From positions 62,001 to 126,000 of the forward strand of contig NZ_JAWPMM010000001.1 in assembly GCF_033344935.1 (NCBI RefSeq): a stretch of DNA of 64,000 nt, read 5' to 3'. Every line of letters begins with the position of its first letter. Position 1 is the stretch's first letter. Below the pieces are notes generated by a model that saw nothing but the letters and a program-made list of their open reading frames with translations, searched no databases and was not told the DNA's origin. This stretch comes from Reichenbachiella sp. GTDB lineage: Bacteria; Bacteroidota; Bacteroidia; Cytophagales; Cyclobacteriaceae. The position numbers and the translations under genes are program-made. This document shows positions 1-64,000 of this stretch, in pieces.

Positions 1-45
1 TATTGTTAAGACTCGCGTTGAGGAGTTAATCTAATAAATCTACTC

Positions 46-132
46 TTGCCAGACCTGTTCTGGCATCTGCCTGACTAACCGAAACAGATTGCGGAATAAA
101 TCCGCAAAAACAAAACTCGATCAAAGCTACTG
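46..132. repeat. Direct repeat, copy 1 (3' flank of an AraC gene)
   Basis: This stretch is nearly identical to 1651-1737. Both read TTGCCAGACCTGTTC then GGCATCTGCCTGACTAACCGA and, after a GCGGA..TCCGC hairpin, CTCGATCAAAGC. The second copy abuts the stop codon of the intact AraC gene. The first copy abuts a decayed AraC C-terminus. I infer a duplication of an AraC gene with its downstream flank, after which this copy lost most of its coding part. Confidence 0.75.
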
Positions 133-210
133 CTTCATATATTGCGAAGGAGTGTAATTCGCGAATGATGTCCAACACCTCTCATATGCGTTCAAGCATG
201 GCCTACCATT
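127..210 (-). pseudogene. Remnant of an AraC-family C-terminus
   Basis: On the minus strand this frame ends with the peptide SFANYTPSQYMKQ before a TAG stop. It aligns with SLTNHTPSQYQK at the end of the intact AraC regulator at 1725-2603. Only about 28 codons remain before an in-frame stop, so it cannot make a functional protein. Together with the duplicated flank at 46-132 it looks like the tail of a second AraC paralogue, now lost. The match is short, so confidence is moderate. Confidence 0.45.
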
Positions 211-227
211 TCACCAAGGTCCACTCA

Positions 228-267
228 TTAAAGAGGCTGTCTCAAAAGTATGAGACAGCCTCTTTAA
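228..267. terminator. Bidirectional hairpin terminator
   Basis: A perfect 17-bp inverted repeat (TTAAAGAGGCTGTCTCA with its complement) encloses a 6-nt loop. A/T runs lie on both sides, so it can stop transcription from either direction. It lies directly after the stop codon of the minus-strand S37 peptidase gene. Confidence 0.8.
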
Positions 268-270
268 TTT

Positions 271-1542
271 TCATTCCAACCAAACCCTCAACGAGTCATA
301 AATCTGCTGCTGCTGAAGAGAATCCAAATCTTTGATTCTGGTGCGATGCGTACCGTCTGGTTTCACAAACTTCATCGTGCTTTTGCCTTTAGGCTCTACG
401 GCGCAACCGCCCCAAGGATCGAGACCTCCATAAATCCAGATCATCTGCTCGCCCTGATTTTCTACATAATCTTTCACGGCAGGCATGTACCGGTCATTGT
501 AAGTCAGGTCCACGCCCTTCGGTGCAAATGCACGGTGACTGTACCTGTCTTGACTCAGCCATTCGCTCAGATCTGTGGTATCCATCACGTAATACCCCAA
601 CTCTCGCATGTGCTGATAGTAAGACGGCAAACCTGATTCGTACGATTGATCAGAAAAGTTGCTCACGCCAGATACACCATTCAGATATCGGTAAGCAGAG
701 TCCAGCGAGGCTTTTTCATCTGGTATTTGGCTGCAATCGCCATTCCATTGCCAAAACGAAAACAGATACTCCAAAATGGCATATTCCAAAGCCACCTCAT
801 GGCCAATCGCGAAAGTCAACGAATCAGCTCTGGTTGTTTCAATCATGAGGTTTAGTACCTCATCTTTATTTTTCAAAAGCCTCTTTTGAAGATTTTTCAC
901 CTTCTTCCTGCAATCTGAAGACCCCACGCGATTCACCAGCTCCCAAGGACGAACGTCCGCCGTATCCAAAATAATCGGGGCCACATAGGGCACCACCACA
1001 TCGGCATCTTCAGGATATTTGGATTTATAAATCATAGCGGTTTCTCCTCCCTTGCTGATGCCGGATATCAGCCATTTTCCAGTTTTGTAAATCTTCCGAA
1101 AGGCCTGATTGATTCGGTGATAATCCTCCACAGCTTGGTCATTCGTCAGGTACTCCCACGGAATGTTATCAGGCTTAGATTCTCCATAAAATCGATATTC
1201 CACGATGATCAAATTCAATCCCAAATTTTTGCTAATCTCTCTTTCCGTCAGATAAGCATCATAGCCGCCCGTCTCCAAATGCACCGGCGCTACATAGTCC
1301 GTATGATACAAATAAATGTACTGATCAAAAGTGCCCAATTCAGGATTGTTGTGATCCAGAAATTGGAGTAATTTAACTTTATAGGCTTCCTGATAAGGCT
1401 CTCCGAAGGCAATAGCCTCTACCGTGGCTCCAGGGAATAAGTCAATGATTTGATTCTTCAAGTCGGCGTTGACTTGCTGGGTAGAGTGGCACTGAATCAT
1501 GAGTACACTGATCAGTGAAAGGATTAATATTTTTGTTTTCAT
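271..1542 (-). CDS. Secreted S37-like tripeptidyl aminopeptidase lipoprotein
   Basis: The protein has 423 residues. A lipoprotein signal ends at Cys18 (..VLMIQC), so it is probably anchored in the outer or inner membrane facing the periplasm or surface. It has an alpha/beta-hydrolase layout: the nucleophile elbow GISKGG places Ser at about residue 163, a later YGGLDPWGG supplies the likely Asp, and DGTHRTRI near the C-terminus the His. Ser-Lys-Gly-Gly after an EYRFYGES segment is typical of the S28/S37 group, and length and order fit family S37 (PS-10 type) best. Members release tripeptides from N-termini. It lies just beyond the AraC regulator of the hydroxyproline locus and could supply short peptides to it, but this is inference from position. 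S28-type activity is the main alternative. Confidence 0.75.
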   Translation of the reverse strand: MKTKILILSLISVLMIQCHSTQQVNADLKNQIIDLFPGATVEAIAFGEPYQEAYKVKLLQFLDHNNPELGTFDQYIYLYHTDYVAPVHLETGGYDAYLTEREISKNLGLNLIIVEYRFYGESKPDNIPWEYLTNDQAVEDYHRINQAFRKIYKTGKWLISGISKGGETAMIYKSKYPEDADVVVPYVAPIILDTADVRPWELVNRVGSSDCRKKVKNLQKRLLKNKDEVLNLMIETTRADSLTFAIGHEVALEYAILEYLFSFWQWNGDCSQIPDEKASLDSAYRYLNGVSGVSNFSDQSYESGLPSYYQHMRELGYYVMDTTDLSEWLSQDRYSHRAFAPKGVDLTYNDRYMPAVKDYVENQGEQMIWIYGGLDPWGGCAVEPKGKSTMKFVKPDGTHRTRIKDLDSLQQQQIYDSLRVWLE

Positions 1543-1560
1543 AGTTTAATCAATAATTAT

Positions 1561-1638
1561 TGTCATTTCGAACGGATGTGAGAAATCTCATCGGGAGATG
1601 GTAGGTACGCTAAGATTTCTCCTTACGTCGAAATGACA
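1561..1638. repeat. Intergenic palindromic repeat, TGTCATTTCGA type
   Basis: The ends TGTCATTTCGA and TCGAAATGACA are inverted copies. The interior contains GAGAAATCTC and AAGATTTCTCC arms. The same design recurs at 31378-31454 and, in a variant, at 9258-9335. It lies between genes and carries no reading frame. Confidence 0.8.
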
Positions 1639-1650
1639 AGGAAATTTCAA

Positions 1651-1737
1651 TTGCCAGACCTGTTCCGGCATCTGCCTGACTAACCGACACAGATCGCGGA
1701 ATAAATCCGCGAATAGCTGCTCGATCAAAGCAACTGT
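1651..1737. repeat. Direct repeat, copy 2 (3' flank of AraC gene)
   Basis: This is the second copy of the segment at 46-132 and includes the stop codon region of the AraC gene. The GCGGAATAAATCCGC part can form a short hairpin. The copies differ at only a handful of positions, which suggests a fairly recent duplication. Confidence 0.75.
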
Positions 1738-2603
1738 TCCTGAAAATGCACCTTCTGATACTGTGAAGGTGTGTGATTAGTCAAAGACTTAAATTTTCGA
1801 TTAAAGTTGGATAGGTTCACGAAGCCTGAGCGATAGCACACTTCGGTTACGTTGATTTCTTTGTTGAGTAAAAGTTTGCACGCATGTGCCACGCGGAGTT
1901 CATTCAAGAAACTCACATAGGTCTTTCGGGTTCTCTGTTTGAAATATCTACAAAACGCAGAAGGTGTCATATTCGCTACCTCCGCCACTTCGTCTAGGGT
2001 GATCGGACGATGGTACTCCTTCATGGTAAACTGGAAGATATCATTCAAACGCTTGCCCTCTGATTCATCCACATTCAAATTATGTGGCTCTTTAGACAAC
2101 CATTGGTGTTCGTCGGTCTGGCTCAGCAGATTGAAAATATTGAGCAAGGAAATGATCTTAGTGATCCCGTCGTGTTCTTCTATCTCCGTGATGATTTTGG
2201 ATACTCGTCTTTTGGCATCACCATTCAATCTCAGTCCACGAACGCTTTTGCGCATAAAATCGTTGACACTACGCATCTCAGGCAACTCAAAGAAATCCTT
2301 CCCAAAACTTTCTGAATCAAAGAACACACAAATGGCATGGCACATTTCGGTGCTGTCGTCTTCGTAAAAGGATGGGTCGCTCTTCAGAACATGCGGCACG
2401 TTGGCTCCAAAAATAAACACATCGCCTTCTGAAAAATTGCCAATGTAGTCGCCTTGGATCACCGTGCCATGCCCTTTCACAATCAGTGTTATTTGGGACT
2501 CAGGGTGCTGATGAAGAATATCGTAGAACTGGGGCATAATATCCACCTGTACCCTAAATGAGGAATCGTCTGTCTTCGGAATCTTAAATGGTAATACCTT
2601 CAT
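1725..2603 (-). CDS. AraC-family transcriptional regulator with cupin sensor domain
   Basis: The protein has 292 residues and two parts. Residues about 1-150 form a cupin-like ligand domain (QHPESQITLIVKGHG.., GDVFIFGANVPHVL). Residues about 190-288 form a double helix-turn-helix AraC domain (TLDEVAEVANMTPSAFCRYF, then EVCYRSGFVNLSNFNRKFK and the signature TNHTPSQY). It is a cytoplasmic DNA-binding regulator. It is divergent from the hydroxyproline catabolic genes starting at 2882, across a 278-bp AT-rich spacer with a candidate operator. I infer that it controls that operon, probably responding to hydroxyproline or an intermediate. The ligand itself cannot be read from the sequence. Confidence 0.9.
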   Translation of the reverse strand: MKVLPFKIPKTDDSSFRVQVDIMPQFYDILHQHPESQITLIVKGHGTVIQGDYIGNFSEGDVFIFGANVPHVLKSDPSFYEDDSTEMCHAICVFFDSESFGKDFFELPEMRSVNDFMRKSVRGLRLNGDAKRRVSKIITEIEEHDGITKIISLLNIFNLLSQTDEHQWLSKEPHNLNVDESEGKRLNDIFQFTMKEYHRPITLDEVAEVANMTPSAFCRYFKQRTRKTYVSFLNELRVAHACKLLLNKEINVTEVCYRSGFVNLSNFNRKFKSLTNHTPSQYQKVHFQEQLL

Positions 2604-2740
2604 AACTCATCAAATTATCATTTTCTAAATAGCTGCTTCAATGATCAAATGCACCTTATAGTACCACATTTGATTACAAAAGATATTATTTATACATTAA
2701 TATCAAAACAAACCCTTATATCATGTTAATATAGTATTAG

Positions 2741-2759
2741 TATCAATCAAATATTGATA
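2741..2759. promoter_or_regulatory. Candidate operator between araC and the hydroxyproline operon
   Basis: The 278-bp divergent spacer contains a perfect 7-bp inverted repeat, TATCAAT-CAAAT-ATTGATA. Such a site could bind the adjacent AraC protein, although AraC proteins more often use direct repeats. No convincing -33/-7 pair was found, so promoter positions stay open. Confidence 0.3.
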
Positions 2760-2881
2760 AGCCACGCATTTTCGCTTGCTCTACTTTTACAAAAATTTTA
2801 AATTGGAATAAAACAACTATTGGAATACCATATCCAGATGATTAACTCCAATTGACCTAAGAATATTTAAACAGTAAAGAC

Positions 2882-3802
2882 ATGAAAATTAATTGGCAAG
2901 GCGTATACCCCGCAATTACCACCAAATTTGATGCAAACGACAATCTTGATTTGGATGCCTTCAAAAAAAACCTTGAAGTACAACTTGAATCAGGCATACA
3001 CGGTGTCATCTTAGGCGGTACATTGGGCGAAGCCAGTACCCTCACTGAGGAAGAAAAAGACGTATTGATTAAAACTACAATCGAAGTCACCAAAGGAGAC
3101 ATTCCCGTAGTGATCAATATTGCAGAGCAAAGCACCAAAGGAGCTATAGCCGCTGCCAAAAGAGCAGAAAGCAATGGAGCCAATGGACTAATGCTTTTGC
3201 CTCCTATGAGATACAAAGCAGACGACAGAGAAACAGTGGAATACTTCAAAGCAGTAGCTGCTTCTACATCTCTACCTATTATGATCTACAACAATCCGGT
3301 GGATTATAAAATTGAGGTGACACTCGACATGTTCGAGGAGCTACTACCTTGCACCAACATCCAGGCGATCAAAGAATCAACTAGAGATGTGACCAACGTG
3401 ACTCGTTTGAAAAGCAAATTTGGCGACAGATACGCGGTACTTTGTGGCGTGGATACTTTGGCCATGGAAACATTGATCAACGGTGCCGACGGATGGGTTG
3501 GCGGATTGGTTTGTGCCTTCCCTGCAGAGACGGTAGCGATCTACGAATTGTTCAAAGCAGGCAGAATTCTAGAAGCCGCTGCGATCAATCGTTGGTTCAT
3601 TCCACTATGCGAATTGGATTTACACCCTAAATTGGTACAGTACATTAAGTTAGCAGAAGTAGCAGAAGGAATCGGTACCGAGTACGTAAGAGCTCCTCGT
3701 TTGCCAATCATCGGTAAGGAAAGGGAAGAGGTTTTAGCTATTATTGATGCAGGTATCAAGTCAAGACCGGAGTTGCCAGATTACAAGGCGCTAGCAGTAT
3801 AA
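2882..3802 (+). CDS. DHDPS-family 1-pyrroline-4-hydroxy-2-carboxylate deaminase (predicted)
   Basis: The protein has 306 residues and forms a single TIM barrel of the DapA/NanA superfamily. The Schiff-base lysine is Lys164 in AIKEST and the catalytic tyrosine is Tyr136 in IMIYNNP. The carboxylate-binding loop is GGTLGE at about 45-50. In hydroxyproline catabolism this family deaminates and dehydrates delta1-pyrroline-4-hydroxy-2-carboxylate to 2-oxoglutarate semialdehyde plus ammonia. A true dihydrodipicolinate synthase would be about 290 residues and sit with lysine genes. Here the next genes are a semialdehyde dehydrogenase, an epimerase and a D-amino acid dehydrogenase, which supports the hydroxyproline role. 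It is the first gene of the operon and lies opposite the AraC regulator. Confidence 0.85.
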   Translation: MKINWQGVYPAITTKFDANDNLDLDAFKKNLEVQLESGIHGVILGGTLGEASTLTEEEKDVLIKTTIEVTKGDIPVVINIAEQSTKGAIAAAKRAESNGANGLMLLPPMRYKADDRETVEYFKAVAASTSLPIMIYNNPVDYKIEVTLDMFEELLPCTNIQAIKESTRDVTNVTRLKSKFGDRYAVLCGVDTLAMETLINGADGWVGGLVCAFPAETVAIYELFKAGRILEAAAINRWFIPLCELDLHPKLVQYIKLAEVAEGIGTEYVRAPRLPIIGKEREEVLAIIDAGIKSRPELPDYKALAV

Positions 3803-3818
3803 AATAATTTCAATAAGA

Positions 3819-3900
3819 CCGTCATTGCGAGGAGGCACGACGAAGCAATCTCGAACCCTTAAAAATTAATGAGATTGCGTCGCCACGCTCGCAATGACGG
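3819..3900. repeat. Intergenic palindromic repeat, GTCATTGCGAG type
   Basis: The ends CCGTCATTGCGAG and CTCGCAATGACGG are perfect inverted copies. The interior has GAAGCAATCTC and GAGATTGCGTCG arms. The same family occurs at 27942-28017, partially at 7241-7288, and inside the larger palindrome at 43829-43945. It sits between two genes of one operon. Confidence 0.85.
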
Positions 3901-3915
3901 ATAAAAATTCACCCC

Positions 3916-5496
3916 ATGCACGGAAACAACAGGATAGGATTCGAATTATCAGACAAAGGAACAGCCACACTGCAATCCTTTAACCCAGCCACAGCAGAAA
4001 CACGGGCAGGTCAGTTTAAAGGTGCCACAGCACAAGATATTGAAGCGGCCATGAAGAAAGCGGAAATCGCTTTTGATGCTTATCGCCAAACCTCACCTGA
4101 ACAAAGAGCACAATTCTTAGAAGCCATTGCTGATGAAATTCTGAATCTTGGAGATGAACTCGTGCATGCCGCCATGGAAGAATCTGCGCTGCCAGAAGGG
4201 CGAATCGTAGGCGAACGTGGTCGTACCATGGGACAATTGAAATTGTTCGCTTCGCTCTTGAGAGAAGGTGCCTGGGTAGAAGCCACTATTGACACTGCTC
4301 AGCCAGATCGTGAGCCACTGCCAAAACCAGACATCAGAAAAATGCTCAGACCGATTGGGCCTGTAGTGGTCTTTACTGCAAGCAACTTTCCTTTGGCCTT
4401 TTCTACAGCTGGTGGAGATACGGCCTCGGCACTCGCTTCCGGCTGTCCAGTAGTGGTGAAAGCACACAATTCTCATTTGCAAACCAACGAACTAGTATCT
4501 GATGCCATTGCGAAGGCAGCGGAAAAAACAGGGATGCCCGATGGCGTCTATTCTTCGTTGGCAGGAGAAGGATTTGAACTGGGTACTACACTAGTAAAGC
4601 ATCCAAAAACAAAAGCTGTTGCCTTCACCGGTTCGTTAGGTGGTGGTATGGCACTATACAAAATGGCGATTGAAAGAGACGAGCCTATACCGGTCTTCGC
4701 CGAAATGGGAAGCATCAACCCTGTGATCTTCTTACCAGAAAAACTAAAAGCTGAAGCCAACGATTTAGCTAAAACTTACGCAGGGTCAATCACCTTAGGC
4801 GTAGGACAATTCTGTACTAATCCTGGATTGTTGATTGGTATCGAAGGTGCGGAGTTGGATCAATTCTGCGACACACTAGCCAATGAAATATCTGCAAGTG
4901 CTGCAGCTACCATGCTCAACGAAGGCATTGCCAAAAGCTATACCAAAAACAAAGAAACTTCATTAACCCAAAACGGAGTAAAGTTAATTAGTTCGAATAA
5001 TGGTGAGACTCCTCGTAACGGTGCTAACGCTGCCGTTGCGAGGGTTTCTGCCATTGACTTTTTAAGCAATCCTAATTTGCAGCACGAAGTATTCGGTCCT
5101 TACTCCTTAGTTGTAACGTGCCAAGACCAGTCTCAACTGGACGAAGTCATTGCTCAACTTACCGGGCAATTAACAATTACTTTTATGGGTAGTGAAAAGG
5201 ATTTCGAATCCTTTGAAAAACAAATTCAAGCTGCCGAGAAAAAGACAGGACGTTTGATTTACAACGGCGTACCAACAGGAGTGGAAGTTTGTGCTTCCAT
5301 GCAACATGGCGGACCATTCCCGGCAGCTACGGATAGTAGATTCACTTCTGTAGGCTCTGATGCGATCAAAAGATTTGCAAGACCTGTGGCATTTCAAAAT
5401 GCCCCTCAGTTTTTGTTGCCAGCAGAATTGAAAAACGAAAACCCAAACGGCATCTGGCGCAGTGTAGATGACCACTGGACAAACCAAGGCATATGA
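3916..5496 (+). CDS. 2-oxoglutarate semialdehyde dehydrogenase (aldehyde dehydrogenase family)
   Basis: The protein has 526 residues, longer than typical ALDHs (about 480-500) and matching the 2,5-dioxovalerate dehydrogenases of sugar-acid and hydroxyproline pathways. Visible catalytic residues are Asn157 (TASNFPLAF), Glu263 (FAEMGSINPV) and the nucleophile Cys300 (GVGQFCTNPG). It oxidises 2-oxoglutarate semialdehyde to 2-oxoglutarate with NAD(P)+, the last step of hydroxyproline breakdown. It follows the deaminase after a palindromic repeat. Its stop overlaps the start of the next gene by 4 bp (ATGA), so the DUF885 protein is translationally coupled to it. Confidence 0.9.
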   Translation: MHGNNRIGFELSDKGTATLQSFNPATAETRAGQFKGATAQDIEAAMKKAEIAFDAYRQTSPEQRAQFLEAIADEILNLGDELVHAAMEESALPEGRIVGERGRTMGQLKLFASLLREGAWVEATIDTAQPDREPLPKPDIRKMLRPIGPVVVFTASNFPLAFSTAGGDTASALASGCPVVVKAHNSHLQTNELVSDAIAKAAEKTGMPDGVYSSLAGEGFELGTTLVKHPKTKAVAFTGSLGGGMALYKMAIERDEPIPVFAEMGSINPVIFLPEKLKAEANDLAKTYAGSITLGVGQFCTNPGLLIGIEGAELDQFCDTLANEISASAAATMLNEGIAKSYTKNKETSLTQNGVKLISSNNGETPRNGANAAVARVSAIDFLSNPNLQHEVFGPYSLVVTCQDQSQLDEVIAQLTGQLTITFMGSEKDFESFEKQIQAAEKKTGRLIYNGVPTGVEVCASMQHGGPFPAATDSRFTSVGSDAIKRFARPVAFQNAPQFLLPAELKNENPNGIWRSVDDHWTNQGI

Positions 5497-7241
5497 AATT
5501 AGTAAATAGTTATTGGATTGGGCTTGTGCTGCTAGTGATTAGTTGCGCAGGCCCCTCTGTTTCTGAAAAAGACAAACTTTTCGATATCATCGCTTCCAAC
5601 GAAGCCTTTGAAAAAAAGGAGTTCTCAAGCTTGTCCGATAACTATAACCGTTTACCAGACATGAGTGAAGCAGCCATTAAAAAAAGGGCCGATTTTACTC
5701 GAGACATCATTTCACAACTTGAGGCTATTGATAAAAATCAATTGAGCTTTGAAGATCAAATCACTTGTGCACTTTTCAAATTTGTGCAAGAAGACAAAGT
5801 GGCTCAATATGATCTAAATGGCTATCTCAATCCGATATTAGCCGATGATGGTTTTCATATTTCCTTTGCGTTCACACCGGAGTATTTTTCATTTACCAGC
5901 AAACAAGATTATCTCAATTACATCGCTGTTCTGGAATCATTTCCTAAATATGTAGATCAGCACATTTCGCTGATGCGAAAAGGACTGGAAATCGGAATGG
6001 TTCAGCCTAAGATCATATTGGAGGGTTACGAAGTCACCTACGACAATCATATAGTGGATGATCTTGAAGAAAGTCTTTTTTACAAACCCTTCTTGAACCT
6101 TCCCAATCAATTATCTGAAGAAGAAAAAGCTGAGCTATTAGAAAAAGGACAGCAAGCGGTTCGAAATGGAGCCATGGCTGGCTATCAGCAATTCTCAGAT
6201 TTCATGACCAATGAATTTGTGCCAAACACAAGAACCAGTATAGGTGCGAGCGAACTACCCAATGGAGATGAGTTTTATCGTCAGCGAATCAAGTATTACA
6301 CCACTTTAGAGTTAAGCCCTGACTCCATTCATCAATTAGGGTTACAGGAAGTAGCAAGAATCAAGGGCGAAATGGAATCCATTATTGAAGAGGTGGCATT
6401 CGAAGGGAGCTTTGCCGAGTTCTTGGATTTTCTGAGAACTGACCCTCAATTCTATGCAGAGACACCCGACCAGTTGTTAAAGGAAGCCGCTTGGATATCT
6501 AAGTCCATGGACGGCCAATTGCCTAAACTTTTTGGGAAGCTGCCCCGACAGCCTTATACCGTCAAACCGGTACCGGATCACCTGGCACCCAAATACACAG
6601 GCGGACGATATTCGCCCGGTTCTTTAGATGCCAATCAGCCAGGCGAATATTGGGTGAATACTTACGCATTGGAAAGTAGACCGCTGTACGTGCTAGAAGC
6701 ACTTTCTTTTCATGAAGCCGTGCCCGGACATCATTTGCAGGAAGCTTTGTCCAGAGAGTTGACACACTTACCAGAATTTAGGCAGTCGCTTTATCTTTCT
6801 GTTTTTGGAGAAGGGTGGGGTCTATATTCGGAATTCTTAGGGTTAGAAGCTGGTTTCTACACAGATCCTTATAGCAATTTTGGAAGACTCACTTACGAAA
6901 TGTGGCGAGCATGTAGATTGGTGGTAGACACCGGTATTCATGCCAAAGGCTGGACCCGAGATCAGGTGATGGAATATATGGCTGCAAATACTGCGCTCTC
7001 CTTACATGAAATCAGGACAGAAACTGACCGCTATATCTCATGGCCAGCTCAAGCCCTGTCTTACAAAATAGGCGAATTGAAAATTAAAGCTTTGCGCAAA
7101 AAAGCTGAAGAGCAACTGGGTGAGAAATTTGATATCAGAGCATTTCATGACTTGATCTTATCGCAAGGCACAGTGACTTTAGAAATCATGGAAGAAATGG
7201 TGGATCAGTATATTGAAGATAAATTATCAAACAAAGATTAA
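5493..7241 (+). CDS. DUF885 family lipoprotein, predicted zinc peptidase
   Basis: The protein has 582 residues with a lipoprotein signal ending at Cys18 (LLVISCAGPS), so it is exported. The body is a helical DUF885-type domain with HEAVPGHHLQ at about 407-416. This HExxPGH motif resembles gluzincin metal sites. A later EGWGLYSEFLG segment would provide the third ligand Glu. DUF885 proteins are thought to be metallopeptidases, but substrates are poorly known. The ATGA overlap with the semialdehyde dehydrogenase gene places it inside the hydroxyproline operon. I infer that it cleaves peptides containing Pro or Hyp after import to the periplasm. The family call is firm; the substrate is not. Confidence 0.8.
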   Translation: MKLVNSYWIGLVLLVISCAGPSVSEKDKLFDIIASNEAFEKKEFSSLSDNYNRLPDMSEAAIKKRADFTRDIISQLEAIDKNQLSFEDQITCALFKFVQEDKVAQYDLNGYLNPILADDGFHISFAFTPEYFSFTSKQDYLNYIAVLESFPKYVDQHISLMRKGLEIGMVQPKIILEGYEVTYDNHIVDDLEESLFYKPFLNLPNQLSEEEKAELLEKGQQAVRNGAMAGYQQFSDFMTNEFVPNTRTSIGASELPNGDEFYRQRIKYYTTLELSPDSIHQLGLQEVARIKGEMESIIEEVAFEGSFAEFLDFLRTDPQFYAETPDQLLKEAAWISKSMDGQLPKLFGKLPRQPYTVKPVPDHLAPKYTGGRYSPGSLDANQPGEYWVNTYALESRPLYVLEALSFHEAVPGHHLQEALSRELTHLPEFRQSLYLSVFGEGWGLYSEFLGLEAGFYTDPYSNFGRLTYEMWRACRLVVDTGIHAKGWTRDQVMEYMAANTALSLHEIRTETDRYISWPAQALSYKIGELKIKALRKKAEEQLGEKFDIRAFHDLILSQGTVTLEIMEEMVDQYIEDKLSNKD

Positions 7242-7288
7242 GATTGCCGCGCTTTGCCTTTCTACAAAAGGCAAGCTCGCAATGACGT
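7241..7288. repeat. Partial palindromic repeat between operon genes
   Basis: The segment holds AGATTGCCGCGC and the end CTCGCAATGACG, the right half of the GTCATTGCGAG family. It also contains its own 8-bp hairpin, TTGCCTTT/AAAGGCAA, with a 5-nt loop. The left end is missing, so it is probably a decayed copy. Confidence 0.6.
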
Positions 7289-7296
7289 AAAATAGG

Positions 7297-8256
7297 ATGA
7301 AATACATAGAGGCAGAGGAACTAGAGCAGCTATTGAGCTACGAAGAGTTGATTCCCAAGATCAACGAAGCATTCGCTCAGAATTATAATATCCCTATGCG
7401 CCATCATCACCAATACCCCAATCCAAAAGAAGGCATGGAATCTACTTTGCTCCTCATGCCAGCATGGGACAATGGTGAAAACCTCGGAGTCAAAATCGTA
7501 AACGTATCTCCAAATAATTCCAAGCACAACCTACCATCCATACAAGGTTTGTACATCTACTTCGATCTGCAAACAGGCACGCCCAAAGCCTTGATGGATG
7601 CGAAAAAACTAACGGTTAAAAGAACAGCCGCAGCCTCCGCATTGGCTTCTCAGTATCTTTCGAGGGCAAACAGCCAAACACTTTTGGTGATTGGTACCGG
7701 TGCCTTGTCTGCTGAATTGATTCACGCACACTGTGCTGTTCGCCCAATCACGGAAGTGTTGGTTTGGGGAAGGTCGGAAGATAAAGCACAAACTGTTGTT
7801 GATTCAGTCAATATCGATGGAGTCAGTATAAAAACCATCGGTACCATCGAACAAGGGATGGCGCAAGCTGACATTATCAGCTGTGCTACGCTGAGTCCTA
7901 CGGCCTTAGTATTTGGTAAAAACCTAAAGCCAGGACAGCACCTGGACATGATCGGAGCCTACAAACCTGACATGCGCGAGATGGACGATGAGGTGTTGGC
8001 CATGGCTGACATCTATGTCGACAATCTGGAAGGCGCCACCAAAGAAACGGGAGACTTGGCCATTCCAATTGCCAATGGTACATTTAAAATTGAAGACATT
8101 AAGGCCGATCTATTTGAATTGGCCCAAGGCAAAAAAGAGGTGATACGAACGCCAGAAAACATCACCTGCTTCAAATCAGTAGGTCATGCTTTAGAAGATT
8201 TGGCTGCTGCTACCTTGGCCTTTGATAAATCTCAAAAACAACTAACGGATGTCTAG
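7297..8256 (+). CDS. Ornithine cyclodeaminase/mu-crystallin family, predicted delta1-pyrroline-2-carboxylate reductase
   Basis: The protein has 319 residues with the Rossmann nucleotide site VIGTGALSAELIHAH at about 130-145 and the family's KLTVKRTAAASALAS segment near 105-120. Members include ornithine cyclodeaminase, alanine dehydrogenase and NAD(P)H-dependent imine reductases. Next to a trans-3-hydroxyproline dehydratase (10602-11657), the expected role is reduction of delta1-pyrroline-2-carboxylate to L-proline. That step completes trans-3-hydroxy-L-proline degradation. Ornithine cyclodeaminase is less likely, as no arginine or ornithine genes are nearby. The gene overlaps the following epimerase gene by 8 bp, so the two are probably co-translated. 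Confidence 0.82.
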   Translation: MKYIEAEELEQLLSYEELIPKINEAFAQNYNIPMRHHHQYPNPKEGMESTLLLMPAWDNGENLGVKIVNVSPNNSKHNLPSIQGLYIYFDLQTGTPKALMDAKKLTVKRTAAASALASQYLSRANSQTLLVIGTGALSAELIHAHCAVRPITEVLVWGRSEDKAQTVVDSVNIDGVSIKTIGTIEQGMAQADIISCATLSPTALVFGKNLKPGQHLDMIGAYKPDMREMDDEVLAMADIYVDNLEGATKETGDLAIPIANGTFKIEDIKADLFELAQGKKEVIRTPENITCFKSVGHALEDLAAATLAFDKSQKQLTDV

Positions 8257-9250
8257 AAAAACATTTTTTTGCGTAGATGCGCATACCTGCGGCAATCCCG
8301 TGAGAGTAGTAGCCGGCGGTGGTCCCAATCTGATTGGTGCCAACATGAGCGAAAAGCGCCAGCATTTCTTGAAAGAATACGATTGGATTCGTACGGGTCT
8401 AATGTTTGAGCCGAGGGGTCATGATATGATGTCGGGAAGTATTCTCTTTCCTCCTTCTGATCCGAAAAATGACATCGGCGTGTTGTTTATTGAAACTAGC
8501 GGTTGTCTGCCTATGTGTGGGCATGGCACGATTGGCACGGTGACCATTGCCATTGAAGAAGGGCTGATTACTCCCAAAGTGCCAGGTAAGTTGAGATTGG
8601 AAACCCCCGCTGGGCTAGTCTTGGTTGATTATTTACAAGAAGGCAAAAAAGTTAAGTGGGTCAAATTGACTAACGTCAAATCATACCTAGCAGCTGAAAA
8701 CCTAACCATAGAAAGCAGTGATCTGGGAGAGTTAACTTTTGATGTGGCTTATGGTGGAAATTTTTATGCAATCGTAGACCCACAGAAAAACTTCTCTGGT
8801 GTTCATAAAAACACGGCCGGCGACTTGATCCGGTGGAGCCAGGAGCTGCGCAACAAAATCAACGACAAGTACGAGTTTGTACATCCAGAAAATGATACCA
8901 TCCGAGGGCTGTCCCACATGCTGTGGACCGGCGACCCTATCGACCCTACTTCCACTGCCCGAAATGCCGTGTTCTACGGAGACAAGGCGATCGACAGGTC
9001 GCCATGCGGCACAGGCACCTCAGCTAGATTGGCTCAATGGCATGCCAAGGGAAAATTAAAAATGGGAGAAGAATTCGTGCATGAGAGCTACATTGGATCT
9101 AAATTTATTGGAAGAGTGGAAGAAGAAACAACTCTTGGTGACAAGCCTGCCATCGTGCCAAGCATTCAAGGATGGGCACAAGTCACCGGGTACAACAATA
9201 TTATTATTGATGACGATGATCCGTATGCACACGGGTTTCAAGTGATATAA
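8249..9250 (+). CDS. 4-hydroxyproline 2-epimerase (proline racemase family, Cys/Cys)
   Basis: The protein has 333 residues of the proline racemase fold. Both catalytic cysteines are present: Cys90 in PMCGHGT and Cys253 in RSPCGTGTS. A Cys/Cys pair allows two-base epimerisation, and the neighbours fit trans-4-hydroxy-L-proline to cis-4-hydroxy-D-proline. True proline racemases share the pair, so proline racemase activity is the alternative, but the FAD dehydrogenase, deaminase and semialdehyde dehydrogenase alongside complete the hydroxyproline route. The ATG lies inside the end of the preceding reductase gene. Its paralogue at 10602 has lost the second cysteine. Confidence 0.9.
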   Translation: MSRKTFFCVDAHTCGNPVRVVAGGGPNLIGANMSEKRQHFLKEYDWIRTGLMFEPRGHDMMSGSILFPPSDPKNDIGVLFIETSGCLPMCGHGTIGTVTIAIEEGLITPKVPGKLRLETPAGLVLVDYLQEGKKVKWVKLTNVKSYLAAENLTIESSDLGELTFDVAYGGNFYAIVDPQKNFSGVHKNTAGDLIRWSQELRNKINDKYEFVHPENDTIRGLSHMLWTGDPIDPTSTARNAVFYGDKAIDRSPCGTGTSARLAQWHAKGKLKMGEEFVHESYIGSKFIGRVEEETTLGDKPAIVPSIQGWAQVTGYNNIIIDDDDPYAHGFQVI

Positions 9251-9257
9251 TAACCAA

Positions 9258-9335
9258 CGTCACTTCGAGCGAAGCGAGAAGTCCCCCTGCCGCTTGCAGA
9301 TCCGATGGGGATATCTCCCTCTGGTCGATATGACG
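9258..9335. repeat. Intergenic palindromic repeat, CGTCACTTCGAG variant
   Basis: The left end CGTCACTTCGAGCGAAGCGAG and right end TCGATATGACG form an imperfect inverted pair, related to the TGTCATTTCGA family. It fills the gap before the FAD dehydrogenase and explains why an upstream in-frame ATG at 9305, lying inside the repeat, is not a credible start. Confidence 0.65.
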
Positions 9336-9349
9336 AACAACATGATATA

Positions 9350-10594
9350 ATGAAAATAGCAATAGTAGGTAGCGGAATGATCGGGCTTTGCTCGGCGTAT
9401 TATTTGAACAAACAAGGGTATGAAGTGACAGTTATCGATGAAGGCGATGGGTCCGACAATTGCTCTTTCGGAAACGCTGGATTTTTCAGCCCTAGCCATA
9501 TGGTACCCCTGGCCTCTCCTGGAATCATTGCTCAAGGATTGAAATGGATGACCAATCCTGAAAGTCCATTTTATATCAAGCCAAGTCTGAATGTGAATTT
9601 AGCGAAATGGAGCTGGCAATTTTTCCGTGCATCCACGAAGAAAAGAGTCGAAAGTGCAGTGCCTATTTTGAACCAAATGTTGATGGAAAGTCGGACTTTG
9701 ATCGAAGAAATTTTAGCTGATACCAAAATTGACGCTGGCTTCGACAACAAGGGTTTACTCATGTATTGCAAGTCTCAGCATGTCTTGGATGAAGAAGCGG
9801 AAATGGCAGAATTAGGAAGAAAATGTGGGCAAAATGTAGATGTGCTATCATCAGCTCAAGCGGAAAAAATCAATCCAGGATTTGAGATTGATACAGTAGG
9901 TGCCGTGCATTTTAAAAATGATGCCTGGTTTACACCCAATTCCTTTATGAATGGATTTCAAGATTACCTCAAAAAACAAGGAGTCAAATTCTATTACAAT
10001 ACCAAAGTGACCGACGCTGAAAAAAATCAAGGTCATCTCAAGGCATTGATTACAGATAAAGGAAAAATAGAAGCCGATCAATTCGTAATTGCTACTGGCT
10101 CCTGGACCGCGAAATTCCTAAAGCAGCTAGGAATAAAAATATTACTACAAGGAGGCAAAGGCTACAGTTTCGAAGTAAAAAATCCACTGGTTATGCCAAA
10201 AACTGCCTCCATTCTCACCGAAGCACGAGTGGCAGTCACACCCATGCAGCACGGCCTGCGCTTTGCCGGTACCATGGAAGTCAATGGCTTAGATCTTTCT
10301 ATCAATCCCCGTAGAGTACTGGGTATTCAAAAGTCCATACCAGACTACTTCCCTCAGTTCAATCAAGAGTCGTTCGAAGGAGCAAAACCATGGGCAGGGT
10401 TAAGGCCATGTTCGCCTGATGGCATGCCCTATATTGGCAAAACCAAAAAGTTCGACAATTTAATTATAGCAACTGGACATGCTATGCTAGGAATCTCTCT
10501 TGGTCCAATCACTGGGCAGTTGGTGAGTGAAATCGCACAAGAAAACACACCACACCTGGATGATACTTTGTTAGCAGTAGAACGATATAGTTGA
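9350..10594 (+). CDS. FAD-dependent D-hydroxyproline dehydrogenase (DadA-like)
   Basis: The protein has 414 residues from the ATG at 9350. This start puts the dinucleotide-binding motif IAIVGSGMIGLCSAYYL at the very N-terminus, as in DAO-family proteins. The C-terminus has GLRPCSPDGMPYIG and ATGHAMLGISLGPITG, the usual second FAD contact of the DadA group. It should oxidise cis-4-hydroxy-D-proline to delta1-pyrroline-4-hydroxy-2-carboxylate, passing electrons to the respiratory chain. A general D-amino acid dehydrogenase would look similar. The flanking epimerase and deaminase decide the call. It is followed after 7 bp by the second racemase-family gene. Confidence 0.88.
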   Translation: MKIAIVGSGMIGLCSAYYLNKQGYEVTVIDEGDGSDNCSFGNAGFFSPSHMVPLASPGIIAQGLKWMTNPESPFYIKPSLNVNLAKWSWQFFRASTKKRVESAVPILNQMLMESRTLIEEILADTKIDAGFDNKGLLMYCKSQHVLDEEAEMAELGRKCGQNVDVLSSAQAEKINPGFEIDTVGAVHFKNDAWFTPNSFMNGFQDYLKKQGVKFYYNTKVTDAEKNQGHLKALITDKGKIEADQFVIATGSWTAKFLKQLGIKILLQGGKGYSFEVKNPLVMPKTASILTEARVAVTPMQHGLRFAGTMEVNGLDLSINPRRVLGIQKSIPDYFPQFNQESFEGAKPWAGLRPCSPDGMPYIGKTKKFDNLIIATGHAMLGISLGPITGQLVSEIAQENTPHLDDTLLAVERYS

Positions 10595-10601
10595 ACCCAT
10601 C

Positions 10602-11657
10602 ATGAACACCTTCGAACGCATACAATCCTATCAAACCTTCACCCCTCCTACCAATTGGTTAAAAATCAAAACTATCGATATGCACACGGGTGGTGAACCG
10701 CTCCGTGTCATCCTTAGTGGACTACCCGAATTGAAAGGCAATAATGTGTTGGAGTACAGGAGATACATGAAAGAAAATCATGACCAATTTCGCACTGCAT
10801 TAATGTTTGAACCTCGAGGTCATGCAGATATGTATGGATGTATACTCGTTCCTCCTAATGATGAAGAAACCGATTTTGGTATCCTATTTACGCATAACGA
10901 AGGCTATAGCACCATGTGTGGTCATGCCACAATTGCTATTACCAAACTAGCTGTTGAAATGGAGTGGGTGGATAAAGTTGAACCTATCACTAAAGTGGTC
11001 ATCGATGCACCCTGTGGTCGATTGGAAAGCTTTGCGAAAATTAATCAAGGAGAAGTTACATCGGTCTACTTTCATTGTGTGCCTTCTTTTGTAGTTGGTC
11101 TGGATTACGAAGTAGAAGTAGAAGGTATAGGTATAATCAAATATGATCTAGCTTATGGCGGAGCTTTTTATGCCTATGTCGATGCGGACAAGTATGGTAT
11201 TGATATGACGGAAAAAAACTATCGCCAGCTGATAGAAAAAGGAATGGCAATTAAACACGCTGTGATTAATACTAACAATCAAATCATACATCCGTTCGAA
11301 CCTGAAATGAGCGAGTTGTATGGTACCATTTTCACTGGAAAACCCCATGCTACTGACATTGATTCTCGCAACGTGTGCATCTTCGCCGCAGGTGAAGTAG
11401 ACCGCTCGCCTACAGGATCTGGCGTGTCTGGACGTATGGCCATTCACCACAAAAGAGGAGAACTCCAAACCGGAGATTCAATGTCAATCGAAAGTATCAT
11501 CGGCTCTTCTTTTATTGGTACAGTATACAAAGAAGAAAAGTACGGACCATTTCATGCAGTAATTCCTCAAGTAGAAGGCACAGCTCATATCACAGGTCAA
11601 AATGAATTCCTTATAGACCCCAAAGACCCATTCAAAGATGGGTTTATACTGAGGTAA
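10602..11657 (+). CDS. trans-3-hydroxy-L-proline dehydratase (proline racemase family, Cys/Thr)
   Basis: The protein has 351 residues, a paralogue of the epimerase at 8249. The first catalytic cysteine is kept (Cys106 in TMCGHAT), but the second is threonine (Thr271 in RSPTGSGVS). In this family, Cys/Thr marks trans-3-hydroxy-L-proline dehydratases such as human L3HYPDH, which eliminate water to give delta1-pyrroline-2-carboxylate instead of epimerising. The ornithine cyclodeaminase-like reductase at 7297 would then make L-proline. The locus therefore covers both hydroxyproline isomers present in collagen. It is the last gene of the operon; a 340-bp spacer separates it from the SusC gene. Confidence 0.88.
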   Translation: MNTFERIQSYQTFTPPTNWLKIKTIDMHTGGEPLRVILSGLPELKGNNVLEYRRYMKENHDQFRTALMFEPRGHADMYGCILVPPNDEETDFGILFTHNEGYSTMCGHATIAITKLAVEMEWVDKVEPITKVVIDAPCGRLESFAKINQGEVTSVYFHCVPSFVVGLDYEVEVEGIGIIKYDLAYGGAFYAYVDADKYGIDMTEKNYRQLIEKGMAIKHAVINTNNQIIHPFEPEMSELYGTIFTGKPHATDIDSRNVCIFAAGEVDRSPTGSGVSGRMAIHHKRGELQTGDSMSIESIIGSSFIGTVYKEEKYGPFHAVIPQVEGTAHITGQNEFLIDPKDPFKDGFILR

Positions 11658-11997
11658 AATCTCATTAGTTTAAAACATTATCATACAATCTTTTATTTGG
11701 TATTTTTTACTTCATGAGATAGATTATTTGCATTGTACAATTCATGACATTGTATATAGTTTGCATTTACATCTATTTACCAAATATGTACTTCCATATG
11801 TCAAAATAGTATGTAACCCTCCCGAAAAATATCTTCTCCTTTACGTTGCGAAAGACTTAAAAGAAGCCATTCGCAGTATGTAGGTAACAATTCTTTGCGC
11901 ATCTAATTAGCTGATTCTTCAGCCCTACCATTAAACAGCATGCCCATTCTGATGACGATCAGGCGGGACTGCTTTGTATTATTCAAAACCATTAAGT
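11658..11997 (+). other. 340-bp spacer upstream of the SusC/SusD pair
   Basis: There is no convincing gene here. The first part is AT-rich with several TATTTG-like words, but none gives a full -33/-7 pair at the usual spacing. The last 120 bp presumably form the 5' leader of the SusC message. An in-frame ATG at 11974 is passed over because the signal peptide begins at 11998. Confidence 0.5.
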
Positions 11998-14900
11998 ATG
12001 AAAAAGTTTTTACTATTGACATCTGTCGTGTGTACGATGGTGTCGAGCGTGTGGGCACAAAGCACGATCAAAGGAACAGTATCATCGGAAGGAGAAAAAC
12101 TTCCTGGGGTATCTGTATTGGTAGAGGGTTCTGCCGCCGGCACCGTCACGGACATCGACGGAAACTACTCAGTGGATGTTCCATCAGGAAGCAATACACT
12201 GATTTTTACATTCATTGGCATGGCAACCGAGAAAGTGGAGATAGGAGGCCGATCTGTGATAGATGTATCTATGAAAGCTGATGTTCAACAACTATCTGAA
12301 GTGGTTGTAACTGCCTTGGGGGTTGAACGAGATCAGGCTTCATTGGGCTATGCAATTCAAGAAGTAGATGGAGCAGCCGTTACTACCGCCAAGGAGGACA
12401 ACTTTATTCGATCGCTGTCGGGCAAAGTAGCAGGTATCAACGTTAAGGCTTCTTCTACCATGGGAGGTGGAACCAATATTTTGATTCGTGGTAATACCTC
12501 ACTTACCGGTAGCAACCAGCCTTTATTCGTAGTAGATGGAGTACCGATCAACAACTCTTCTTACAATTCGAGCGGTCAGTTGTCAGGAGGTGGTGGATAT
12601 GATTTTGGTAACTCTGCAGCCGATATTAACCCGGAGAATATTGAAACCATTTCAGTATTAAAAGGTGGTAGTGCCTCTGCACTTTATGGATCCAGAGCTT
12701 CCAATGGTGTAGTAATGATCACTACGAAGAGAGCCAAAACTGGTGTAACTAAAGTGAACATCAGCTCCGGAGTAACATTCTCCAAAATTGATGAATCAAC
12801 GTTTCACTCCTACCAAAACGAATATGGTGGAGGTTACTCTGATTCATTTCCTACATTTACTTATGACTCTTCGTCACACCCTGATTACTTAGCCGGTTCC
12901 GATGGGGATCCATATGTAGAAACCTATGCCGACGAGAGCTGGGGGCCAAGATTTGATGGCTCCATGGTAAGACACTGGGACAGCTGGGACCCAACGGATA
13001 CTGAGAATTTTGGACAATTGAGAGCATGGGAAGCATCGCCTAACGGTATTGAGCACCTGTTCAAAACTGGTGTGGCACTGAACAATAATATTTCAGTAGA
13101 AGCAGGAACAGCCAAAAACTCCATGAGAGCAAGTTTCACAGATTATAGAGTAGACGGCACACTTCCAAATAGTGAATTGAACAGAAGAACGTTCAACGTC
13201 ACTGCTGTTTCGCAAATCACAGAAAAACTAAAATCTACTCTCAGCGCAAACTTAGTTCGTTCTGAAGCTGTAGGTAGAGCGGGTACTGGATACTCAGACA
13301 ATGATGGGGTCAGCATCATGGCATCATTTGGAAACTGGCATCAAAGACAATTGGACTTATCCAGAATGGAAAAATGGAAGAACGATGATGGTGTTCAGCG
13401 CTCTTGGAATAGAAATGGCCCTACAAATCCGAACCCTGCCTACTGGGACAACCCTTATTGGACACGAAATGAAAATATCCAAAATGATCAGCGGGACAGA
13501 ATTTATGGAAAATATGAATTGACCTATAAGGCATTGGATTGGTTGTCAATCACAGGTAGAGCCGGTATAGATCAAACAAAGTATACACGTGAATGGAAAA
13601 TTGCCAAAGGTGGCGTGGTCGAGTATGTAGGTCGTGGTGCGTTCCCGGGTTATTGGGTAGGTAGAGATTTCGAAAAGCAGCAAAACTATGATTTGTTCGC
13701 CAGCTTTGAGAAGTATTTCGATGACAGTAAGTTTTCACTAGGTGGTATGCTAGGTGCCAACTGGAGACAGCAAGATTGGGAAAGAGCTTACCTGGGAACG
13801 TCGGACGGTTTGGTGATGCCAAATATATATTCTATCAACAATTCAGTAAATGACATTATCGGATACGATGATTACATTCAACAGAGAAAGGACCACGCTT
13901 ATTTTGGATCTGTAAATATTGGTTACGCTGACATGGTGTTTTTGGAAGCCACTTATCGAAATGAGCACTCGTCTACATTGAATGATCCGTTTGGCTATTA
14001 TTCATTGTCAGGTTCATTTGTGTTTTCTGAACTGCCAGCGTTGAGTTCTTTCTCAGCACTTTCGTTTGGTAAGTTGAGAGCGAGTTATGCCAAAACTGGA
14101 AACGCGGCGGGAATGTTCAGAACGAACACAGCATTTCAGTACGTAGCTGGAGAAAAGCAAAATGGCCTTCCTACTTACTATATGCAGCAGTATATCAACA
14201 ACCCAAATTTGAAACCTGAACAAACACTTGATTTTGAAGTTGGTGCTGATCTTAAGTTCTTTGAAAACAGATTGGGAATCGATTTTGCATGGTACAGTAG
14301 AGTAAGTTCTGACCAATTGCTGTCTACGCCAATTGCCGGCTCATCTGGTTCTAGATGGTATTACACCAATACAGGTGAAATTGAAAACAAGGGAATTGAA
14401 TTGGCGATAAACGCCACGCCAGTGAAAATCGGAAAGTTCTCCTGGGATATCAATGTAAACTTCTCCAAGTACACCAACAAGGTAACAGACTTACCAGAAA
14501 GTTTGGAGAACATTGAGATTGGATCACTTTATGAACTTAAACTACAGCACATCAAAGGTGAAGATTATGGGAGTTTTGTAGGTAGAGATTATGTATATAA
14601 TGATGCCGGTCAGAGAGTAATCGATGAAGATGGCACCTATGCGTTGTCAGATCCGAAAGTACTAGGTAGTGTCGTTCCTGATTGGGAAATGGGGATTGGT
14701 ACTACTGTAAATTATGCAGGGTTTAGTGCCAGCGTACTTTTTGATATCAGAAAAGGTGGAGAGATTTACTCTCAGGCACACAGATGGTTGAAAACTACAG
14801 GAAACCATGCAGAAACGGTGGGCACGAATGACCTGGGCAACCCGATCAGAAATGATTACCATGACATGATTGATGACGACAACGGTAACCAAATTGCTAA

Positions 14901-15270
14901 CCCTGCTCAAGGTGGAATCATACTAGATGGTGTAACTGCAGATGGTAGCCCTAATGATACCCGTATTAGTGCTTACACTTACAGTAACGACGGAGAAAAT
15001 CCAGAATCAGCTTCGATTTTCGATGGCGGTTACGTGAAGCTGAGAGAATTATCTTTAGGCTACACCCTACCAAGATCGCTCCTCAGCAACACACCTTTTA
15101 ACAATGTGAGTATTTCAGTGGTAGGTAGAAACCTGGCCATTTTAAGTAAATCATTCGATGCCGATCCAGAGATTTCTTATGGAGTGGGTAATGTTCAAGG
15201 CCTTGACTGGGGTATGCTACCTCGAGAAAGAACCTTTGGATTTAAGGTGAACCTAGGCATTGGAAAATAA
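11998..15270 (+). CDS. SusC/RagA-family TonB-dependent outer-membrane receptor
   Basis: The protein has 1090 residues. A signal peptide (MKKFLLLTSVVCTMVSSVWA) is followed by a carboxypeptidase-D regulatory-like domain at about 22-105 (TIKGTVSSEGEKLPGVSVLV). A plug with LIRGNTSLTGSNQPLFVVDG then precedes a long beta-barrel ending in the aromatic-rich strand FGFKVNLGIGK. It imports ligands bound by its SusD partner using TonB energy. There is no FecR/ECF-sigma pair nearby, so regulation is not of that kind. The context of hydroxyproline catabolism and peptidases argues for peptide import, as known for RagAB, rather than glycans; no glycan enzymes adjoin it. Confidence 0.93.
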   Translation: MKKFLLLTSVVCTMVSSVWAQSTIKGTVSSEGEKLPGVSVLVEGSAAGTVTDIDGNYSVDVPSGSNTLIFTFIGMATEKVEIGGRSVIDVSMKADVQQLSEVVVTALGVERDQASLGYAIQEVDGAAVTTAKEDNFIRSLSGKVAGINVKASSTMGGGTNILIRGNTSLTGSNQPLFVVDGVPINNSSYNSSGQLSGGGGYDFGNSAADINPENIETISVLKGGSASALYGSRASNGVVMITTKRAKTGVTKVNISSGVTFSKIDESTFHSYQNEYGGGYSDSFPTFTYDSSSHPDYLAGSDGDPYVETYADESWGPRFDGSMVRHWDSWDPTDTENFGQLRAWEASPNGIEHLFKTGVALNNNISVEAGTAKNSMRASFTDYRVDGTLPNSELNRRTFNVTAVSQITEKLKSTLSANLVRSEAVGRAGTGYSDNDGVSIMASFGNWHQRQLDLSRMEKWKNDDGVQRSWNRNGPTNPNPAYWDNPYWTRNENIQNDQRDRIYGKYELTYKALDWLSITGRAGIDQTKYTREWKIAKGGVVEYVGRGAFPGYWVGRDFEKQQNYDLFASFEKYFDDSKFSLGGMLGANWRQQDWERAYLGTSDGLVMPNIYSINNSVNDIIGYDDYIQQRKDHAYFGSVNIGYADMVFLEATYRNEHSSTLNDPFGYYSLSGSFVFSELPALSSFSALSFGKLRASYAKTGNAAGMFRTNTAFQYVAGEKQNGLPTYYMQQYINNPNLKPEQTLDFEVGADLKFFENRLGIDFAWYSRVSSDQLLSTPIAGSSGSRWYYTNTGEIENKGIELAINATPVKIGKFSWDINVNFSKYTNKVTDLPESLENIEIGSLYELKLQHIKGEDYGSFVGRDYVYNDAGQRVIDEDGTYALSDPKVLGSVVPDWEMGIGTTVNYAGFSASVLFDIRKGGEIYSQAHRWLKTTGNHAETVGTNDLGNPIRNDYHDMIDDDNGNQIANPAQGGIILDGVTADGSPNDTRISAYTYSNDGENPESASIFDGGYVKLRELSLGYTLPRSLLSNTPFNNVSISVVGRNLAILSKSFDADPEISYGVGNVQGLDWGMLPRERTFGFKVNLGIGK

Positions 15271-15298
15271 CATCAGTTAACTGTAAAAGACATTAATT

Positions 15299-16852
15299 AT
15301 GAAAAGAATAAATAAATGGCTCGTGTCACTGCTGACAGTGGTGCTTGTCTCATGTACAGATGATTTTCAAGAAATAAATCAGGATGATAGATTTCCAAGC
15401 GTTGTAGACCCTGCTTACATTTTAAGCGGTATTCAAATAGACGCTATGGAGAGATACGTATTTACAAGTGACCTGTTCAATAATCAAACAGGAGGAATAG
15501 TACAGTACTTTGCAAAGCATCTCTATACCAATGAGAACATATACAACTTTCGAGGAACTATGTTCGATTCCTACTGGGGTCAACATTATAATGCACTTTC
15601 AAGAATCCGAGAAGCGGCTAAAATGGTTGAAACCCCTCCTTATCAAATTGCTGATGAAGGAACGAAGACTAATCAAAAAGCAATTTTTGAAATCATGGAG
15701 GTATGGACCTGGACACAGATTACTGATCAGTTTGGAGATGTACCTTACACAGATGCTTTAACAGGATTGGATGGATTGCAACCCTCTTACACACCGCAAT
15801 CTGAAATCTATCCTGATTTAATCAATAGACTGACAAAGACTATAGCCGATATCAATGGCTCTGAGTCTAATGACAGCTTCGGTGATTCAGACTTGTTTTT
15901 AGCGGGCGATGCATCGGCATGGGCACGCTTTGCTAACTCACTGAAGCTAAGGCTTGGCATGAGAATAATTGATGCCAATCCAACTTTGGGAGCGTCTACT
16001 GTCAATGAGGCACTAAGTGATCCACTCATCAGCTCTTATGAGGAAAGCGTTCAGTTTAGCTTTGGAAAAACCACGAACCGAAGCCCTCTGAGGAGAACGA
16101 ATGACGGCGGAACTGCCGGATGGGAAGACGTAGTAGCTTGTAAGACTTTCACTGACATTGTCAATGATCGAAATGACCCAAGAAGATCTAGTATGCTATA
16201 TGATTGGTCACACGAGCCTTATTCAGGTTATCCTGTAACTGACGTTGCTTATCCGAATTTGAATTCAACAGCAGGAGGAGGTTACTATGAGTGGGCCTTC
16301 TTAGGTTGGAATTTCAGAAGCTTTGATAGAGATGAGTCCGATGGCGTGTGGCCGCATAACGTGATGGACTTTGCTGAGGTGTCTTTCTTGCTTGCAGAAG
16401 CTGTAGAAAGAGGCTTTACATCTCCAGTTGGACAAACAGCTGAAGAACACTACAATGATGGTGTTACATCGTCAATGAGATACCATACTTACTATGGTGA
16501 TGGATGGCAAACCATTACAGATGCGGATATTGCTGCCTACCTGGCTCAACCAAATGTTGCGTATACCAATGCAGCCAGTGGAGCAACGTGGCAAGAAAAA
16601 ATCGGTATTCAGAAATATATCTCATTTTACCCATACGGGTCAGAAGCATTTTCTGAGCAGAGAAGGTTAGACTTCCCTGTACTCACTCCTCCAACAAAAG
16701 GTGGAGTTCAGATGTCTCAATCAGACATCCCCGTACGCTTACCTTATCCTACTAATGAAGTACTGTTAAATTCTGAAAATACAGCAGTGGCTATTGATAG
16801 AATTGGTGGAGAAAATAACATGACCTCTAGAGTTTGGTGGGATGTGAATTAA
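15299..16852 (+). CDS. SusD/RagB-family substrate-binding lipoprotein
   Basis: The protein has 517 residues with a lipobox at VLVSC (Cys19), predicted to be tethered to the outer membrane surface. The N-terminal DDFQEINQDDRFPSVV and the later SDLFLAGDASAWARFANSLKLRLGMR are typical of the SusD-like_2 group. The TPR-type helical scaffold caps the SusC barrel and captures ligand. It begins 28 bp after the SusC stop and ends before a strong terminator, so the two form their own operon. The ligand is unknown; hydroxyproline-rich peptides are the contextual guess. Confidence 0.92.
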   Translation: MKRINKWLVSLLTVVLVSCTDDFQEINQDDRFPSVVDPAYILSGIQIDAMERYVFTSDLFNNQTGGIVQYFAKHLYTNENIYNFRGTMFDSYWGQHYNALSRIREAAKMVETPPYQIADEGTKTNQKAIFEIMEVWTWTQITDQFGDVPYTDALTGLDGLQPSYTPQSEIYPDLINRLTKTIADINGSESNDSFGDSDLFLAGDASAWARFANSLKLRLGMRIIDANPTLGASTVNEALSDPLISSYEESVQFSFGKTTNRSPLRRTNDGGTAGWEDVVACKTFTDIVNDRNDPRRSSMLYDWSHEPYSGYPVTDVAYPNLNSTAGGGYYEWAFLGWNFRSFDRDESDGVWPHNVMDFAEVSFLLAEAVERGFTSPVGQTAEEHYNDGVTSSMRYHTYYGDGWQTITDADIAAYLAQPNVAYTNAASGATWQEKIGIQKYISFYPYGSEAFSEQRRLDFPVLTPPTKGGVQMSQSDIPVRLPYPTNEVLLNSENTAVAIDRIGGENNMTSRVWWDVN

Positions 16853-16889
16853 TCAATTAGTTTTCTCATAATAACTATTGTGTTGCTAT

Positions 16890-16920
16890 AGGGCTGCCGA
16901 AAATTCGGCAGCCCTTTTTT
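16890..16920 (+). terminator. Rho-independent terminator after susD-like gene
   Basis: The stem AGGGCTGCCGAA pairs with TTCGGCAGCCCT and runs straight into a T-tract. It lies 37 bp downstream of the SusD stop codon. Confidence 0.9.
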
Positions 16921-16966
16921 ATACGATTGTTTTTTTTATGGAAATTAGGCTCAATCAGTATAACTC

Positions 16967-19900
16967 TTATTTGATTCGAACTCTATGTATATTTCTTCCA
17001 ATACTGGTCTCAATCATCAAAACATACAATCCAGGCTTCACGCTAGACACGTCAACTCGTATGACGTTATTGCCCGTATTTTTAGTTTTTAATTCACTTA
17101 TTTCTTTTCCCGAAACATGAACCAAACTCATGCTGTTCACATGTTTTATATTTTGTAAATCAATTCTTAATTCATTTTCGACGGGATTGGGATAGACAAC
17201 TATAGCATGTTGATTTATTGGTGCATCCAACAGTAATTCTTCTTCCTCTTCTTCTACAGCTTCCTCTTCCACCTGAATGTCCAAGGTATATTTGTTGCTG
17301 TACAAATCTCCTGCTTCCGTTGAGTGATATACAACTCGAATTGGCACCATTATTTCCCCAAGATATGATTCAGCAGGAATTACTGTACTCCCTTTATAAG
17401 AATAGTCGTCACCTTCACTTAGTTCAATTGAATAATCCTCATCCGATGACTTTAGATTACTCATATACAAGTCCTCTAAGGATAAGATACGAGACTCATT
17501 GGGCTTAATGGAAATATCCTTCTGCCCATCTATTTTTGGGACGAGATGAGAGTAGATATGTTGAACCACAACAGTTGCATAAGCAGGGTCACTATCTAAT
17601 TCGCCATCATTTGCTGTAATTTTGACGGAAAGTGTTCCATAGAAGTTTTCATCAGGATAAATGTCATCTCCACTTACAGTATAATTCTCACCTTCATGAA
17701 TTGTATAGTAAACTTCGTACCACGGCTTATAGGATTCAATACACAAATCCCAAGCATCAATCGTCGTGTAACTACCCATATCTATTACTTTGTAGGGAAA
17801 GCAATTTATCTTGGGTTTATCTTTGACTTTGATATTGAAATAATATTCTTGCTTGTCTGATGATGAATTTGAAACTTCCACATTCAAATACAAGTCGACC
17901 ATAGATTCCGAAGTCACATAAACTTCGTCTCCATTAATCTCAATTCCATAAGAATCATTCAAAGTCATAGAAAAATTATCTGGAAATTCTCCTTCCGGAT
18001 CTAATATTTTTAAGTAATCCATGCTCATGGTAAAAACACTATCCCTTTCTATAATTACATCTTCTTGCCCAACAATTTCAAATGTTGAAAGCGAACTTCT
18101 AGTATAGATTTCAAAATAGTAAATAGGTGTGAAATCCATTCCATCGAATATTCTAATTGGAACTCTGATAAAGTTGCTATTATAATTCACAGGAGTAATA
18201 GAATTTCCAATTCTTTCGAAGTAATACTTATTCCAAATGTCGTCTACAAACTCGACGGTGAAATCATCAGGAAATGTATTATCCAAGTCTTCGATATATA
18301 AATCTTCAATGGAAAACTCATAGGACTCACCTAATGTAACAAATACCGTTTTCTGACCTGTGATTTCAGGCTTTTCATTTCCTACAAGCAATTGGAAATG
18401 AAAAACCTCACTTTCGTCTATACCATCTGAGACATTCAAATTCACATCAATAGCCTGCTTACTATCAGTCGTAGGTGTGATAGTAAGGCCCGATACAGTA
18501 TAAAGTGAATTGTCGTCTTCTTGAATAGAAATTTCATGATCAAATGGATAAATATGATCTTTATCTACAACTTTCAAATCACCCATTAACAAATCGTATG
18601 GTTCATCAAAAGCTACAGAAACGTGATTTTGGTCTATGATTTGGGGAATGTGATTGGAAGAAGCATCCAGGCCGCTTCCCAACACATATCTCATTGAGTC
18701 TTCTTCCGAATCTATTGCAAATACTTCAAGAGACAAATGATCACCGAACTCCTTTGCTTTAATGTCAACTTCAAATGTAAATAGAGAATCTTCTTTTCCA
18801 ATTTGAATGGCTTCAAACGATTCGCTTAGGGTTTCACTTTCATTCGTAATAACAATTTTTGAAGAAGTAATATTTCGACTACCATTACTTAGCGTGAATC
18901 TTAGTTTTCCTTCGCCGTCGGTGTTCAACTTAGGTACCACGTCGCCAGAAGCGTCAGTGAGATATAGTTGATGCATCCTGATAGGTGAAAATGCTGGGTC
19001 AGAAGAACCAACCACACTATATAAATAATGTTCGTATGAAATTAACTCATCATACCAAAAAAGAGTGCCTGTACAAGAATAATCGTTGCTCCCAATTCCA
19101 TAGTAATACAAATGGTATAAATTCGTCAAGTCGGCTCCAAGTTGACAGGTAAGATAACTTGGAAACACACTCTCTCTATGCCCATAGTACACCGGATGAA
19201 ACAGTCCTCTTCCAAATACTACCACTTCCGCATCCGAACCTCCAGGAAAAAATTGTGTATTTGAAGCGTCCTTTATCGAACCCAATGCTCCATTTTTAAT
19301 AGCAATATTATCTATGCGATAAGTTTGATCACCTCCTTCCATATATATAGAAGGAGTTAATCCTTTAATTGTACTATCCGAACTCATTTTTTGCTCATTC
19401 CCAAAGTATGAAAATGACCAACTTTTAACTCCAATATTTTCAATTGAGTTTCCTCCACCCCATGTGGGTAGATAATTTCCATTAGGAGTTACCTCATACT
19501 CATGATTAAATAAAATTACCTCATCTATTAAGTGATCAGTTGGATAATCAATGACAACGGTTTTTTCTTGGATTTCACTTTCTTCCACTATTAAAGAAAC
19601 ATCCTTTTCCAACCCTTTTATATTTGGAAAATACACTTCATAAATCTCAGGGTTGTCTACTTGATATTGTTTGACTCCTGCCTTCAGCTCTAAAACATAA
19701 TTCGACGAAAAATTACTGCTTCGAACATTTTCGAATGACCCTCCATAAATTCCAAAGGAATATCCTTGAGGAGATACAAGAATGGCGTTTGTAAAGTAAG
19801 AGTCAGAGTCTTTAAACTTTTCACTTAATGTTTTACCATCTTCAATTTGCACAGAGTAGTCAATCTTTCTAGTGACATCTTTTTTCGAAATTTCAACTGT

Positions 19901-21832
19901 AGATGATTTACTAACTTCTACATTTTCTTTCAATACAAATTTGTCCCGATCCCAATTGTAGGCCAATACATCATATGTTCCACTGGGCACCTTGAATGTT
20001 ACTCCATCATATTTGTCAGTATCTCCACTATTCCAATCCCAAACGAACTCATCTTCATTGTACACATATATATCCACCCAATAATTAGGATCATCCAGCA
20101 TCACTGTAAGTTCAGAGGTACTCATAAAAGACCATGGTACCACGATAGTTTTTGAATTTGTCTGAATATTAATCACATCCGAATATGACCTCGTAGGCGT
20201 TGAGGTCATTTCAAAAACGGCATTATCTACTTTTAAAGTAAACTCTACGCTCGCCGAATTACCAGGTTGAATTGCAAAATTGTAAACAGATGGTATCATC
20301 GTTATACCAGAAATCACATCTATATCAGTTATAGCATAGTTTTCTATCTCTATTCCCGTATTAGTAATTGTTAGGTTTAATTCTTTCTCCCATATTGCTT
20401 CATTTATTTCATTTCTTCCAAAACTTAGGTTAGTCAAGGATAGTAAACTGGTTGCTTGTATGGCATTCATTCCATCTACCTGACCTGATCCTTCAGCCAT
20501 CACTTCTTCACCAATTGATTCGGCTGTGGTCACTAGTGCAGATTTAACATTTTCAGGAGTCCATGAGGGGTGTACATTTAAAAGTAAAGCTGCCAATCCT
20601 GCCACGTGAGGTGTAGCCATAGAAGTGCCATTATATGAACTTGTACCTCCATTGGTGACTGATGAATTGATATTGACTCCAGGAGCAAGTAAATCAGGTT
20701 TAATTGCAAAACTACCATTTGCAGGTCCCTTAGAACTGAACCCTGCCAATTCTCCATAATTATTAGACGCTCCTACAGTAATGGCCAGCTCTGCAGTGCC
20801 TGGTGATCCTATTTGCCAGAAATCATAATCATTCCCAGCTGCTACACAAAATACCACACCCATTTCTACTGCCGCGTTCACGGCTTCTGACAATGGGTCA
20901 TAGGCATCTCCTGAACCGCCAAGACTCATATTTACTACATCAAGCTTATCTGAAGGGTTATTGTCGCCGTTGGGATCTACTGACCATTCAATAGCAGCTA
21001 TAATCTGAAAGTCATATCCAGAACCGTATGAATCCAAAGCTTTTAGAGCATAAAGAGTAGCTTCGGGAGCCACTCCGATTAATCCATCACCATTTGCCGC
21101 TACTATGCCAGCAACATGGGTTCCATGATTATGGTCATCTATAGGGTCTGCATCATTGTTTACAAAATCATAACCACCTTCAACTTTATAACCTGCTCCA
21201 AAACCCTCTCCTAAAGCGGGGTGCATATAATCGATTCCGGTATCAATGATACCTACTGTAATTCCTTCTCCTTTAGTATTGTAGTTTTCCCATATTTGGT
21301 CCGCCTTTACTAAAGCAACTGTTTCATCCAAACTAGCAGTATACTTTTTTACTTCTTTCACATACTCCACATAAGGCAAGTCTCGTACCAGATTGAGCAT
21401 ATTTTGAGATAGTCTCATATGCGCTCCATAAAACGCCTTGTAATATTCTTGTTTTACTTCTGCGTAACTCTGTTCATTCGATCTTGAAGAAGTACCCAAT
21501 GCTTGAATGTCTTTATTAAATTGGCCGAACCTTCTAATCACTTCATCATTCAATAAGCCTTTATCTGTACTTCTCGATGAAGAACTGGGTCTTGGAGATC
21601 CTTTAAATTTTACAATGTATTCTTCATTAAAAGCACTTTCTATAGACTTTCTTGAAGGTACGGCTGAGATCTCAGATTTTCCATTTTCTATGATACTGAT
21701 GTAACTAGTCTCTTGAGAAGAACCGTTTAATACAATTCTGTTTTGAAAAAGTGGATGTTCGGATGAAACGCTTTGAGCGGAAAGGTTCAATGCTGTGAGC
21801 AAACACAGAATCAATAGATTGAGTTGGTTCAT
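16967..21832 (-). CDS. Giant secreted S8 subtilase with repeat domains and T9SS sorting signal
   Basis: The protein has 1621 residues. A signal peptide (to about 20) is followed by an inhibitor-like propeptide (about 65-165) and a subtilisin domain. The catalytic triad is Asp197 (GIIDTGIDYMHP), His236 (HGTHVAGIVA) and Ser404 (NGTSMATPHVAG), with oxyanion Asn334. A fibronectin-like segment lies at about 465-570, then poorly recognised beta-rich modules to about 1050. Five roughly 90-residue repeats follow at about 1062-1522 (pattern I.GQ..V..., ..EDL.I.D). An acidic Glu-rich linker at about 1524-1532 leads to a type A T9SS sorting domain (VVYPNPVENELRIDL.., ending VRIK). It should be exported by T9SS and digest proteins outside the cell. 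It converges on the SusC/SusD operon and could supply it with peptides. Confidence 0.93.
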   Translation of the reverse strand: MNQLNLLILCLLTALNLSAQSVSSEHPLFQNRIVLNGSSQETSYISIIENGKSEISAVPSRKSIESAFNEEYIVKFKGSPRPSSSSRSTDKGLLNDEVIRRFGQFNKDIQALGTSSRSNEQSYAEVKQEYYKAFYGAHMRLSQNMLNLVRDLPYVEYVKEVKKYTASLDETVALVKADQIWENYNTKGEGITVGIIDTGIDYMHPALGEGFGAGYKVEGGYDFVNNDADPIDDHNHGTHVAGIVAANGDGLIGVAPEATLYALKALDSYGSGYDFQIIAAIEWSVDPNGDNNPSDKLDVVNMSLGGSGDAYDPLSEAVNAAVEMGVVFCVAAGNDYDFWQIGSPGTAELAITVGASNNYGELAGFSSKGPANGSFAIKPDLLAPGVNINSSVTNGGTSSYNGTSMATPHVAGLAALLLNVHPSWTPENVKSALVTTAESIGEEVMAEGSGQVDGMNAIQATSLLSLTNLSFGRNEINEAIWEKELNLTITNTGIEIENYAITDIDVISGITMIPSVYNFAIQPGNSASVEFTLKVDNAVFEMTSTPTRSYSDVINIQTNSKTIVVPWSFMSTSELTVMLDDPNYWVDIYVYNEDEFVWDWNSGDTDKYDGVTFKVPSGTYDVLAYNWDRDKFVLKENVEVSKSSTVEISKKDVTRKIDYSVQIEDGKTLSEKFKDSDSYFTNAILVSPQGYSFGIYGGSFENVRSSNFSSNYVLELKAGVKQYQVDNPEIYEVYFPNIKGLEKDVSLIVEESEIQEKTVVIDYPTDHLIDEVILFNHEYEVTPNGNYLPTWGGGNSIENIGVKSWSFSYFGNEQKMSSDSTIKGLTPSIYMEGGDQTYRIDNIAIKNGALGSIKDASNTQFFPGGSDAEVVVFGRGLFHPVYYGHRESVFPSYLTCQLGADLTNLYHLYYYGIGSNDYSCTGTLFWYDELISYEHYLYSVVGSSDPAFSPIRMHQLYLTDASGDVVPKLNTDGEGKLRFTLSNGSRNITSSKIVITNESETLSESFEAIQIGKEDSLFTFEVDIKAKEFGDHLSLEVFAIDSEEDSMRYVLGSGLDASSNHIPQIIDQNHVSVAFDEPYDLLMGDLKVVDKDHIYPFDHEISIQEDDNSLYTVSGLTITPTTDSKQAIDVNLNVSDGIDESEVFHFQLLVGNEKPEITGQKTVFVTLGESYEFSIEDLYIEDLDNTFPDDFTVEFVDDIWNKYYFERIGNSITPVNYNSNFIRVPIRIFDGMDFTPIYYFEIYTRSSLSTFEIVGQEDVIIERDSVFTMSMDYLKILDPEGEFPDNFSMTLNDSYGIEINGDEVYVTSESMVDLYLNVEVSNSSSDKQEYYFNIKVKDKPKINCFPYKVIDMGSYTTIDAWDLCIESYKPWYEVYYTIHEGENYTVSGDDIYPDENFYGTLSVKITANDGELDSDPAYATVVVQHIYSHLVPKIDGQKDISIKPNESRILSLEDLYMSNLKSSDEDYSIELSEGDDYSYKGSTVIPAESYLGEIMVPIRVVYHSTEAGDLYSNKYTLDIQVEEEAVEEEEEELLLDAPINQHAIVVYPNPVENELRIDLQNIKHVNSMSLVHVSGKEISELKTKNTGNNVIRVDVSSVKPGLYVLMIETSIGRNIHRVRIK

Positions 21833-22170
21833 TAAATATATATTATGTCAGAAATTCATGAAATACTTCCTAGCCCACCAAAATGATGAGTTATTTCCCA
21901 ACAATGCTGTGTCAAAAAAGCATTAAAACAAATCATTATTCAAGTGAATTGATTAATAAATTTTTAATAAAAATAAAATCATATATCTATTTGCTAATTA
22001 TCGGTCAAAATATAACACTGATGCTTCCAATATTTGTGAAGCATCTAAAAAGCAAACAAAAAACCCTGTGCGCCATATATTAAACGGTTCACCTTAAGCA
22101 CATAACAATCAGAATACACTGCTTAAGTGCTATATCCTATTATATTTGAAACTCATAACAACTGATATCC
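21833..22170 (+). other. 338-bp divergent spacer, subtilase / aminopeptidase P
   Basis: This is AT-rich sequence with no credible gene. A frame of 66 codons at 21883 has low-complexity composition and no homology that I recognise. The only notable signal is the -7 element at 22141. Confidence 0.5.
22141..22148 (+). promoter_or_regulatory. Bacteroidota -7 element for aminopeptidase P gene
   Basis: TATATTTG matches the TAnnTTTG consensus and lies 22 bp before the ATG at 22171. No clear TTG is found 19-21 bp upstream, so the promoter is only partly supported. Confidence 0.4.
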
Positions 22171-23571
22171 ATGTTCAGCAAAAACACATACATCCAAAGA
22201 AGAAATAGACTTAAAAAAGACGTTGGCCATGGGCTAATTGTCTTATTAGGCAATGAAGAAAGCAGCATCAATTTCAAAGACAATTGGTACCACTTTCGTC
22301 AGGATAGCTCCTTTCTCTATTTCTGTGCTGTGGCACTTCCCAGTCTTACGGCCATTTTCGATTGTGATAGCGGCGAAGAAACCATATTCGGTGATGAATT
22401 GACCATTGATGATGTGGTATGGACTGGTCCACAACCTAGCATTGCGTCTCTGGCAGAAAAAAGCGGTATTACTAACACGGCTGCTAATAGCCAACTAGAA
22501 ATTGTCATAAAAAAAGCCATCAACAGTGGCCGTACTGTTCATTTCATTCCACCGTATAGAGAAGAGCATGTAACCAAACTTGCTACCTGGACAGGCAAGT
22601 CTGTAGCTGAAATTAGATCAGGAGAATCCGTGCCTTTGATTAAAGCCATCATTGCACAAAGAAATATCAAAACTGCCGAAGAAATCGTAGAGCTACATAA
22701 GGCAGTGGACCTTACTGCAGACATGCATTTGGCTGCCATGAAATATGCGAAACCTGGCATGAAAGAAGCAGAGATCGCCGCTAAAGTAAATCAGGTCGCT
22801 TTGGCCGGAGAAGGTCAGTTATCATTTCCTATTATCATGACCAAAAATGGTCAGGTACTACACAATCACTACCATGGCAATACGATTCAGGAAGGGGATA
22901 TGATTCTATGCGACACAGGGGCTGAAATTGCTTCAGGTTATGCTGGGGACATGACTCGCACTTTTCCAGTAGCCGCTCAATTTTCTAACACCCAGCGTGA
23001 ACTTTATCAGACGGTTTTGAATGCGCATGAAGCTGCCATAGCCGCTCTCAAACCTGGCGTGAGATACAAAGACATCCACCTATTAGCCTGTGCCGAATTA
23101 GCCAAAGGGCTGACTGAAGTAGGTCTGATGAAAGGTGATCCAAAAGAAGCTGTTGCTGCAGGTGCCCATACCATGTTTTTTCAATGTGGGCTTGGCCATA
23201 TGATGGGCATGGACGTCCATGATATGGAAAACCTAGGTGAACCATATGTAGGTTATTCGGACTCATTGAAGAAAAGTACAGAGTTTGGATTGAAATCTCT
23301 TCGCCTAGGTAAAGAGCTCGAAGCTGGTTTTGTGATCACAGTGGAACCAGGTATCTATATCATTCCTGAACTCATAGATCGATGGAAAGCTGAAAATAAA
23401 TGTGCTGAATTCCTGAATTATGATAAATTAGAGTCCTACAAATCTTTTGGCGGTATTCGAATCGAAGAAGATTTTGTAATCACAGAAAACGGTGCAGATC
23501 TCCTTGGAAAGCCTGTAGCCAAAACTGTACAAGACGTTGAAGATATTAGAAAAGAAGCTTTACAATCATGA
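22171..23571 (+). CDS. Xaa-Pro aminopeptidase (M24B, aminopeptidase P)
   Basis: The protein has 466 residues. A creatinase-like N-terminal domain (about 1-170) precedes a pita-bread M24 catalytic domain. Metal ligands are visible in order: Asp in CDTGAEIASGYAGD, the second Asp in GDMTRTF, His in CGLGHMMGMDVHD, Glu in ITVEPGIYIIP and Glu in GGIRIEEDFVIT. There is no signal peptide, so it is cytoplasmic. It removes an N-terminal residue preceding proline, the bond most other aminopeptidases cannot cut, which fits a locus for Pro/Hyp-rich peptides. It is the first gene of a tight three-gene operon; its stop overlaps the next start by 4 bp (ATGA). Confidence 0.92.
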   Translation: MFSKNTYIQRRNRLKKDVGHGLIVLLGNEESSINFKDNWYHFRQDSSFLYFCAVALPSLTAIFDCDSGEETIFGDELTIDDVVWTGPQPSIASLAEKSGITNTAANSQLEIVIKKAINSGRTVHFIPPYREEHVTKLATWTGKSVAEIRSGESVPLIKAIIAQRNIKTAEEIVELHKAVDLTADMHLAAMKYAKPGMKEAEIAAKVNQVALAGEGQLSFPIIMTKNGQVLHNHYHGNTIQEGDMILCDTGAEIASGYAGDMTRTFPVAAQFSNTQRELYQTVLNAHEAAIAALKPGVRYKDIHLLACAELAKGLTEVGLMKGDPKEAVAAGAHTMFFQCGLGHMMGMDVHDMENLGEPYVGYSDSLKKSTEFGLKSLRLGKELEAGFVITVEPGIYIIPELIDRWKAENKCAEFLNYDKLESYKSFGGIRIEEDFVITENGADLLGKPVAKTVQDVEDIRKEALQS

Positions 23572-24593
23572 AAAACCATTTGATCTTTTTTGCCCTGATT
23601 TTATTAGCCGCATGCGAGCCCTCTAAGAAGACCTATATCTGGGATGAATTCGCCGTAGAAGGTGATGCCTCATTTCGAGGAATTTCGGTGCTGAATGAAA
23701 AAGTCATCTGGGTATCCGGCACCAATGGGTTGGTGCTCAAAACAGAAAATGGAGGACAAGATTGGGAAGAGGTTTATATACCTGACACTGATTCGCTTGA
23801 CTTTAGAGATGTAGAAGTACTGACCAAAGACGAAATCGTGTTGATGAGTGCTGGCCCAGACTCCCTTTCGAATATTTTTAAATCGAATGATGGAGGTAGA
23901 CATTGGGAGAAGACGCTGGCGAATGAAGATAGCCTTGGATTTTTCGATGGTATAGCCTTTTGGAATCAATCAGAAGGAATTCTGGGAGGAGATCCAATTG
24001 ATGGCAAATTGTTTTTGATGAAAACAACCGATGGAGGAGAAACCTGGCAAAGAATTCATCCTGACAAATTGCCAGAAATGAATGAAGGAGAATTCGGAGG
24101 TTTTGCAGCAAGTGGTAGTCATTTGACCGTAAAAGGCAATTCTATCTGGGTAGGGTCTGGGGCGGCCACCTCCAGAGTTTTTTATTCCAAAGACCGAGGA
24201 GAACATTGGGAAGTCGTTTATACACCGATCATACAAGGAGAAGGAACTCAAGGTATCTTTTCCATTGACTTTTTTGACGAAAATACTGGCGTAGCTGTGG
24301 GTGGTGATTACAAAAAAGAAAACGAAGGTGACAAGAATGTCATTCTTACCAAAGACGGTAGCGAAACTTGGTCACTCAGTCAGAGTTTTCCTATTTATCA
24401 ATCTTCTGTCCGGTACCTTTCGGAAGATGAATTAATATCGGTGGGACCCGCGGGCTGTTATCAATCTATCGATGGTGGTTTGACCTGGTCAGCTTTTGGT
24501 GATTCTGGATTTCACACACTGGATGTAGCCGAAGATGGGACTATTTGGGCTGCAGGAAAAGAGGGACGAATTGCCCAATTGACATCCAAATGA
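23568..24593 (+). CDS. YCF48/BNR-repeat beta-propeller lipoprotein
   Basis: The protein has 341 residues with a lipoprotein signal (LILLAACEPSKK, Cys16). The rest is a run of BNR/Asp-box repeats: TENGGQDWEE, SNDGGRHWEK, TTDGGETWQR, SKDRGEHWEV, TKDGSETWSL and SIDGGLTWSA. These form a seven-bladed propeller like photosystem assembly factor YCF48. Bacteroidota homologues are often labelled oxidoreductase without evidence. A role in binding or folding of extracytoplasmic partners is plausible but not shown. Start and stop codons overlap those of both neighbours, so expression is coupled with aminopeptidase P. Confidence 0.8.
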   Translation: MKNHLIFFALILLAACEPSKKTYIWDEFAVEGDASFRGISVLNEKVIWVSGTNGLVLKTENGGQDWEEVYIPDTDSLDFRDVEVLTKDEIVLMSAGPDSLSNIFKSNDGGRHWEKTLANEDSLGFFDGIAFWNQSEGILGGDPIDGKLFLMKTTDGGETWQRIHPDKLPEMNEGEFGGFAASGSHLTVKGNSIWVGSGAATSRVFYSKDRGEHWEVVYTPIIQGEGTQGIFSIDFFDENTGVAVGGDYKKENEGDKNVILTKDGSETWSLSQSFPIYQSSVRYLSEDELISVGPAGCYQSIDGGLTWSAFGDSGFHTLDVAEDGTIWAAGKEGRIAQLTSK

Positions 24594-25039
24594 TAAGCAA
24601 ACAAAAGGTGCATCAAGCTTGTCTTGATCTACTCGAACAAAAGATAAACATCTCCTGGCAAGGCATGGAAGAGGCACAGGCCAGTGCCAATAATGAAACC
24701 AAATCATCTGCAGGAGACAAATATGAAACTGGCAGAGCCATGAGCCAGCGTGAAAGAGATTTGCATGCTCGCCAGCTTGCAGAGCTCATGAATATGAAGA
24801 AAACGTTGACCAATATTGACCCAGACAAAGTCAATTCAACAGTTGAGCTAGGGGCTTTGGTGGAAACAGAAGCTTCCGCTTTTTACATTTCAGCGAGTCT
24901 AGGAGCAGTTGAAATAAATAGTGAGAAAATTATGGTCATCTCTGCCATTTCTCCGATTGCGCAGGCCATGCTCGGCAAAAAATCAGGAGACACTTTCGAG
25001 TGGATGAAGAAGGTGAATATGGTAGTGGGTGTGAGATAG
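24590..25039 (+). CDS. GreA/GreB C-terminal-domain protein
   Basis: The protein has 149 residues from the ATG at 24590, which overlaps the preceding stop (ATGA). An upstream in-frame ATG lies inside the previous gene and is rejected. The C-terminal half (VELGALVETEASAFYIS.., AISPIAQAMLGKKSGDTFEW) matches the FKBP-like C-terminal domain of Gre transcript cleavage factors. The N-terminal helices include a conserved-looking SSAGDKYETGRAM. Bacteroidota homologues are often mislabelled 3-oxoacyl-ACP synthase. It may bind RNA polymerase, but the classical coiled-coil tip acids of GreA are not apparent. Confidence 0.72.
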   Translation: MISKQKVHQACLDLLEQKINISWQGMEEAQASANNETKSSAGDKYETGRAMSQRERDLHARQLAELMNMKKTLTNIDPDKVNSTVELGALVETEASAFYISASLGAVEINSEKIMVISAISPIAQAMLGKKSGDTFEWMKKVNMVVGVR

Positions 25040-25072
25040 GTTTTAATTCATAAGAACCGAAAACCTTAAGAA

Positions 25073-25405
25073 TTAATATCTCAAAATATCGCCCAAAGTA
25101 TTCTTAATCCTTTCAACTTGATCGGGCAAGATGTACCCAATTCTTTTCTTCAGTCTGGCTTTGGCTACTGAGCGAATATGAAAAGTGAGAACTTCTGATA
25201 CTTTCGGTAGATTATTCAATTGATCCGGTTCTAAGATCACATTTCCTTTGTACGCTTTGATAGAAGTAGTAAGTGGACATACAATCACTACCTGAAGTTT
25301 CTGATTAAGTAAGTTGCCACTAATAATAACTGCAGGGCGTCGGCCAGATTGCTCCCCATCTTTAACTGGATCTAAATATAGCTCCCAGATTTCACCTTGT
25401 CTCAT
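25073..25405 (-). CDS. MazF/PemK-family toxin
   Basis: The protein has 110 residues, the usual size for a MazF endoribonuclease. Recognisable family elements are the N-terminal RQGEIWELYLDPVKDGEQSGRRPAV strand-loop (basic GRRPAV), the VVIVCPLTTS segment and the C-terminal IRSVAKARL helix. It should cut mRNA when its antitoxin is degraded. It overlaps the upstream antitoxin gene by 14 bp, the standard arrangement for a toxin-antitoxin pair. I see no phage or integrase genes beside it. Confidence 0.88.
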   Translation of the reverse strand: MRQGEIWELYLDPVKDGEQSGRRPAVIISGNLLNQKLQVVIVCPLTTSIKAYKGNVILEPDQLNNLPKVSEVLTFHIRSVAKARLKKRIGYILPDQVERIKNTLGDILRY

Positions 25406-25640
25406 CGGCAGAATTTACTTGAATTAGGTATTCTGCCATTCCTTCCTCGGCAATCGACATTATTTCATCGTCTTTTCCTGCCTGATCATAAGAAGCAGCG
25501 TATTGCGCACGCGTGAGTTGATCAAGATAAATATCCAATGCTCGCTCGATCAATTTGTTTTTTGGCAGCTTTAATTCTTTTGCTGCATCATTGAGTCTCG
25601 CAAGCAGCGAATCCGGCAAAGAAGAAGTGAATGTGCTCAT
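25392..25640 (-). CDS. Ribbon-helix-helix antitoxin partner of MazF
   Basis: The protein has 82 residues. The N-terminal strand FTSSLPDSLLARLNDAAKEL followed by LPKNKLIERALDIYLDQL is a ribbon-helix-helix DNA-binding fold. The C-terminal tail (residues about 50-82) is acidic and probably wraps the toxin. It precedes and overlaps the toxin gene and probably represses the shared promoter just upstream of 25640. Confidence 0.85.
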   Translation of the reverse strand: MSTFTSSLPDSLLARLNDAAKELKLPKNKLIERALDIYLDQLTRAQYAASYDQAGKDDEIMSIAEEGMAEYLIQVNSADETR

Positions 25641-25691
25641 AGTGTATAATTATGAAATGTAAATATAATTCTTATTTATATTCTGTCCAAC

Positions 25692-26468
25692 CTACAAGTT
25701 TTCCTTCTTATCATTTTTCCGTTTTGATTCTTTTCTTCTTATTATCTGCTCTGTATACCCTGAAGCTAGAATACCTGAAGGTAGTGCAATAAGCCCAATA
25801 CTTAATAAGGTAATTATACCTCCTAAGGCTTTCCCAAGAGCTGTTATCGGGTATACGTCGCCATAACCAACTGTGGTCAGCGTCACAATTCCCCACCATA
25901 AAGATTTGGAAATGCTTGAAAAATGATCTGGTTGAGCCTCTCGTTCCAAATAGTACATAAGGGTGGATATAATAATTAGAATAATTACTATAAAAACAGA
26001 TGTAACAAGCAGCTCTTCCTTCTTCTCTTTAAATACGCTTCTTATGAGGTTAAAGGCACTTGAATACCTAGCCATTTTCAACACTCTGAAAATTCTGAAT
26101 AACCGAAGAATTCTTAAGAACCTTAAATCAATTCCAACAAAAGGCAAATAGAAAGGTAAAATGGCTATTAAGTCAACGAGAGCCATTGGGTGAGTCATGT
26201 ATTTAATCCTCCCTGAAAATGGAGAAGCATATTTCTTTTTCTCAATACAGGTCCAAACTCTCAATCCATATTCAATGCTGAACGTAACTACAGAACACAC
26301 TTCGAAATATTGAAACCAATTTCCATATTTAGCTCTTAGTGTTGCCTCTGATTCCAAAATGATGTCCACAACGCTCAAGCATATCATGGCCATAATAAAA
26401 AGGTCAAAATAGTGACTCAGGTCTTTCTTATTCGAAGGCTCAAGGATGTGGAAAATTCGTTTTCTCAA
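25692..26468 (-). CDS. Voltage-gated-type potassium channel
   Basis: The protein has 258 residues with six transmembrane segments. S4 carries regularly spaced arginines (LRFLRILRLFRIFRVLKMARY). The pore helix WWGIVTLTTVGYGDVYP contains the K+ selectivity filter TVGYGD. It belongs to the ion_trans family of small bacterial Kv-like channels in the inner membrane. It ends in a short basic tail and has no cyclic-nucleotide or RCK domain. No operon partners are evident. Confidence 0.9.
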   Translation of the reverse strand: MRKRIFHILEPSNKKDLSHYFDLFIMAMICLSVVDIILESEATLRAKYGNWFQYFEVCSVVTFSIEYGLRVWTCIEKKKYASPFSGRIKYMTHPMALVDLIAILPFYLPFVGIDLRFLRILRLFRIFRVLKMARYSSAFNLIRSVFKEKKEELLVTSVFIVIILIIISTLMYYLEREAQPDHFSSISKSLWWGIVTLTTVGYGDVYPITALGKALGGIITLLSIGLIALPSGILASGYTEQIIRRKESKRKNDKKENL

Positions 26469-26518
26469 AATAGATTGGTTTAAATCAACTTTCCTTAAAA
26501 ATACATAATTACAAAACC

Positions 26519-27007
26519 CTATTTTGCACCAATGCTCTCCCTCACCTCGTCAGGCACTACACAATCAGTCTTTCTTCTTGTATCCGCCAAATGGAAAATT
26601 TTCCACCCTTCCACAGTTTTTACCAACTGAAAAGCGTCCACGCCACAATGTAAAAATTGATTGTTCAGGTAAAAGGCATAGTCTACCCAAACCGCCGCCA
26701 ATGGGCCATCAATTTCTACTTTCTCGTTCCAAATGGGCTCATTCCAAACATCTTCTTTTGGCTGACCCACCGCATCTATGAATCGCTGAAGAGATCCTTT
26801 TCTTATCTGAGACTTGCCTTCCTTATCGGTAAACAAAGTAAAGGTTGCCGCATCAGCTGTAAAACATGCCTTGAGCAGCGTGCTGTCACTACTTTTCATG
26901 GCTTCAAATACACGCTCAACTACTTGCATGACTTGCTTTTCTTCTGATGACTGTGCTAATAAGCTCATAGACCATAAGGTCAGGGGGATGATTAATAGTT
27001 TTTTCAT
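26519..27007 (-). CDS. Secreted NTF2-like (SnoaL/DUF4440-type) protein
   Basis: The protein has 162 residues. A signal peptide MKKLLIIPLTLWSMSLLAQ precedes one NTF2-like domain: EKQVMQVVERVFEAMKSSDS.., AAVWVDYAFYLNNQFLHCGVDAF, then VKTVEGWKIFHLADTRRK. Such proteins form cone-shaped pockets; some are enzymes, many bind ligands. The specific role is unknown. It is a single gene, and the his operon terminator at 27119 lies upstream of it on the same strand. Confidence 0.75.
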   Translation of the reverse strand: MKKLLIIPLTLWSMSLLAQSSEEKQVMQVVERVFEAMKSSDSTLLKACFTADAATFTLFTDKEGKSQIRKGSLQRFIDAVGQPKEDVWNEPIWNEKVEIDGPLAAVWVDYAFYLNNQFLHCGVDAFQLVKTVEGWKIFHLADTRRKTDCVVPDEVRESIGAK

Positions 27008-27118
27008 GAGATTTTGACTTTACTCATAAATTTAACTGATCATACATTCGACTGCGATTCAAATTTGATTAGAGGGAGAAAAAAGAGCTACAAAGGTTCG
27101 ACCCTGTTTTGAACGGGC

Positions 27119-27157
27119 AAAAAAATTGCGGCATCCTCACGTTAGAAGATGCCGCAA
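27119..27157 (-). terminator. Terminator of the his operon
   Basis: On the minus strand a 10-bp stem TTGCGGCATC/GATGCCGCAA with a 12-nt loop is followed by a run of T. It is the first strong terminator after hisIE and the small frame at 27180. Confidence 0.85.
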
Positions 27158-27179
27158 CGCATTAGAGAAAAGTTTGTCT

Positions 27180-27296
27180 TTAAATTACCCTTCTGCCTAA
27201 ATGCTTTAAAACCAGCACACATTCAGGGTGCAGCGAGGGGTGATCTTTAAACTTGATATAAAATTCAATCTTTTCTCTGATTCCCACAATACCCAT
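27180..27296 (-). CDS. Possible 38-residue protein at the end of the his operon
   Basis: This is a short frame starting at ATG 27296, 19 bp after the hisIE stop and before the operon terminator. The predicted peptide (MGIVGIREKIEFYIKFKDH..) has normal amino-acid composition and ends in HLGRRVI. I recognise no family. Its position between the last his gene and the terminator makes translation possible, but nothing proves it. Confidence 0.35.
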   Translation of the reverse strand: MGIVGIREKIEFYIKFKDHPSLHPECVLVLKHLGRRVI

Positions 27297-27315
27297 TAAT
27301 GAGTATATTTTGATG

Positions 27316-27921
27316 TCAGTGTCTATCTTCTAAGACCTTCACTACATCCTCCAAGTCATACCCTTTTGCCCTAAGTAAAATCATATAGTGGTAAAGCAAA
27401 TCCGCAGACTCATTGAGGAATAGTTCTTCGCTGTTGTCTTTGGCTTCGATTACAACTTCTACGGCCTCTTCACCTACCTTTTGAGCCACTTTGTTGATGC
27501 CTTTTTTGAATAAAGACGACGTGTAAGACTCCTCGTCAGGATTGTCATGCCGATCTTTAATCACTGCCTCTAGCTTAGACAAAAATGCAAAGTTCGAACT
27601 GTTCGCCTCACCCCAGCAAGTATCCGTGCCCTTGTGACAAGTCGGGCCTACTGGCTTGGCTTGGATCAGCAAAGTATCATTATCGCAATCCACCTTCAGG
27701 TCTACCAACTCCAAGAAGTTGCCACTTTCTTCTCCTTTGGTCCAGAGCCTTTCTTTTGATCGGCTGTAAAAAGTCACATTACCGGTTTCTTGAGTTTTGG
27801 CTACCGCCTCTTCGTTCATATAGCCAAGCATCAAAACATTTTTTGTTTTGGCATCCTGAATGATGGCTGGCACCAAGCCGTTGGTTTTATTGTAGTCGAT
27901 TTTTGACAGTGGATTGTCCAT
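27316..27921 (-). CDS. hisIE: HisIE: phosphoribosyl-AMP cyclohydrolase / phosphoribosyl-ATP pyrophosphatase
   Basis: The protein has 201 residues from the ATG at 27921 (another in-frame ATG seven codons upstream lies at the edge of a repeat). The N-terminal HisI domain (about 1-110) has MLGYMNEEAVAKT and the zinc-binding GPTCHKGTDTCWGE. The C-terminal HisE domain has an ISLFKKGI-like SSLFKKGINKVAQKVGEEAVE followed by acidic helices. It catalyses the second and third steps of histidine synthesis in the cytoplasm. It is the last enzyme gene of the operon, separated from hisF by a palindromic repeat. Confidence 0.95.
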   Translation of the reverse strand: MDNPLSKIDYNKTNGLVPAIIQDAKTKNVLMLGYMNEEAVAKTQETGNVTFYSRSKERLWTKGEESGNFLELVDLKVDCDNDTLLIQAKPVGPTCHKGTDTCWGEANSSNFAFLSKLEAVIKDRHDNPDEESYTSSLFKKGINKVAQKVGEEAVEVVIEAKDNSEELFLNESADLLYHYMILLRAKGYDLEDVVKVLEDRH

Positions 27922-27941
27922 AGTTTCTTTCAATTTTGTCA

Positions 27942-28017
27942 CGTCATTGCGAGGAGGTACGACGAAGCAATCTCCTAAAAGTTTAAAAGATCGCTTCGCG
28001 CCGCTCGCGCTGACGGT
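27942..28017. repeat. Palindromic repeat between hisF and hisIE
   Basis: The left end CGTCATTGCGAGGAGGTACG and right end CTCGCGCTGACGG form an imperfect inverted pair. The core GACGAAGCAATCTCC is shared with the copy at 3819-3900. It lies within the operon and is expected to be transcribed as a hairpin. Confidence 0.8.
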
Positions 28018-28023
28018 TAATTA

Positions 28024-28779
28024 TTAAATTCTTATTGCGATTCCCTGATTTTTTAATTCTTTTTTCAATACAGGGATTTCAATTTCTTTAAAATGGAATA
28101 CACTGGCCGCTAAGGCAGCATCAGCTTTTCCTTTGGTAAATGCATCTGCAAAATCCTGAATATTCCCAGCACCACCGGAAGCAATCACTGGAATTTTCAC
28201 CAATTCAGAGATTTTAGCCAATGCATCGTTCGCAAATCCATTTTTAGAGCCGTCGTGATCCATCGAGGTGAATAGGATTTCCCCGGCCCCTCGAGATTCT
28301 GCTTCTTGCACCCAGTCGAACAAGTCGATTTCCGTTGGCACTTTGCCACCCACCAAATGCACTTTCCACTTGCCGTAGATCTGCTTGGCATCTACGGCCA
28401 GTACCACACATTGGCTCCCAAATTGTGCCGCCAGCTCATCCAACACCTTGGGTTCTTTCACGGCCCAGGAGTTGATCGAAATTTTATCCGCTCCTCTGTG
28501 CAGCAAGGTATACACGTCCTCTACGGATTTGATACCACCTCCTACGGTAAAAGGGATGTTGACCTTCTCCGCCACTTTTTCTACTAATTCCGCAGTGGTC
28601 TTTCGCCCGTCGCCCGTGGCAGTAATATCCAAAAACACCAGCTCGTCGGCACCCTGCTCAGAGTAGGCCGCAGCCAGTTCTACAGGGTCTCCTGCATCGC
28701 GTAGATTCACAAAATTGACGCCTTTTACTGTTCGGCCATTTTTGATGTCCAAACAAGGCACTATTCTTTTAGTCAACAT
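28024..28779 (-). CDS. hisF: HisF: imidazole glycerol phosphate synthase cyclase subunit
   Basis: The protein has 251 residues, the standard length. The TIM barrel shows the catalytic aspartates in [16 protein letters not shown] (N-terminus) and in the strand [14 protein letters not shown], with the phosphate-binding loops VGGGIKS and IASGGAGN. It converts PRFAR plus the ammonia delivered by HisH to IGP and AICAR. The start overlaps the hisA stop by 11 bp. Confidence 0.97.
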
Positions 28780-29488
28780 ATTTCTGTAGTTGTTTCAATG
28801 AAATTTTGTCTTCATAGATCGCCTTGCCTATGATGATCCCATCCATTTTCAAAGCAGCAGCGGCTTCCACATCGGCGATGTCTTTCACGCCTCCACTGGC
28901 GATGATTTTCTGATCTGGAAAGTCATTCATCAAATCTTTGTACAAATCCACTGCTATGCCCTGAAGCATTCCGTCTTTGGCTATGTCTGTACAAACGATG
29001 TATCTGTTGCCCATGTCCTGATATTCCATAATCAGATCAAACAAATCTACCTCAGACTCTTCCTGCCATCCATTGATAGCTATTTTTCTATTCGTAGAGT
29101 CGGCGCTCAATATAATTTTGTCAGCACCAAATTTCTTCAACCATTCACCATAAATCTTACGATTTTCGATAGCCACACTACCCAGATTTACCTGTTTGGC
29201 TCCTGCATTAAAGGCAATGTTGATATCCTGATCCGTCCGGATGCCTCCTCCAAAATCAATCTTCAAACTCGTCTTAGAAGCGATCTGATCCAACACTTTA
29301 GCGTTTCGGATTTCTTTGGCCTTAGAGCCATCCAAATCCACCAAATGCAAATAGCGAATGCCTGCTCCTTCAAACATTTTGGCTACCTCCAAGGGGTTTT
29401 CGTTGTAGATCTTTTTCTGATCGTAGTCGCCCTTGGTCAGTCGTACACACTTTCCGTCTATGATATCTATTGCTGGTATTATTCTCAT
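28769..29488 (-). CDS. hisA: HisA: ProFAR isomerase
   Basis: The protein has 239 residues from the ATG at 29488, chosen because the conserved [17 protein letters not shown] begins there. An earlier ATG at 29521 would add residues lying inside the palindrome. This half-barrel-duplicated TIM barrel has the catalytic Asp in PAIDI and the second Asp in [13 protein letters not shown]. It opens the ribose ring of ProFAR. A 135-bp palindromic element separates it from hisH upstream. Confidence 0.96.
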
Positions 29489-29505
29489 TTTTTTCAGTTG
29501 ATGCC

Positions 29506-29640
29506 AATGAAAATGGCTCAAAAGTCTAGTAATTTGTCAGGCTGAGGTACTCGAAGCCTTGCTGCTATACGTAGGCAGACATTTCGAGCGCCTCAATGTG
29601 ACAGTCCTTGGAGACTTTTGACTTTTGAGCCATTTTCATT
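29506..29640. repeat. 135-bp nested palindrome between hisH and hisA
   Basis: Perfect 21-bp outer arms at 29506-29526 and 29620-29640 (AATGAAAATGGCTCAAAAGTC and complement) enclose a second inverted pair, TGTCAGGCTGAGG and CCTCAATGTGACA, with TACTCGAAG/TTTCGAGCG inside. It has no reading frame. The inner part resembles the other intergenic palindromes; the outer arms do not. Confidence 0.85.
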
Positions 29641-29647
29641 AACCAAA

Positions 29648-30235
29648 TTATAATTCAATAAAATTCTTCAAAATTCGCTGTCCAAATTCCCCGCTCTTTT
29701 CTGGATGAAACTGGCAACCATAAAAATTGTCCTTGTGCAACGCCGCACTAAAAGGCTCAGGATAATTCGCTCTCGCAATCGTCCACTCCGAATCTGGCAC
29801 GTAGTACGAATGTACAAAATACATGTACTCTTTTTCTTTCAAACCTTCCATCAATGGCGTCTTCAGCCCTTCTATTTCGTTCCATCCCATGTGTGGCACC
29901 TTTAGTCCCTTATCGGGAAATAATTTGACGGGCAAAGGGAAGAGTCCCAAGCCCTTGGTGTCATTTTCTTCGGAGTATTCGCACATCATCTGCATGCCCA
30001 GACAGATGCCTAAAAATGGCTGCTTCGCCTCTTTAATCACATCCACAAGACCGTATTTTTCGAGTGATCGCATGGAGCTACTCGCTTCTCCCTGCCCCGG
30101 AAAAATCAATTTGTCAGCTGAGGCAATCTCCTCTGCGTCATTGCTCAGGGTGGTATCCAAACCCAACCTTTCACACGCAAACTTTACCGACTTCACATTG
30201 CCGGCACCATAGTCGATAATGATTACCTTACTCAT
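29648..30235 (-). CDS. hisH: HisH: imidazole glycerol phosphate synthase glutaminase subunit
   Basis: The protein has 195 residues. It is a class I glutamine amidotransferase: nucleophile Cys in [11 protein letters not shown], His and Glu in [11 protein letters not shown], and the N-terminal [12 protein letters not shown] typical of HisH. It releases ammonia from glutamine and channels it to HisF. The start overlaps the hisB stop by 4 bp. Confidence 0.96.
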
Positions 30236-31365
30236 AGCATGCCTTTCGTAGATGGTAAAATCATTTTGTCCTTGTCTTGTTTCACAGACATTTTTATCGC
30301 TTTCGCGAATGCTTTGAATATGCCTTCAATCTTGTGGTGTTCGTTGTCTCCTTCTGCCTTGATATTCAAATTACACTTGGCCGCATCAGAAAAAGACTTG
30401 AAGAAGTGAAAGAACATTTCGGTGGGCATTTTACCGACCATTTCTCTCTTGAATTCTGCCTCCCATACAATCCAATTTCGTCCGCCAAAATCCAATGCTA
30501 CCTGACAAAGGCAATCGTCCATCGGCAAGCAAAACCCATAGCGCTCGATTCCTTTCTTATTGCCCAACGCTTCAGCAATCGCTTCACCCAAAGCGATACC
30601 TGTATCTTCAATCGTATGGTGTTCGTCCACTTCCAAATCACCTTTTACTATTACCTTCAAATCCAATAGGCCGTGCTTTGCGATCTGATCCAGCATGTGG
30701 TCGAAAAACTTGATGCCTGTATCGATATTGGCCTGGCCCGTACCATCTAGTTCTACTTCGATATCGATGTCCGTTTCTTTGGTGGTGCGCTTTACAGCTG
30801 CTTTTCTTGAGCCTCTGGCTACCAGTTCATAGATGTCTTGCCAGTCGGTGGTGGTAAGTACGATACAAGATTGCAGTTCTTCCACTTTCGTGGAAATTTC
30901 TTCTGCACCTAGCCCTTCTACATTGGCTATGAAAATGGCTTTAGCTCCCAGATTCTTCGCCAGCTCTACGTCCGTGATTCGATCACCTATCACAAAAGAA
31001 TTAGCCAAATCATAATCCCCATTCATGTATTCGGTAAGCATGCCGGTTCTTGGTTTTCGGGTCGGTGCATTATCGGCTGGGAAGCTTCGGTCGATTTTTA
31101 CTGCATCGAATACCACTCCCTCGTTTTCGAAGGCCTTCATGCACTTGTCGTGCGCCGGCCAGAAGGTGTCTTCAGGAAAAGAATCCGTTCCCAATCCGTC
31201 CTGATTAGTCACCATCACCAATTCATATCCAAGCTTAGCGATTTTAGACATCCAATGAAACACACCTGGATAAAACTCCAGTTTCTCCAGCGAATCCAGC
31301 TGATAATCTACCGGTGGCTCCAGCACCAACGTTCCATCACGATCTATAAATAATACTTTTTTCAT
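30232..31365 (-). CDS. hisB: HisB: bifunctional histidinol-phosphatase / IGP dehydratase
   Basis: The protein has 377 residues from the ATG at 31365, which places [14 protein letters not shown] at the N-terminus. The HAD-type phosphatase (about 1-165) has the DxDGT nucleophile motif. The IGP dehydratase (about 185-377) has metal-binding [11 protein letters not shown] and [13 protein letters not shown]. The fused form performs steps six and eight of the pathway. In-frame ATG codons further upstream fall at the repeat edge and are less likely. It is preceded by a palindromic repeat after hisC. Confidence 0.95.
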
Positions 31366-31377
31366 TTCTTTTTTTAC

Positions 31378-31454
31378 TGTCATCTCGACGAAAGGAGAGA
31401 TCTCATTAGTAATAACTGTTTACATTAAGATTTCTCCCGCTGGTCGAAATGACA
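31378..31454. repeat. Palindromic repeat between hisC and hisB, TGTCATTTCGA type
   Basis: TGTCATCTCGA at the left and TCGAAATGACA at the right enclose GAGAGATCTCATTAG and AAGATTTCTCCC arms. It is the same family as 1561-1638. It is the third palindromic repeat inside the his operon. Confidence 0.8.
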
Positions 31455-31461
31455 TTTAGAG

Positions 31462-32499
31462 TTAAGTTCTGTTATATTCTTTAATCCCCTCCAACAACCT
31501 CCGATTCTCCTCCGGCGTGCCAATCGTCAATCTCAGACAATTTTCACACAAATATTCTTTCGAGCGATTTCTTACTATGATCTGCCTTTCCATGAGAAAA
31601 TCATAAAGCCCTTTGGCATCTTCTACTCTTACCAAGATGAAATTGGCATCTGATGGAAAGCGTGTCAAGATACATGGCAACTCATCGAGTGCCTGCTCCA
31701 TCTTCAGCTTTTCATCCAATATGATTTTCAAATTGGATTTGAAACTTTCTTCTTCGTTTAATGCTTTCAGTGCAGCCTGCTGTGACAGTTCATTCACATT
31801 GTATGGCGGTTTAATTGCATTGAGCACCTGGATGATTTCTGTTGAGGCGAAGCACATCCCCACTCTCAACCCTGCCAGTCCCCAAGCCTTAGACAAGGTT
31901 TGGCAAACAATCAGATTGGGATATTTATCCAACTCAGATAACCATGAATCAGTTGCTGCAAAATCAATGTAAGCTTCATCAATGATTACCAATCCCTTTT
32001 GAAGGTCTAATATTTTTTTAATCTCTTCCTTGGCTAAAATATTGCCTGAAGGATTGTTGGGCGAGCAGATGAAAAACAACTTGGTCTGATCATCTGATGC
32101 GCCGATTATCGATTGCGCATTGAGCTGAAAGCCTTCGTCCAGATTCACTTTTCTCAGTGGCACATTGTTGATCTCTGAGAGTACCGGATACATGCCATAG
32201 CTCGGATTGTGAGAAACCACATTATCCACACCAGGCTCACAAAATGCACGATAGATCAAATCCAATACTTCATCGCTGCCATTACCGAGCAGGATGTTTT
32301 CAGCTGTCACACTCTTGATTTCGCTCAGTCGCTCTTTGACTTTCTTTTGATAAGGGTCTGGGTAGCGATTATAGCCATTTTCGAATGGGTTTTCATTGGC
32401 ATCGAGATACACCTCGGCCACATGATCAAACTCGTCTCTGGCCGAGCTATAGGGCGTCAGACTCAGAATGTTTTTCCGTATGAGTTTCGAAATATCCAT
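31462..32499 (-). CDS. hisC: HisC: histidinol-phosphate aminotransferase
   Basis: The protein has 345 residues, a fold-type I PLP enzyme. The Schiff-base lysine lies in TLSKAWGLAGLRVGM. Also seen are LDANENPFENGYNRYPDP at the N-terminus, GNGSDEVLDL and SPNNPSGN, all usual in HisC. It transaminates imidazole-acetol phosphate with glutamate. It starts 3 bp after the hisD stop. Confidence 0.96.
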   Translation of the reverse strand: MDISKLIRKNILSLTPYSSARDEFDHVAEVYLDANENPFENGYNRYPDPYQKKVKERLSEIKSVTAENILLGNGSDEVLDLIYRAFCEPGVDNVVSHNPSYGMYPVLSEINNVPLRKVNLDEGFQLNAQSIIGASDDQTKLFFICSPNNPSGNILAKEEIKKILDLQKGLVIIDEAYIDFAATDSWLSELDKYPNLIVCQTLSKAWGLAGLRVGMCFASTEIIQVLNAIKPPYNVNELSQQAALKALNEEESFKSNLKIILDEKLKMEQALDELPCILTRFPSDANFILVRVEDAKGLYDFLMERQIIVRNRSKEYLCENCLRLTIGTPEENRRLLEGIKEYNRT

Positions 32500-32502
32500 C
32501 GC

Positions 32503-33783
32503 TTACAGAGACAATAATCTTTTGGTGACTGCTAATTTGTGGGCTTTCAATTGCTCAGCCTCCGCCATAAATTCGATGGCTGGCCCGATACGACGAATGC
32601 CTTCTTCTGTGATTTTCTGAAAAGTGATTTTTTTACAAAAAGCGTCAATATTCACGCCACTGAAAGACTTTGCAAAGCCATTGGTAGGCAAGGTGTGATT
32701 GGTGCCAGAAGCATAGTCTCCCGCGCTCTCTGGCGTATAGTTTCCGATGAATACAGATCCAGCATTCATCAAGCCATTGAGATAAAAGCTTTCGTTTTCC
32801 ACACAAAGGATAAAATGCTCTGGCGCATATTCATTGATAAAATCAAGACACGCTTGGTCATCTTCCATCAAAATCAACTTGGAGTTTTCAATAGCCTTTC
32901 GAGCAATGTCCTTTCTTGGTAAAGAAGGCAATTGATTCAATAATTGCTCCTGAATTTTCGGAATGAGGCTGGCAGACTTGACCACACAAATCACCTGGCT
33001 ATCTGTGCCGTGCTCGGCCTGAGACAGTAGATCAGACACCACAAACTCAGCATTGGCCGTTTCATCGGCTAAAACCAAAAGCTCGGAAGGCCCGGCCGGC
33101 ATATCGATAGCCACGCCGAGTTGCGTCGCTCTTTGTTTGGCAGCGGTCACATATTGGTTGCCTGGCCCGAATATCTTGTTCACTTTCGGTATGCTTTCGG
33201 TACCGAAGGTCATTGAACCAATGGCCTGAATCCCTCCGACTTTAAACACTTGTGTCACTCCAGCATATTGCGCAGCAAAAAGAATGGCAGGATTGATCTG
33301 TCCATTTTTGTCTGGTGGTGTACATAGTACAATATCCTTGCAACCAGCAATTTGTGCCGGTATAGCCAACATCAGCACCGTAGAAAACAATGGCGCCGTG
33401 CCTCCTGGAATGTATATGCCCACACGCTCAATCGAGCGAACCTCTTGCCAGCATTTCACACCGGGAACGGTTTCAACTTCTACTACTTGAGGAGTTTGAG
33501 CTCTATGAAATTTCTCAATGTTCGCACCAGCCAAACGAATAGCTGCTTTCAAGTCATCTGAAATTCTATTTCCAGCACTTGCTAATTCCTCTGGTGTGGC
33601 CTTCAAAGTTTCTACTTCGGCCTTATCGAAAATTTTGGTGTAAGACAAAACTGCGCGATCACCTTCTTCTTGTATGGCTTGAAATACTTCATTCACCAGC
33701 TGCTGAAGATTTTGTTGCTTCAAGGCAGGACGTTTGGTCAACTTGTCCCAATCTTTTCGATCTGGATTTTTGGCTAAAATCAT
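32503..33783 (-). CDS. hisD: HisD: histidinol dehydrogenase
   Basis: The protein has 426 residues from the ATG at 33783, which overlaps the hisG stop by 4 bp (ATGA). A longer upstream frame inside hisG is rejected. Motifs include IYIPGGTAPLFSTVLM, the family signature around GPSELLVLADETAN, and zinc-site histidines near EHGTDSQ and NHTLPT. It oxidises histidinol to histidine in two NAD+ steps. Confidence 0.96.
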   Translation of the reverse strand: MILAKNPDRKDWDKLTKRPALKQQNLQQLVNEVFQAIQEEGDRAVLSYTKIFDKAEVETLKATPEELASAGNRISDDLKAAIRLAGANIEKFHRAQTPQVVEVETVPGVKCWQEVRSIERVGIYIPGGTAPLFSTVLMLAIPAQIAGCKDIVLCTPPDKNGQINPAILFAAQYAGVTQVFKVGGIQAIGSMTFGTESIPKVNKIFGPGNQYVTAAKQRATQLGVAIDMPAGPSELLVLADETANAEFVVSDLLSQAEHGTDSQVICVVKSASLIPKIQEQLLNQLPSLPRKDIARKAIENSKLILMEDDQACLDFINEYAPEHFILCVENESFYLNGLMNAGSVFIGNYTPESAGDYASGTNHTLPTNGFAKSFSGVNIDAFCKKITFQKITEEGIRRIGPAIEFMAEAEQLKAHKLAVTKRLLSL

Positions 33784-34637
33784 AATACCATTTTTTCTAT
33801 TGGAACAATCAATAGGCCTTCTGCACCAGCTGCTTTGAGCTGATCGATCACCTCCCAAAATTTACCTTCTTCGATTACAGAGTGCACCGAACTCCAGCCT
33901 TCTTCTGCCAAAGGCAATACCGTAGGACTTCTCATGCCAGGCAAGATACTCACTACATGTTCGAGTTTGTCATTTGGCACGTTCATCAATACATACTTAG
34001 ATTTCTTCCCTTTTTGTACGGCATCCAATCTAAAAAGTAGCGTGTCAAGCAATGCGTTTTGTTCGGCGTTCAGTTTTTTACTTTTTACCAGACAGGCTTC
34101 TGAAGTCAGAATAGTATCTGCTTCTTTCAAGCCATTCTTAAATAATGTACTCCCAGAGCTTACTAAATCGCAAATACCTTCCGCCAGTCCGATGTTTGGC
34201 GCAATTTCTACAGACCCTTTGATCAAGTGAATTTCGGCATTGACATTGTTTTCTTTCAGGTACTGAGTGAGTGTATTTGGGTAGGAGGTTGCTATTTTTT
34301 TACCTTCAAAAAACTGCACACCCTCATAGGCTACATCCTTTGGTACTGCGAGTGAAAGTTTGCATTTAGAGAACCCTAATTTTCTAACTACTTCTATATC
34401 ATTTTGGCTTTCCACCAACAAGTTTTCGCCCACGATGGCCAAATCGGCCACTCCATCTTCTACATACTGTGGAATATCACCATTTCTAAGATATAGCACC
34501 TCCAATGGGTAATTTGATGCACTAGCTTTCAGCTGATCCTTGCCATTGTCAATATGGATACCGCAGTTTTTGAGTAGACCGATAGAGTCTTCGTTTAACC
34601 TTCCTGATTTCTGAACTGCAATTTTAAGTTTACTCAT
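33780..34637 (-). CDS. hisG: HisG: ATP phosphoribosyltransferase (long form)
   Basis: The protein has 285 residues. It has the two periplasmic-binding-like lobes of the catalytic part (KIAVQKSGRLNEDS.., DLAIVGENLLVE, GICDLVSSGSTLFKNGL) plus a C-terminal domain of about 75 residues (YVLMNVPNDKLEHVVSILPGM.., GLLIVPIEKMVL). That last domain is the ACT-like histidine feedback site of long-form HisG, so no HisZ is needed. It is the first enzyme and first structural gene of the operon, 42 bp below the attenuator terminator. Confidence 0.97.
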   Translation of the reverse strand: MSKLKIAVQKSGRLNEDSIGLLKNCGIHIDNGKDQLKASASNYPLEVLYLRNGDIPQYVEDGVADLAIVGENLLVESQNDIEVVRKLGFSKCKLSLAVPKDVAYEGVQFFEGKKIATSYPNTLTQYLKENNVNAEIHLIKGSVEIAPNIGLAEGICDLVSSGSTLFKNGLKEADTILTSEACLVKSKKLNAEQNALLDTLLFRLDAVQKGKKSKYVLMNVPNDKLEHVVSILPGMRSPTVLPLAEEGWSSVHSVIEEGKFWEVIDQLKAAGAEGLLIVPIEKMVL

Positions 34638-34678
34638 TTTTTGTTTTGTTAGTGCCTGAGTAAACGAGAGATGGGCAT

Positions 34679-34712
34679 AAAAAAATCCCGTCCAAATTAC
34701 TCAGACGGGATT
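34679..34712 (-). terminator. Attenuator terminator in front of hisG
   Basis: On the minus strand AATCCCGTC and GACGGGATT form a perfect 9-bp stem around an 11-nt loop and end in seven T residues. It lies between the histidine-rich leader peptide and hisG, where a transcription attenuator is expected. Part of the loop, CTGAGTAA, can also pair with TTACTCAG just downstream; whether that pairing matters is unclear. I did not find an obvious antiterminator arm upstream. Confidence 0.85.
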
Positions 34713-34737
34713 CAATATTTTTGTAGATACAACTATA

Positions 34738-34791
34738 TCACCTCGCCTGTGCGATCATATGATGGAGATGATGTTGTGTCCTGATATTCAT
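34738..34791 (-). CDS. hisL: his leader peptide (17 residues, four histidines)
   Basis: This short frame with ATG at 34791 encodes MNIRTQHHLHHMIAQAR and stops 25 nt before the terminator stem. Four histidines in five codons is the mark of a his operon leader. Ribosome stalling at these codons under histidine shortage would favour read-through into hisG. The frame is too short for gene finders. The composition and position make the call strong, though the alternative RNA fold is not resolved. Confidence 0.88.
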   Translation of the reverse strand: MNIRTQHHLHHMIAQAR

Positions 34792-34936
34792 AATTTTCTT
34801 GTCTTGAGTTGCAAACATACTTAATGATTACAGGATATGAAAAGTTTAATGCCTGAAAATTTTAACCTGATGCCTAAAAGGTATCAAAGGTGTGATTAGA
34901 CATCATACGTGGTAATAAAAAAAACGGTGTATTACT

Positions 34937-35680
34937 CTAATAAAACATTTCAGATACTACGGCTAGCCCGGCTCCAAGTAAGCTGATAATCAGTTTTTTA
35001 GAATTCCAGTGATGTTCAGGACTAGATTCAATAAATATCGTAGTGGAGATGTGAAGGAAATTACCAGCCACAAAAGCAAACAGCATCACCATACCGTCTT
35101 CACTAAATAAACCCAGGGGTCCTATTCCGTGTCCTGCTACTACTCCCAATGGCGATGCCAATGCGAATATGAGCAACAAAACCAGCTGTGTCCTTCTATT
35201 TTCATAATGACAAGACAACACCGTCATCAAGGCCAATGCGGCAGGTATCTTATGTAAGACAACACCAGTCAACAAGGTACCCTGACTATGTCCATCATGT
35301 ATCACTCCTGGATGTGCCAAGATCGTACCTTCCAAAAAAGCATGAATACAAAGGGCTGTCATTAATGAAACACCAGACCAAGCCGAATGCTCATTACCAT
35401 GCTTGTGCACATGCATATGACCATGCTCCACTCCACTTGTGAAATATTCTAACACTTGCTGGAAGAAAAAGCCGGCCAATATGAATAGTCCAATATGAAA
35501 CTGGTTCTTGTGAGTTTCAAATAGCTCTGGAAGAATATGAACTACGGTAATTGAGAAAAGAAAAGATCCAGCAAAGACCAATACACTTTTGACCTGAGAC
35601 TCTCTGGTTTTAGACACTCTAAGTGCATATAGCCCTCCTAACAAGGCTGAAAAAAACAGGACAATAGAGTTGACAATCAT
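34937..35680 (-). CDS. ZIP-family metal transporter
   Basis: The protein has 247 residues with eight predicted membrane segments. Membrane metal-site residues appear in ALCIHAFLEGTIL and GVVLHKIPAALAL. A cytoplasmic histidine-rich loop, EHGHMHVHKHGNEHS, at about 85-100 is typical of ZIP proteins. It probably takes up Zn2+ or a related divalent ion across the inner membrane. It starts 1 bp after the methyltransferase stop, so the two genes are likely co-transcribed. Confidence 0.88.
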   Translation of the reverse strand: MIVNSIVLFFSALLGGLYALRVSKTRESQVKSVLVFAGSFLFSITVVHILPELFETHKNQFHIGLFILAGFFFQQVLEYFTSGVEHGHMHVHKHGNEHSAWSGVSLMTALCIHAFLEGTILAHPGVIHDGHSQGTLLTGVVLHKIPAALALMTVLSCHYENRRTQLVLLLIFALASPLGVVAGHGIGPLGLFSEDGMVMLFAFVAGNFLHISTTIFIESSPEHHWNSKKLIISLLGAGLAVVSEMFY

Positions 35681-35681
35681 A

Positions 35682-36416
35682 TTATTTTTCTATCACAAAA
35701 ATGAGACGCTGGGATTCCTCTGCCTTGTATTCTGACAGCTCATAGTCACCAAATATATCTATTACTTTCAAATCAATTTTATCAAAGTAAGCTAAAAAAT
35801 CTGCTCGTCGAATGGCCTTGACTTTTTCCTGATATTCATAATGTTGACCATGATCATCTACAATGATATTCTTAACTATAAATTCATCATCGGTGTACTT
35901 CCGTTGAATATTGAAATGAATGTTCTCAATCGTCTTATCCTCTTCATGTACCAGATTATTTACCACCACATAGGGATTCAAAAAATCTAGCAAAAACTTA
36001 CCACCAGGTTTTAGTGATTGGATCGTTGCGTCAATAACGTTCAGATTTTCTTCCTTCGAATCGAAATAGCCGAAACTGGTAAAGAGGTTGAACACATAGT
36101 CGAATTCTTCTGTCGCAAAAACATTTCGCATGTCATGAACGGCGAAGTGCAAAGAATCGTTCTGTTTAGTGCTGGCAAATTTGATGTTCTCTTCAGATAA
36201 ATCAACACCTGTTACATCAAAGCCCTTCTGATTTAGATAAATAGAATGACGCCCTTTTCCACAAGCCAAATCCAAAATCTTAGCTGCAGGTGCAATGTTG
36301 AAATATTCAATGAGATGATCCAGAAACGCTGCAGCCTCTTCGTAATCCCTGTGCTTATACAAGATGTGATAGTAAATGGTGTTGAACCATTCGTCAAACC
36401 ATTCTTTTTTGGACAT
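35682..36416 (-). CDS. Class I SAM-dependent methyltransferase
   Basis: The protein has 244 residues. Motif I is KILDLACGKGRHSIYL, motif II VTGVDLSEENI, and the FNLFTSFGYFDSKEENL stretch matches small-molecule methyltransferases of the Methyltransf_25 type. The C-terminal part is beta-rich (IQRKYTDDEFIVKNIIVDD), as in several Bacteroidota paralogues of this group. The substrate cannot be read. It is likely co-transcribed with the ZIP gene. Confidence 0.85.
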   Translation of the reverse strand: MSKKEWFDEWFNTIYYHILYKHRDYEEAAAFLDHLIEYFNIAPAAKILDLACGKGRHSIYLNQKGFDVTGVDLSEENIKFASTKQNDSLHFAVHDMRNVFATEEFDYVFNLFTSFGYFDSKEENLNVIDATIQSLKPGGKFLLDFLNPYVVVNNLVHEEDKTIENIHFNIQRKYTDDEFIVKNIIVDDHGQHYEYQEKVKAIRRADFLAYFDKIDLKVIDIFGDYELSEYKAEESQRLIFVIEK

Positions 36417-36470
36417 GGTAACTTGATGTAATTAACTGAATACTAAAATAATGATTCTCCTTGATGCACG

Positions 36471-37487
36471 CTACAGTATCTCAATTTGAGATTCTATGCC
36501 TGCTGTGGCGTAATGTTTTAAGTCACCATTCTCATCGGAGTAAATGAACAAGGCATCTACACCATTTAATTTTTTAATCATCTCGATAGACTCTTCAAGT
36601 CCCATAACCATACAAGCTGTGGCATAACCATCAGCCAACGTGCAATTTGGCGCAAATATAGAAGCACTCAATAGATTGTGAGAAACATTATACCCGGTAA
36701 ACGGACTAATGGTATGCGAAATGATTCGCCCATTTTCTTCATAGTAATTTCTGTAATTACCAGAAGTAGCTAAAGATCTATTATTAACGAATACTGTCGC
36801 ATAGGCATTTCCCAACCCCTGATTCATCTCCGGCTTTTCAATTCCTATTTTCCAAACGGCTTGATTTTGATTCTGTCCCTGACAGCGCACTTCTCCACCT
36901 ATTTCGATCATATAGTTATCAACCTCATTGCCATGCAAAAAATGAGCAATTACGTCTAAGGCATATCCTTTGGCTGAAGCACTAAAATCTAAATAGGTTC
37001 CTTTCGGCTTGGACGCTCCTGTTTCATCGAAATGAACCTGCTCAAATCCAACGATCATGAGCAATGAGTCAACTATAGCACTGTCCAACATACTTTTTTT
37101 CTTAGGCCCAAACCCCCATGCATTGACCAATGGCCCAACTGTAGGATCAAAAGCCCCCTTGCTATTGACGAACATCTCCTGACTTAATTTAAGTACAGGG
37201 TACATAAAGCTCGATTGATAAGTGATCGAATCTTCTCGATTGAATTTGGATATTTCTGAATCGGGTATATAGGTAGAGAGTGACTGATTAAAAGCTACCA
37301 ATATAGAATCCACTTCCATTTTAAAATAATCCTCCTCTGGTGCCAAATACTTAATTGAGTATGGAATGGTACCCATGGTAGTACCCGTTACATGTTGTAG
37401 GACTTGGGTTTCTACAGGATTGAGCTGTCTGAATAGGATCAATATCCCAACCGCCAGAACAATAATAAGTATTCTTCGTTTTTGCAT
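36471..37487 (-). CDS. apbE: FAD:protein FMN transferase (ApbE)
   Basis: The protein has 338 residues from the ATG at 37487, which begins an N-terminal membrane anchor (MQKRRILIIVLAVGILILF). The longer frame upstream is rejected. ApbE motifs include TGTTMGTIPYSIKY, FDPTVGPLVNAWGFGP, DFSASAKGYALDVIA and the C-terminal HTISPFTGYNV with LADGYATACMVMG. It attaches FMN to threonine of exported flavoproteins such as Na+-NQR or Rnf subunits. No target gene is in the window. Confidence 0.93.
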   Translation of the reverse strand: MQKRRILIIVLAVGILILFRQLNPVETQVLQHVTGTTMGTIPYSIKYLAPEEDYFKMEVDSILVAFNQSLSTYIPDSEISKFNREDSITYQSSFMYPVLKLSQEMFVNSKGAFDPTVGPLVNAWGFGPKKKSMLDSAIVDSLLMIVGFEQVHFDETGASKPKGTYLDFSASAKGYALDVIAHFLHGNEVDNYMIEIGGEVRCQGQNQNQAVWKIGIEKPEMNQGLGNAYATVFVNNRSLATSGNYRNYYEENGRIISHTISPFTGYNVSHNLLSASIFAPNCTLADGYATACMVMGLEESIEMIKKLNGVDALFIYSDENGDLKHYATAGIESQIEIL

Positions 37488-37705
37488 CTTTTCTCTTTTT
37501 GCGGGTGCAAAGAAAGAGCATTTGGATGAAAGGTGCATTGATCTGGGAAAGTTTAGGAATGCTCCTTTTTCCGAAGCCTGGGTTCTTGTCTCCAAGAACC
37601 ATTGGATGGACGTGATGACACGATCCAAAACCTTAAGGGTTAGTATTAAGGCTTTATACCATAAATTCTTTAAGATTGGATTCTCCCATACTGCTCCGAA
37701 TATCC

Positions 37706-37713
37706 TATTTTTG
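37706..37713 (+). promoter_or_regulatory. -7 element upstream of ruvB
   Basis: TATTTTTG fits TAnnTTTG and lies 19 bp before the ruvB ATG. The nearest TTG is 27 bp further upstream, outside the normal spacing, so support comes from the -7 box only. Confidence 0.35.
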
Positions 37714-37732
37714 ATGAAATTATTCTAAGACA

Positions 37733-38761
37733 ATGAGGGAAGATTATTTGAATCCAGATGGCGAAGAGTTGAACTCGGACGAAGTCGAGTTTGAAAAGGC
37801 TTTGCGTCCGCTGTCATTCGATGATTTTACAGGTCAGGCCAAAGTGGTTGAAAACATCAAAGTTTTCGTGCAGGCTGCCAAGCAAAGGTCAGAACCCTTG
37901 GATCATGTCTTACTCCATGGCCCTCCGGGACTGGGAAAGACGACACTTTCTCATATCATTTCAAATGAACTAGATTCCAGTATCAAAGTGACCTCAGGAC
38001 CCGTGCTGGACAAGCCGGGTGATTTGGCGGGGTTGTTGACCAACCTGGAACCCAACGATGTCTTGTTTATTGATGAAATTCATCGATTGAATGCAGTGGT
38101 GGAAGAATACTTATACTCCGCCATGGAAGACTATAAAATCGATATCATGCTGGACTCGGGTCCGAATGCTCGATCCGTTCAAATTGGGCTGAATCCTTTT
38201 ACGTTAATTGGTGCCACTACGAGATCAGGGTTGCTAACTTCTCCACTTCGAGCCAGATTTGGGATCAATGCACGTTTGGAATATTACGATTCTCAATTAC
38301 TATCGAGTATTGTAAAAAGGTCTTCCGGTATCCTGGACACACCGATTGACGAAAACGCCGCAATCGAACTTGCCAAACGAAGTAGAGGTACACCTCGTAT
38401 CGCCAACAACCTGCTGCGCCGAACCAGAGACTTTGCTCAAATCAAAGGTAACGGTACCATCACCAAAGAGATTACAAAATTCGCATTGGAAGCACTCGAT
38501 GTGGACGCACACGGATTGGACGAAATGGACAATCGAATACTTACGACCATCATCGAAAAGTTCAAAGGAGGCCCTGTAGGCATCTCTACTATCGCTACGG
38601 CTTGTGGTGAAGAAGCAGATACGATCGAGGAAGTATACGAGCCTTTCTTGATCCAGGAAGGTTTTCTCAAACGTACGAGTAGAGGACGAGAAGCCACTGA
38701 GCTCGCTTATAAACATTTGAAAATAGTACCTCCGTCTAGAATGGGGACTTTGTTCGACTAA
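37733..38761 (+). CDS. ruvB: RuvB: Holliday junction branch-migration ATPase
   Basis: The protein has 342 residues, the normal length. Walker A is [14 protein letters not shown] and Walker [10 protein letters not shown]. Sensor 1 is [18 protein letters not shown] and the C-terminal winged helix ends near [16 protein letters not shown]. It drives branch migration with RuvA, which is not in this window. queG follows after 2 bp. Confidence 0.98.
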
Positions 38762-38763
38762 CA

Positions 38764-39690
38764 GTGGATCGCTCCAAACTCACCCAACTGATCAAACAAA
38801 AATCCGCTGAAGAAGGATTTCAATTTTGTGGTGTGGGCAAGGCTGAATTTCTCGAAGAGGAAGCCCCACGACTGGAAAAGTGGTTGAATCAAAACATGCA
38901 TGGTGAAATGGCCTACATGGCCAATCATTTTGATAAACGACTTGACCCCAGAAAATTGGTAGATGGCGCGAAGTCGGTCATTTCCTTACTCTACAACTAT
39001 TCCCCTGAAAAAGACCTGAATGAAGGCAAGGAAGTTAAAATCGCTAAATATGCTTTTGGCAAAGACTACCACTACATTATCAAACCCAAGCTCAAAACTA
39101 TACTTCAGTCCATAACGGAGCAGGTTGGGGAGATTAGCGCACGGGTTTTTGTCGACTCTGCACCAGTGCATGAACGCGCCTGGGCCGCTAAAGCTGGATT
39201 AGGCTGGGTAGGCAAAAACTCCCTCTTACTCAACAAATCGATGGGTTCCTTTTTCTTCTTGGCCGAGATTATTATGGATATAGAACTGGATTATGATGGG
39301 CCAGTCAAAGATTACTGCGGTACTTGTACCGCATGTATGGACGCCTGCCCGACAGATGCTATTCCTGATCCTTACGTGGTGGACGGCAGCAAGTGTATTT
39401 CTTATTTGACCATTGAACTCAAAAATGAAATCCCATCCTCCTTCGCGGGGCAAATGGAAGGCTGGGCTTTTGGCTGTGATATTTGCCAGGATGTGTGTCC
39501 CTGGAATCGTTTTTCACAACCACATGAGGAAGCCAATTTCACTCCTCACGAGAATCTAGGAGATATGAAGCCGTCCGACTGGAATGAAATGACCGAAGAA
39601 TTATTTAGAGAAATATTCAAAGGATCTGCAGTTAAACGAACCAAATTTTCAGGTCTCAAAAGGAATATTGATTTCTTGAAAAGAACCTAG
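38764..39690 (+). CDS. queG: QueG: epoxyqueuosine reductase
   Basis: The protein has 308 residues starting with GTG 2 bp after ruvB. The N-terminal half is cobalamin-binding. Two 4Fe-4S clusters are bound by [16 protein letters not shown] and the later [11 protein letters not shown]. It makes the last step of queuosine in tRNA. It ends shortly after the second cluster motif, so it lacks the C-terminal HEAT-like extension seen in longer homologues. Tight spacing suggests co-transcription with ruvB. Confidence 0.95.
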
Positions 39691-39712
39691 CCCGTTTTGA
39701 GTTCATTTCTTC

Positions 39713-39720
39713 TATTTTTG
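39713..39720 (+). promoter_or_regulatory. -7 element upstream of M3 peptidase gene
   Basis: TATTTTTG matches the TAnnTTTG consensus and lies 21 bp before the ATG at 39742. The -33 box is not clear. Confidence 0.4.
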
Positions 39721-39741
39721 CTGCCTCAAAATTGAAGAAAT

Positions 39742-41790
39742 ATGGCTGATAGCAATCCACTCTTAGAATCATTCGCAACTCCATTTGGAGTACCTCCTTT
39801 TGAAAAAATCAAGCTTGAGCATTACAAACCTGGCATCGAAAAACTGATTGAAAAATCTAGAGCGGAGATTGAAGCCATTGCCAACCAAGAAACTGAACCA
39901 TCTTTTGAAAATACAATAGAAGCCCTGGAAAGAGGTGGACGCGACTTGGATCAGGCCGCTGAGATTTTCTTCAATCTGAATTCTGCTGAAACTTCCGATC
40001 AAATGCAGGCGCTAGCCAATGAACTCTCTCCTATGCTGACAGAGTTTGGTAATGAAATCATGCAAAACGAAGCCTTGTTTGCAAGAGTTAATTCTGTTTA
40101 TGACAATCGCTCTAACCTAGCACTGGACAAAGAAGAACAAATGCTTCTTCGTAAAACCTATTTGGGATTTGTGAGAAGTGGCGCTAACCTGAATGAGGAA
40201 GACAAGAAAAAGTATCGCGAACTGTCTAATGCGCTCGCTATGGCTTCCCTAAAGTTTGGCGAAAATGTATTGGCTGAAACGAATGCTTACGAACTCATTC
40301 TTGAAAACGAAGACGACTTAAAGGGATTACCTGATGGTGCCATTGACGCTGCCGCATTGGCTGCCGAAGAAAAAGGCTATAAAGGCATGTGGCTGTTCAC
40401 GCTTCAGGCGCCAAGTTTCTTGCCTTTCATGGAATATGCCGAAAACCGTGAGTTAAGGGAGAAAATGTACAAAGCGTATATGTCGAAAGCTTACAAAGGC
40501 GATGATTTAGACAATCAAGAAAAGGTCAAGGAGATAGTAAAACTGAGGTACGAAATGGCACAGTTGCTCGGATATAACACCTATGCAGATTATATCCTTG
40601 AGGAACGCATGGCCGAAAAACCAGGAAAAGTAAAAGACTTTCTTAACGACTTACTGGAGAAAGCACTACCCAAAGCCAAAGAAGAAGTAGAAGAACTTAA
40701 AGCCTATATCAAAAAACTAGGGGATGACATCGAATTGGAAAGATGGGATTGGACCTACTATTCTCAAAAACTGAAAAACGAAAAATATCAACTCGATGAT
40801 GAGATGCTTCGTCCTTATTTCCAAATGGAAAAGGCGGTAGACGGTATTTTTCAGGTAGCCAATAAATTATATGGTCTGACTTTCAAGAAGAACGACGATA
40901 TCCCTGTCTATCATAAAGACGTACAAGCCTATGAAGTTTTAGATGAGTCAGACAAACACATCTCAGTATTTTATGCCGACTTTTTTCCAAGACCAGGCAA
41001 AAGAGGCGGCGCCTGGATGACCTCTTATAGAGGTCAGTGGAAAACAGATACTGACCATAGACCTGTCGTTTCTATTGTCTGCAATTTCACTCCTCCTACA
41101 GACTCCAAACCTTCGTTACTCACCTTCAATGAAGTAGAGACATTGTTTCACGAGTTCGGGCACGCTTTGCATGGCATGTTGGCTGATGGCAAATACAATT
41201 CTTTGAGCGGCACAAGCGTATATTGGGATTTTGTAGAATTACCTTCTCAGATTTTGGAGAATTGGCTTATGGAAAAAGAATGTCTGGATTTGTTTGCTTG
41301 CCACTATCAAACCGGAGAATCAATTCCTGAAGATTTAATTGAGAAAATAAAAGCTTCATCCAATTACCACGAAGCCTATCAAACCCTTCGCCAATTGAGC
41401 TTTGGACTGATGGACATGGCGTGGCATTCACTGACCGCTGAAAATATAGATGTTGATGATGTAGCTGCCTTTGAACAAGAGGCCATGAAACAAACTGATC
41501 TCTTTAATCCTATACCTGGCGTTTGCATGAGCACACAATTCAGCCATATTTTCCAAGGCGGTTATGCAGCTGGCTATTACAGTTACAAGTGGGCCGAGGT
41601 CTTGGATGCAGATGCCTTTTCGGTATTTAAAGAGAAAGGTATTTTTGATGCTGAAACAGCCAAATCCTTTAAAGAGAATATTCTATCCAAAGGAGGAAGT
41701 GAGCACCCGATGGAATTGTATAAAAGATTTAGAGGGCAAGAACCTTCTGTTGAAGCATTACTTGAACGAAGCGGGTTAAAAGCCAGCTAG
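39742..41790 (+). CDS. M3-family oligopeptidase (Dcp/OpdA type)
   Basis: The protein has 682 residues with no signal peptide, so it is probably cytoplasmic. The thimet oligopeptidase fold is shown by the zinc site LFHEFGHALHGML (HExxH) and FPRPGKRGGAWMTSYRGQW. The C-terminal FSHIFQGGYAAGYYSYKWAEVLDADAFSVF is conserved in peptidyl-dipeptidase Dcp and oligopeptidase A. It breaks down short peptides. The stop overlaps the convergent lipoprotein gene by 4 bp. Confidence 0.94.
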   Translation: MADSNPLLESFATPFGVPPFEKIKLEHYKPGIEKLIEKSRAEIEAIANQETEPSFENTIEALERGGRDLDQAAEIFFNLNSAETSDQMQALANELSPMLTEFGNEIMQNEALFARVNSVYDNRSNLALDKEEQMLLRKTYLGFVRSGANLNEEDKKKYRELSNALAMASLKFGENVLAETNAYELILENEDDLKGLPDGAIDAAALAAEEKGYKGMWLFTLQAPSFLPFMEYAENRELREKMYKAYMSKAYKGDDLDNQEKVKEIVKLRYEMAQLLGYNTYADYILEERMAEKPGKVKDFLNDLLEKALPKAKEEVEELKAYIKKLGDDIELERWDWTYYSQKLKNEKYQLDDEMLRPYFQMEKAVDGIFQVANKLYGLTFKKNDDIPVYHKDVQAYEVLDESDKHISVFYADFFPRPGKRGGAWMTSYRGQWKTDTDHRPVVSIVCNFTPPTDSKPSLLTFNEVETLFHEFGHALHGMLADGKYNSLSGTSVYWDFVELPSQILENWLMEKECLDLFACHYQTGESIPEDLIEKIKASSNYHEAYQTLRQLSFGLMDMAWHSLTAENIDVDDVAAFEQEAMKQTDLFNPIPGVCMSTQFSHIFQGGYAAGYYSYKWAEVLDADAFSVFKEKGIFDAETAKSFKENILSKGGSEHPMELYKRFRGQEPSVEALLERSGLKAS

Positions 41791-42209
41791 TATCTGGTGA
41801 TTTTCATTTGAACCGCATAAGTAGAGTTGTTGCTGTCTTTCTCGCTTTGCTTAGTAGGGTAAACCAATCTTTCTAGTTCTATGCTGTAATCCTTGTAGTC
41901 GGTAATAGGCTTTGAATTATCGCCCAGTGATAAAGCCTTTTCAGTGCCACTTATATTTATTTCGATAGATAATGTGCCCTGCGTCACACATTCGACATCC
42001 TCAGGACATAAAGAGTCGCTGACAAGAGATTCAAAAGTCAAGACTACAGCTGATTGAGCAATCGTTACGGTTTCTCCCACTTTGATAGAAAATGACTCGC
42101 CCAACATCACCTCTTTGGGTCCATCGCAACACTCCTCATTAGGGCTTTGACAGCATGATAGGATGAGCATCATTCCCACTGCCATACATAAACTTCTTCT
42201 CATAATCAT
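41787..42209 (-). CDS. Hypothetical lipoprotein, about 140 residues
   Basis: A lipoprotein signal (MLILSCCQSP) is followed by a Cys pair in NEECCDGPKE and a small beta-rich domain with SLCPEDVECVTQGTLSIEINISG. The CP.DVECVTQG motif resembles other short secreted Bacteroidota proteins of unknown function. It is convergent with the M3 peptidase. Two adjacent ATG codons (42209 and 42203) are possible starts. Confidence 0.7.
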   Translation of the reverse strand: MIMRRSLCMAVGMMLILSCCQSPNEECCDGPKEVMLGESFSIKVGETVTIAQSAVVLTFESLVSDSLCPEDVECVTQGTLSIEINISGTEKALSLGDNSKPITDYKDYSIELERLVYPTKQSEKDSNNSTYAVQMKITRY

Positions 42210-42263
42210 TAGACCCTTCCTGTCGTCTTTTAGTTGGTTTTCAACAAAAATAAATTCAAATAG

Positions 42264-42293
42264 TTGGAATAAACAAAAATAGAGCTACCTTAG
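42264..42293 (+). promoter_or_regulatory. Promoter for the MATE gene leader
   Basis: TTG at 42264-42266 and TACCTTAG at 42286-42293 have a 19-bp spacer, the usual Bacteroidota spacing. The -7 box differs from TAnnTTTG at one position. Transcription would begin near 42299, just before the leader ORF. Confidence 0.45.
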
Positions 42294-42301
42294 CGGCCAT
42301 C

Positions 42302-42370
42302 ATGAAGTTCCTAGAGAAAACCATAGCGTTTAAGGCCACACCGGCCACCACTGTCTAAAGCCTTTTAGAC
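42302..42370 (+). promoter_or_regulatory. Possible leader ORF and hairpin before the MATE gene
   Basis: A frame of 18 codons (MKFLEKTIAFKATPATTV) at 42302-42358 starts only a few bases after the predicted start site. Its stop lies inside a 7-bp hairpin GTCTAAA/TTTAGAC at 42353-42370. A T-rich stretch follows. This could be a translation-dependent attenuator for the exporter, but the design is only suggestive. Confidence 0.3.
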
Positions 42371-42412
42371 CCCAGCTATTTTTCTTTTTTACAACATTTA
42401 CTTCTTTTAATA

Positions 42413-43819
42413 ATGACAAGTTTGATCAACAACCTTAGGAAAGGTTATAAATATTTTCTTATTGCTCTAAAGGGCGAAGAAACAGAATTCACTTCAGGTA
42501 GTATCAACAAAGCCATATTTCTACTTTCAGTACCTATGGTGCTAGAGATGATCATGGAATCTTTGTTTGCCGTAGTAGACGTATTTTTTGTGGGCAAGGT
42601 AAGCGTAGATGCCGTGGCGACAGTAGGTCTCACAGAGTCCGTTGTAATGATCGTCTACTCTATTGCTATAGGTATGAGTATGGCAGCTACGGCTGTCGTG
42701 GCACGTAGAATTGGCGAAAAAGACCCCAAAAGAGCAGGCGACGCTGCCTTTCAATCTATTCTTATCGCTGTATCCATGTCTATCGTGGTGAGTATTTTCG
42801 GTATCATTTATGCGGAGGATATTCTTAGAATCATGGGTGGTTCCGAAGAATTGATAGCCGCTGGGTCAGGATACACTCGAGTGATGCTCGGAGGAAATGC
42901 CAGTATCATGTTGCTCTTCCTGATCAACGGTATTTATCGTGGAGCAGGAGATGCATCCATGGCCATGCGCTCTCTTTGGATTGCCAATGGATTGAATATC
43001 GTGCTGGATCCGATTTTTATTTTTGGGTTAGGGCCGATTCCAGCATTCGGGGTGGAAGGTGCTGCTATTGCCACCACCATCGGTCGATCTATGGGGGTAT
43101 TCTATCAATTGGTAGGGCTGTTTGGAGGCAAGCGAATTATCAAATTGACCATCGACAATGTGAAGGTTCGAATGGAAACTATCCGAAGAATATTTGATAT
43201 CGCATTAGGTGGAATGGGTCAATTTTTAATTGAATCAGCCAGCTGGATTTTCTTGGTGAGAATCATTTCTGAATTTGGAAGTGCTGCTTTGGCGGGCTAT
43301 ACCATTGCATTTAGAATTATTGTTTTTACCATTTTACCCTCTTGGGGAATGGCGAATGCTGCCGCTACTTTGGTTGGGCAGAATTTGGGCGCAGGAGAAC
43401 CAGGTAGAGCAGAAAGCTCTGTATGGAAAACGGCTCATTTGAATACTGGATTTTTATTCTTTGTTTCGATCATCTTCTTCTGGTTTGCACCTGAATTTGT
43501 TTCGATCTTTTCAAATGAAGTGGTCGTACAAGAACATGGGTCCTTAGCACTACGAGTAATCTGTGTGGGCTACATCACTTTTGCTTATGGCATGGTGATT
43601 AGTCAAGGGTTCAATGGTGCTGGAGACACAAAAACCCCTGTGGTGATGAATATTATCTTCTTCTGGTGTATTCAGATTCCATTGGCCTATACCCTGGCCA
43701 TCCATTTGGATTATGGATTTTTAGGCGCTATGATTTCTGTGGCAGTCGCTTTTGCCTTGCATGCTGCCGCCTGTATCTATTGGTTTAGATTGGGCAAGTG
43801 GAAATTGGTGAAGGTTTAA
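42413..43819 (+). CDS. MATE-family multidrug/cation exporter
   Basis: The protein has 468 residues and twelve predicted membrane helices in two similar halves. Family features are MVLEMIMESLFAVVDVFFVGKV at the start and the GxxxP-like FGLGPIPAFGVEGAAIATTIGR in the first half. The QGFNGAGDTKTPVVMN in the second half is also typical. It exports organic cations or drugs using a Na+ or H+ gradient. A short leader ORF and hairpin lie upstream; a nested palindrome follows. Confidence 0.92.
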   Translation: MTSLINNLRKGYKYFLIALKGEETEFTSGSINKAIFLLSVPMVLEMIMESLFAVVDVFFVGKVSVDAVATVGLTESVVMIVYSIAIGMSMAATAVVARRIGEKDPKRAGDAAFQSILIAVSMSIVVSIFGIIYAEDILRIMGGSEELIAAGSGYTRVMLGGNASIMLLFLINGIYRGAGDASMAMRSLWIANGLNIVLDPIFIFGLGPIPAFGVEGAAIATTIGRSMGVFYQLVGLFGGKRIIKLTIDNVKVRMETIRRIFDIALGGMGQFLIESASWIFLVRIISEFGSAALAGYTIAFRIIVFTILPSWGMANAAATLVGQNLGAGEPGRAESSVWKTAHLNTGFLFFVSIIFFWFAPEFVSIFSNEVVVQEHGSLALRVICVGYITFAYGMVISQGFNGAGDTKTPVVMNIIFFWCIQIPLAYTLAIHLDYGFLGAMISVAVAFALHAAACIYWFRLGKWKLVKV

Positions 43820-43828
43820 TAATTGTGA

Positions 43829-43945
43829 GTCAGTCTCAAAAAAAACGTCATCACGAGTTTTATGAAGTGATCTTAAGCATATTCACGAAGTAAACTTCAA
43901 GATTGCCACGCATTCGCTCGCAATGACGAAATGTTTGAGACTGAC
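43829..43945. repeat. Nested palindrome between converging genes
   Basis: Outer arms GTCAGTCTCAAA and TTTGAGACTGAC are perfect complements. Inside lies a GTCAT..CAATGAC member of the GTCATTGCGAG family with CATCACGAGTTT and CGCTCGCAATGACG ends. It separates the MATE and acs stops and may serve as a terminator for both. Confidence 0.8.
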
Positions 43946-43956
43946 TTAATGGTATT

Positions 43957-45852
43957 TTACTGCGCCCCTTTGATGATCTCATCCACTACTTCCGGATTCA
44001 GCAATGTTGACGTATCCCCAAGGCTAGAAGTATCATTTTCCGCTACTTTTCTCAGGATTCTTCTCATGATTTTACCCGAACGTGTCTTCGGCAATCCCGG
44101 TACAATCTGAATTTTATCAGGTTTGGCAATCGGGCCAATAATTTTGTTGACAGTGGCTTTGATTTCATCTTTCAAGCTAGCTTCAGTTCTGCCTTCTGCA
44201 TCACAAATCACATAAGCGTAAATGCCCTGCCCTTTGATATCGTGTGGGTAGCCCACTACTGCAGATTCTACTACCAGAGGATGTTCATTGATGGCGTTTT
44301 CAACCTCGGCGGTGCCCATTCTGTGACCTGAAACATTGATCACATCATCTACTCTACCCATAATTCTGTAGTAACCATCTTCATCTCTTCTCACACCATC
44401 GCCTGTGAAATACATGCCTTTGTAGGTAGAGAAGTAAGTGTCGATGCACCTTTGATGATCACCATAAGTGGTTCGGATCATAGAAGGCCATGGAAAATTG
44501 ATACATAAATTACCTTCTACTCCATTTCCTTTCAATTCCTTGCCTTCTGCATCTACGATAATCGGTCGAATACCTGGTAAGGGTAAAGTAGCAAATGCGG
44601 GTTTGGTGGGTGTCAATCCAGCCAACGGTGAAATCATGATTCCTCCTGTTTCCGTTTGCCACCAGGTATCTACAATTGGGCATTTCCCTTTGCCAATATG
44701 ATCATGATACCAGTGCCATGCTTCTTCGTTGATAGGCTCGCCTACGGTTCCCAATACTTTTAAAGAGTCTAATTTATGTGGAGTCACTGGGTCTAAACCA
44801 AAAGCTTGTAATGCTCTAATCGCAGTTGGTGCGGTATAAAATTGGTTGACTTTATACTTGTCACAAATTTCCCAGAAACGACCAGCGTCCGGATAAGTAG
44901 GTACGCCTTCGAACATCACCGTAGTGGCACCAGACAATAGCGGACCATAAACAATATAGGAGTGACCAGTAATCCAACCTACATCGGCTGTACACCAATA
45001 AATATCATCGCTATTGTATTGAAATACATTTTGGAATGAAAACTGGGTGTAAACCATATAACCGCCAGTAGTATGCACTACGCCTTTAGGTTTTCCAGTA
45101 GACCCTGAGGTATAGAGAATGAATAGCATGTCTTCGCTATCCATTTCTTCTGCTTTGTGTTCTTTACTCGCCTTAGCCGTTTCCTCATGCCACCAAAGGT
45201 CTCTGCCAGATTGCATGGTTACTTCTGTTTTGGTTCGTCGTGCAACAATCACTTTCTCAATGGTGGTGCATTTTTCGATAGCTTCATCTACTACTGCTTT
45301 CACTGGGATAGTCTTCGCACCTCGGAAGTTCCCATCAGAAGTCAATACCATTTTAGCCTCACAGTCGTTAATTCTGTCGGCCAGGGCAGATGAAGAGAAT
45401 CCGGCAAATACCACCGAATGTACCGCCCCTACTCTTGCACAAGCCAGCATGGCAACAGCGGCTTCTGGAATCATCGGCATATAGATAATCACGCGATCAC
45501 CTTTTTCAATGCCGTTACTTTTCAAGACATTTGAAAATTCACATACTTTTTCAAAAAGCTGTTTGTAAGTGAGTGTGATTCCTGCTTCTTTAGGATCATT
45601 AGGTTCCCAAATGATTGCTGGCTTATCACCCAAGGTATATAGATGACGTTCTAATATGTTTTCGGTGATGTTTAGTTTGGCATTTTCAAACCACTTGACA
45701 TCAGCTTTTTCAAAATTGTAGTCCACAACTTTGTCCCACTTTTTTCTCCAAAAAAATTGATTGGCTACTCGTTCCCAAAAAGTTTCTGGGTTGGCCACAC
45801 TTTTTTCATAGGCCAAAAAGTACTCACTAAGGTTTTCTATTTTCGCTAGCAT
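43957..45852 (-). CDS. acs: Acetyl-CoA synthetase
   Basis: The protein has 631 residues, near the usual 650. The AMP-binding P-loop is ILYTSGSTGKPKGVVHT. The acetate pocket and nucleotide site lie around VDTWWQTETGGIM. The hinge is YYRIMGRVDDVINVSGHR, and the regulatory acetylation lysine is Lys594 in KTRSGKIMRR. It activates acetate with ATP and CoA. It is a single gene, divergent from purM. Confidence 0.96.
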   Translation of the reverse strand: MLAKIENLSEYFLAYEKSVANPETFWERVANQFFWRKKWDKVVDYNFEKADVKWFENAKLNITENILERHLYTLGDKPAIIWEPNDPKEAGITLTYKQLFEKVCEFSNVLKSNGIEKGDRVIIYMPMIPEAAVAMLACARVGAVHSVVFAGFSSSALADRINDCEAKMVLTSDGNFRGAKTIPVKAVVDEAIEKCTTIEKVIVARRTKTEVTMQSGRDLWWHEETAKASKEHKAEEMDSEDMLFILYTSGSTGKPKGVVHTTGGYMVYTQFSFQNVFQYNSDDIYWCTADVGWITGHSYIVYGPLLSGATTVMFEGVPTYPDAGRFWEICDKYKVNQFYTAPTAIRALQAFGLDPVTPHKLDSLKVLGTVGEPINEEAWHWYHDHIGKGKCPIVDTWWQTETGGIMISPLAGLTPTKPAFATLPLPGIRPIIVDAEGKELKGNGVEGNLCINFPWPSMIRTTYGDHQRCIDTYFSTYKGMYFTGDGVRRDEDGYYRIMGRVDDVINVSGHRMGTAEVENAINEHPLVVESAVVGYPHDIKGQGIYAYVICDAEGRTEASLKDEIKATVNKIIGPIAKPDKIQIVPGLPKTRSGKIMRRILRKVAENDTSSLGDTSTLLNPEVVDEIIKGAQ

Positions 45853-46052
45853 GCTTGTTTGCTTTTGTATCTGTTCATTTTATGCATCTTAAATTTATAT
45901 TCTTTTAAGAATTGTCAATTACTTTTTAGCTAAAAAGCTACTATTCATTGCTTAGTGCTCAAATCTTTTGAAAATTTTAGAATTGTCTAGCCTGTTCTAT
46001 CCTGAAAGGTTTGAAAAGCTGTCAGATTGACCTTAGACACTGTATAGTTTAT

Positions 46053-46060
46053 TAGCTTTG
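46053..46060 (+). promoter_or_regulatory. -7 element upstream of purM
   Basis: TAGCTTTG fits TAnnTTTG exactly. A TTG at 46027-46029 is 23 bp upstream, slightly longer than the optimum. The ATG follows 26 bp downstream. Confidence 0.4.
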
Positions 46061-46086
46061 CGGTCTAATCATAAAGACTATTCGTG

Positions 46087-47256
46087 ATGAACGAAAGATA
46101 CATGCAGCGCGGCGTATCAGCCTCCAAAGAAGACGTACACAATGCCATCAAAAACATCGACAAAGGCGTATTCCCAAATGCCTTTTGTAAGATCGTACCG
46201 GATATGTTGGCAGGTGACGAAGCCTATTGCAACATCATGCATGCGGATGGTGCTGGCACCAAGTCTTCACTGGCCTACATGTATTGGAAAGAAACCGGTG
46301 ACTTGTCGGTATGGAAAGGTATTGCTCAGGATGCAGTAATCATGAATACCGACGATTTACTTTGTGTTGGTGCCGTGGACAATATCCTGCTTTCTTCTAC
46401 CATCGGAAGAAATAAAAACTTGATTCCAGGAGAAGTACTTACAGCTTTGATCGAAGGCACAGAAGAAGTACTGCAGATGCTTCGAGACAATGGCGTGGAT
46501 ATTCGTTCGACTGGTGGAGAAACTGCCGACTTGGGCGATCTAGTCAGAACTGTGGTAGTAGACAGTACGGTAATTGGCCGAATGAAAAGAGCTGATGTGA
46601 TCACCAATGAAAATATTCAAGGGGGCGATGTAATTGTAGGACTAGCCTCGTACGGACAGGCCAACTACGAAAGCGAATACAACGGTGGCATGGGTAGCAA
46701 TGGACTGACCTCAGCCAGACACGATGTTTTCGCTAAAAAATACATGGAGAAATATCCGGAGTGTTTCGATCCTTCGGTGCCTGCTGATTTGATCTATTCA
46801 GGCTCAAAAGATTTATTGGATCAAGTAGAAGGCTCACCCTTAGATGCTGGTAAGCTCGTATTATCGCCGACCCGTACCTACGCCCCTATCATCAAGCAAA
46901 TGCTTGAAAACTACCGCAGCCAAATTCATGGAATGATTCACTGCAGTGGAGGTGCACAAACCAAAGTATTGCACTTTGTCAACGATGTACATGTAGTAAA
47001 AGACAACTTGTTCGAAATTCCTCCGCTATTCAAATTGATTCACCAAGAGAGTGGTACCGATTGGAAGGAGATGTACAAAGTATTCAATATGGGCCACCGT
47101 ATGGAGCTCTATGCACCTGAGGCTATCGCTCAACAATTGATTCAAATCTCTGAATCCTTTGGTGTGCCTGCTCAAATTATTGGAAGAGTGGAGTCGTCAG
47201 CGCAGACTAAAGCGACTATTACTACTGAGAATGGAACTTTTGAGTATTTGAAGTAA
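46087..47256 (+). CDS. purM: PurM: phosphoribosylformylglycinamidine cyclo-ligase
   Basis: The protein has 389 residues from the ATG at 46087 (a GTG directly precedes it). AIR synthase motifs are RYMQRGVSASKEDV, HADGAGTKSSLAYMYW, TDDLLCVGAVDNIL and STGGETADLGDLVRTVV. It is longer than the 345-residue E. coli enzyme, as is usual in this phylum. It closes the imidazole ring in purine synthesis. No other pur gene is close; the gene stands alone and converges on an outer-membrane protein gene. Confidence 0.92.
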   Translation: MNERYMQRGVSASKEDVHNAIKNIDKGVFPNAFCKIVPDMLAGDEAYCNIMHADGAGTKSSLAYMYWKETGDLSVWKGIAQDAVIMNTDDLLCVGAVDNILLSSTIGRNKNLIPGEVLTALIEGTEEVLQMLRDNGVDIRSTGGETADLGDLVRTVVVDSTVIGRMKRADVITNENIQGGDVIVGLASYGQANYESEYNGGMGSNGLTSARHDVFAKKYMEKYPECFDPSVPADLIYSGSKDLLDQVEGSPLDAGKLVLSPTRTYAPIIKQMLENYRSQIHGMIHCSGGAQTKVLHFVNDVHVVKDNLFEIPPLFKLIHQESGTDWKEMYKVFNMGHRMELYAPEAIAQQLIQISESFGVPAQIIGRVESSAQTKATITTENGTFEYLK

Positions 47257-47259
47257 TAG

Positions 47260-48585
47260 TTATTTTTTCTTATCGTATTGACCTATTTTGACTCTGAAGG
47301 ATAAGTAAATACTCATCGCTCGAGAGGGGTCATCTGAGAAGTAATAGGACAATATATTATCAGAGCCTAAATTGAGAAATCTCCATTGCAATCCAAACCC
47401 AGTGTGAAAATCGGAATATGTACTATACCCCATTGGGATGATCACAGCTACTTTTCGAATTTCATAGGTTGGAGCAACATGGATACTCCACACCGTATCT
47501 CCAGTAGATCGGTTCGATTCCCGAGGTTTCAAGAGCACATTAGAAACACTTAGACTCAAATGATTATATAGTTTGTATTTGGCAAATAGTATCGCACGAA
47601 AAGGTGTGCGTGTACTAAAGCGATCAATAGGAATGTCGTCTACTGAAAATTGTGCGCTCAATGAGTCCGTCAATTGATCTACACTTTGGATTTGTTGCAA
47701 GCTTTTACCATCTAGCGTTTCTCCATTCAAAGCGTAATCAGTACTGTTTTTTGCGCTTTTGTAATTGATTTTTCCAAGATCAAGAAACGACAAACCAATA
47801 GTCAGTCGGTCTTTCCATTGTGCTGAAAAACTAAAGTCAACGGAGTAGCCATTTTTTGAAAACAAATCTGCTTCGAAGGTCTCAGATTCCATCATCTGGT
47901 TCAGTTCGTCATTGTAAACAATGGACACTTTAGCAGAAATGTTATCAGTTTCAGAATTCCGAAAATCACTATTCAATCCGTCTATTTCAAATTTACCTGA
48001 AGCTATTCCCGACAAATAACGCAAGGTCAAGCCTGTTTGAACAGACCAATCGTCGGACACCTCCCAATTTCTAGCATAACTCAGACCAAACTGCATCCAG
48101 GAATTTGAGTACATGGTCATAAAGTCATCAAAAAATCTCCCATTGAAATTTTCGCCATCCCTTATGGACTGAATAAACTCCGAAAAATTTAAACCTGATG
48201 TTCTTTCATATGAGATGCTCCTAATCCCCGCGGAAAAAGCCACAGCATTGTTTTTGTTGATCGCGTAAGAAATAGTTGGCAAGACTACCCGAGCTTCCGC
48301 CATAACAAAATTAGCATCCAATGAAAGCAAATATCTAGGATTTGACGTGAGCATGGCAGATTTCATTTTTTCATAAAATGATCGCCCCTCATTATCACTA
48401 TTGAAAAGGTTGAACTGAGTACCAACTACCTGAATGTCCCATTTTGAACTTCTATCTACCAACAAAGAAGGCATGTTTCCTACGGCGTATACACCCGGGT
48501 GGTCAGCAAACAACGCAGATTTAAAATTTTGTGAATGAGAAAAAAATGGCAGCGCAAGCAGCCCTAATAGAAATAGTCTCTTCAT
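47260..48585 (-). CDS. Outer-membrane beta-barrel protein (DUF5723-like)
   Basis: The protein has 441 residues from the ATG at 48585, which starts the signal peptide MKRLFLLGLLALPFFSHS. The body alternates amphipathic strands with aromatic girdles (SYAINKNNAVAFSAGIRSISYE, VSDDWSVQTGLTLRYLSG, YSVDFSFSAQWKDRLTIGLS) and ends in a strand-rich tail. Length and the N-terminal GVYAVGNMPSLLVDR remind me of DUF5723 barrels of Bacteroidota, whose role is unknown. The barrel prediction is firmer than the family name. Confidence 0.65.
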   Translation of the reverse strand: MKRLFLLGLLALPFFSHSQNFKSALFADHPGVYAVGNMPSLLVDRSSKWDIQVVGTQFNLFNSDNEGRSFYEKMKSAMLTSNPRYLLSLDANFVMAEARVVLPTISYAINKNNAVAFSAGIRSISYERTSGLNFSEFIQSIRDGENFNGRFFDDFMTMYSNSWMQFGLSYARNWEVSDDWSVQTGLTLRYLSGIASGKFEIDGLNSDFRNSETDNISAKVSIVYNDELNQMMESETFEADLFSKNGYSVDFSFSAQWKDRLTIGLSFLDLGKINYKSAKNSTDYALNGETLDGKSLQQIQSVDQLTDSLSAQFSVDDIPIDRFSTRTPFRAILFAKYKLYNHLSLSVSNVLLKPRESNRSTGDTVWSIHVAPTYEIRKVAVIIPMGYSTYSDFHTGFGLQWRFLNLGSDNILSYYFSDDPSRAMSIYLSFRVKIGQYDKKK

Positions 48586-48805
48586 TGAAATTTGCGCCTC
48601 GAGCGTTAAATTTTTTCGCAAATATATCTGTATAAAGCAGTTGATTCTAGCTTAATATATTTTATTAAGCACTTATAGTTGAAACAACAACTACTTTGAC
48701 TAATCTACTTTTTATATTCCATTTTAAGCATAGAAATAAAATGGATAAGGCTGGTAATAAAGAAGATTACTTATATTAGAATACTTTTAACCATCTATTC
48801 GAAAT

Positions 48806-49195
48806 ATGCCTACACCTAAAGACGTGCTGGTCACAGTTACCGTTGACACTTCAGCCATTACTCAAGAAAATGTAAGACAAACCATTGTCCTATCCGACGA
48901 CAATGGAGGTTCAGACCAAACACCAAATGATAGCTGCACTTTCTTATCTAAAATTAACGATAAAGCCAAAGTCACATTTGAAATTAGGGCAAAGGATGGC
49001 TCGACAAGTGTATCCTTTGTGTCATTCAACAAAACAGGCTTAGGGCCAAACGTGATGAATCCCATGCCACATGCACCAAAATGGAGGGCTACAGCGAATG
49101 GTAAGAGCAAAGATCGCGAGTCCTATTCATTCACCATACAGGTTGAAAACAAGGGTGAATTTACCCTAGATCCAGAAATTGAAATTTTTCCATGA
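48806..49195 (+). CDS. Small beta-rich protein coupled to sensor kinase, copy A
   Basis: The protein has 129 residues, no signal peptide and no membrane segment, so it should be cytoplasmic. It is rich in alternating hydrophobic beta-strands: VLVTVTVDTSAITQENV, KVTFEIRAKDGSTSVSFVSF, ESYSFTIQVENKGEFTLDP. It shares roughly half of its residues with the protein at 52147. The VTVDT...N..I.L.D start, central P..W and C-terminal FTLDP.I.I remind me of the PixA/AidA inclusion-body family, but this is from memory of the pattern and not tested. Its stop overlaps the kinase ATG (ATGA). I infer a ligand-binding or regulatory partner of that kinase. Confidence 0.75.
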   Translation: MPTPKDVLVTVTVDTSAITQENVRQTIVLSDDNGGSDQTPNDSCTFLSKINDKAKVTFEIRAKDGSTSVSFVSFNKTGLGPNVMNPMPHAPKWRATANGKSKDRESYSFTIQVENKGEFTLDPEIEIFP

Positions 49196-51987
49196 TCCAA
49201 TGTCATTCCATTTTTAAACTCCTTTTGACTCTCTGCATTTGCTTTAGTTCATTTTTGCCTTCTCAGACATTTGGTCAGTCTGGAAAATTAAATTCACCAG
49301 ATAGTTTGGTAGCGCTGATTGAAGGAGAAGAACCATTAGTCGATTCTCTTCGATTTTTATATCTACTAAAAATCAGTCAGTACCATACTAGCCCGGCGGT
49401 AAGAATCAAATATGCCCAAATAGCTAAAAATATTGCGACAGAAGAAGATAACCTGCTTTGGAAAAGACATAGCGCACATTGTTTGGGATATGCGTATAAA
49501 CAATCTGGAGATCTGACTTTAGCTCTTGAACACTTTCTTGCTGGCTTAAGATTCGCCCTAGAACTAGATTCCGCACTGATGGTGGCAAATTCCTACAATG
49601 CCATAGCCACTGTTTATAAACTGCAAAACAACAATGGACTGGCTTTAGATTACTATAATAAGAGTATTAGTGTGTATGAAAAGCAACAAGATACGCTTCG
49701 TCTGGCGAGTTCAATTCTAAATAAAGGTGAACTTCTCCGAGCAAGCAACAATCTCGATTCTGCCATTTCATCATTTAATATATCCATCCAGTTGTATGAA
49801 ATTATCCAGCATGATAGGTATTTGGCTTATGCCAAAGGCAACTTAGGGTTAGCACTGGCAGAGTTAGGAAATATTGATAACGCAGAGCCATTGATCAATG
49901 AAGCCTTAGAAACCCTACACAACTATAATGATCACTATGCCATAGCCAGCTATCAAACTTCCTTAGCGGAAATATACTCCAAGCGGGACCAAACCAATAA
50001 GGCAATCATTACATCTCTGAATGCTTTGGTAATTAGCGAAAAATATGGGCTAAAAGAACAAATCAAAGACGTTAGCTTACTTCTATCAGAATTGTTTCGT
50101 GATCAAGGTGATTACCGCAAGGCCTATTACCATCAAAACCAATACATCGCCTATCGTGATAGCATAAACAATGAAGAAGTGGTTCGACAAATGGCCGACC
50201 TGCGTACGGACTTTGAAGTGTCTAAAAAACAAGTAGAAGTAGACCTACTCAGCGAAAAAAACAGAAATGCAAACCTCATGCTCTATGGGGCTCTACTTGG
50301 TTTGTTGTTTGTGGTGGGCGTGGCCATCGTGATTTACCGTGCCTTGGTTGCCAACAAAAAACTTTCAGCAATCAATCGCCGGCAGGCCGACCGCCTCCAG
50401 CAACTCGACGCTGCCAAATCACGCTTCTTTGCCAATATATCACACGATCTTAGAAGCCCCTTGACGCTGATCACTGGCGGCATCAACCAGGTGCTTCAAA
50501 ACAAAGACGTTTTCCTTACAAAGAAAGCCGAACAACAACTCCAAACAGCCCAGCTCAATAGCGAGCGCATCATACACATGACCGGAGAGATCAACGAATT
50601 GATCCAACTCGAGGAGGGCAAGCTTACCTTGCACAAAGCCTATGTGGACTTAGACCGCATGCTTACGCTCTTCGAGCAGATGTTTAGCGCCACCGCCGAA
50701 CAACACGAAATCGAATGGAGTTATACCAAAGACGCCACGTTAGAGCAGCCGATTGTACACGTCGATCCGCACCAATTCGAAAAGGTGCTGTTCAACCTGA
50801 TCACCAATGCCATAAAGCATACCCAGCCAGGAGATCAAATAGCCGTTCGATTGACGGGGGATGATCAAAATGTACAGCTCTCCGTGAGCGACACCGGCGA
50901 AGGCATACCACCAGAAAAACTTCCTCATATCTTCGAAAGATACTTTCAAGCACCCGACAAAGATTATAAAGCCAAGGAGGGTTTTGGTATTGGTCTCGCA
51001 CTCGTGCAAGAGATCGTACACCAGCACGGAGCCAAAATCAAAGTGGAAAGTAAGCTCGGCAAAGGCTCCACTTTTGTGGTGACTATGCCTCACCAGGCAG
51101 TTGTAGATCAAGAGCTTTATCAACTCACCGACTTAAGCTACAGCGGCGAGAAACAAGCGCTGTATCGTGACATAGACGATCAGTTGGCTGGCTCGAGGCC
51201 AACCGTGCACTTAGATACACTCAAGAAAAATGATCGTGAAACCCTAGCAACAATTCTAGTGGTGGAAGATCATCCAGAAGTGCGTGCATACATCACGGAT
51301 GTGATTGAAACCAGCTATCAGGTGATCCATGCGCCTAATGGACTGAAAGCGCTTCGCATGCTGGAAACAGAATCCGTCGACCTAATCATTACAGATTTGA
51401 TGATGCCCTGGCTGGATGGGTTCGAATTGCTAGAGCGCCTCAAAGAAGATGAGAAGTATCGAAAAATTCCGGTGCTGGTTCTCTCCGCCCGTACATCAGA
51501 GAAAGATAAATCACGAGTTTTGTCTCAAGGTGTGAATGACTTCTTATGCAAACCTTTCAAACCCAACGAATTGCTTCAACGAGTAGAAAATCTGCTTAAC
51601 ATGAAAGCCACTTGGAACAACTCTGATCCAAATGCTTTGGTGATCAATAATACCGAGACACTAGCTGATGTAGAAAAGTCTATACTCAACAAAGTAGAAC
51701 AACTCATCTTTGATAAAATCGATGACCCGCACTTGAGCATTGGCTATCTGGCAGATCAAATAGCTATGAGTGAAAGGAATTTCTATCGAATGATCAAACG
51801 ACTGACGGATGCCACACCGTTAGAACTGATTAAAGAACTGAGACTGCAAATGGCTCATAAAATCCTGAATGAAAAAACGGTAAGTAACAGTTCAGAAGTA
51901 GCCAAGCAAATAGGCATCAACAACGTCACCCACTTCAATACCCAATTTAAAAAGAGATTTGGCAAGAGCCCCAAAGACCTCATCTAG
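49192..51987 (+). CDS. Hybrid TPR sensor histidine kinase with receiver and AraC-type output
   Basis: The protein has 931 residues. A signal or anchor (to about 29) precedes a TPR sensor region at about 65-325 outside the membrane and a transmembrane helix at about 362-383. HisKA carries His418 in ANISHDLRSPL. The HATPase domain has the N box LFNLITNAIKHT and G boxes SDTGEGI and GFGIGLAL. The receiver domain at about 686-800 has phospho-acceptor Asp735 (ITDLMMPWLDG) and Lys787. A C-terminal AraC-type HTH lies at about 825-931. It combines sensing and transcription in one chain. It is coupled to the small protein before it. Targets are unknown; its own cassette is one possibility. Confidence 0.93.
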   Translation: MIQCHSIFKLLLTLCICFSSFLPSQTFGQSGKLNSPDSLVALIEGEEPLVDSLRFLYLLKISQYHTSPAVRIKYAQIAKNIATEEDNLLWKRHSAHCLGYAYKQSGDLTLALEHFLAGLRFALELDSALMVANSYNAIATVYKLQNNNGLALDYYNKSISVYEKQQDTLRLASSILNKGELLRASNNLDSAISSFNISIQLYEIIQHDRYLAYAKGNLGLALAELGNIDNAEPLINEALETLHNYNDHYAIASYQTSLAEIYSKRDQTNKAIITSLNALVISEKYGLKEQIKDVSLLLSELFRDQGDYRKAYYHQNQYIAYRDSINNEEVVRQMADLRTDFEVSKKQVEVDLLSEKNRNANLMLYGALLGLLFVVGVAIVIYRALVANKKLSAINRRQADRLQQLDAAKSRFFANISHDLRSPLTLITGGINQVLQNKDVFLTKKAEQQLQTAQLNSERIIHMTGEINELIQLEEGKLTLHKAYVDLDRMLTLFEQMFSATAEQHEIEWSYTKDATLEQPIVHVDPHQFEKVLFNLITNAIKHTQPGDQIAVRLTGDDQNVQLSVSDTGEGIPPEKLPHIFERYFQAPDKDYKAKEGFGIGLALVQEIVHQHGAKIKVESKLGKGSTFVVTMPHQAVVDQELYQLTDLSYSGEKQALYRDIDDQLAGSRPTVHLDTLKKNDRETLATILVVEDHPEVRAYITDVIETSYQVIHAPNGLKALRMLETESVDLIITDLMMPWLDGFELLERLKEDEKYRKIPVLVLSARTSEKDKSRVLSQGVNDFLCKPFKPNELLQRVENLLNMKATWNNSDPNALVINNTETLADVEKSILNKVEQLIFDKIDDPHLSIGYLADQIAMSERNFYRMIKRLTDATPLELIKELRLQMAHKILNEKTVSNSSEVAKQIGINNVTHFNTQFKKRFGKSPKDLI

Positions 51988-52146
51988 AATGTAATCTTTT
52001 TCATTTCATTTTGTATGGAAAGAAGAGTTACACACTTTCACCATTTCATATCTCTAAATCTTCTTTTTTTTCCTCCACATTGATTAATATTAGGGTTCCA
52101 CCTGTTCTCAATTAGTTTTATTTTTAACTTTAAACAAAGAATAAGT

Positions 52147-52539
52147 ATGCCTCAACCAAAGGACATTACTGTAACTGTTACCGTGGATACGGAAACCATT
52201 ACACAAGCAAATGTGAACACTACCATCGTACTCACAGATGATAACAATGACCACGACAATACTCCAGGTGATAGCTCAACCTTTGACATTATCGCCAATG
52301 ACGGAGCTACAATTACTTTTCAAATAGCACAAAAAAATGGGGGTACTGGGGTTTCCTTCGTTTCATTCGACAAGGAACCAGGTGGATCAGCAATTATGGA
52401 CCCACTACCATCCTCTCCAAATTGGGTTGGAACAATTAATGGTGCTCAGGAAGCAACTGAGAGTTATTCTATAACTATTGACGTTCCAAACAAAGGGCAA
52501 TTTACATTAGATCCCAAAATAGATATTAAGGGGCCTTGA
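52147..52539 (+). CDS. Small beta-rich protein coupled to sensor kinase, copy B
   Basis: The protein has 130 residues, a paralogue of the protein at 48806 with about half of its positions identical. Shared blocks include TVTVDT, GVSFVSF versus SVSFVSF, ESYS.TI.V.NKG and FTLDP.I.I. It has no signal peptide. The stop overlaps the TTG start of the following kinase (TTGA), so the two are translated together. The repetition of small gene plus kinase argues that the pairing is functional, not accidental. The function is unknown; a PixA/AidA-like fold is my best guess. Confidence 0.75.
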   Translation: MPQPKDITVTVTVDTETITQANVNTTIVLTDDNNDHDNTPGDSSTFDIIANDGATITFQIAQKNGGTGVSFVSFDKEPGGSAIMDPLPSSPNWVGTINGAQEATESYSITIDVPNKGQFTLDPKIDIKGP

Positions 52540-54470
52540 TAATAACCAAAAACAAAGCAACTATAATTTTAGCCTACATTTTTGTAGGCTTTCTTGTTCC
52601 CTTGGCCTACGGACAAAATCAAAATCAAGCAGATAGTTTAATAGAGTTACTTAATGCTCCGAATAAATATACAGATTCAACTATTTGTGCGATCTATAAT
52701 GACATAGCGTTTTATTCAACTCAGCCTAACAAGCGAATTCAGTATGCGAAAGAAGCCTCAAAACTAGCCTCCAGAATACAAGATGAGCGTCAACTTGCAC
52801 TTAGTTTAAGATACCAAGGATCAGGCTACAGCTCTAAAGGTCATCTAAGTGAGGCCATCAAACTATATCTGGCCTCGGCCATTCATTATTCAAAAGCAAA
52901 ATTAGACTTAGGTGTCGCTGTAGTTTACATTGATCTAGGAGATATTTATTCAAAACAGAAGAATTTTAAGAATTCAACTTATTACTATAATAAAGGAATT
53001 CGCATATTACGAGAAAAGCAGGATTCAATAAGGCTTGCTAGTGCTCTTTTAAACACTGGGGATTTATATCTGGAATCATTGATCTATGATTCGGCTCTTT
53101 TATATTTTCAAGAATCGGAGAAAATTTTTGATTCAATTGATTATCCCATCGGTAAAGCCTATTGTATTGGGAACGTTGGATTGATACTTTCTCATACAAA
53201 AAGCTTAGAACTCGGCGAAAGAAAAATAAAAGAAGCAATTGATATTTTAGAAAAGCATAATCATGTCATTGCTATATCGATTTACCAAACTTCATTAGCA
53301 GATATTTACGCACAACGTGGGGACTTAAATAGAGCGCTGAATTATGCATACAGCGCCCTTTCCATTGGAGAAGAAGAAGGTTTAAAAGAACAAATAAGAG
53401 ATGCCAGTCTCAAACTTTCAGAGCTATATCAAACTCAGGGTGACTATAAAAAGGCTTACAATTATCAAAGTCAATATATAACTTTTCGAGACAGCATTAA
53501 CAATGAAGAAGTGATCCGCAAGATGGCCGACCTCCGTACAGAGTATGAGGTGGGACAAAAACAAGCCGAAGTAGATCTGAAACAAACAGAAGTGGATTTA
53601 CTCAATGAACAAGCAAGAAATAATCAGATCGTGCTCTGGAGTGTGATTGTAGTATTGGTATTGGTCCTATGCCTGACCTATGCATTGCTCAAAGTCTATC
53701 GAGTAAAAGCGCGTGCCGTGAGAATCGTGCGACAAAGGCGGCGTGTCATCGCTGCGCAGCGTGATCAACTGGAAGATGTCAATCGCACCAAAGACAAATT
53801 CTTTTCTATCATCTCTCATGATATTCGCGGTCCTATTAGTAATTTTCAAGGGGTCTCTCAGCTGATTCATTTGCTGGTAGAAAGTAAGGATTATGACGGC
53901 TTACTCAAGTTGGGTACAATGCTAGACACTTCCACCAAAGAAGTTTCTTCCTTGCTAGATAATCTCTTGGAATGGGCTATGAGCCAGCAGGGGCGCATGC
54001 CTTACAAACCTGAAACTATCAAACTTCATGAGCTGTGTAATTCCAACCTCAGCATCATGGAGAATCTAGCTACTGCCAAGCAAATCACCTTGACCGAAAA
54101 AGTAAAAGAAAAAGTCACCATCACCGCAGATAAAAACAGCATATCTACCATTATTCGGAATCTACTGAGTAATGCAATCAAGTTTACTCCTGAAGGTGGA
54201 ACCGTAGATCTCCAGTTGAGTTACGATCTAAATATGGCGGTACTGATAGTCAAAGATTCTGGAATCGGTATACCCAAAGAGAAGATGCAACACCTATTCG
54301 ACTTCAAAGGCGAACGCAGTCGCTGGGGTACGGGTGGAGAAAAAGGCGTAGGTCTTGGACTGACGCTGATTCACGAATTCGTAGAGCTCAACAAAGGCAA
54401 GATCGAGGTGGATAGTGAAGAAGGTAAGGGGACTACTTTTAAGGTTTACTTGCCTTTGGTTATCGATTAA
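52536..54470 (+). CDS. TPR sensor histidine kinase without receiver
   Basis: The protein has 644 residues. A TTG start is required, because the signal peptide (MIITKNKATIILAYIFVGFLVPLAYG) begins there and has no other Met. An AAGGGG ribosome site lies just upstream. TPRs span about 50-325, a transmembrane helix about 365-387, and HisKA contains His428 in SIISHDIRGPI. The HATPase domain has LLSNAIKFTPEGG, KDSGIGIP and GVGLGLTL. The TPR-to-membrane linker (SINNEEVIRKMADLRTEYEV) closely matches that of the kinase at 49192, so both descend from one ancestor. No receiver or HTH is attached, so it needs a separate response regulator; the receiver of the neighbouring hybrid kinase is one candidate. 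Confidence 0.92.
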   Translation: MIITKNKATIILAYIFVGFLVPLAYGQNQNQADSLIELLNAPNKYTDSTICAIYNDIAFYSTQPNKRIQYAKEASKLASRIQDERQLALSLRYQGSGYSSKGHLSEAIKLYLASAIHYSKAKLDLGVAVVYIDLGDIYSKQKNFKNSTYYYNKGIRILREKQDSIRLASALLNTGDLYLESLIYDSALLYFQESEKIFDSIDYPIGKAYCIGNVGLILSHTKSLELGERKIKEAIDILEKHNHVIAISIYQTSLADIYAQRGDLNRALNYAYSALSIGEEEGLKEQIRDASLKLSELYQTQGDYKKAYNYQSQYITFRDSINNEEVIRKMADLRTEYEVGQKQAEVDLKQTEVDLLNEQARNNQIVLWSVIVVLVLVLCLTYALLKVYRVKARAVRIVRQRRRVIAAQRDQLEDVNRTKDKFFSIISHDIRGPISNFQGVSQLIHLLVESKDYDGLLKLGTMLDTSTKEVSSLLDNLLEWAMSQQGRMPYKPETIKLHELCNSNLSIMENLATAKQITLTEKVKEKVTITADKNSISTIIRNLLSNAIKFTPEGGTVDLQLSYDLNMAVLIVKDSGIGIPKEKMQHLFDFKGERSRWGTGGEKGVGLGLTLIHEFVELNKGKIEVDSEEGKGTTFKVYLPLVID

Positions 54471-54777
54471 GATGGCTTCATCATTCCACGATGACCTAAA
54501 ACGGCATTCGGGGAATCTGTTCGCTAGGAGAGCTGCTTTTCTCCAACAAGCTATTAGCCCGAAAAGGATTACCTGGATAAACCAGGTGATGACGCCCGTT
54601 CAGTCTATTATCATCGGACGCCTTGGCTCGTGTTTTCACGAAGCATAATCAAAGTAAGGTTCGTGAGGACACGAACCTGATCTGTTGGCATATTCCGATC
54701 TCCAAAAAAACAACCCTTTGCGGACCGGTTCCGCGACCCGTCTGAAAAAACTTCTGCTGCCCGAAATACAGATGCCG
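54471..54777. other. 307-bp structured, non-coding spacer
   Basis: There is no credible gene. The stretch looks richer in G+C than its neighbours and contains several hairpins: AGGTTCGTG/CACGAACCT at 54657-54678 (perfect 9-bp), TCGTG-TTTT-CACGA at about 54628-54641, and GCGGA..TCCGC at about 54720-54734. It could hold terminators of the kinase gene or a structured RNA. It matches no RNA family I can recognise. Confidence 0.5.
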
Positions 54778-54786
54778 CAACAGGTG
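54778..54786. repeat. Target-site duplication, left
   Basis: CAACAGGTG directly precedes the left inverted repeat of the IS element and recurs at 56330-56338. Confidence 0.9.
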
Positions 54787-54795
54787 CCATAGCCG

Positions 54796-56160
54796 TCAAG
54801 TTAAGAAGTTGTTTATGGTCTTAAACACATTTTGTTTTCCGTTTTTGGTTTCAGTGAGATATTTTCTATCAGATCGGATGAGTAATTTTTTAAACCAGTA
54901 TTCTAGGGGTTGGTCTTCAAAAACAACTTTCTTGAGGTCATTAGATAGCCTAAAAGCTGTTTTGAAAAATTTATTCTGACTGCACCGTATAGCCATTCCT
55001 TGGTCAAGCAAGCCCTGTTCTATTAACCTGAAGGCTTGATAGTGGAGCATGATCCAGATAAAGCGGGCAATAAGCTGGCACTGGAATCTTTCCTGTTTCA
55101 TAGCTTTCATTTTGTCAATTCGGGCTTGTGATTTCCAGGCTTTGAATACAAGTTCGATTTGCCAGCGGGTGCGGTATATGCCTTGAACCTGTGAAGTGGA
55201 AACCCATGCTTTTGGCACATTGGTTATAAATATGTTCAGCCATGCCCTTGTTTTATACTCTTTACTGACCTTGTGTCTACCATGGGCTGCTCTTTCAGCC
55301 CTCAATAAACGTTGTTTGTAAACCTGCTCGGGCACTTTTGCAACAATCATTCGCATCGGCATATCTGCGATTTTCACCTCCAGCTCTAAAGCAGGCAATG
55401 TGTGTTTGTTGAGTTTTCTCAATATGGCAGAAAAGTCGATTGGAGCCTGGTCCACATCCTGAACGCCCCACCTGCTGTTTAAGCGGTTCAGGAAATAAGC
55501 CCCTTGTTGGGAAACATGCTTCAGATAGTGCTGGGTCACATAGCCCAAGTCCCGAACCAAGAGGTCTCCCTTTTCGATATCGCCCAGGGTTTGCCTAGAA
55601 TCTGTTTGATCATTACGGCAGGCTGCCGTCAATTCCAGCCTTTGAGTGACATTGGTAAGCAAATCATATTCATACTGGATACTGATCTGGGCCTTGCTGC
55701 CTTGGCCTCCATGACCTTTGAACGTTTTGGCATAAGCCTCTGGAAGCGTGTACCGTGTAGAATCTTTGACCATCACCCGATTGAACCGCTTAAATTTGTT
55801 TTGTTCAGATGGGTTCAAATTCAGCTGCCCAGCCAGCAATTGGCTAAGCAAAGCACTCATAAATTCGACAGCCTTGATATTGAACCGCTCTTGGACGGCT
55901 TGTTTTGAAATAGACAAACCATGTTGCTCAACAAAACCATTGGCCAGATCCTCAAGGCTCACTTGATCTAGGTACTGATCACAAAAAAGAAGTAGATCAA
56001 GGAACTTAGATGCGTCCAAACGTGACTTACGCTGTACAAAGCCACTCTCCCTGGCCAAAAGATCAAGTTTCTCTTTAGAAAAAATCTTATTTAAACAGCC
56101 TGAAAAACAACTGGCCTTAGCCTCAATTAGTTGTGAAATTTCTTGTCGGTTCTTCCCCAA
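54796..56160 (-). CDS. IS4-family transposase
   Basis: The protein has 454 residues. An N-terminal helical region (LDASKFLDLLLFCDQYLDQ) precedes the DDE domain: first Asp in VMVKDSTRYTLPEAY, second in LLVRDLGYVTQHYL, and the Y-(2)-R-(3)-E-(6)-K signature in YRTRWQIELVFKAWK. This YREK box is diagnostic of IS4 transposases, and the reading frame is uninterrupted. It catalyses cut-and-paste movement of the flanking inverted repeats. The stop codon overlaps the left repeat. Confidence 0.95.
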   Translation of the reverse strand: MGKNRQEISQLIEAKASCFSGCLNKIFSKEKLDLLARESGFVQRKSRLDASKFLDLLLFCDQYLDQVSLEDLANGFVEQHGLSISKQAVQERFNIKAVEFMSALLSQLLAGQLNLNPSEQNKFKRFNRVMVKDSTRYTLPEAYAKTFKGHGGQGSKAQISIQYEYDLLTNVTQRLELTAACRNDQTDSRQTLGDIEKGDLLVRDLGYVTQHYLKHVSQQGAYFLNRLNSRWGVQDVDQAPIDFSAILRKLNKHTLPALELEVKIADMPMRMIVAKVPEQVYKQRLLRAERAAHGRHKVSKEYKTRAWLNIFITNVPKAWVSTSQVQGIYRTRWQIELVFKAWKSQARIDKMKAMKQERFQCQLIARFIWIMLHYQAFRLIEQGLLDQGMAIRCSQNKFFKTAFRLSNDLKKVVFEDQPLEYWFKKLLIRSDRKYLTETKNGKQNVFKTINNFLT

Positions 56161-56179
56161 ACAGTATTTTTGAGAAAGA

Positions 56180-56219
56180 AAAAAGGCAGGTCACTAATAC
56201 ATCAAAAGCCCGCCTTTTT
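56180..56219. terminator. Hairpin inside the IS right end
   Basis: AAAAAGGCAGG and CCCGCCTTTTT pair with one mismatch around an 18-nt loop, with A/T runs on both sides. It lies upstream of the transposase and may block read-in transcription from the flanking GH15 side, a common IS safeguard. Confidence 0.65.
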
Positions 56220-56329
56220 GTTCATTTAAAAATCAAACAAATATGGGGAAGAACACTAGGTATTCCTAACTGGGATACCATGCCCAAACCACAAATTCAG
56301 TCGAGAAAACCTTAGCTTGACGGCTATGG

Positions 56330-56338
56330 CAACAGGTG
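56330..56338. repeat. Target-site duplication, right
   Basis: CAACAGGTG immediately follows the right inverted repeat and matches 54778-54786. Confidence 0.9.
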
Positions 56339-56356
56339 CGGCAAGGAGTATTCCAC

Positions 56357-58141
56357 TTATCTAAAATCAGGCTTATCCAACTTCTTAGCAATTCTATGCG
56401 CAGCATTCAATAGACCTACGTGACTATATGCCTGAGGGAAGTTGCCCCACATGCTGCCATCGTGCTCATTCACATCCTCACTCAAAAGACCCACATGATT
56501 AGAATAACCGACCAAATTATCGAAGTACTCCACGGCTTCATCCACGCGACCCACACAGGCCAAGGCCTCCACATACCAGAAAGCACAAATCAAGAAGGTA
56601 GTTTCGGGCTCACCAAAATCATCCTGATGCTTATATCGATAGAACAAGCCATTGGAAGCTTTCAGGTCTTTCTCCATGGCTTTGAGGTGCTCCTTGGCTC
56701 TATCAGAGTTGTTGTCCAGGTAGCCCATGTTGATCAACTGCAAACAACTGGCATCCATACGATCTGTACCGATCGCCTGACTATAGCCTTTCTTGCTGGC
56801 GCTATAGCACTGCTCAATTTTAGCCTTGGCTATTTTTCCGAGCTTCTGAGCCAGTTTGCCCATTTTTTCATCCTTCAAAACCACTGCGATCTTTTCTGCC
56901 GCCATGCTTCCTGCCCAGTGAAACAAATAAGTATAGCAGTGATGTTGACTCAAGTTTCTAAATTCCCAAAGGCCTGCATCTGTCTGCTCCATGGTTTTTT
57001 CGATCAGCCCAAGTGTCTTGTGAATCAAATCACCAGAGTCGTACCTTTCGGTAAATATGATTCTTTGGTCATAGTATAGCGGAAGCAAAGACAAAAGCAC
57101 CTGTCCGTACACATCATTTTGAATATGTTCATAGGCCTGATTTCCGACTCTGACGGGCTGATTACCCTGATAGCCTTTCAGTTTGGTTTCTATCTCCACC
57201 AAATCTTTCTCTCCTCCAATACCAAACAATGGCTGATAGCGATCATTTTCCGCACTGGTGATATTCATGATGTAGTGGAAGTACTTTTCCAGCTCCTCAA
57301 AGTGACCAATGTGATTGAAGGCATTGAGTGTATAGTAGGTATCACGCATCCAGCAGAATCGATAATCCCAATTTCGGGTAGACCCAGGAGACTCTGGCAA
57401 ACTGGTGGTAGTAGCAGCTACAATAGCGCCAGTATCTTCAAACTGATGAATCTTGAGCGTAAGCGCCGAGCGAATGGCAGCCTTCTGATAGAAGTTGGCA
57501 ATACTCGCTGTCTTCACCCATTTGTGCCAATAGTTGACCGTACGGTTCAAGAATAGCTCCGCGGTCTCTTTCAAATCTGTTTCCAATGGAGGCCCGAAGG
57601 TCAATACCAAATACTTAGTTTCGTTTAGGACAAACTCCTGATCTTTCATCAAATAGCTCAATGAGATGTTGGTAGTCAGTCGTACCTGAGATTCTAATCC
57701 TATATAGCGGATATGGTTGCTTCCCATGCTTCGTTCTGGACGGGTATTGCCATAATCACCTACCGGGTCACAGACCACTTTGATGTTTGGATGCTCAGAT
57801 ATCGGCTCGATCTTTCTTATCAGCATCAACGGCTTATAGCTGCGCTCAAATTGCAAATATCTTGGCGCAAAATCCGTGACTCTATACTTTCCAGTGGAGC
57901 TTGTTATTTCTGTGCATAGCACATTGGTATTTTCCAGATAATATTGTTTCGAATCATAATCACCCTCCACAGGTAAAGCTGAAAACTCACCTCCCTTTTC
58001 ATCGTCGATCAGATTGCCGAAAATGAAACTGCTGTCGAATCTCGGCCAACACATCCAAGCGATGTTGGTATCTGTTTTGATGTGAGCGGTATATGCACAG
58101 TTGCCAATTACACCATAGTCATAGGTATGTCTATTATCCAT
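56357..58141 (-). CDS. Glycoside hydrolase family 15 protein
   Basis: The protein has 594 residues with no signal peptide. An N-terminal beta-sandwich (YDYGVIGNCAYTAHI, WMCWPRFDSSFIFGNLID) is followed by the (alpha/alpha)6 barrel, with RNWDYRFCWMRDTYYTL, and near the C-terminus SEDVNEHDGSMWGNFPQAYSHVGLL. These segments match the bacterial GH15 group that includes trehalases and glucoamylase-like enzymes. Cytoplasmic GH15 proteins often act on trehalose or maltose-type substrates; which one applies here is not readable. Its 3' end lies 28 bp from the IS element, but the coding sequence is intact. Confidence 0.9.
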   Translation of the reverse strand: MDNRHTYDYGVIGNCAYTAHIKTDTNIAWMCWPRFDSSFIFGNLIDDEKGGEFSALPVEGDYDSKQYYLENTNVLCTEITSSTGKYRVTDFAPRYLQFERSYKPLMLIRKIEPISEHPNIKVVCDPVGDYGNTRPERSMGSNHIRYIGLESQVRLTTNISLSYLMKDQEFVLNETKYLVLTFGPPLETDLKETAELFLNRTVNYWHKWVKTASIANFYQKAAIRSALTLKIHQFEDTGAIVAATTTSLPESPGSTRNWDYRFCWMRDTYYTLNAFNHIGHFEELEKYFHYIMNITSAENDRYQPLFGIGGEKDLVEIETKLKGYQGNQPVRVGNQAYEHIQNDVYGQVLLSLLPLYYDQRIIFTERYDSGDLIHKTLGLIEKTMEQTDAGLWEFRNLSQHHCYTYLFHWAGSMAAEKIAVVLKDEKMGKLAQKLGKIAKAKIEQCYSASKKGYSQAIGTDRMDASCLQLINMGYLDNNSDRAKEHLKAMEKDLKASNGLFYRYKHQDDFGEPETTFLICAFWYVEALACVGRVDEAVEYFDNLVGYSNHVGLLSEDVNEHDGSMWGNFPQAYSHVGLLNAAHRIAKKLDKPDFR

Positions 58142-58312
58142 GTTTCTGGGATTAGAATTTCAAGAAAATTAGTTTTTGGATCGTGCGCTGTGAGATTGAA
58201 TAATAATCTGGCCAATTCAATCAATACGCTAAAATGATGAAATATTATCAATTAATGCCATAAATATTGCAACTTTGTTCAGCGAAAATTCACATTTATT
58301 AATAAACACACA

Positions 58313-59068
58313 ATGAGAAAGAAAATAGTAGCGGGAAACTGGAAGATGAATAATGACCTGGTGGCGGGTAAAAAATTAGCACAAGAAGTGCTGGACAAAG
58401 CCACAGGAAACGAAGAAGCGCAGATCGTTTTGGGCACGCCGTTCATCCATTTGACTGCTTTAGCGGAAACTGTAGTTGGGAAAAAAGGAATTGAAGTAGC
58501 AGCACAAAATTGTAGCGACAAAGCTTCCGGTGCCTACACTGGTGAGACCTCAGCGGAGATGATCAAGTCTACTGGCGTCAACTATGTCATATTAGGGCAC
58601 AGCGAAAGAAGAGAATACTTCAACGAAACCAATGCTGAATTAGCAGCAAAATTAGATTTGGCGCTAGCCAACGGTTTGACTCCAATATTCTGCTGTGGTG
58701 AGCCGCTTGAAATCAGAGAAGCGGATACGCAGTATGATTATGTCAAACAGCAATTGACTGAAAGCTTGTTTCACTTATCTGATGAGGACTTTGCTAAAAT
58801 TGTAATTGCTTACGAACCAATTTGGGCGATCGGTACGGGCAAAACAGCCACATCAGCACAAGCGCAGGAAATGCATGCCGAATTGAGAAGTCACTTGGCT
58901 AGCAAGTTTGGACAATCCGCTGCAGACGCCTGCCCTATTCTTTATGGAGGTAGCTGTAAGCCATCAAATGCCAAAGAAATCTTCGAAGGAGCAGATGTAG
59001 ATGGTGGTTTGATCGGCGGAGCATCTTTGAATGCAGATGACTTTTTAGCGATAGTCAACTCATTCTAA
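58313..59068 (+). CDS. tpiA: Triosephosphate isomerase
   Basis: The protein has 251 residues. Catalytic residues are clear: Lys11 in AGNWKMNN, His96 in VILGHSERR and Glu168 in [11 protein letters not shown], with the phosphate loop [11 protein letters not shown] and [13 protein letters not shown]. It interconverts DHAP and glyceraldehyde-3-phosphate. It is followed 28 bp later by a DUF6150-like gene and then prmA, an apparent operon. Confidence 0.98.
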
Positions 59069-59096
59069 TTAGTGAATTAAGCAACATTCTCCCGTT

Positions 59097-59432
59097 ATGA
59101 TTTCATTTATAATTTCGCTGTTGATATGGAGCTGGGGTGATACACCTACTTCAGCCCAAATTGACCCTTGTGAAATTTATGGCAAGGTTTATATCGAGCC
59201 TAATCCCCGCTTTGCTCATTTTCGAGTTTATGAAGATGAATCGGAAGCTTTTGCAGACATTATCATTTTCGTAGAAGAAAATTCTTTGTTTGCCGATGAG
59301 GTAGGTCACTGGTCTTTTGTGGAAGACCGAGATTTTGCTGATGTTTACATATACTTTGAAAAAGACAGAAACATGGCGGACTTTTCGGTATACTATACCG
59401 AGTATGCTTCCTTCGCCGGCTGCAATAGATAA
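59097..59432 (+). CDS. Secreted DUF6150-like protein
   Basis: The protein has 111 residues. The signal peptide ends near TPTSAQ. The mature part is a chain of short strands with a recurring FAD or MAD element: HFRVYEDESEAFADIIIF, DRDFADVYIYFEKD, RNMADFSVYYTEYASFAGC. I recognise this as DUF6150, a small Bacteroidota family without known function. The repeats suggest a regular beta structure. Its stop is immediately followed by the prmA ATG, so it is co-expressed with prmA. Confidence 0.75.
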   Translation: MISFIISLLIWSWGDTPTSAQIDPCEIYGKVYIEPNPRFAHFRVYEDESEAFADIIIFVEENSLFADEVGHWSFVEDRDFADVYIYFEKDRNMADFSVYYTEYASFAGCNR

Positions 59433-60266
59433 ATGACCTTTACCAAAATAATATTCCAAACTAACCGAGAATTCGCTGATATCTTAACTGCGGAATTAGC
59501 CGAAATGGGCTTCGATACTTTTGAAGAAACTGAAAAAGGAATTGACGCCTATATTCTTACCGAACGATACGCCAGTCGATCGATTGCTGAAATGGTAGAT
59601 AAATACAAATCGCTGGCCTCGATCGAGTACAAAGTAGAAACCATAGAGAAAGAGAACTGGAACGAAGAGTGGGAAAAGAACTATGATCCAATTACTGTAG
59701 ACAGTCGTTGTAGAGTAAGAGCCACTTTTCACGAACCAGACGATTCTTATGATCACGAAATTGTAATCACTCCCAAAATGTCTTTTGGCACAGGCCATCA
59801 CGCCACTACGCAAGGTATGCTGGAGTTGCAATTAGACAATTCCTTTGAAGGAAAGTCTGTGTTAGATGTAGGGTCCGGCACGGGGATTTTGGCGATCATG
59901 GCCTCAAAACTTGGTGCCACCTATGTAGAAGCCACCGATATTGACCAATGGTGTGTGGAAAATGGTTTAGAAAATTTCCAGCTCAATGGCCTTCAAAATA
60001 TTGATTATCACAAAGGAGCCATTAGTACACTCGAATTGAACAAATCGAAATATGATGTGGTCATAGCCAACATCAACAAGAATGTGCTCTTAGAAGAAAT
60101 GTCTTATTATGCGAGTCTGCTTGAAAAAGGAGGCCAATTATTTCTAAGCGGCTTTTATGAAGAAGATATCCCAGATATAAAAAATAGCACCGATTCTTAT
60201 AATCTTTTGCTTGAAAAATCAGTTATTAAAGATAACTGGACGGCGTTGATGTTCAGTAAATACTGA
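59433..60266 (+). CDS. prmA: PrmA: ribosomal protein L11 methyltransferase
   Basis: The protein has 277 residues. The N-terminal substrate-recognition domain (about 1-95) has the family's NWNEEWEKNYDPI. The SAM-binding domain has FGTGHHATTQGMLEL and motif I VLDVGSGTGILAIMASKLGA, followed by VIANINKNVLLEEM (NPPY-like position). It trimethylates L11. It is contiguous with the DUF6150 gene and followed after 63 bp by the large secreted protein. Confidence 0.95.
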   Translation: MTFTKIIFQTNREFADILTAELAEMGFDTFEETEKGIDAYILTERYASRSIAEMVDKYKSLASIEYKVETIEKENWNEEWEKNYDPITVDSRCRVRATFHEPDDSYDHEIVITPKMSFGTGHHATTQGMLELQLDNSFEGKSVLDVGSGTGILAIMASKLGATYVEATDIDQWCVENGLENFQLNGLQNIDYHKGAISTLELNKSKYDVVIANINKNVLLEEMSYYASLLEKGGQLFLSGFYEEDIPDIKNSTDSYNLLLEKSVIKDNWTALMFSKY

Positions 60267-60329
60267 TAAAGCCCTTAGCATATCGCCATCGGTTTACTAT
60301 CTTTAGCCGTTGATTCAGAATAGCATTGA

Positions 60330-63300
60330 ATGGTCTGGCATAGGCGTATATATTTTCTTCTTTTTTTCACCCTTTATACAGGAATAGCGCAAGCACAATA
60401 CTTCAGGTTTTCACCTGAACCAGATCAGTTTGTAGAAGATGTGGTTCGCAATATATCTGGCATTGGAACAGAACCGGCTGAAAAAGTATCTTATGACTTT
60501 CGAAACGTCTGGACTTCGCAACTCACAGACGATCAAAAGGCTTCGATCATAGCGCTTTGTACGAAAATGGAAGATCGCCGATTTGGCACTCGCCCCTATC
60601 ACGAATACTTCTTCAGCCTAATTACCTATGCGCTAACACAAGAAAACATCAGCACAGATCAGATGTCTGAAATTCTGAATGTCTGTCATTACGCCGTTGA
60701 TCATTTTCATAAGGACGAAGTTTCTGAGTTTTTCAAATCTCTCACCTTCTTCTTTGCTCGAGGGGCGCTGTATCACTCTCACTACAACAAGTTGTCTACC
60801 ACCGGTGGTTCATACAAAGTGGTCTTGCTCGAAGAGTCACTTCCAGAGCCTAAGCCCGAGGAGACGGAAGAAATAGTAGAAGAAGAATTTATCTCTGAAG
60901 ATGAAATTGAAGAACCGCAGGAAAAAGAATATGTTGAAGAAGATACTGGCTCCGATGATTGGGGTTCGGACGACGGATGGGGCAGCGATGATGGATGGGG
61001 TTCTGACGATGGATGGGGCAGTGACGACAGCTGGGGCAGCGTTGACAGCTATGGAAGTGATGATAGCTTTAGCGACGAAGTCGGAGAAGAAACCTATGAG
61101 GAAGAAAAGAAACCTTTGGTTCTAGAGCGTCAGACTTTTTCTCTTGAAAAAGTGGATCATGTAGCGGAAATGCAAAACAATGATAAAGATCCCGTACTAG
61201 CAGGTCCTGCCTTACAGCTTTCAGGCATCGATTTCAAAATTTCAACTCCATACGATACCTTATCCATTACCAATGCATCGGGTACATTCCTCATTAAGGA
61301 TCAAATCTTCGTCGGAACATCCGGAGAGGTAGATTGGCCAGATGATCTTCGAGGCACAGATGGCGCAGTGGTCAATTTAGAAGGCTATTCCTTCAATGTG
61401 AGAATTCCAAGATTACGTACATCGAGAGCAAAACTCAAATACCCTGAGCTATTTAGTGGAGAGGCACCTGGAGCATTCACTTTCAAAAGTGGAAAGCGAC
61501 TAGCCCATGAAGAAAAAGTATATCCGCAATTCATTTCTCACTATTCAGATTTGGAATTAACACTTCCAGATAAACACTTAAAGTATAAAGGTGGGTTTGC
61601 CATGAAAGGAGCTAGAAAATTTGGTACTTCTGTTTCAAAAACACCTTCTGTACTAGAAGGCGCAAGCAAAGGGAGATCCTTCAAGTCCGAAGCCGTGGAA
61701 TATGCTTTTAAAGACTCTCTGATTTTATCGGACCAATCAGCGTTTGTGCTATATCATGGCGAAGATTCTATTTATCATCATATGGTTCGGTTTGATTATG
61801 ATCAAGCCATTTCAAAGCTCACGCTACTCAAGGATAAAGGTGAATACAAAAACACCTATTACTACTCCTCGTTTTTCAAACTTGAGTTTAAGGCAGATAT
61901 GCTGCAATGGGCATTGGAATCAGACAGTATCAATATTTCAATATTAAATGCCAAAAATCGAGTACCCGCTTTGTTTGAATCAGAAGAGTATTTTAATCCG
62001 CTCAGGTACAAAAAAATGACCGGCATGTATGAGTTTCATCCTTTGCGTGCAGTGGTAGAATTCGCAAGATTAGTTCAAAGTTCTGAGTACAATTTGTTGG
62101 AAATGCAGGAGCACTTTGGTCTTAAACCGGAGCTCGCCCGATCGGCTATGATCTTCCTAAAACAAAACAACTATATCCTTTTTGACGAAGAAAATCAACA
62201 AATTAAAGTATTAAGAAAGGCCTTCCATTATGTGATGGCCTATACCCGCCAAAAGGACTTTGACAACATTCTGATCTCTTCTCTTAACCCTCAAGGTGCA
62301 AACGCCACATTAAACTTTGAGACTGGTGAAATGGATGTTCAGGGAGTCAGCAAAATCGTAGTTACGCCTGATGAGGATGTTCGCATCACGCCTGACTCCA
62401 GCAGAATCACGCTGCTTCAGGATAAGAATATGAAATTTAGTGGAGGTGTAAACGCAGGTGACTTCAGCTATCAGGGAAAAGAATTTTTCTTTAATTATGA
62501 TGAGTACCTGATTGAAATGCCTGTAATTGACTCTATGAGAATTCAGGTAGACTTTCATGATGGAGAGGATGAAGAAAAAACTTCATTAAGCAATCATCTG
62601 ACCCAAACCTCAGGCACACTGTATATTAACCATCCCAAAAATAAAGCTGGGGTAAGAAATTTTGCACAGTATCCTTTCTTTGTTTCGGACTCAGAAGCCA
62701 TTGTATATTTCGACGGGCCGGGCATTTTGGATGGAGCATATGATAAGTCAATCTACTTTGTGGTACCTCCATTTGAAATGGATAGCATCAATAGAGATGA
62801 CCCAGCTGGTATTGCTTTCAAAGGAACTTTCATTACTGGAGGAATTATACCCCCAATTGAAGAAAATCTCGTGATTATGCCAGACAGGTCTTTAGGGTTT
62901 GAACACATCATTCCTTCAGAAGGATACCCGCTGTACAAAGGGGAAGGAATCCTTTACGACAGTTTGACCCTGAGTGCAGATGGTTTAAGAGCCGATGGGC
63001 GAATAGATTATCGGACCACCACCGTTAATTCCGATGATTTTATATTCTATATGGATTCTGTATCCGCAGTTGGCCAGGAAGGAGTGATTCGTGAAGGAAA
63101 AATGGATTTGGCTTCGTATCCAGAAGCCGTGTTGGCTGATTACAAAATGCTTTGGAAACCACTCAAAGACAGCATGTATATCGCCAATAGAAATGAACCT
63201 TTCCAATTTTATAATTCAACGGCCTCATTAGATGGAAAGGCAAATATTACTGCCGGGGGAGTCTACGGATCTGGCACCATGTTATCCAGAGGGTCAAAGT

Positions 63301-64000
63301 CTATTTCAAATGAATTTCATTTTAGTCAAACTGAGTATTCAGGACGGCATGCAGAATTCGAAATTCTGACCGATAACCCAGACAAGCCTGCGATGAAAGG
63401 CGATGACATTGCGCTCAATTTTGACTTGTTCGAAAATATCGCCACCGTAAGGCCAGAGCAAGAAGGTGTAGCAGCAATCAGTTTCCCTTATGCTCAGATG
63501 AAAACGTCTATAACCGAGGCTACGTGGTATTTAGATTCGGACCGAATTGCCATGGTTAAGCCAGACGAAGTAGATATCATGTCTTCGTATTTCTATACTA
63601 CTCGTGAGGAACTGGATTCCCTGGCTTTCAATGCTACTAACGCTATTTACGACATCAACACCTTTGAGCTTAATGTACAAGGCATTCCCTATATCAAAGT
63701 AGCTGATGCAGAAATTATACCTGATAATAATGAAACCACCATTTACGAGAATGCGGTGCTTAGAACTTTTGAAAATGCCAAGTTGAAAATTGATACGCTT
63801 AATGGGTATCACAATTTGTTTGATGGCAATATCACAATTATTTCCAGTAAGAAATTTGAAGGCTACGCTACCTACGAATTGGTCAATGCTGCTCAAGACA
63901 CCTTTGCGATCAAGTTTGACAGTTTTGAGCTCAAAGGATTTCAAGTTGGAAGAAATGAATACGATAGCATGACTGTTTCCGGCGGAACGGTATTAGAATC
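60330..64000 (+). CDS. Giant secreted protein of unknown function, cut by window end
   Basis: An open frame of 1223 codons starts at ATG 60330 and has no stop before position 64000. A signal peptide (MVWHRRIYFLLFFTLYTGIAQA) precedes a helical segment (about 25-180). An acidic low-complexity stretch with DDGWGS repeats follows at about 208-249. A long beta-rich region comes next, with many short strands (KGTFITGGIIPPIEENLVIMP, LSADGLRADGRIDY) and a helical insert near 590-640 (HFGLKPELARSAMIFLKQNNYILF). I recognise no family. It is probably exported and structural or adhesin-like. Gene order suggests the same transcript as tpiA-DUF6150-prmA. Confidence 0.85.
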   Translation, partial: MVWHRRIYFLLFFTLYTGIAQAQYFRFSPEPDQFVEDVVRNISGIGTEPAEKVSYDFRNVWTSQLTDDQKASIIALCTKMEDRRFGTRPYHEYFFSLITYALTQENISTDQMSEILNVCHYAVDHFHKDEVSEFFKSLTFFFARGALYHSHYNKLSTTGGSYKVVLLEESLPEPKPEETEEIVEEEFISEDEIEEPQEKEYVEEDTGSDDWGSDDGWGSDDGWGSDDGWGSDDSWGSVDSYGSDDSFSDEVGEETYEEEKKPLVLERQTFSLEKVDHVAEMQNNDKDPVLAGPALQLSGIDFKISTPYDTLSITNASGTFLIKDQIFVGTSGEVDWPDDLRGTDGAVVNLEGYSFNVRIPRLRTSRAKLKYPELFSGEAPGAFTFKSGKRLAHEEKVYPQFISHYSDLELTLPDKHLKYKGGFAMKGARKFGTSVSKTPSVLEGASKGRSFKSEAVEYAFKDSLILSDQSAFVLYHGEDSIYHHMVRFDYDQAISKLTLLKDKGEYKNTYYYSSFFKLEFKADMLQWALESDSINISILNAKNRVPALFESEEYFNPLRYKKMTGMYEFHPLRAVVEFARLVQSSEYNLLEMQEHFGLKPELARSAMIFLKQNNYILFDEENQQIKVLRKAFHYVMAYTRQKDFDNILISSLNPQGANATLNFETGEMDVQGVSKIVVTPDEDVRITPDSSRITLLQDKNMKFSGGVNAGDFSYQGKEFFFNYDEYLIEMPVIDSMRIQVDFHDGEDEEKTSLSNHLTQTSGTLYINHPKNKAGVRNFAQYPFFVSDSEAIVYFDGPGILDGAYDKSIYFVVPPFEMDSINRDDPAGIAFKGTFITGGIIPPIEENLVIMPDRSLGFEHIIPSEGYPLYKGEGILYDSLTLSADGLRADGRIDYRTTTVNSDDFIFYMDSVSAVGQEGVIREGKMDLASYPEAVLADYKMLWKPLKDSMYIANRNEPFQFYNSTASLDGKANITAGGVYGSGTMLSRGSKSISNEFHFSQTEYSGRHAEFEILTDNPDKPAMKGDDIALNFDLFENIATVRPEQEGVAAISFPYAQMKTSITEATWYLDSDRIAMVKPDEVDIMSSYFYTTREELDSLAFNATNAIYDINTFELNVQGIPYIKVADAEIIPDNNETTIYENAVLRTFENAKLKIDTLNGYHNLFDGNITIISSKKFEGYATYELVNAAQDTFAIKFDSFELKGFQVGRNEYDSMTVSGGTVLE
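60951..61075 (+). repeat. In-frame tandem repeats encoding SDDGWG units
   Basis: About seven units of 15-18 bp (GATGATGGATGGGG-like) encode Ser-Asp-Asp-Gly-Trp-Gly with later Ser, Tyr and Phe variants. The units differ at third positions, so they are held by protein selection, not fresh slippage. They form an acidic, aromatic-dotted linker in the giant secreted protein. Confidence 0.85.

Follow-up and report, generated by a model that had tools for sequence, protein, structure and literature searches.

What does a small protein do when its gene stands directly before, and overlaps, the gene of a TPR sensor kinase, twice in succession? The question is raised by two neighbouring gene pairs at positions 48806–54470 of the window (the whole 64,000-nucleotide stretch of Reichenbachiella sp. 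DNA analysed here, positions 62001–126000 of the sole contig of a 4.88 Mb genome). In each pair the stop codon of a small gene and the start codon of a TPR receptor gene overlap by four bases (Table 1), as a preliminary description of this DNA had noted. That description called the small proteins about half identical; they are indeed related, but the exact figure is somewhat higher, 57% identity over 127 residues in an ungapped alignment. The two receptors are 34% identical over 649 columns, and the linker from the TPRs to the membrane, which they had been said to share, is visibly more conserved than this overall value. Both have the layout of TPR histidine kinases, as described; the first is in addition a hybrid, since it carries a receiver and a DNA-binding domain of its own. 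In Pfam scans receptor 1 exceeds the cut-offs for TPR_12 (67.9 bits), HisKA (36.6 bits) and HATPase_c (104.7 bits), and receptor 2 exceeds those for TPR_12 (56.7 bits) and HATPase_c (88.3 bits), with a HisKA score of 25.5 bits that lies slightly below the cut-off of 26.9. No separate response regulator gene was found beside receptor 2 between window positions 45000 and 58000; the next gene after receptor 2 encodes a transposase.

Table 1. The two gene pairs and their parts (positions in the window).
Feature	Position	Strand	Description
Small gene 1	48806..49195	+	129 aa; PixA/MakCD-type beta-sandwich; no recognised leader; Asp122-Pro123
ATGA overlap, stop of small gene 1 and start of receptor 1	49192..49195	+	
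Receptor 1	49192..51987	+	931 aa; hydrophobic N-terminus, TPRs, membrane span, HisKA, HATPase_c, receiver, HTH_18
Receptor 1 membrane span (about residues 359–389)	50266..50358	+	From a hydropathy scan
Small gene 2	52147..52539	+	130 aa; family of small gene 1; no recognised leader; modelled, pLDDT 86.6
TTGA overlap, stop of small gene 2 and start of receptor 2	52536..52539	+	
Receptor 2	52536..54470	+	644 aa; hydrophobic N-terminus, TPRs, membrane span, HisKA, HATPase_c; receiver absent
Receptor 2, putative periplasmic part	52617..53621	+	14 TPR-type helices and long pre-membrane helix; modelled, pLDDT 93.7
Receptor 2 pre-membrane linker (residues 319–356)	53490..53603	+	Highest mean identity between kinase-type and cyclase-type receptors
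Receptor 2 membrane span (about residues 360–392)	53613..53711	+	From a hydropathy scan

Recurrence of the gene pair

A profile built from ten close small proteins (A1) finds three small genes in the 4.88 Mb genome at E ≤ 0.001, the third of which, at 4845277–4845618, also lies directly upstream of a TPR kinase gene. When the same genome is searched with a profile of the TPR part of coupled receptors only (A3), there are 49 matches, the top three with E < 1e-124 and the next at 1.6e-35. Among the best 30 of these 49 matches (at most 29 frames, and no fewer than 741 upstream bases at each locus) a small gene is present at three, and these are the three closest receptors; none was found at the other 27. 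The pairing is not due to chance, because all three small genes adjoin the three closest receptor relatives and the other 27 of these 30 loci are without one.

The pair recurs in distant genomes, the finding that the preliminary description had said would support its proposal, and it does so whichever gene is taken as the starting point. Small-gene-first searches covered overlapping sets of 148, 390 and 395 genomes and gave 49 places, the three described above included, and at 44 of them a TPR receptor gene lies directly downstream on the same strand. The five others are an orphan with a signal peptide (L083), two tandem pairs of PixA-like genes (L086 and L087) and two matches, L041 in genome G200 and L051 in G648, that were judged to be chance similarities in short stretches within large proteins and are still scored as misses in this count. 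A receptor-first scan with A3 of genome contigs from 84,980 species matched 154 stretches, of which 114 were confirmed and 80 loci kept; 76 of the 80 loci, and 78 of 86 receptor frames, have a small gene upstream in the same orientation, proportions that apply to close kin of the coupled receptors, since A3 was built from coupled receptors only. Up to 1500 bases were allowed between the genes in this count, the largest gap observed was 323, and two weak small-gene matches are included (L133, E 1e-4; L119, E 5e-5). The four loci at which no small gene was detected are L131, L144, L154 and L156. At L144 a 166-residue protein that ends in IDPKLKV overlaps the receptor and by eye resembles a divergent member of the family; it is excluded from the count.

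Six loci are common to the two surveys, so that the 131 receptors and 128 small proteins collected represent 125 and 122 distinct ones, respectively. The named hosts include Reichenbachiella, Fulvivirga, Marivirga, Aquiflexum, Flavobacterium, Gillisia and Flavihumibacter, and the pair is also present in Saprospiraceae and Bacteroidales MAGs; among the receptor relatives detected, those with a named host that come closest belong to Reichenbachiella. At L053 a second pair adjoins the first, making another duplicated cassette, and in five cases two small genes precede the receptor. The two genes are closely spaced: among 123 pairs, measured from the in-frame receptor start nearest the small gene, 28 overlap by 1–4 bases, 71 are separated by 0–30 bases, 10 have a larger overlap, nine a gap of 31–100 bases and five a larger gap. 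Searches with single sequences found no matches to small protein 1 in genome contigs and no relative of small protein 2 in plasmids, and we found no description of this gene pair in the open-access literature searched.

Fold and family of the small protein

Structure prediction, which had been suggested as a further check, gives the small protein the beta-sandwich fold of PixA, MakC and MakD. The AlphaFold2 model of small protein 2, made with 68 sequences (alignment A4, 66 of the 77 extracted small proteins and the window's two), has MakD and MakC as its top Foldseek matches (E 7.6e-8 and 8.1e-8). In VIA-align these two reach Z 15.5 and 15.4, respectively, with an rmsd of 2.1 over 119 and 121 residues; they are followed by PixA 4lzk (12.6), the Chitinophaga structure 4q52 (11.5), SO1698 (9.3–11.2) and 4pib (10.7), and the other rows score 7.1 or less. 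The A1 profile also finds MakC (E 6.2e-9) and MakD (E 3.2e-7) over nearly their full length. Eleven of the 68 A4 proteins match the MakCD family (NF049870) at E ≤ 0.01, the best at 7.9e-15, and eight match PixA (PF12306) at E 0.01; the PF12306 gathering score of 21 bits is passed by four of eight proteins scanned (the coupled relatives L100, L103, L104 and L171) and failed by L065. The window proteins belong to a short, receptor-coupled branch of the PixA/MakCD superfamily. Coupled small proteins are mostly 110–150 residues long, and one is fused to a ricin-type lectin domain.

The nearest known proteins resemble the window's small proteins in some respects and differ in others. MakC and MakD of Vibrio cholerae (PDB 8rqy and 6tct) share the fold, are of similar length and leaderless, and are likewise two similar proteins encoded side by side, but their genes lie in a toxin operon and not beside a TPR receptor, and the window proteins score far under the NF049870 cut-off (15.8 and 20.7 against 110 bits). 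The PixA/AidA inclusion body proteins (PF12306; 4lzk and 4pib, with 4q52 similar) also share the fold, but canonical PixA is about 180 amino acids long and the window proteins fail to match PF12306 even with E allowed up to 1. Canonical long PixA occurs in 11 of 296 Bacteroidota genomes, with 19 matches, and no TPR receptor of this class was found beside any of these 19 loci. SO1698 of Shewanella oneidensis, which we take to be a member of the DP-EP/DUF1888 family (PF08985), has the same fold but no sequence match to the window proteins; these have no PF08985 match at E up to 1, nor does any of the 68 proteins at 0.01, and the DP-EP profile has a single match, below its cut-off, in 345 Bacteroidota genomes. 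MakCD and DP-EP family searches of the Reichenbachiella genome gave no match, nor did their controls, and so say nothing about absence; PDB sequences searched with single small proteins gave chance matches or none. PMC11484084 states that the function of MakC and MakD is unknown despite their crystal structures, and PMC9060813 describes PixA-type proteins as poorly understood.

Receptor architecture and the end that the small protein probably serves

Of 123 coupled receptors, 120 have a hydrophobic N-terminal segment ahead of the TPRs, and 116 have a membrane span after them. In the three receptors that lack the hydrophobic N-terminus the open frame starts within the TPR region. Since a single span lies between the TPRs and an enzyme domain that should be cytoplasmic, the TPRs should be periplasmic. 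A model of residues 28–362 of receptor 2, made from 49 sequences (alignment A7, 47 of the 80 receptor loci and the window's two), predicts that the TPR-type helices run into a long helix directed toward the membrane. The closest solved structures in Foldseek are TPR complexes of LGN/Pins, consensus TPRs, kinesin light chain and the Rap pheromone receptors (RapI, E 8.5e-8), with LGN/Pins and Rap among the TPRs that bind peptides; grooves of such TPR domains can hold peptides, although the shared fold itself shows no function. The layout of TPRs and kinase resembles that of the FimS-type TPR sensor kinases (NF053520), which receptor 2 matches over residues 205–640, but at 256.9 bits, below the 600-bit cut-off of that family. 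In Rap-Phr systems, too, receptor and partner are genetically coupled. There a soluble Rap protein of the cytosol is paired with a short peptide, whereas the receptors described here are membrane-spanning by hydropathy, unlike the soluble receptors of the RRNPP group, and their candidate partner is a folded domain.

The outputs of the receptors are diverse. Classified by phmmer against one example per type, the 125 distinct receptors comprise 66 class III cyclases, 46 HisKA-type kinases, one hybrid (receptor 1 of the window), four HisKA_3-type kinases, three kinases of another type and five unassigned (70, 48, 1, 4, 3 and 5, respectively, of the 131 before duplicates are removed). The unassigned five are L004 and one L119 receptor, whose frames are cut, L139, a cut frame of another kind, L093, which breaks off close to the edge of its contig, and L131, whose output is by Pfam a SpoIIE phosphatase. 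A Pfam scan of 44 receptors found TPR_12 in all 44, HATPase_c in 21, HisKA in 14 and Guanylate_cyc in 21. On a tree of the TPR region (116 receptors after identical and short rows were dropped; a quick tree without a mixture model) there are at least six switches of output class. Outputs differ while the pairing persists, and a partner that is specifically a kinase is not supported: 66 of the 125 distinct receptors end in a class III cyclase and 54 in kinases of various types. That the small protein regulates a kinase domain is made less likely by the cyclase-type receptors with the same pairing.

What kinase and cyclase receptors retain in common would lie mostly on the other side of the membrane. 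Between 49 kinase-type and 65 cyclase-type receptors the mean column identity rises from 0.36 in the TPRs to 0.40 in their last stretch and 0.60 in the pre-membrane linker, then falls to 0.28 in the membrane span and 0.175 beyond it, where three single columns nevertheless score high (L412, D429 and L456 in receptor 2 numbering). The small protein probably acts at the input end, because the TPR region and pre-membrane helix are what the two types share best, and from the predicted topology the part that they best share, and that the small gene stays with, would be periplasmic. Distances between small proteins fit this. For 42 kinase-type pairs their correlation is 0.457 with the distances of the TPRs and 0.263 with those of the outputs (partial 0.43 and 0.21), and for 65 cyclase-type pairs 0.464 and 0.323 (partial 0.38 and 0.15). 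This points to the TPRs as the partner, weakly, because the small gene adjoins the TPR-coding end of its linked neighbour and recombination could yield the same difference.

The reading we prefer, with a probability of roughly 0.5, is that the pair is a two-gene sensory module. Its second gene would encode a one-span receptor with a periplasmic TPR domain and a cytoplasmic output, and its first a dedicated partner of PixA/MakCD fold, probably made together with the receptor through translational coupling. The small protein may bind the input part of the receptor, in the TPR groove or at the conserved pre-membrane helix, as a ligand, a co-sensor or a ligand carrier, and the bound state would be relayed by way of this helix and the membrane span to the output that the receptor happens to have, be it a kinase, a hybrid kinase or a cyclase.

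Where the small protein would meet its receptor bears most directly on this reading. By eye, aided by hydropathy rather than by SignalP, an export signal was recognised in 13 of the 122 distinct small proteins of coupled pairs. Tat-like signals are present in L058 and L176, a lipobox in L168, and Sec-type signals in L066, L067, L079, L082, L089, two proteins of L095, L163, L164 and L167. The presence of a signal changes at least five times on the TPR tree. The same inspection recognised no export signal in the other 109 proteins, the window's two included, among which L071, L118 and L166 are doubtful (a hydrophobic stretch precedes the likely start) and the start of L142 is cut off. Small gene 1 has no room for a leader, since an in-frame stop stands six codons before it; small gene 2 follows 21 open codons that are rich in hydrophobic residues and contain no ATG, GTG or TTG, and a leader from a rare start is just conceivable there. 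Twelve of the 13 signals belong to cyclase pairs and one (L058) to a kinase pair, so export is poorly supported for kinase pairs, including those of the window.

These observations speak for a small protein that stays inside as a cytosolic regulator, as the preliminary description had suggested, acting at the cytoplasmic face of the receptor on its juxtamembrane coil or output domain; the concentration of signals in cyclase pairs makes such a regulator slightly likelier and a periplasmic partner slightly less so. MakC and MakD are themselves cytosolic according to PMC11484084. On the other hand, the pairing persists although the cytoplasmic parts of kinase and cyclase types differ, and relatives with export signals show the same coupling, so that on balance we consider a cytosolic regulator unlikely, if well worth keeping in mind. 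The word cytosolic in the preliminary description agrees with the lack of a recognised signal peptide in the window proteins and most relatives, but it fits neither the minority with export signals nor the presumably periplasmic location of the best-shared receptor part. Leaderless copies either leave the cytoplasm by an unrecognised route, and would then meet the TPRs in the periplasm, or act from inside. In place of a regulator that is cytosolic and specific to kinases, we prefer an input-side partner of a class of TPR receptors with exchangeable outputs.

Other possible readings, and the significance of the coupling

The two genes might instead be joined for co-regulation only, the small protein acting elsewhere as a PixA-like storage, envelope or stress protein and the receptor sensing the need for it without contact between the two. 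Contact is indeed a prediction, and according to PMC9060813 PixA/AidA proteins increase toward stationary phase or are controlled by quorum sensing. However, the coupling is kept in both duplicated cassettes (the window's and that of L053), in the third copy of the Reichenbachiella genome, with differing outputs and across Bacteroidota, while canonical PixA genes are without it; in addition the small protein tracks the TPR domain, and we regard mere co-regulation as distinctly improbable. A chaperone that helps to assemble or export the TPR domain would suit the position immediately upstream, the short overlaps and gaps and the leaderless copies, but versions with export signals exist and 27 other TPR loci among the best matches in the same genome do without a small gene, which makes this very doubtful.

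The C-terminus of the small protein offers one more possibility. Of the alignment rows for the 122 distinct small proteins, 119 retain Asp122 and 121 retain Pro123, and the stretch from the proline to the end is seven residues long in 62 of the 120 motif-bearing proteins and six to nine in 96; the C-terminal peptide, typically of 7–9 residues, has the consensus PKIQVNP. SO1698, which is listed as an aspartic peptidase among the structural matches, also has an Asp-Pro near its C-terminus, and by the ranges that VIA-align aligned (with an offset of 6 residues in part of the rows and of 5 or 7 in the rest) Asp122-Pro123 lies at, or at most one residue from, its Asp116-Pro117. SO1698 was reportedly found by Osipiuk in 2012 to cleave itself after Asp116. 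The ends of its chains fit such a cleavage: as aligned, the Y26F, K98A, P115A and Q118A mutants stop at residue 116 (lengths 111–114), and the D37A, S114A, D116A and P117A mutants reach 123–125 (lengths 119–122). By analogy a self-cut at Asp122-Pro123 might free a C-terminal peptide that binds the TPR groove, which would be the equivalent of Rap-Phr signalling at a membrane receptor whose kinase and cyclase outputs can be swapped; we think this most improbable. MakC keeps Asp-Pro at the corresponding place and was solved up to its C-terminus, as residues 1–131, and MakD has Ser-Pro there, so the motif is probably structural.

With the input-side partner as the preferred reading, the coupling matters in this way: a branch of the PixA/MakCD superfamily is tied to one receptor class across Bacteroidota, whatever the output of the receptor. 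The superfamily thereby gains a concrete, testable role, and a group of TPR kinases and TPR cyclases gains a candidate partner for its input.

Flanks of the cassette

On its right side the cassette adjoins a mobile element, since a DDE transposase gene lies downstream of its second TPR receptor.

Receptors and small genes outside the usual pairing

At L131, a surveyed locus of another genome, a TPR receptor of the same class ends in a SpoIIE phosphatase, and reading of this locus found no small gene beside it; the gene upstream of this receptor resembles a glutathione peroxidase. Loci L086 and L087 carry tandem pairs of PixA-like genes, the second with an additional N-terminal stretch, and no TPR receptor was found beside these pairs when the two loci were read. 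The L119 contig has four receptor frames along with two small genes, and their layout resembles that of the Marinoscillum locus L157; the contig is labelled as a Rickettsiales MAG and is possibly a mis-binned Bacteroidota contig.

Features of the cassette flanks and of the surveyed loci (coordinates within the window or within each locus)
Feature	Location	Coordinates	Strand
Gene for a DUF5723 protein, oriented divergently to small gene 1	window	47260-48621	minus
DDE transposase gene (PF01609)	window	54796-56160	minus
Coupled small protein with a ricin-type lectin domain (PF14200) fused in front of it	L071	3552-4520	minus
Coupled small protein, hydrophobic C-terminal tail resembling a membrane anchor	L140	3352-3804	
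TPR receptor, SpoIIE phosphatase output	L131	3848-5944	
Receptor frame (394 aa) ending directly past the membrane span, no output domain; contig end close by	L093	2923-4107	
Small proteins with export signals	L058, L066, L067, L079, L082, L089, L095, L163, L164, L167, L168, L176		

Export signals and additional domains of the small proteins

Export signals, called by eye with a hydropathy aid, are present on 13 of the 122 distinct coupled small proteins, and all except one of these (12/13) are paired with cyclase-type receptors. The lectin fusion at L071 hints at a carbohydrate-linked input.
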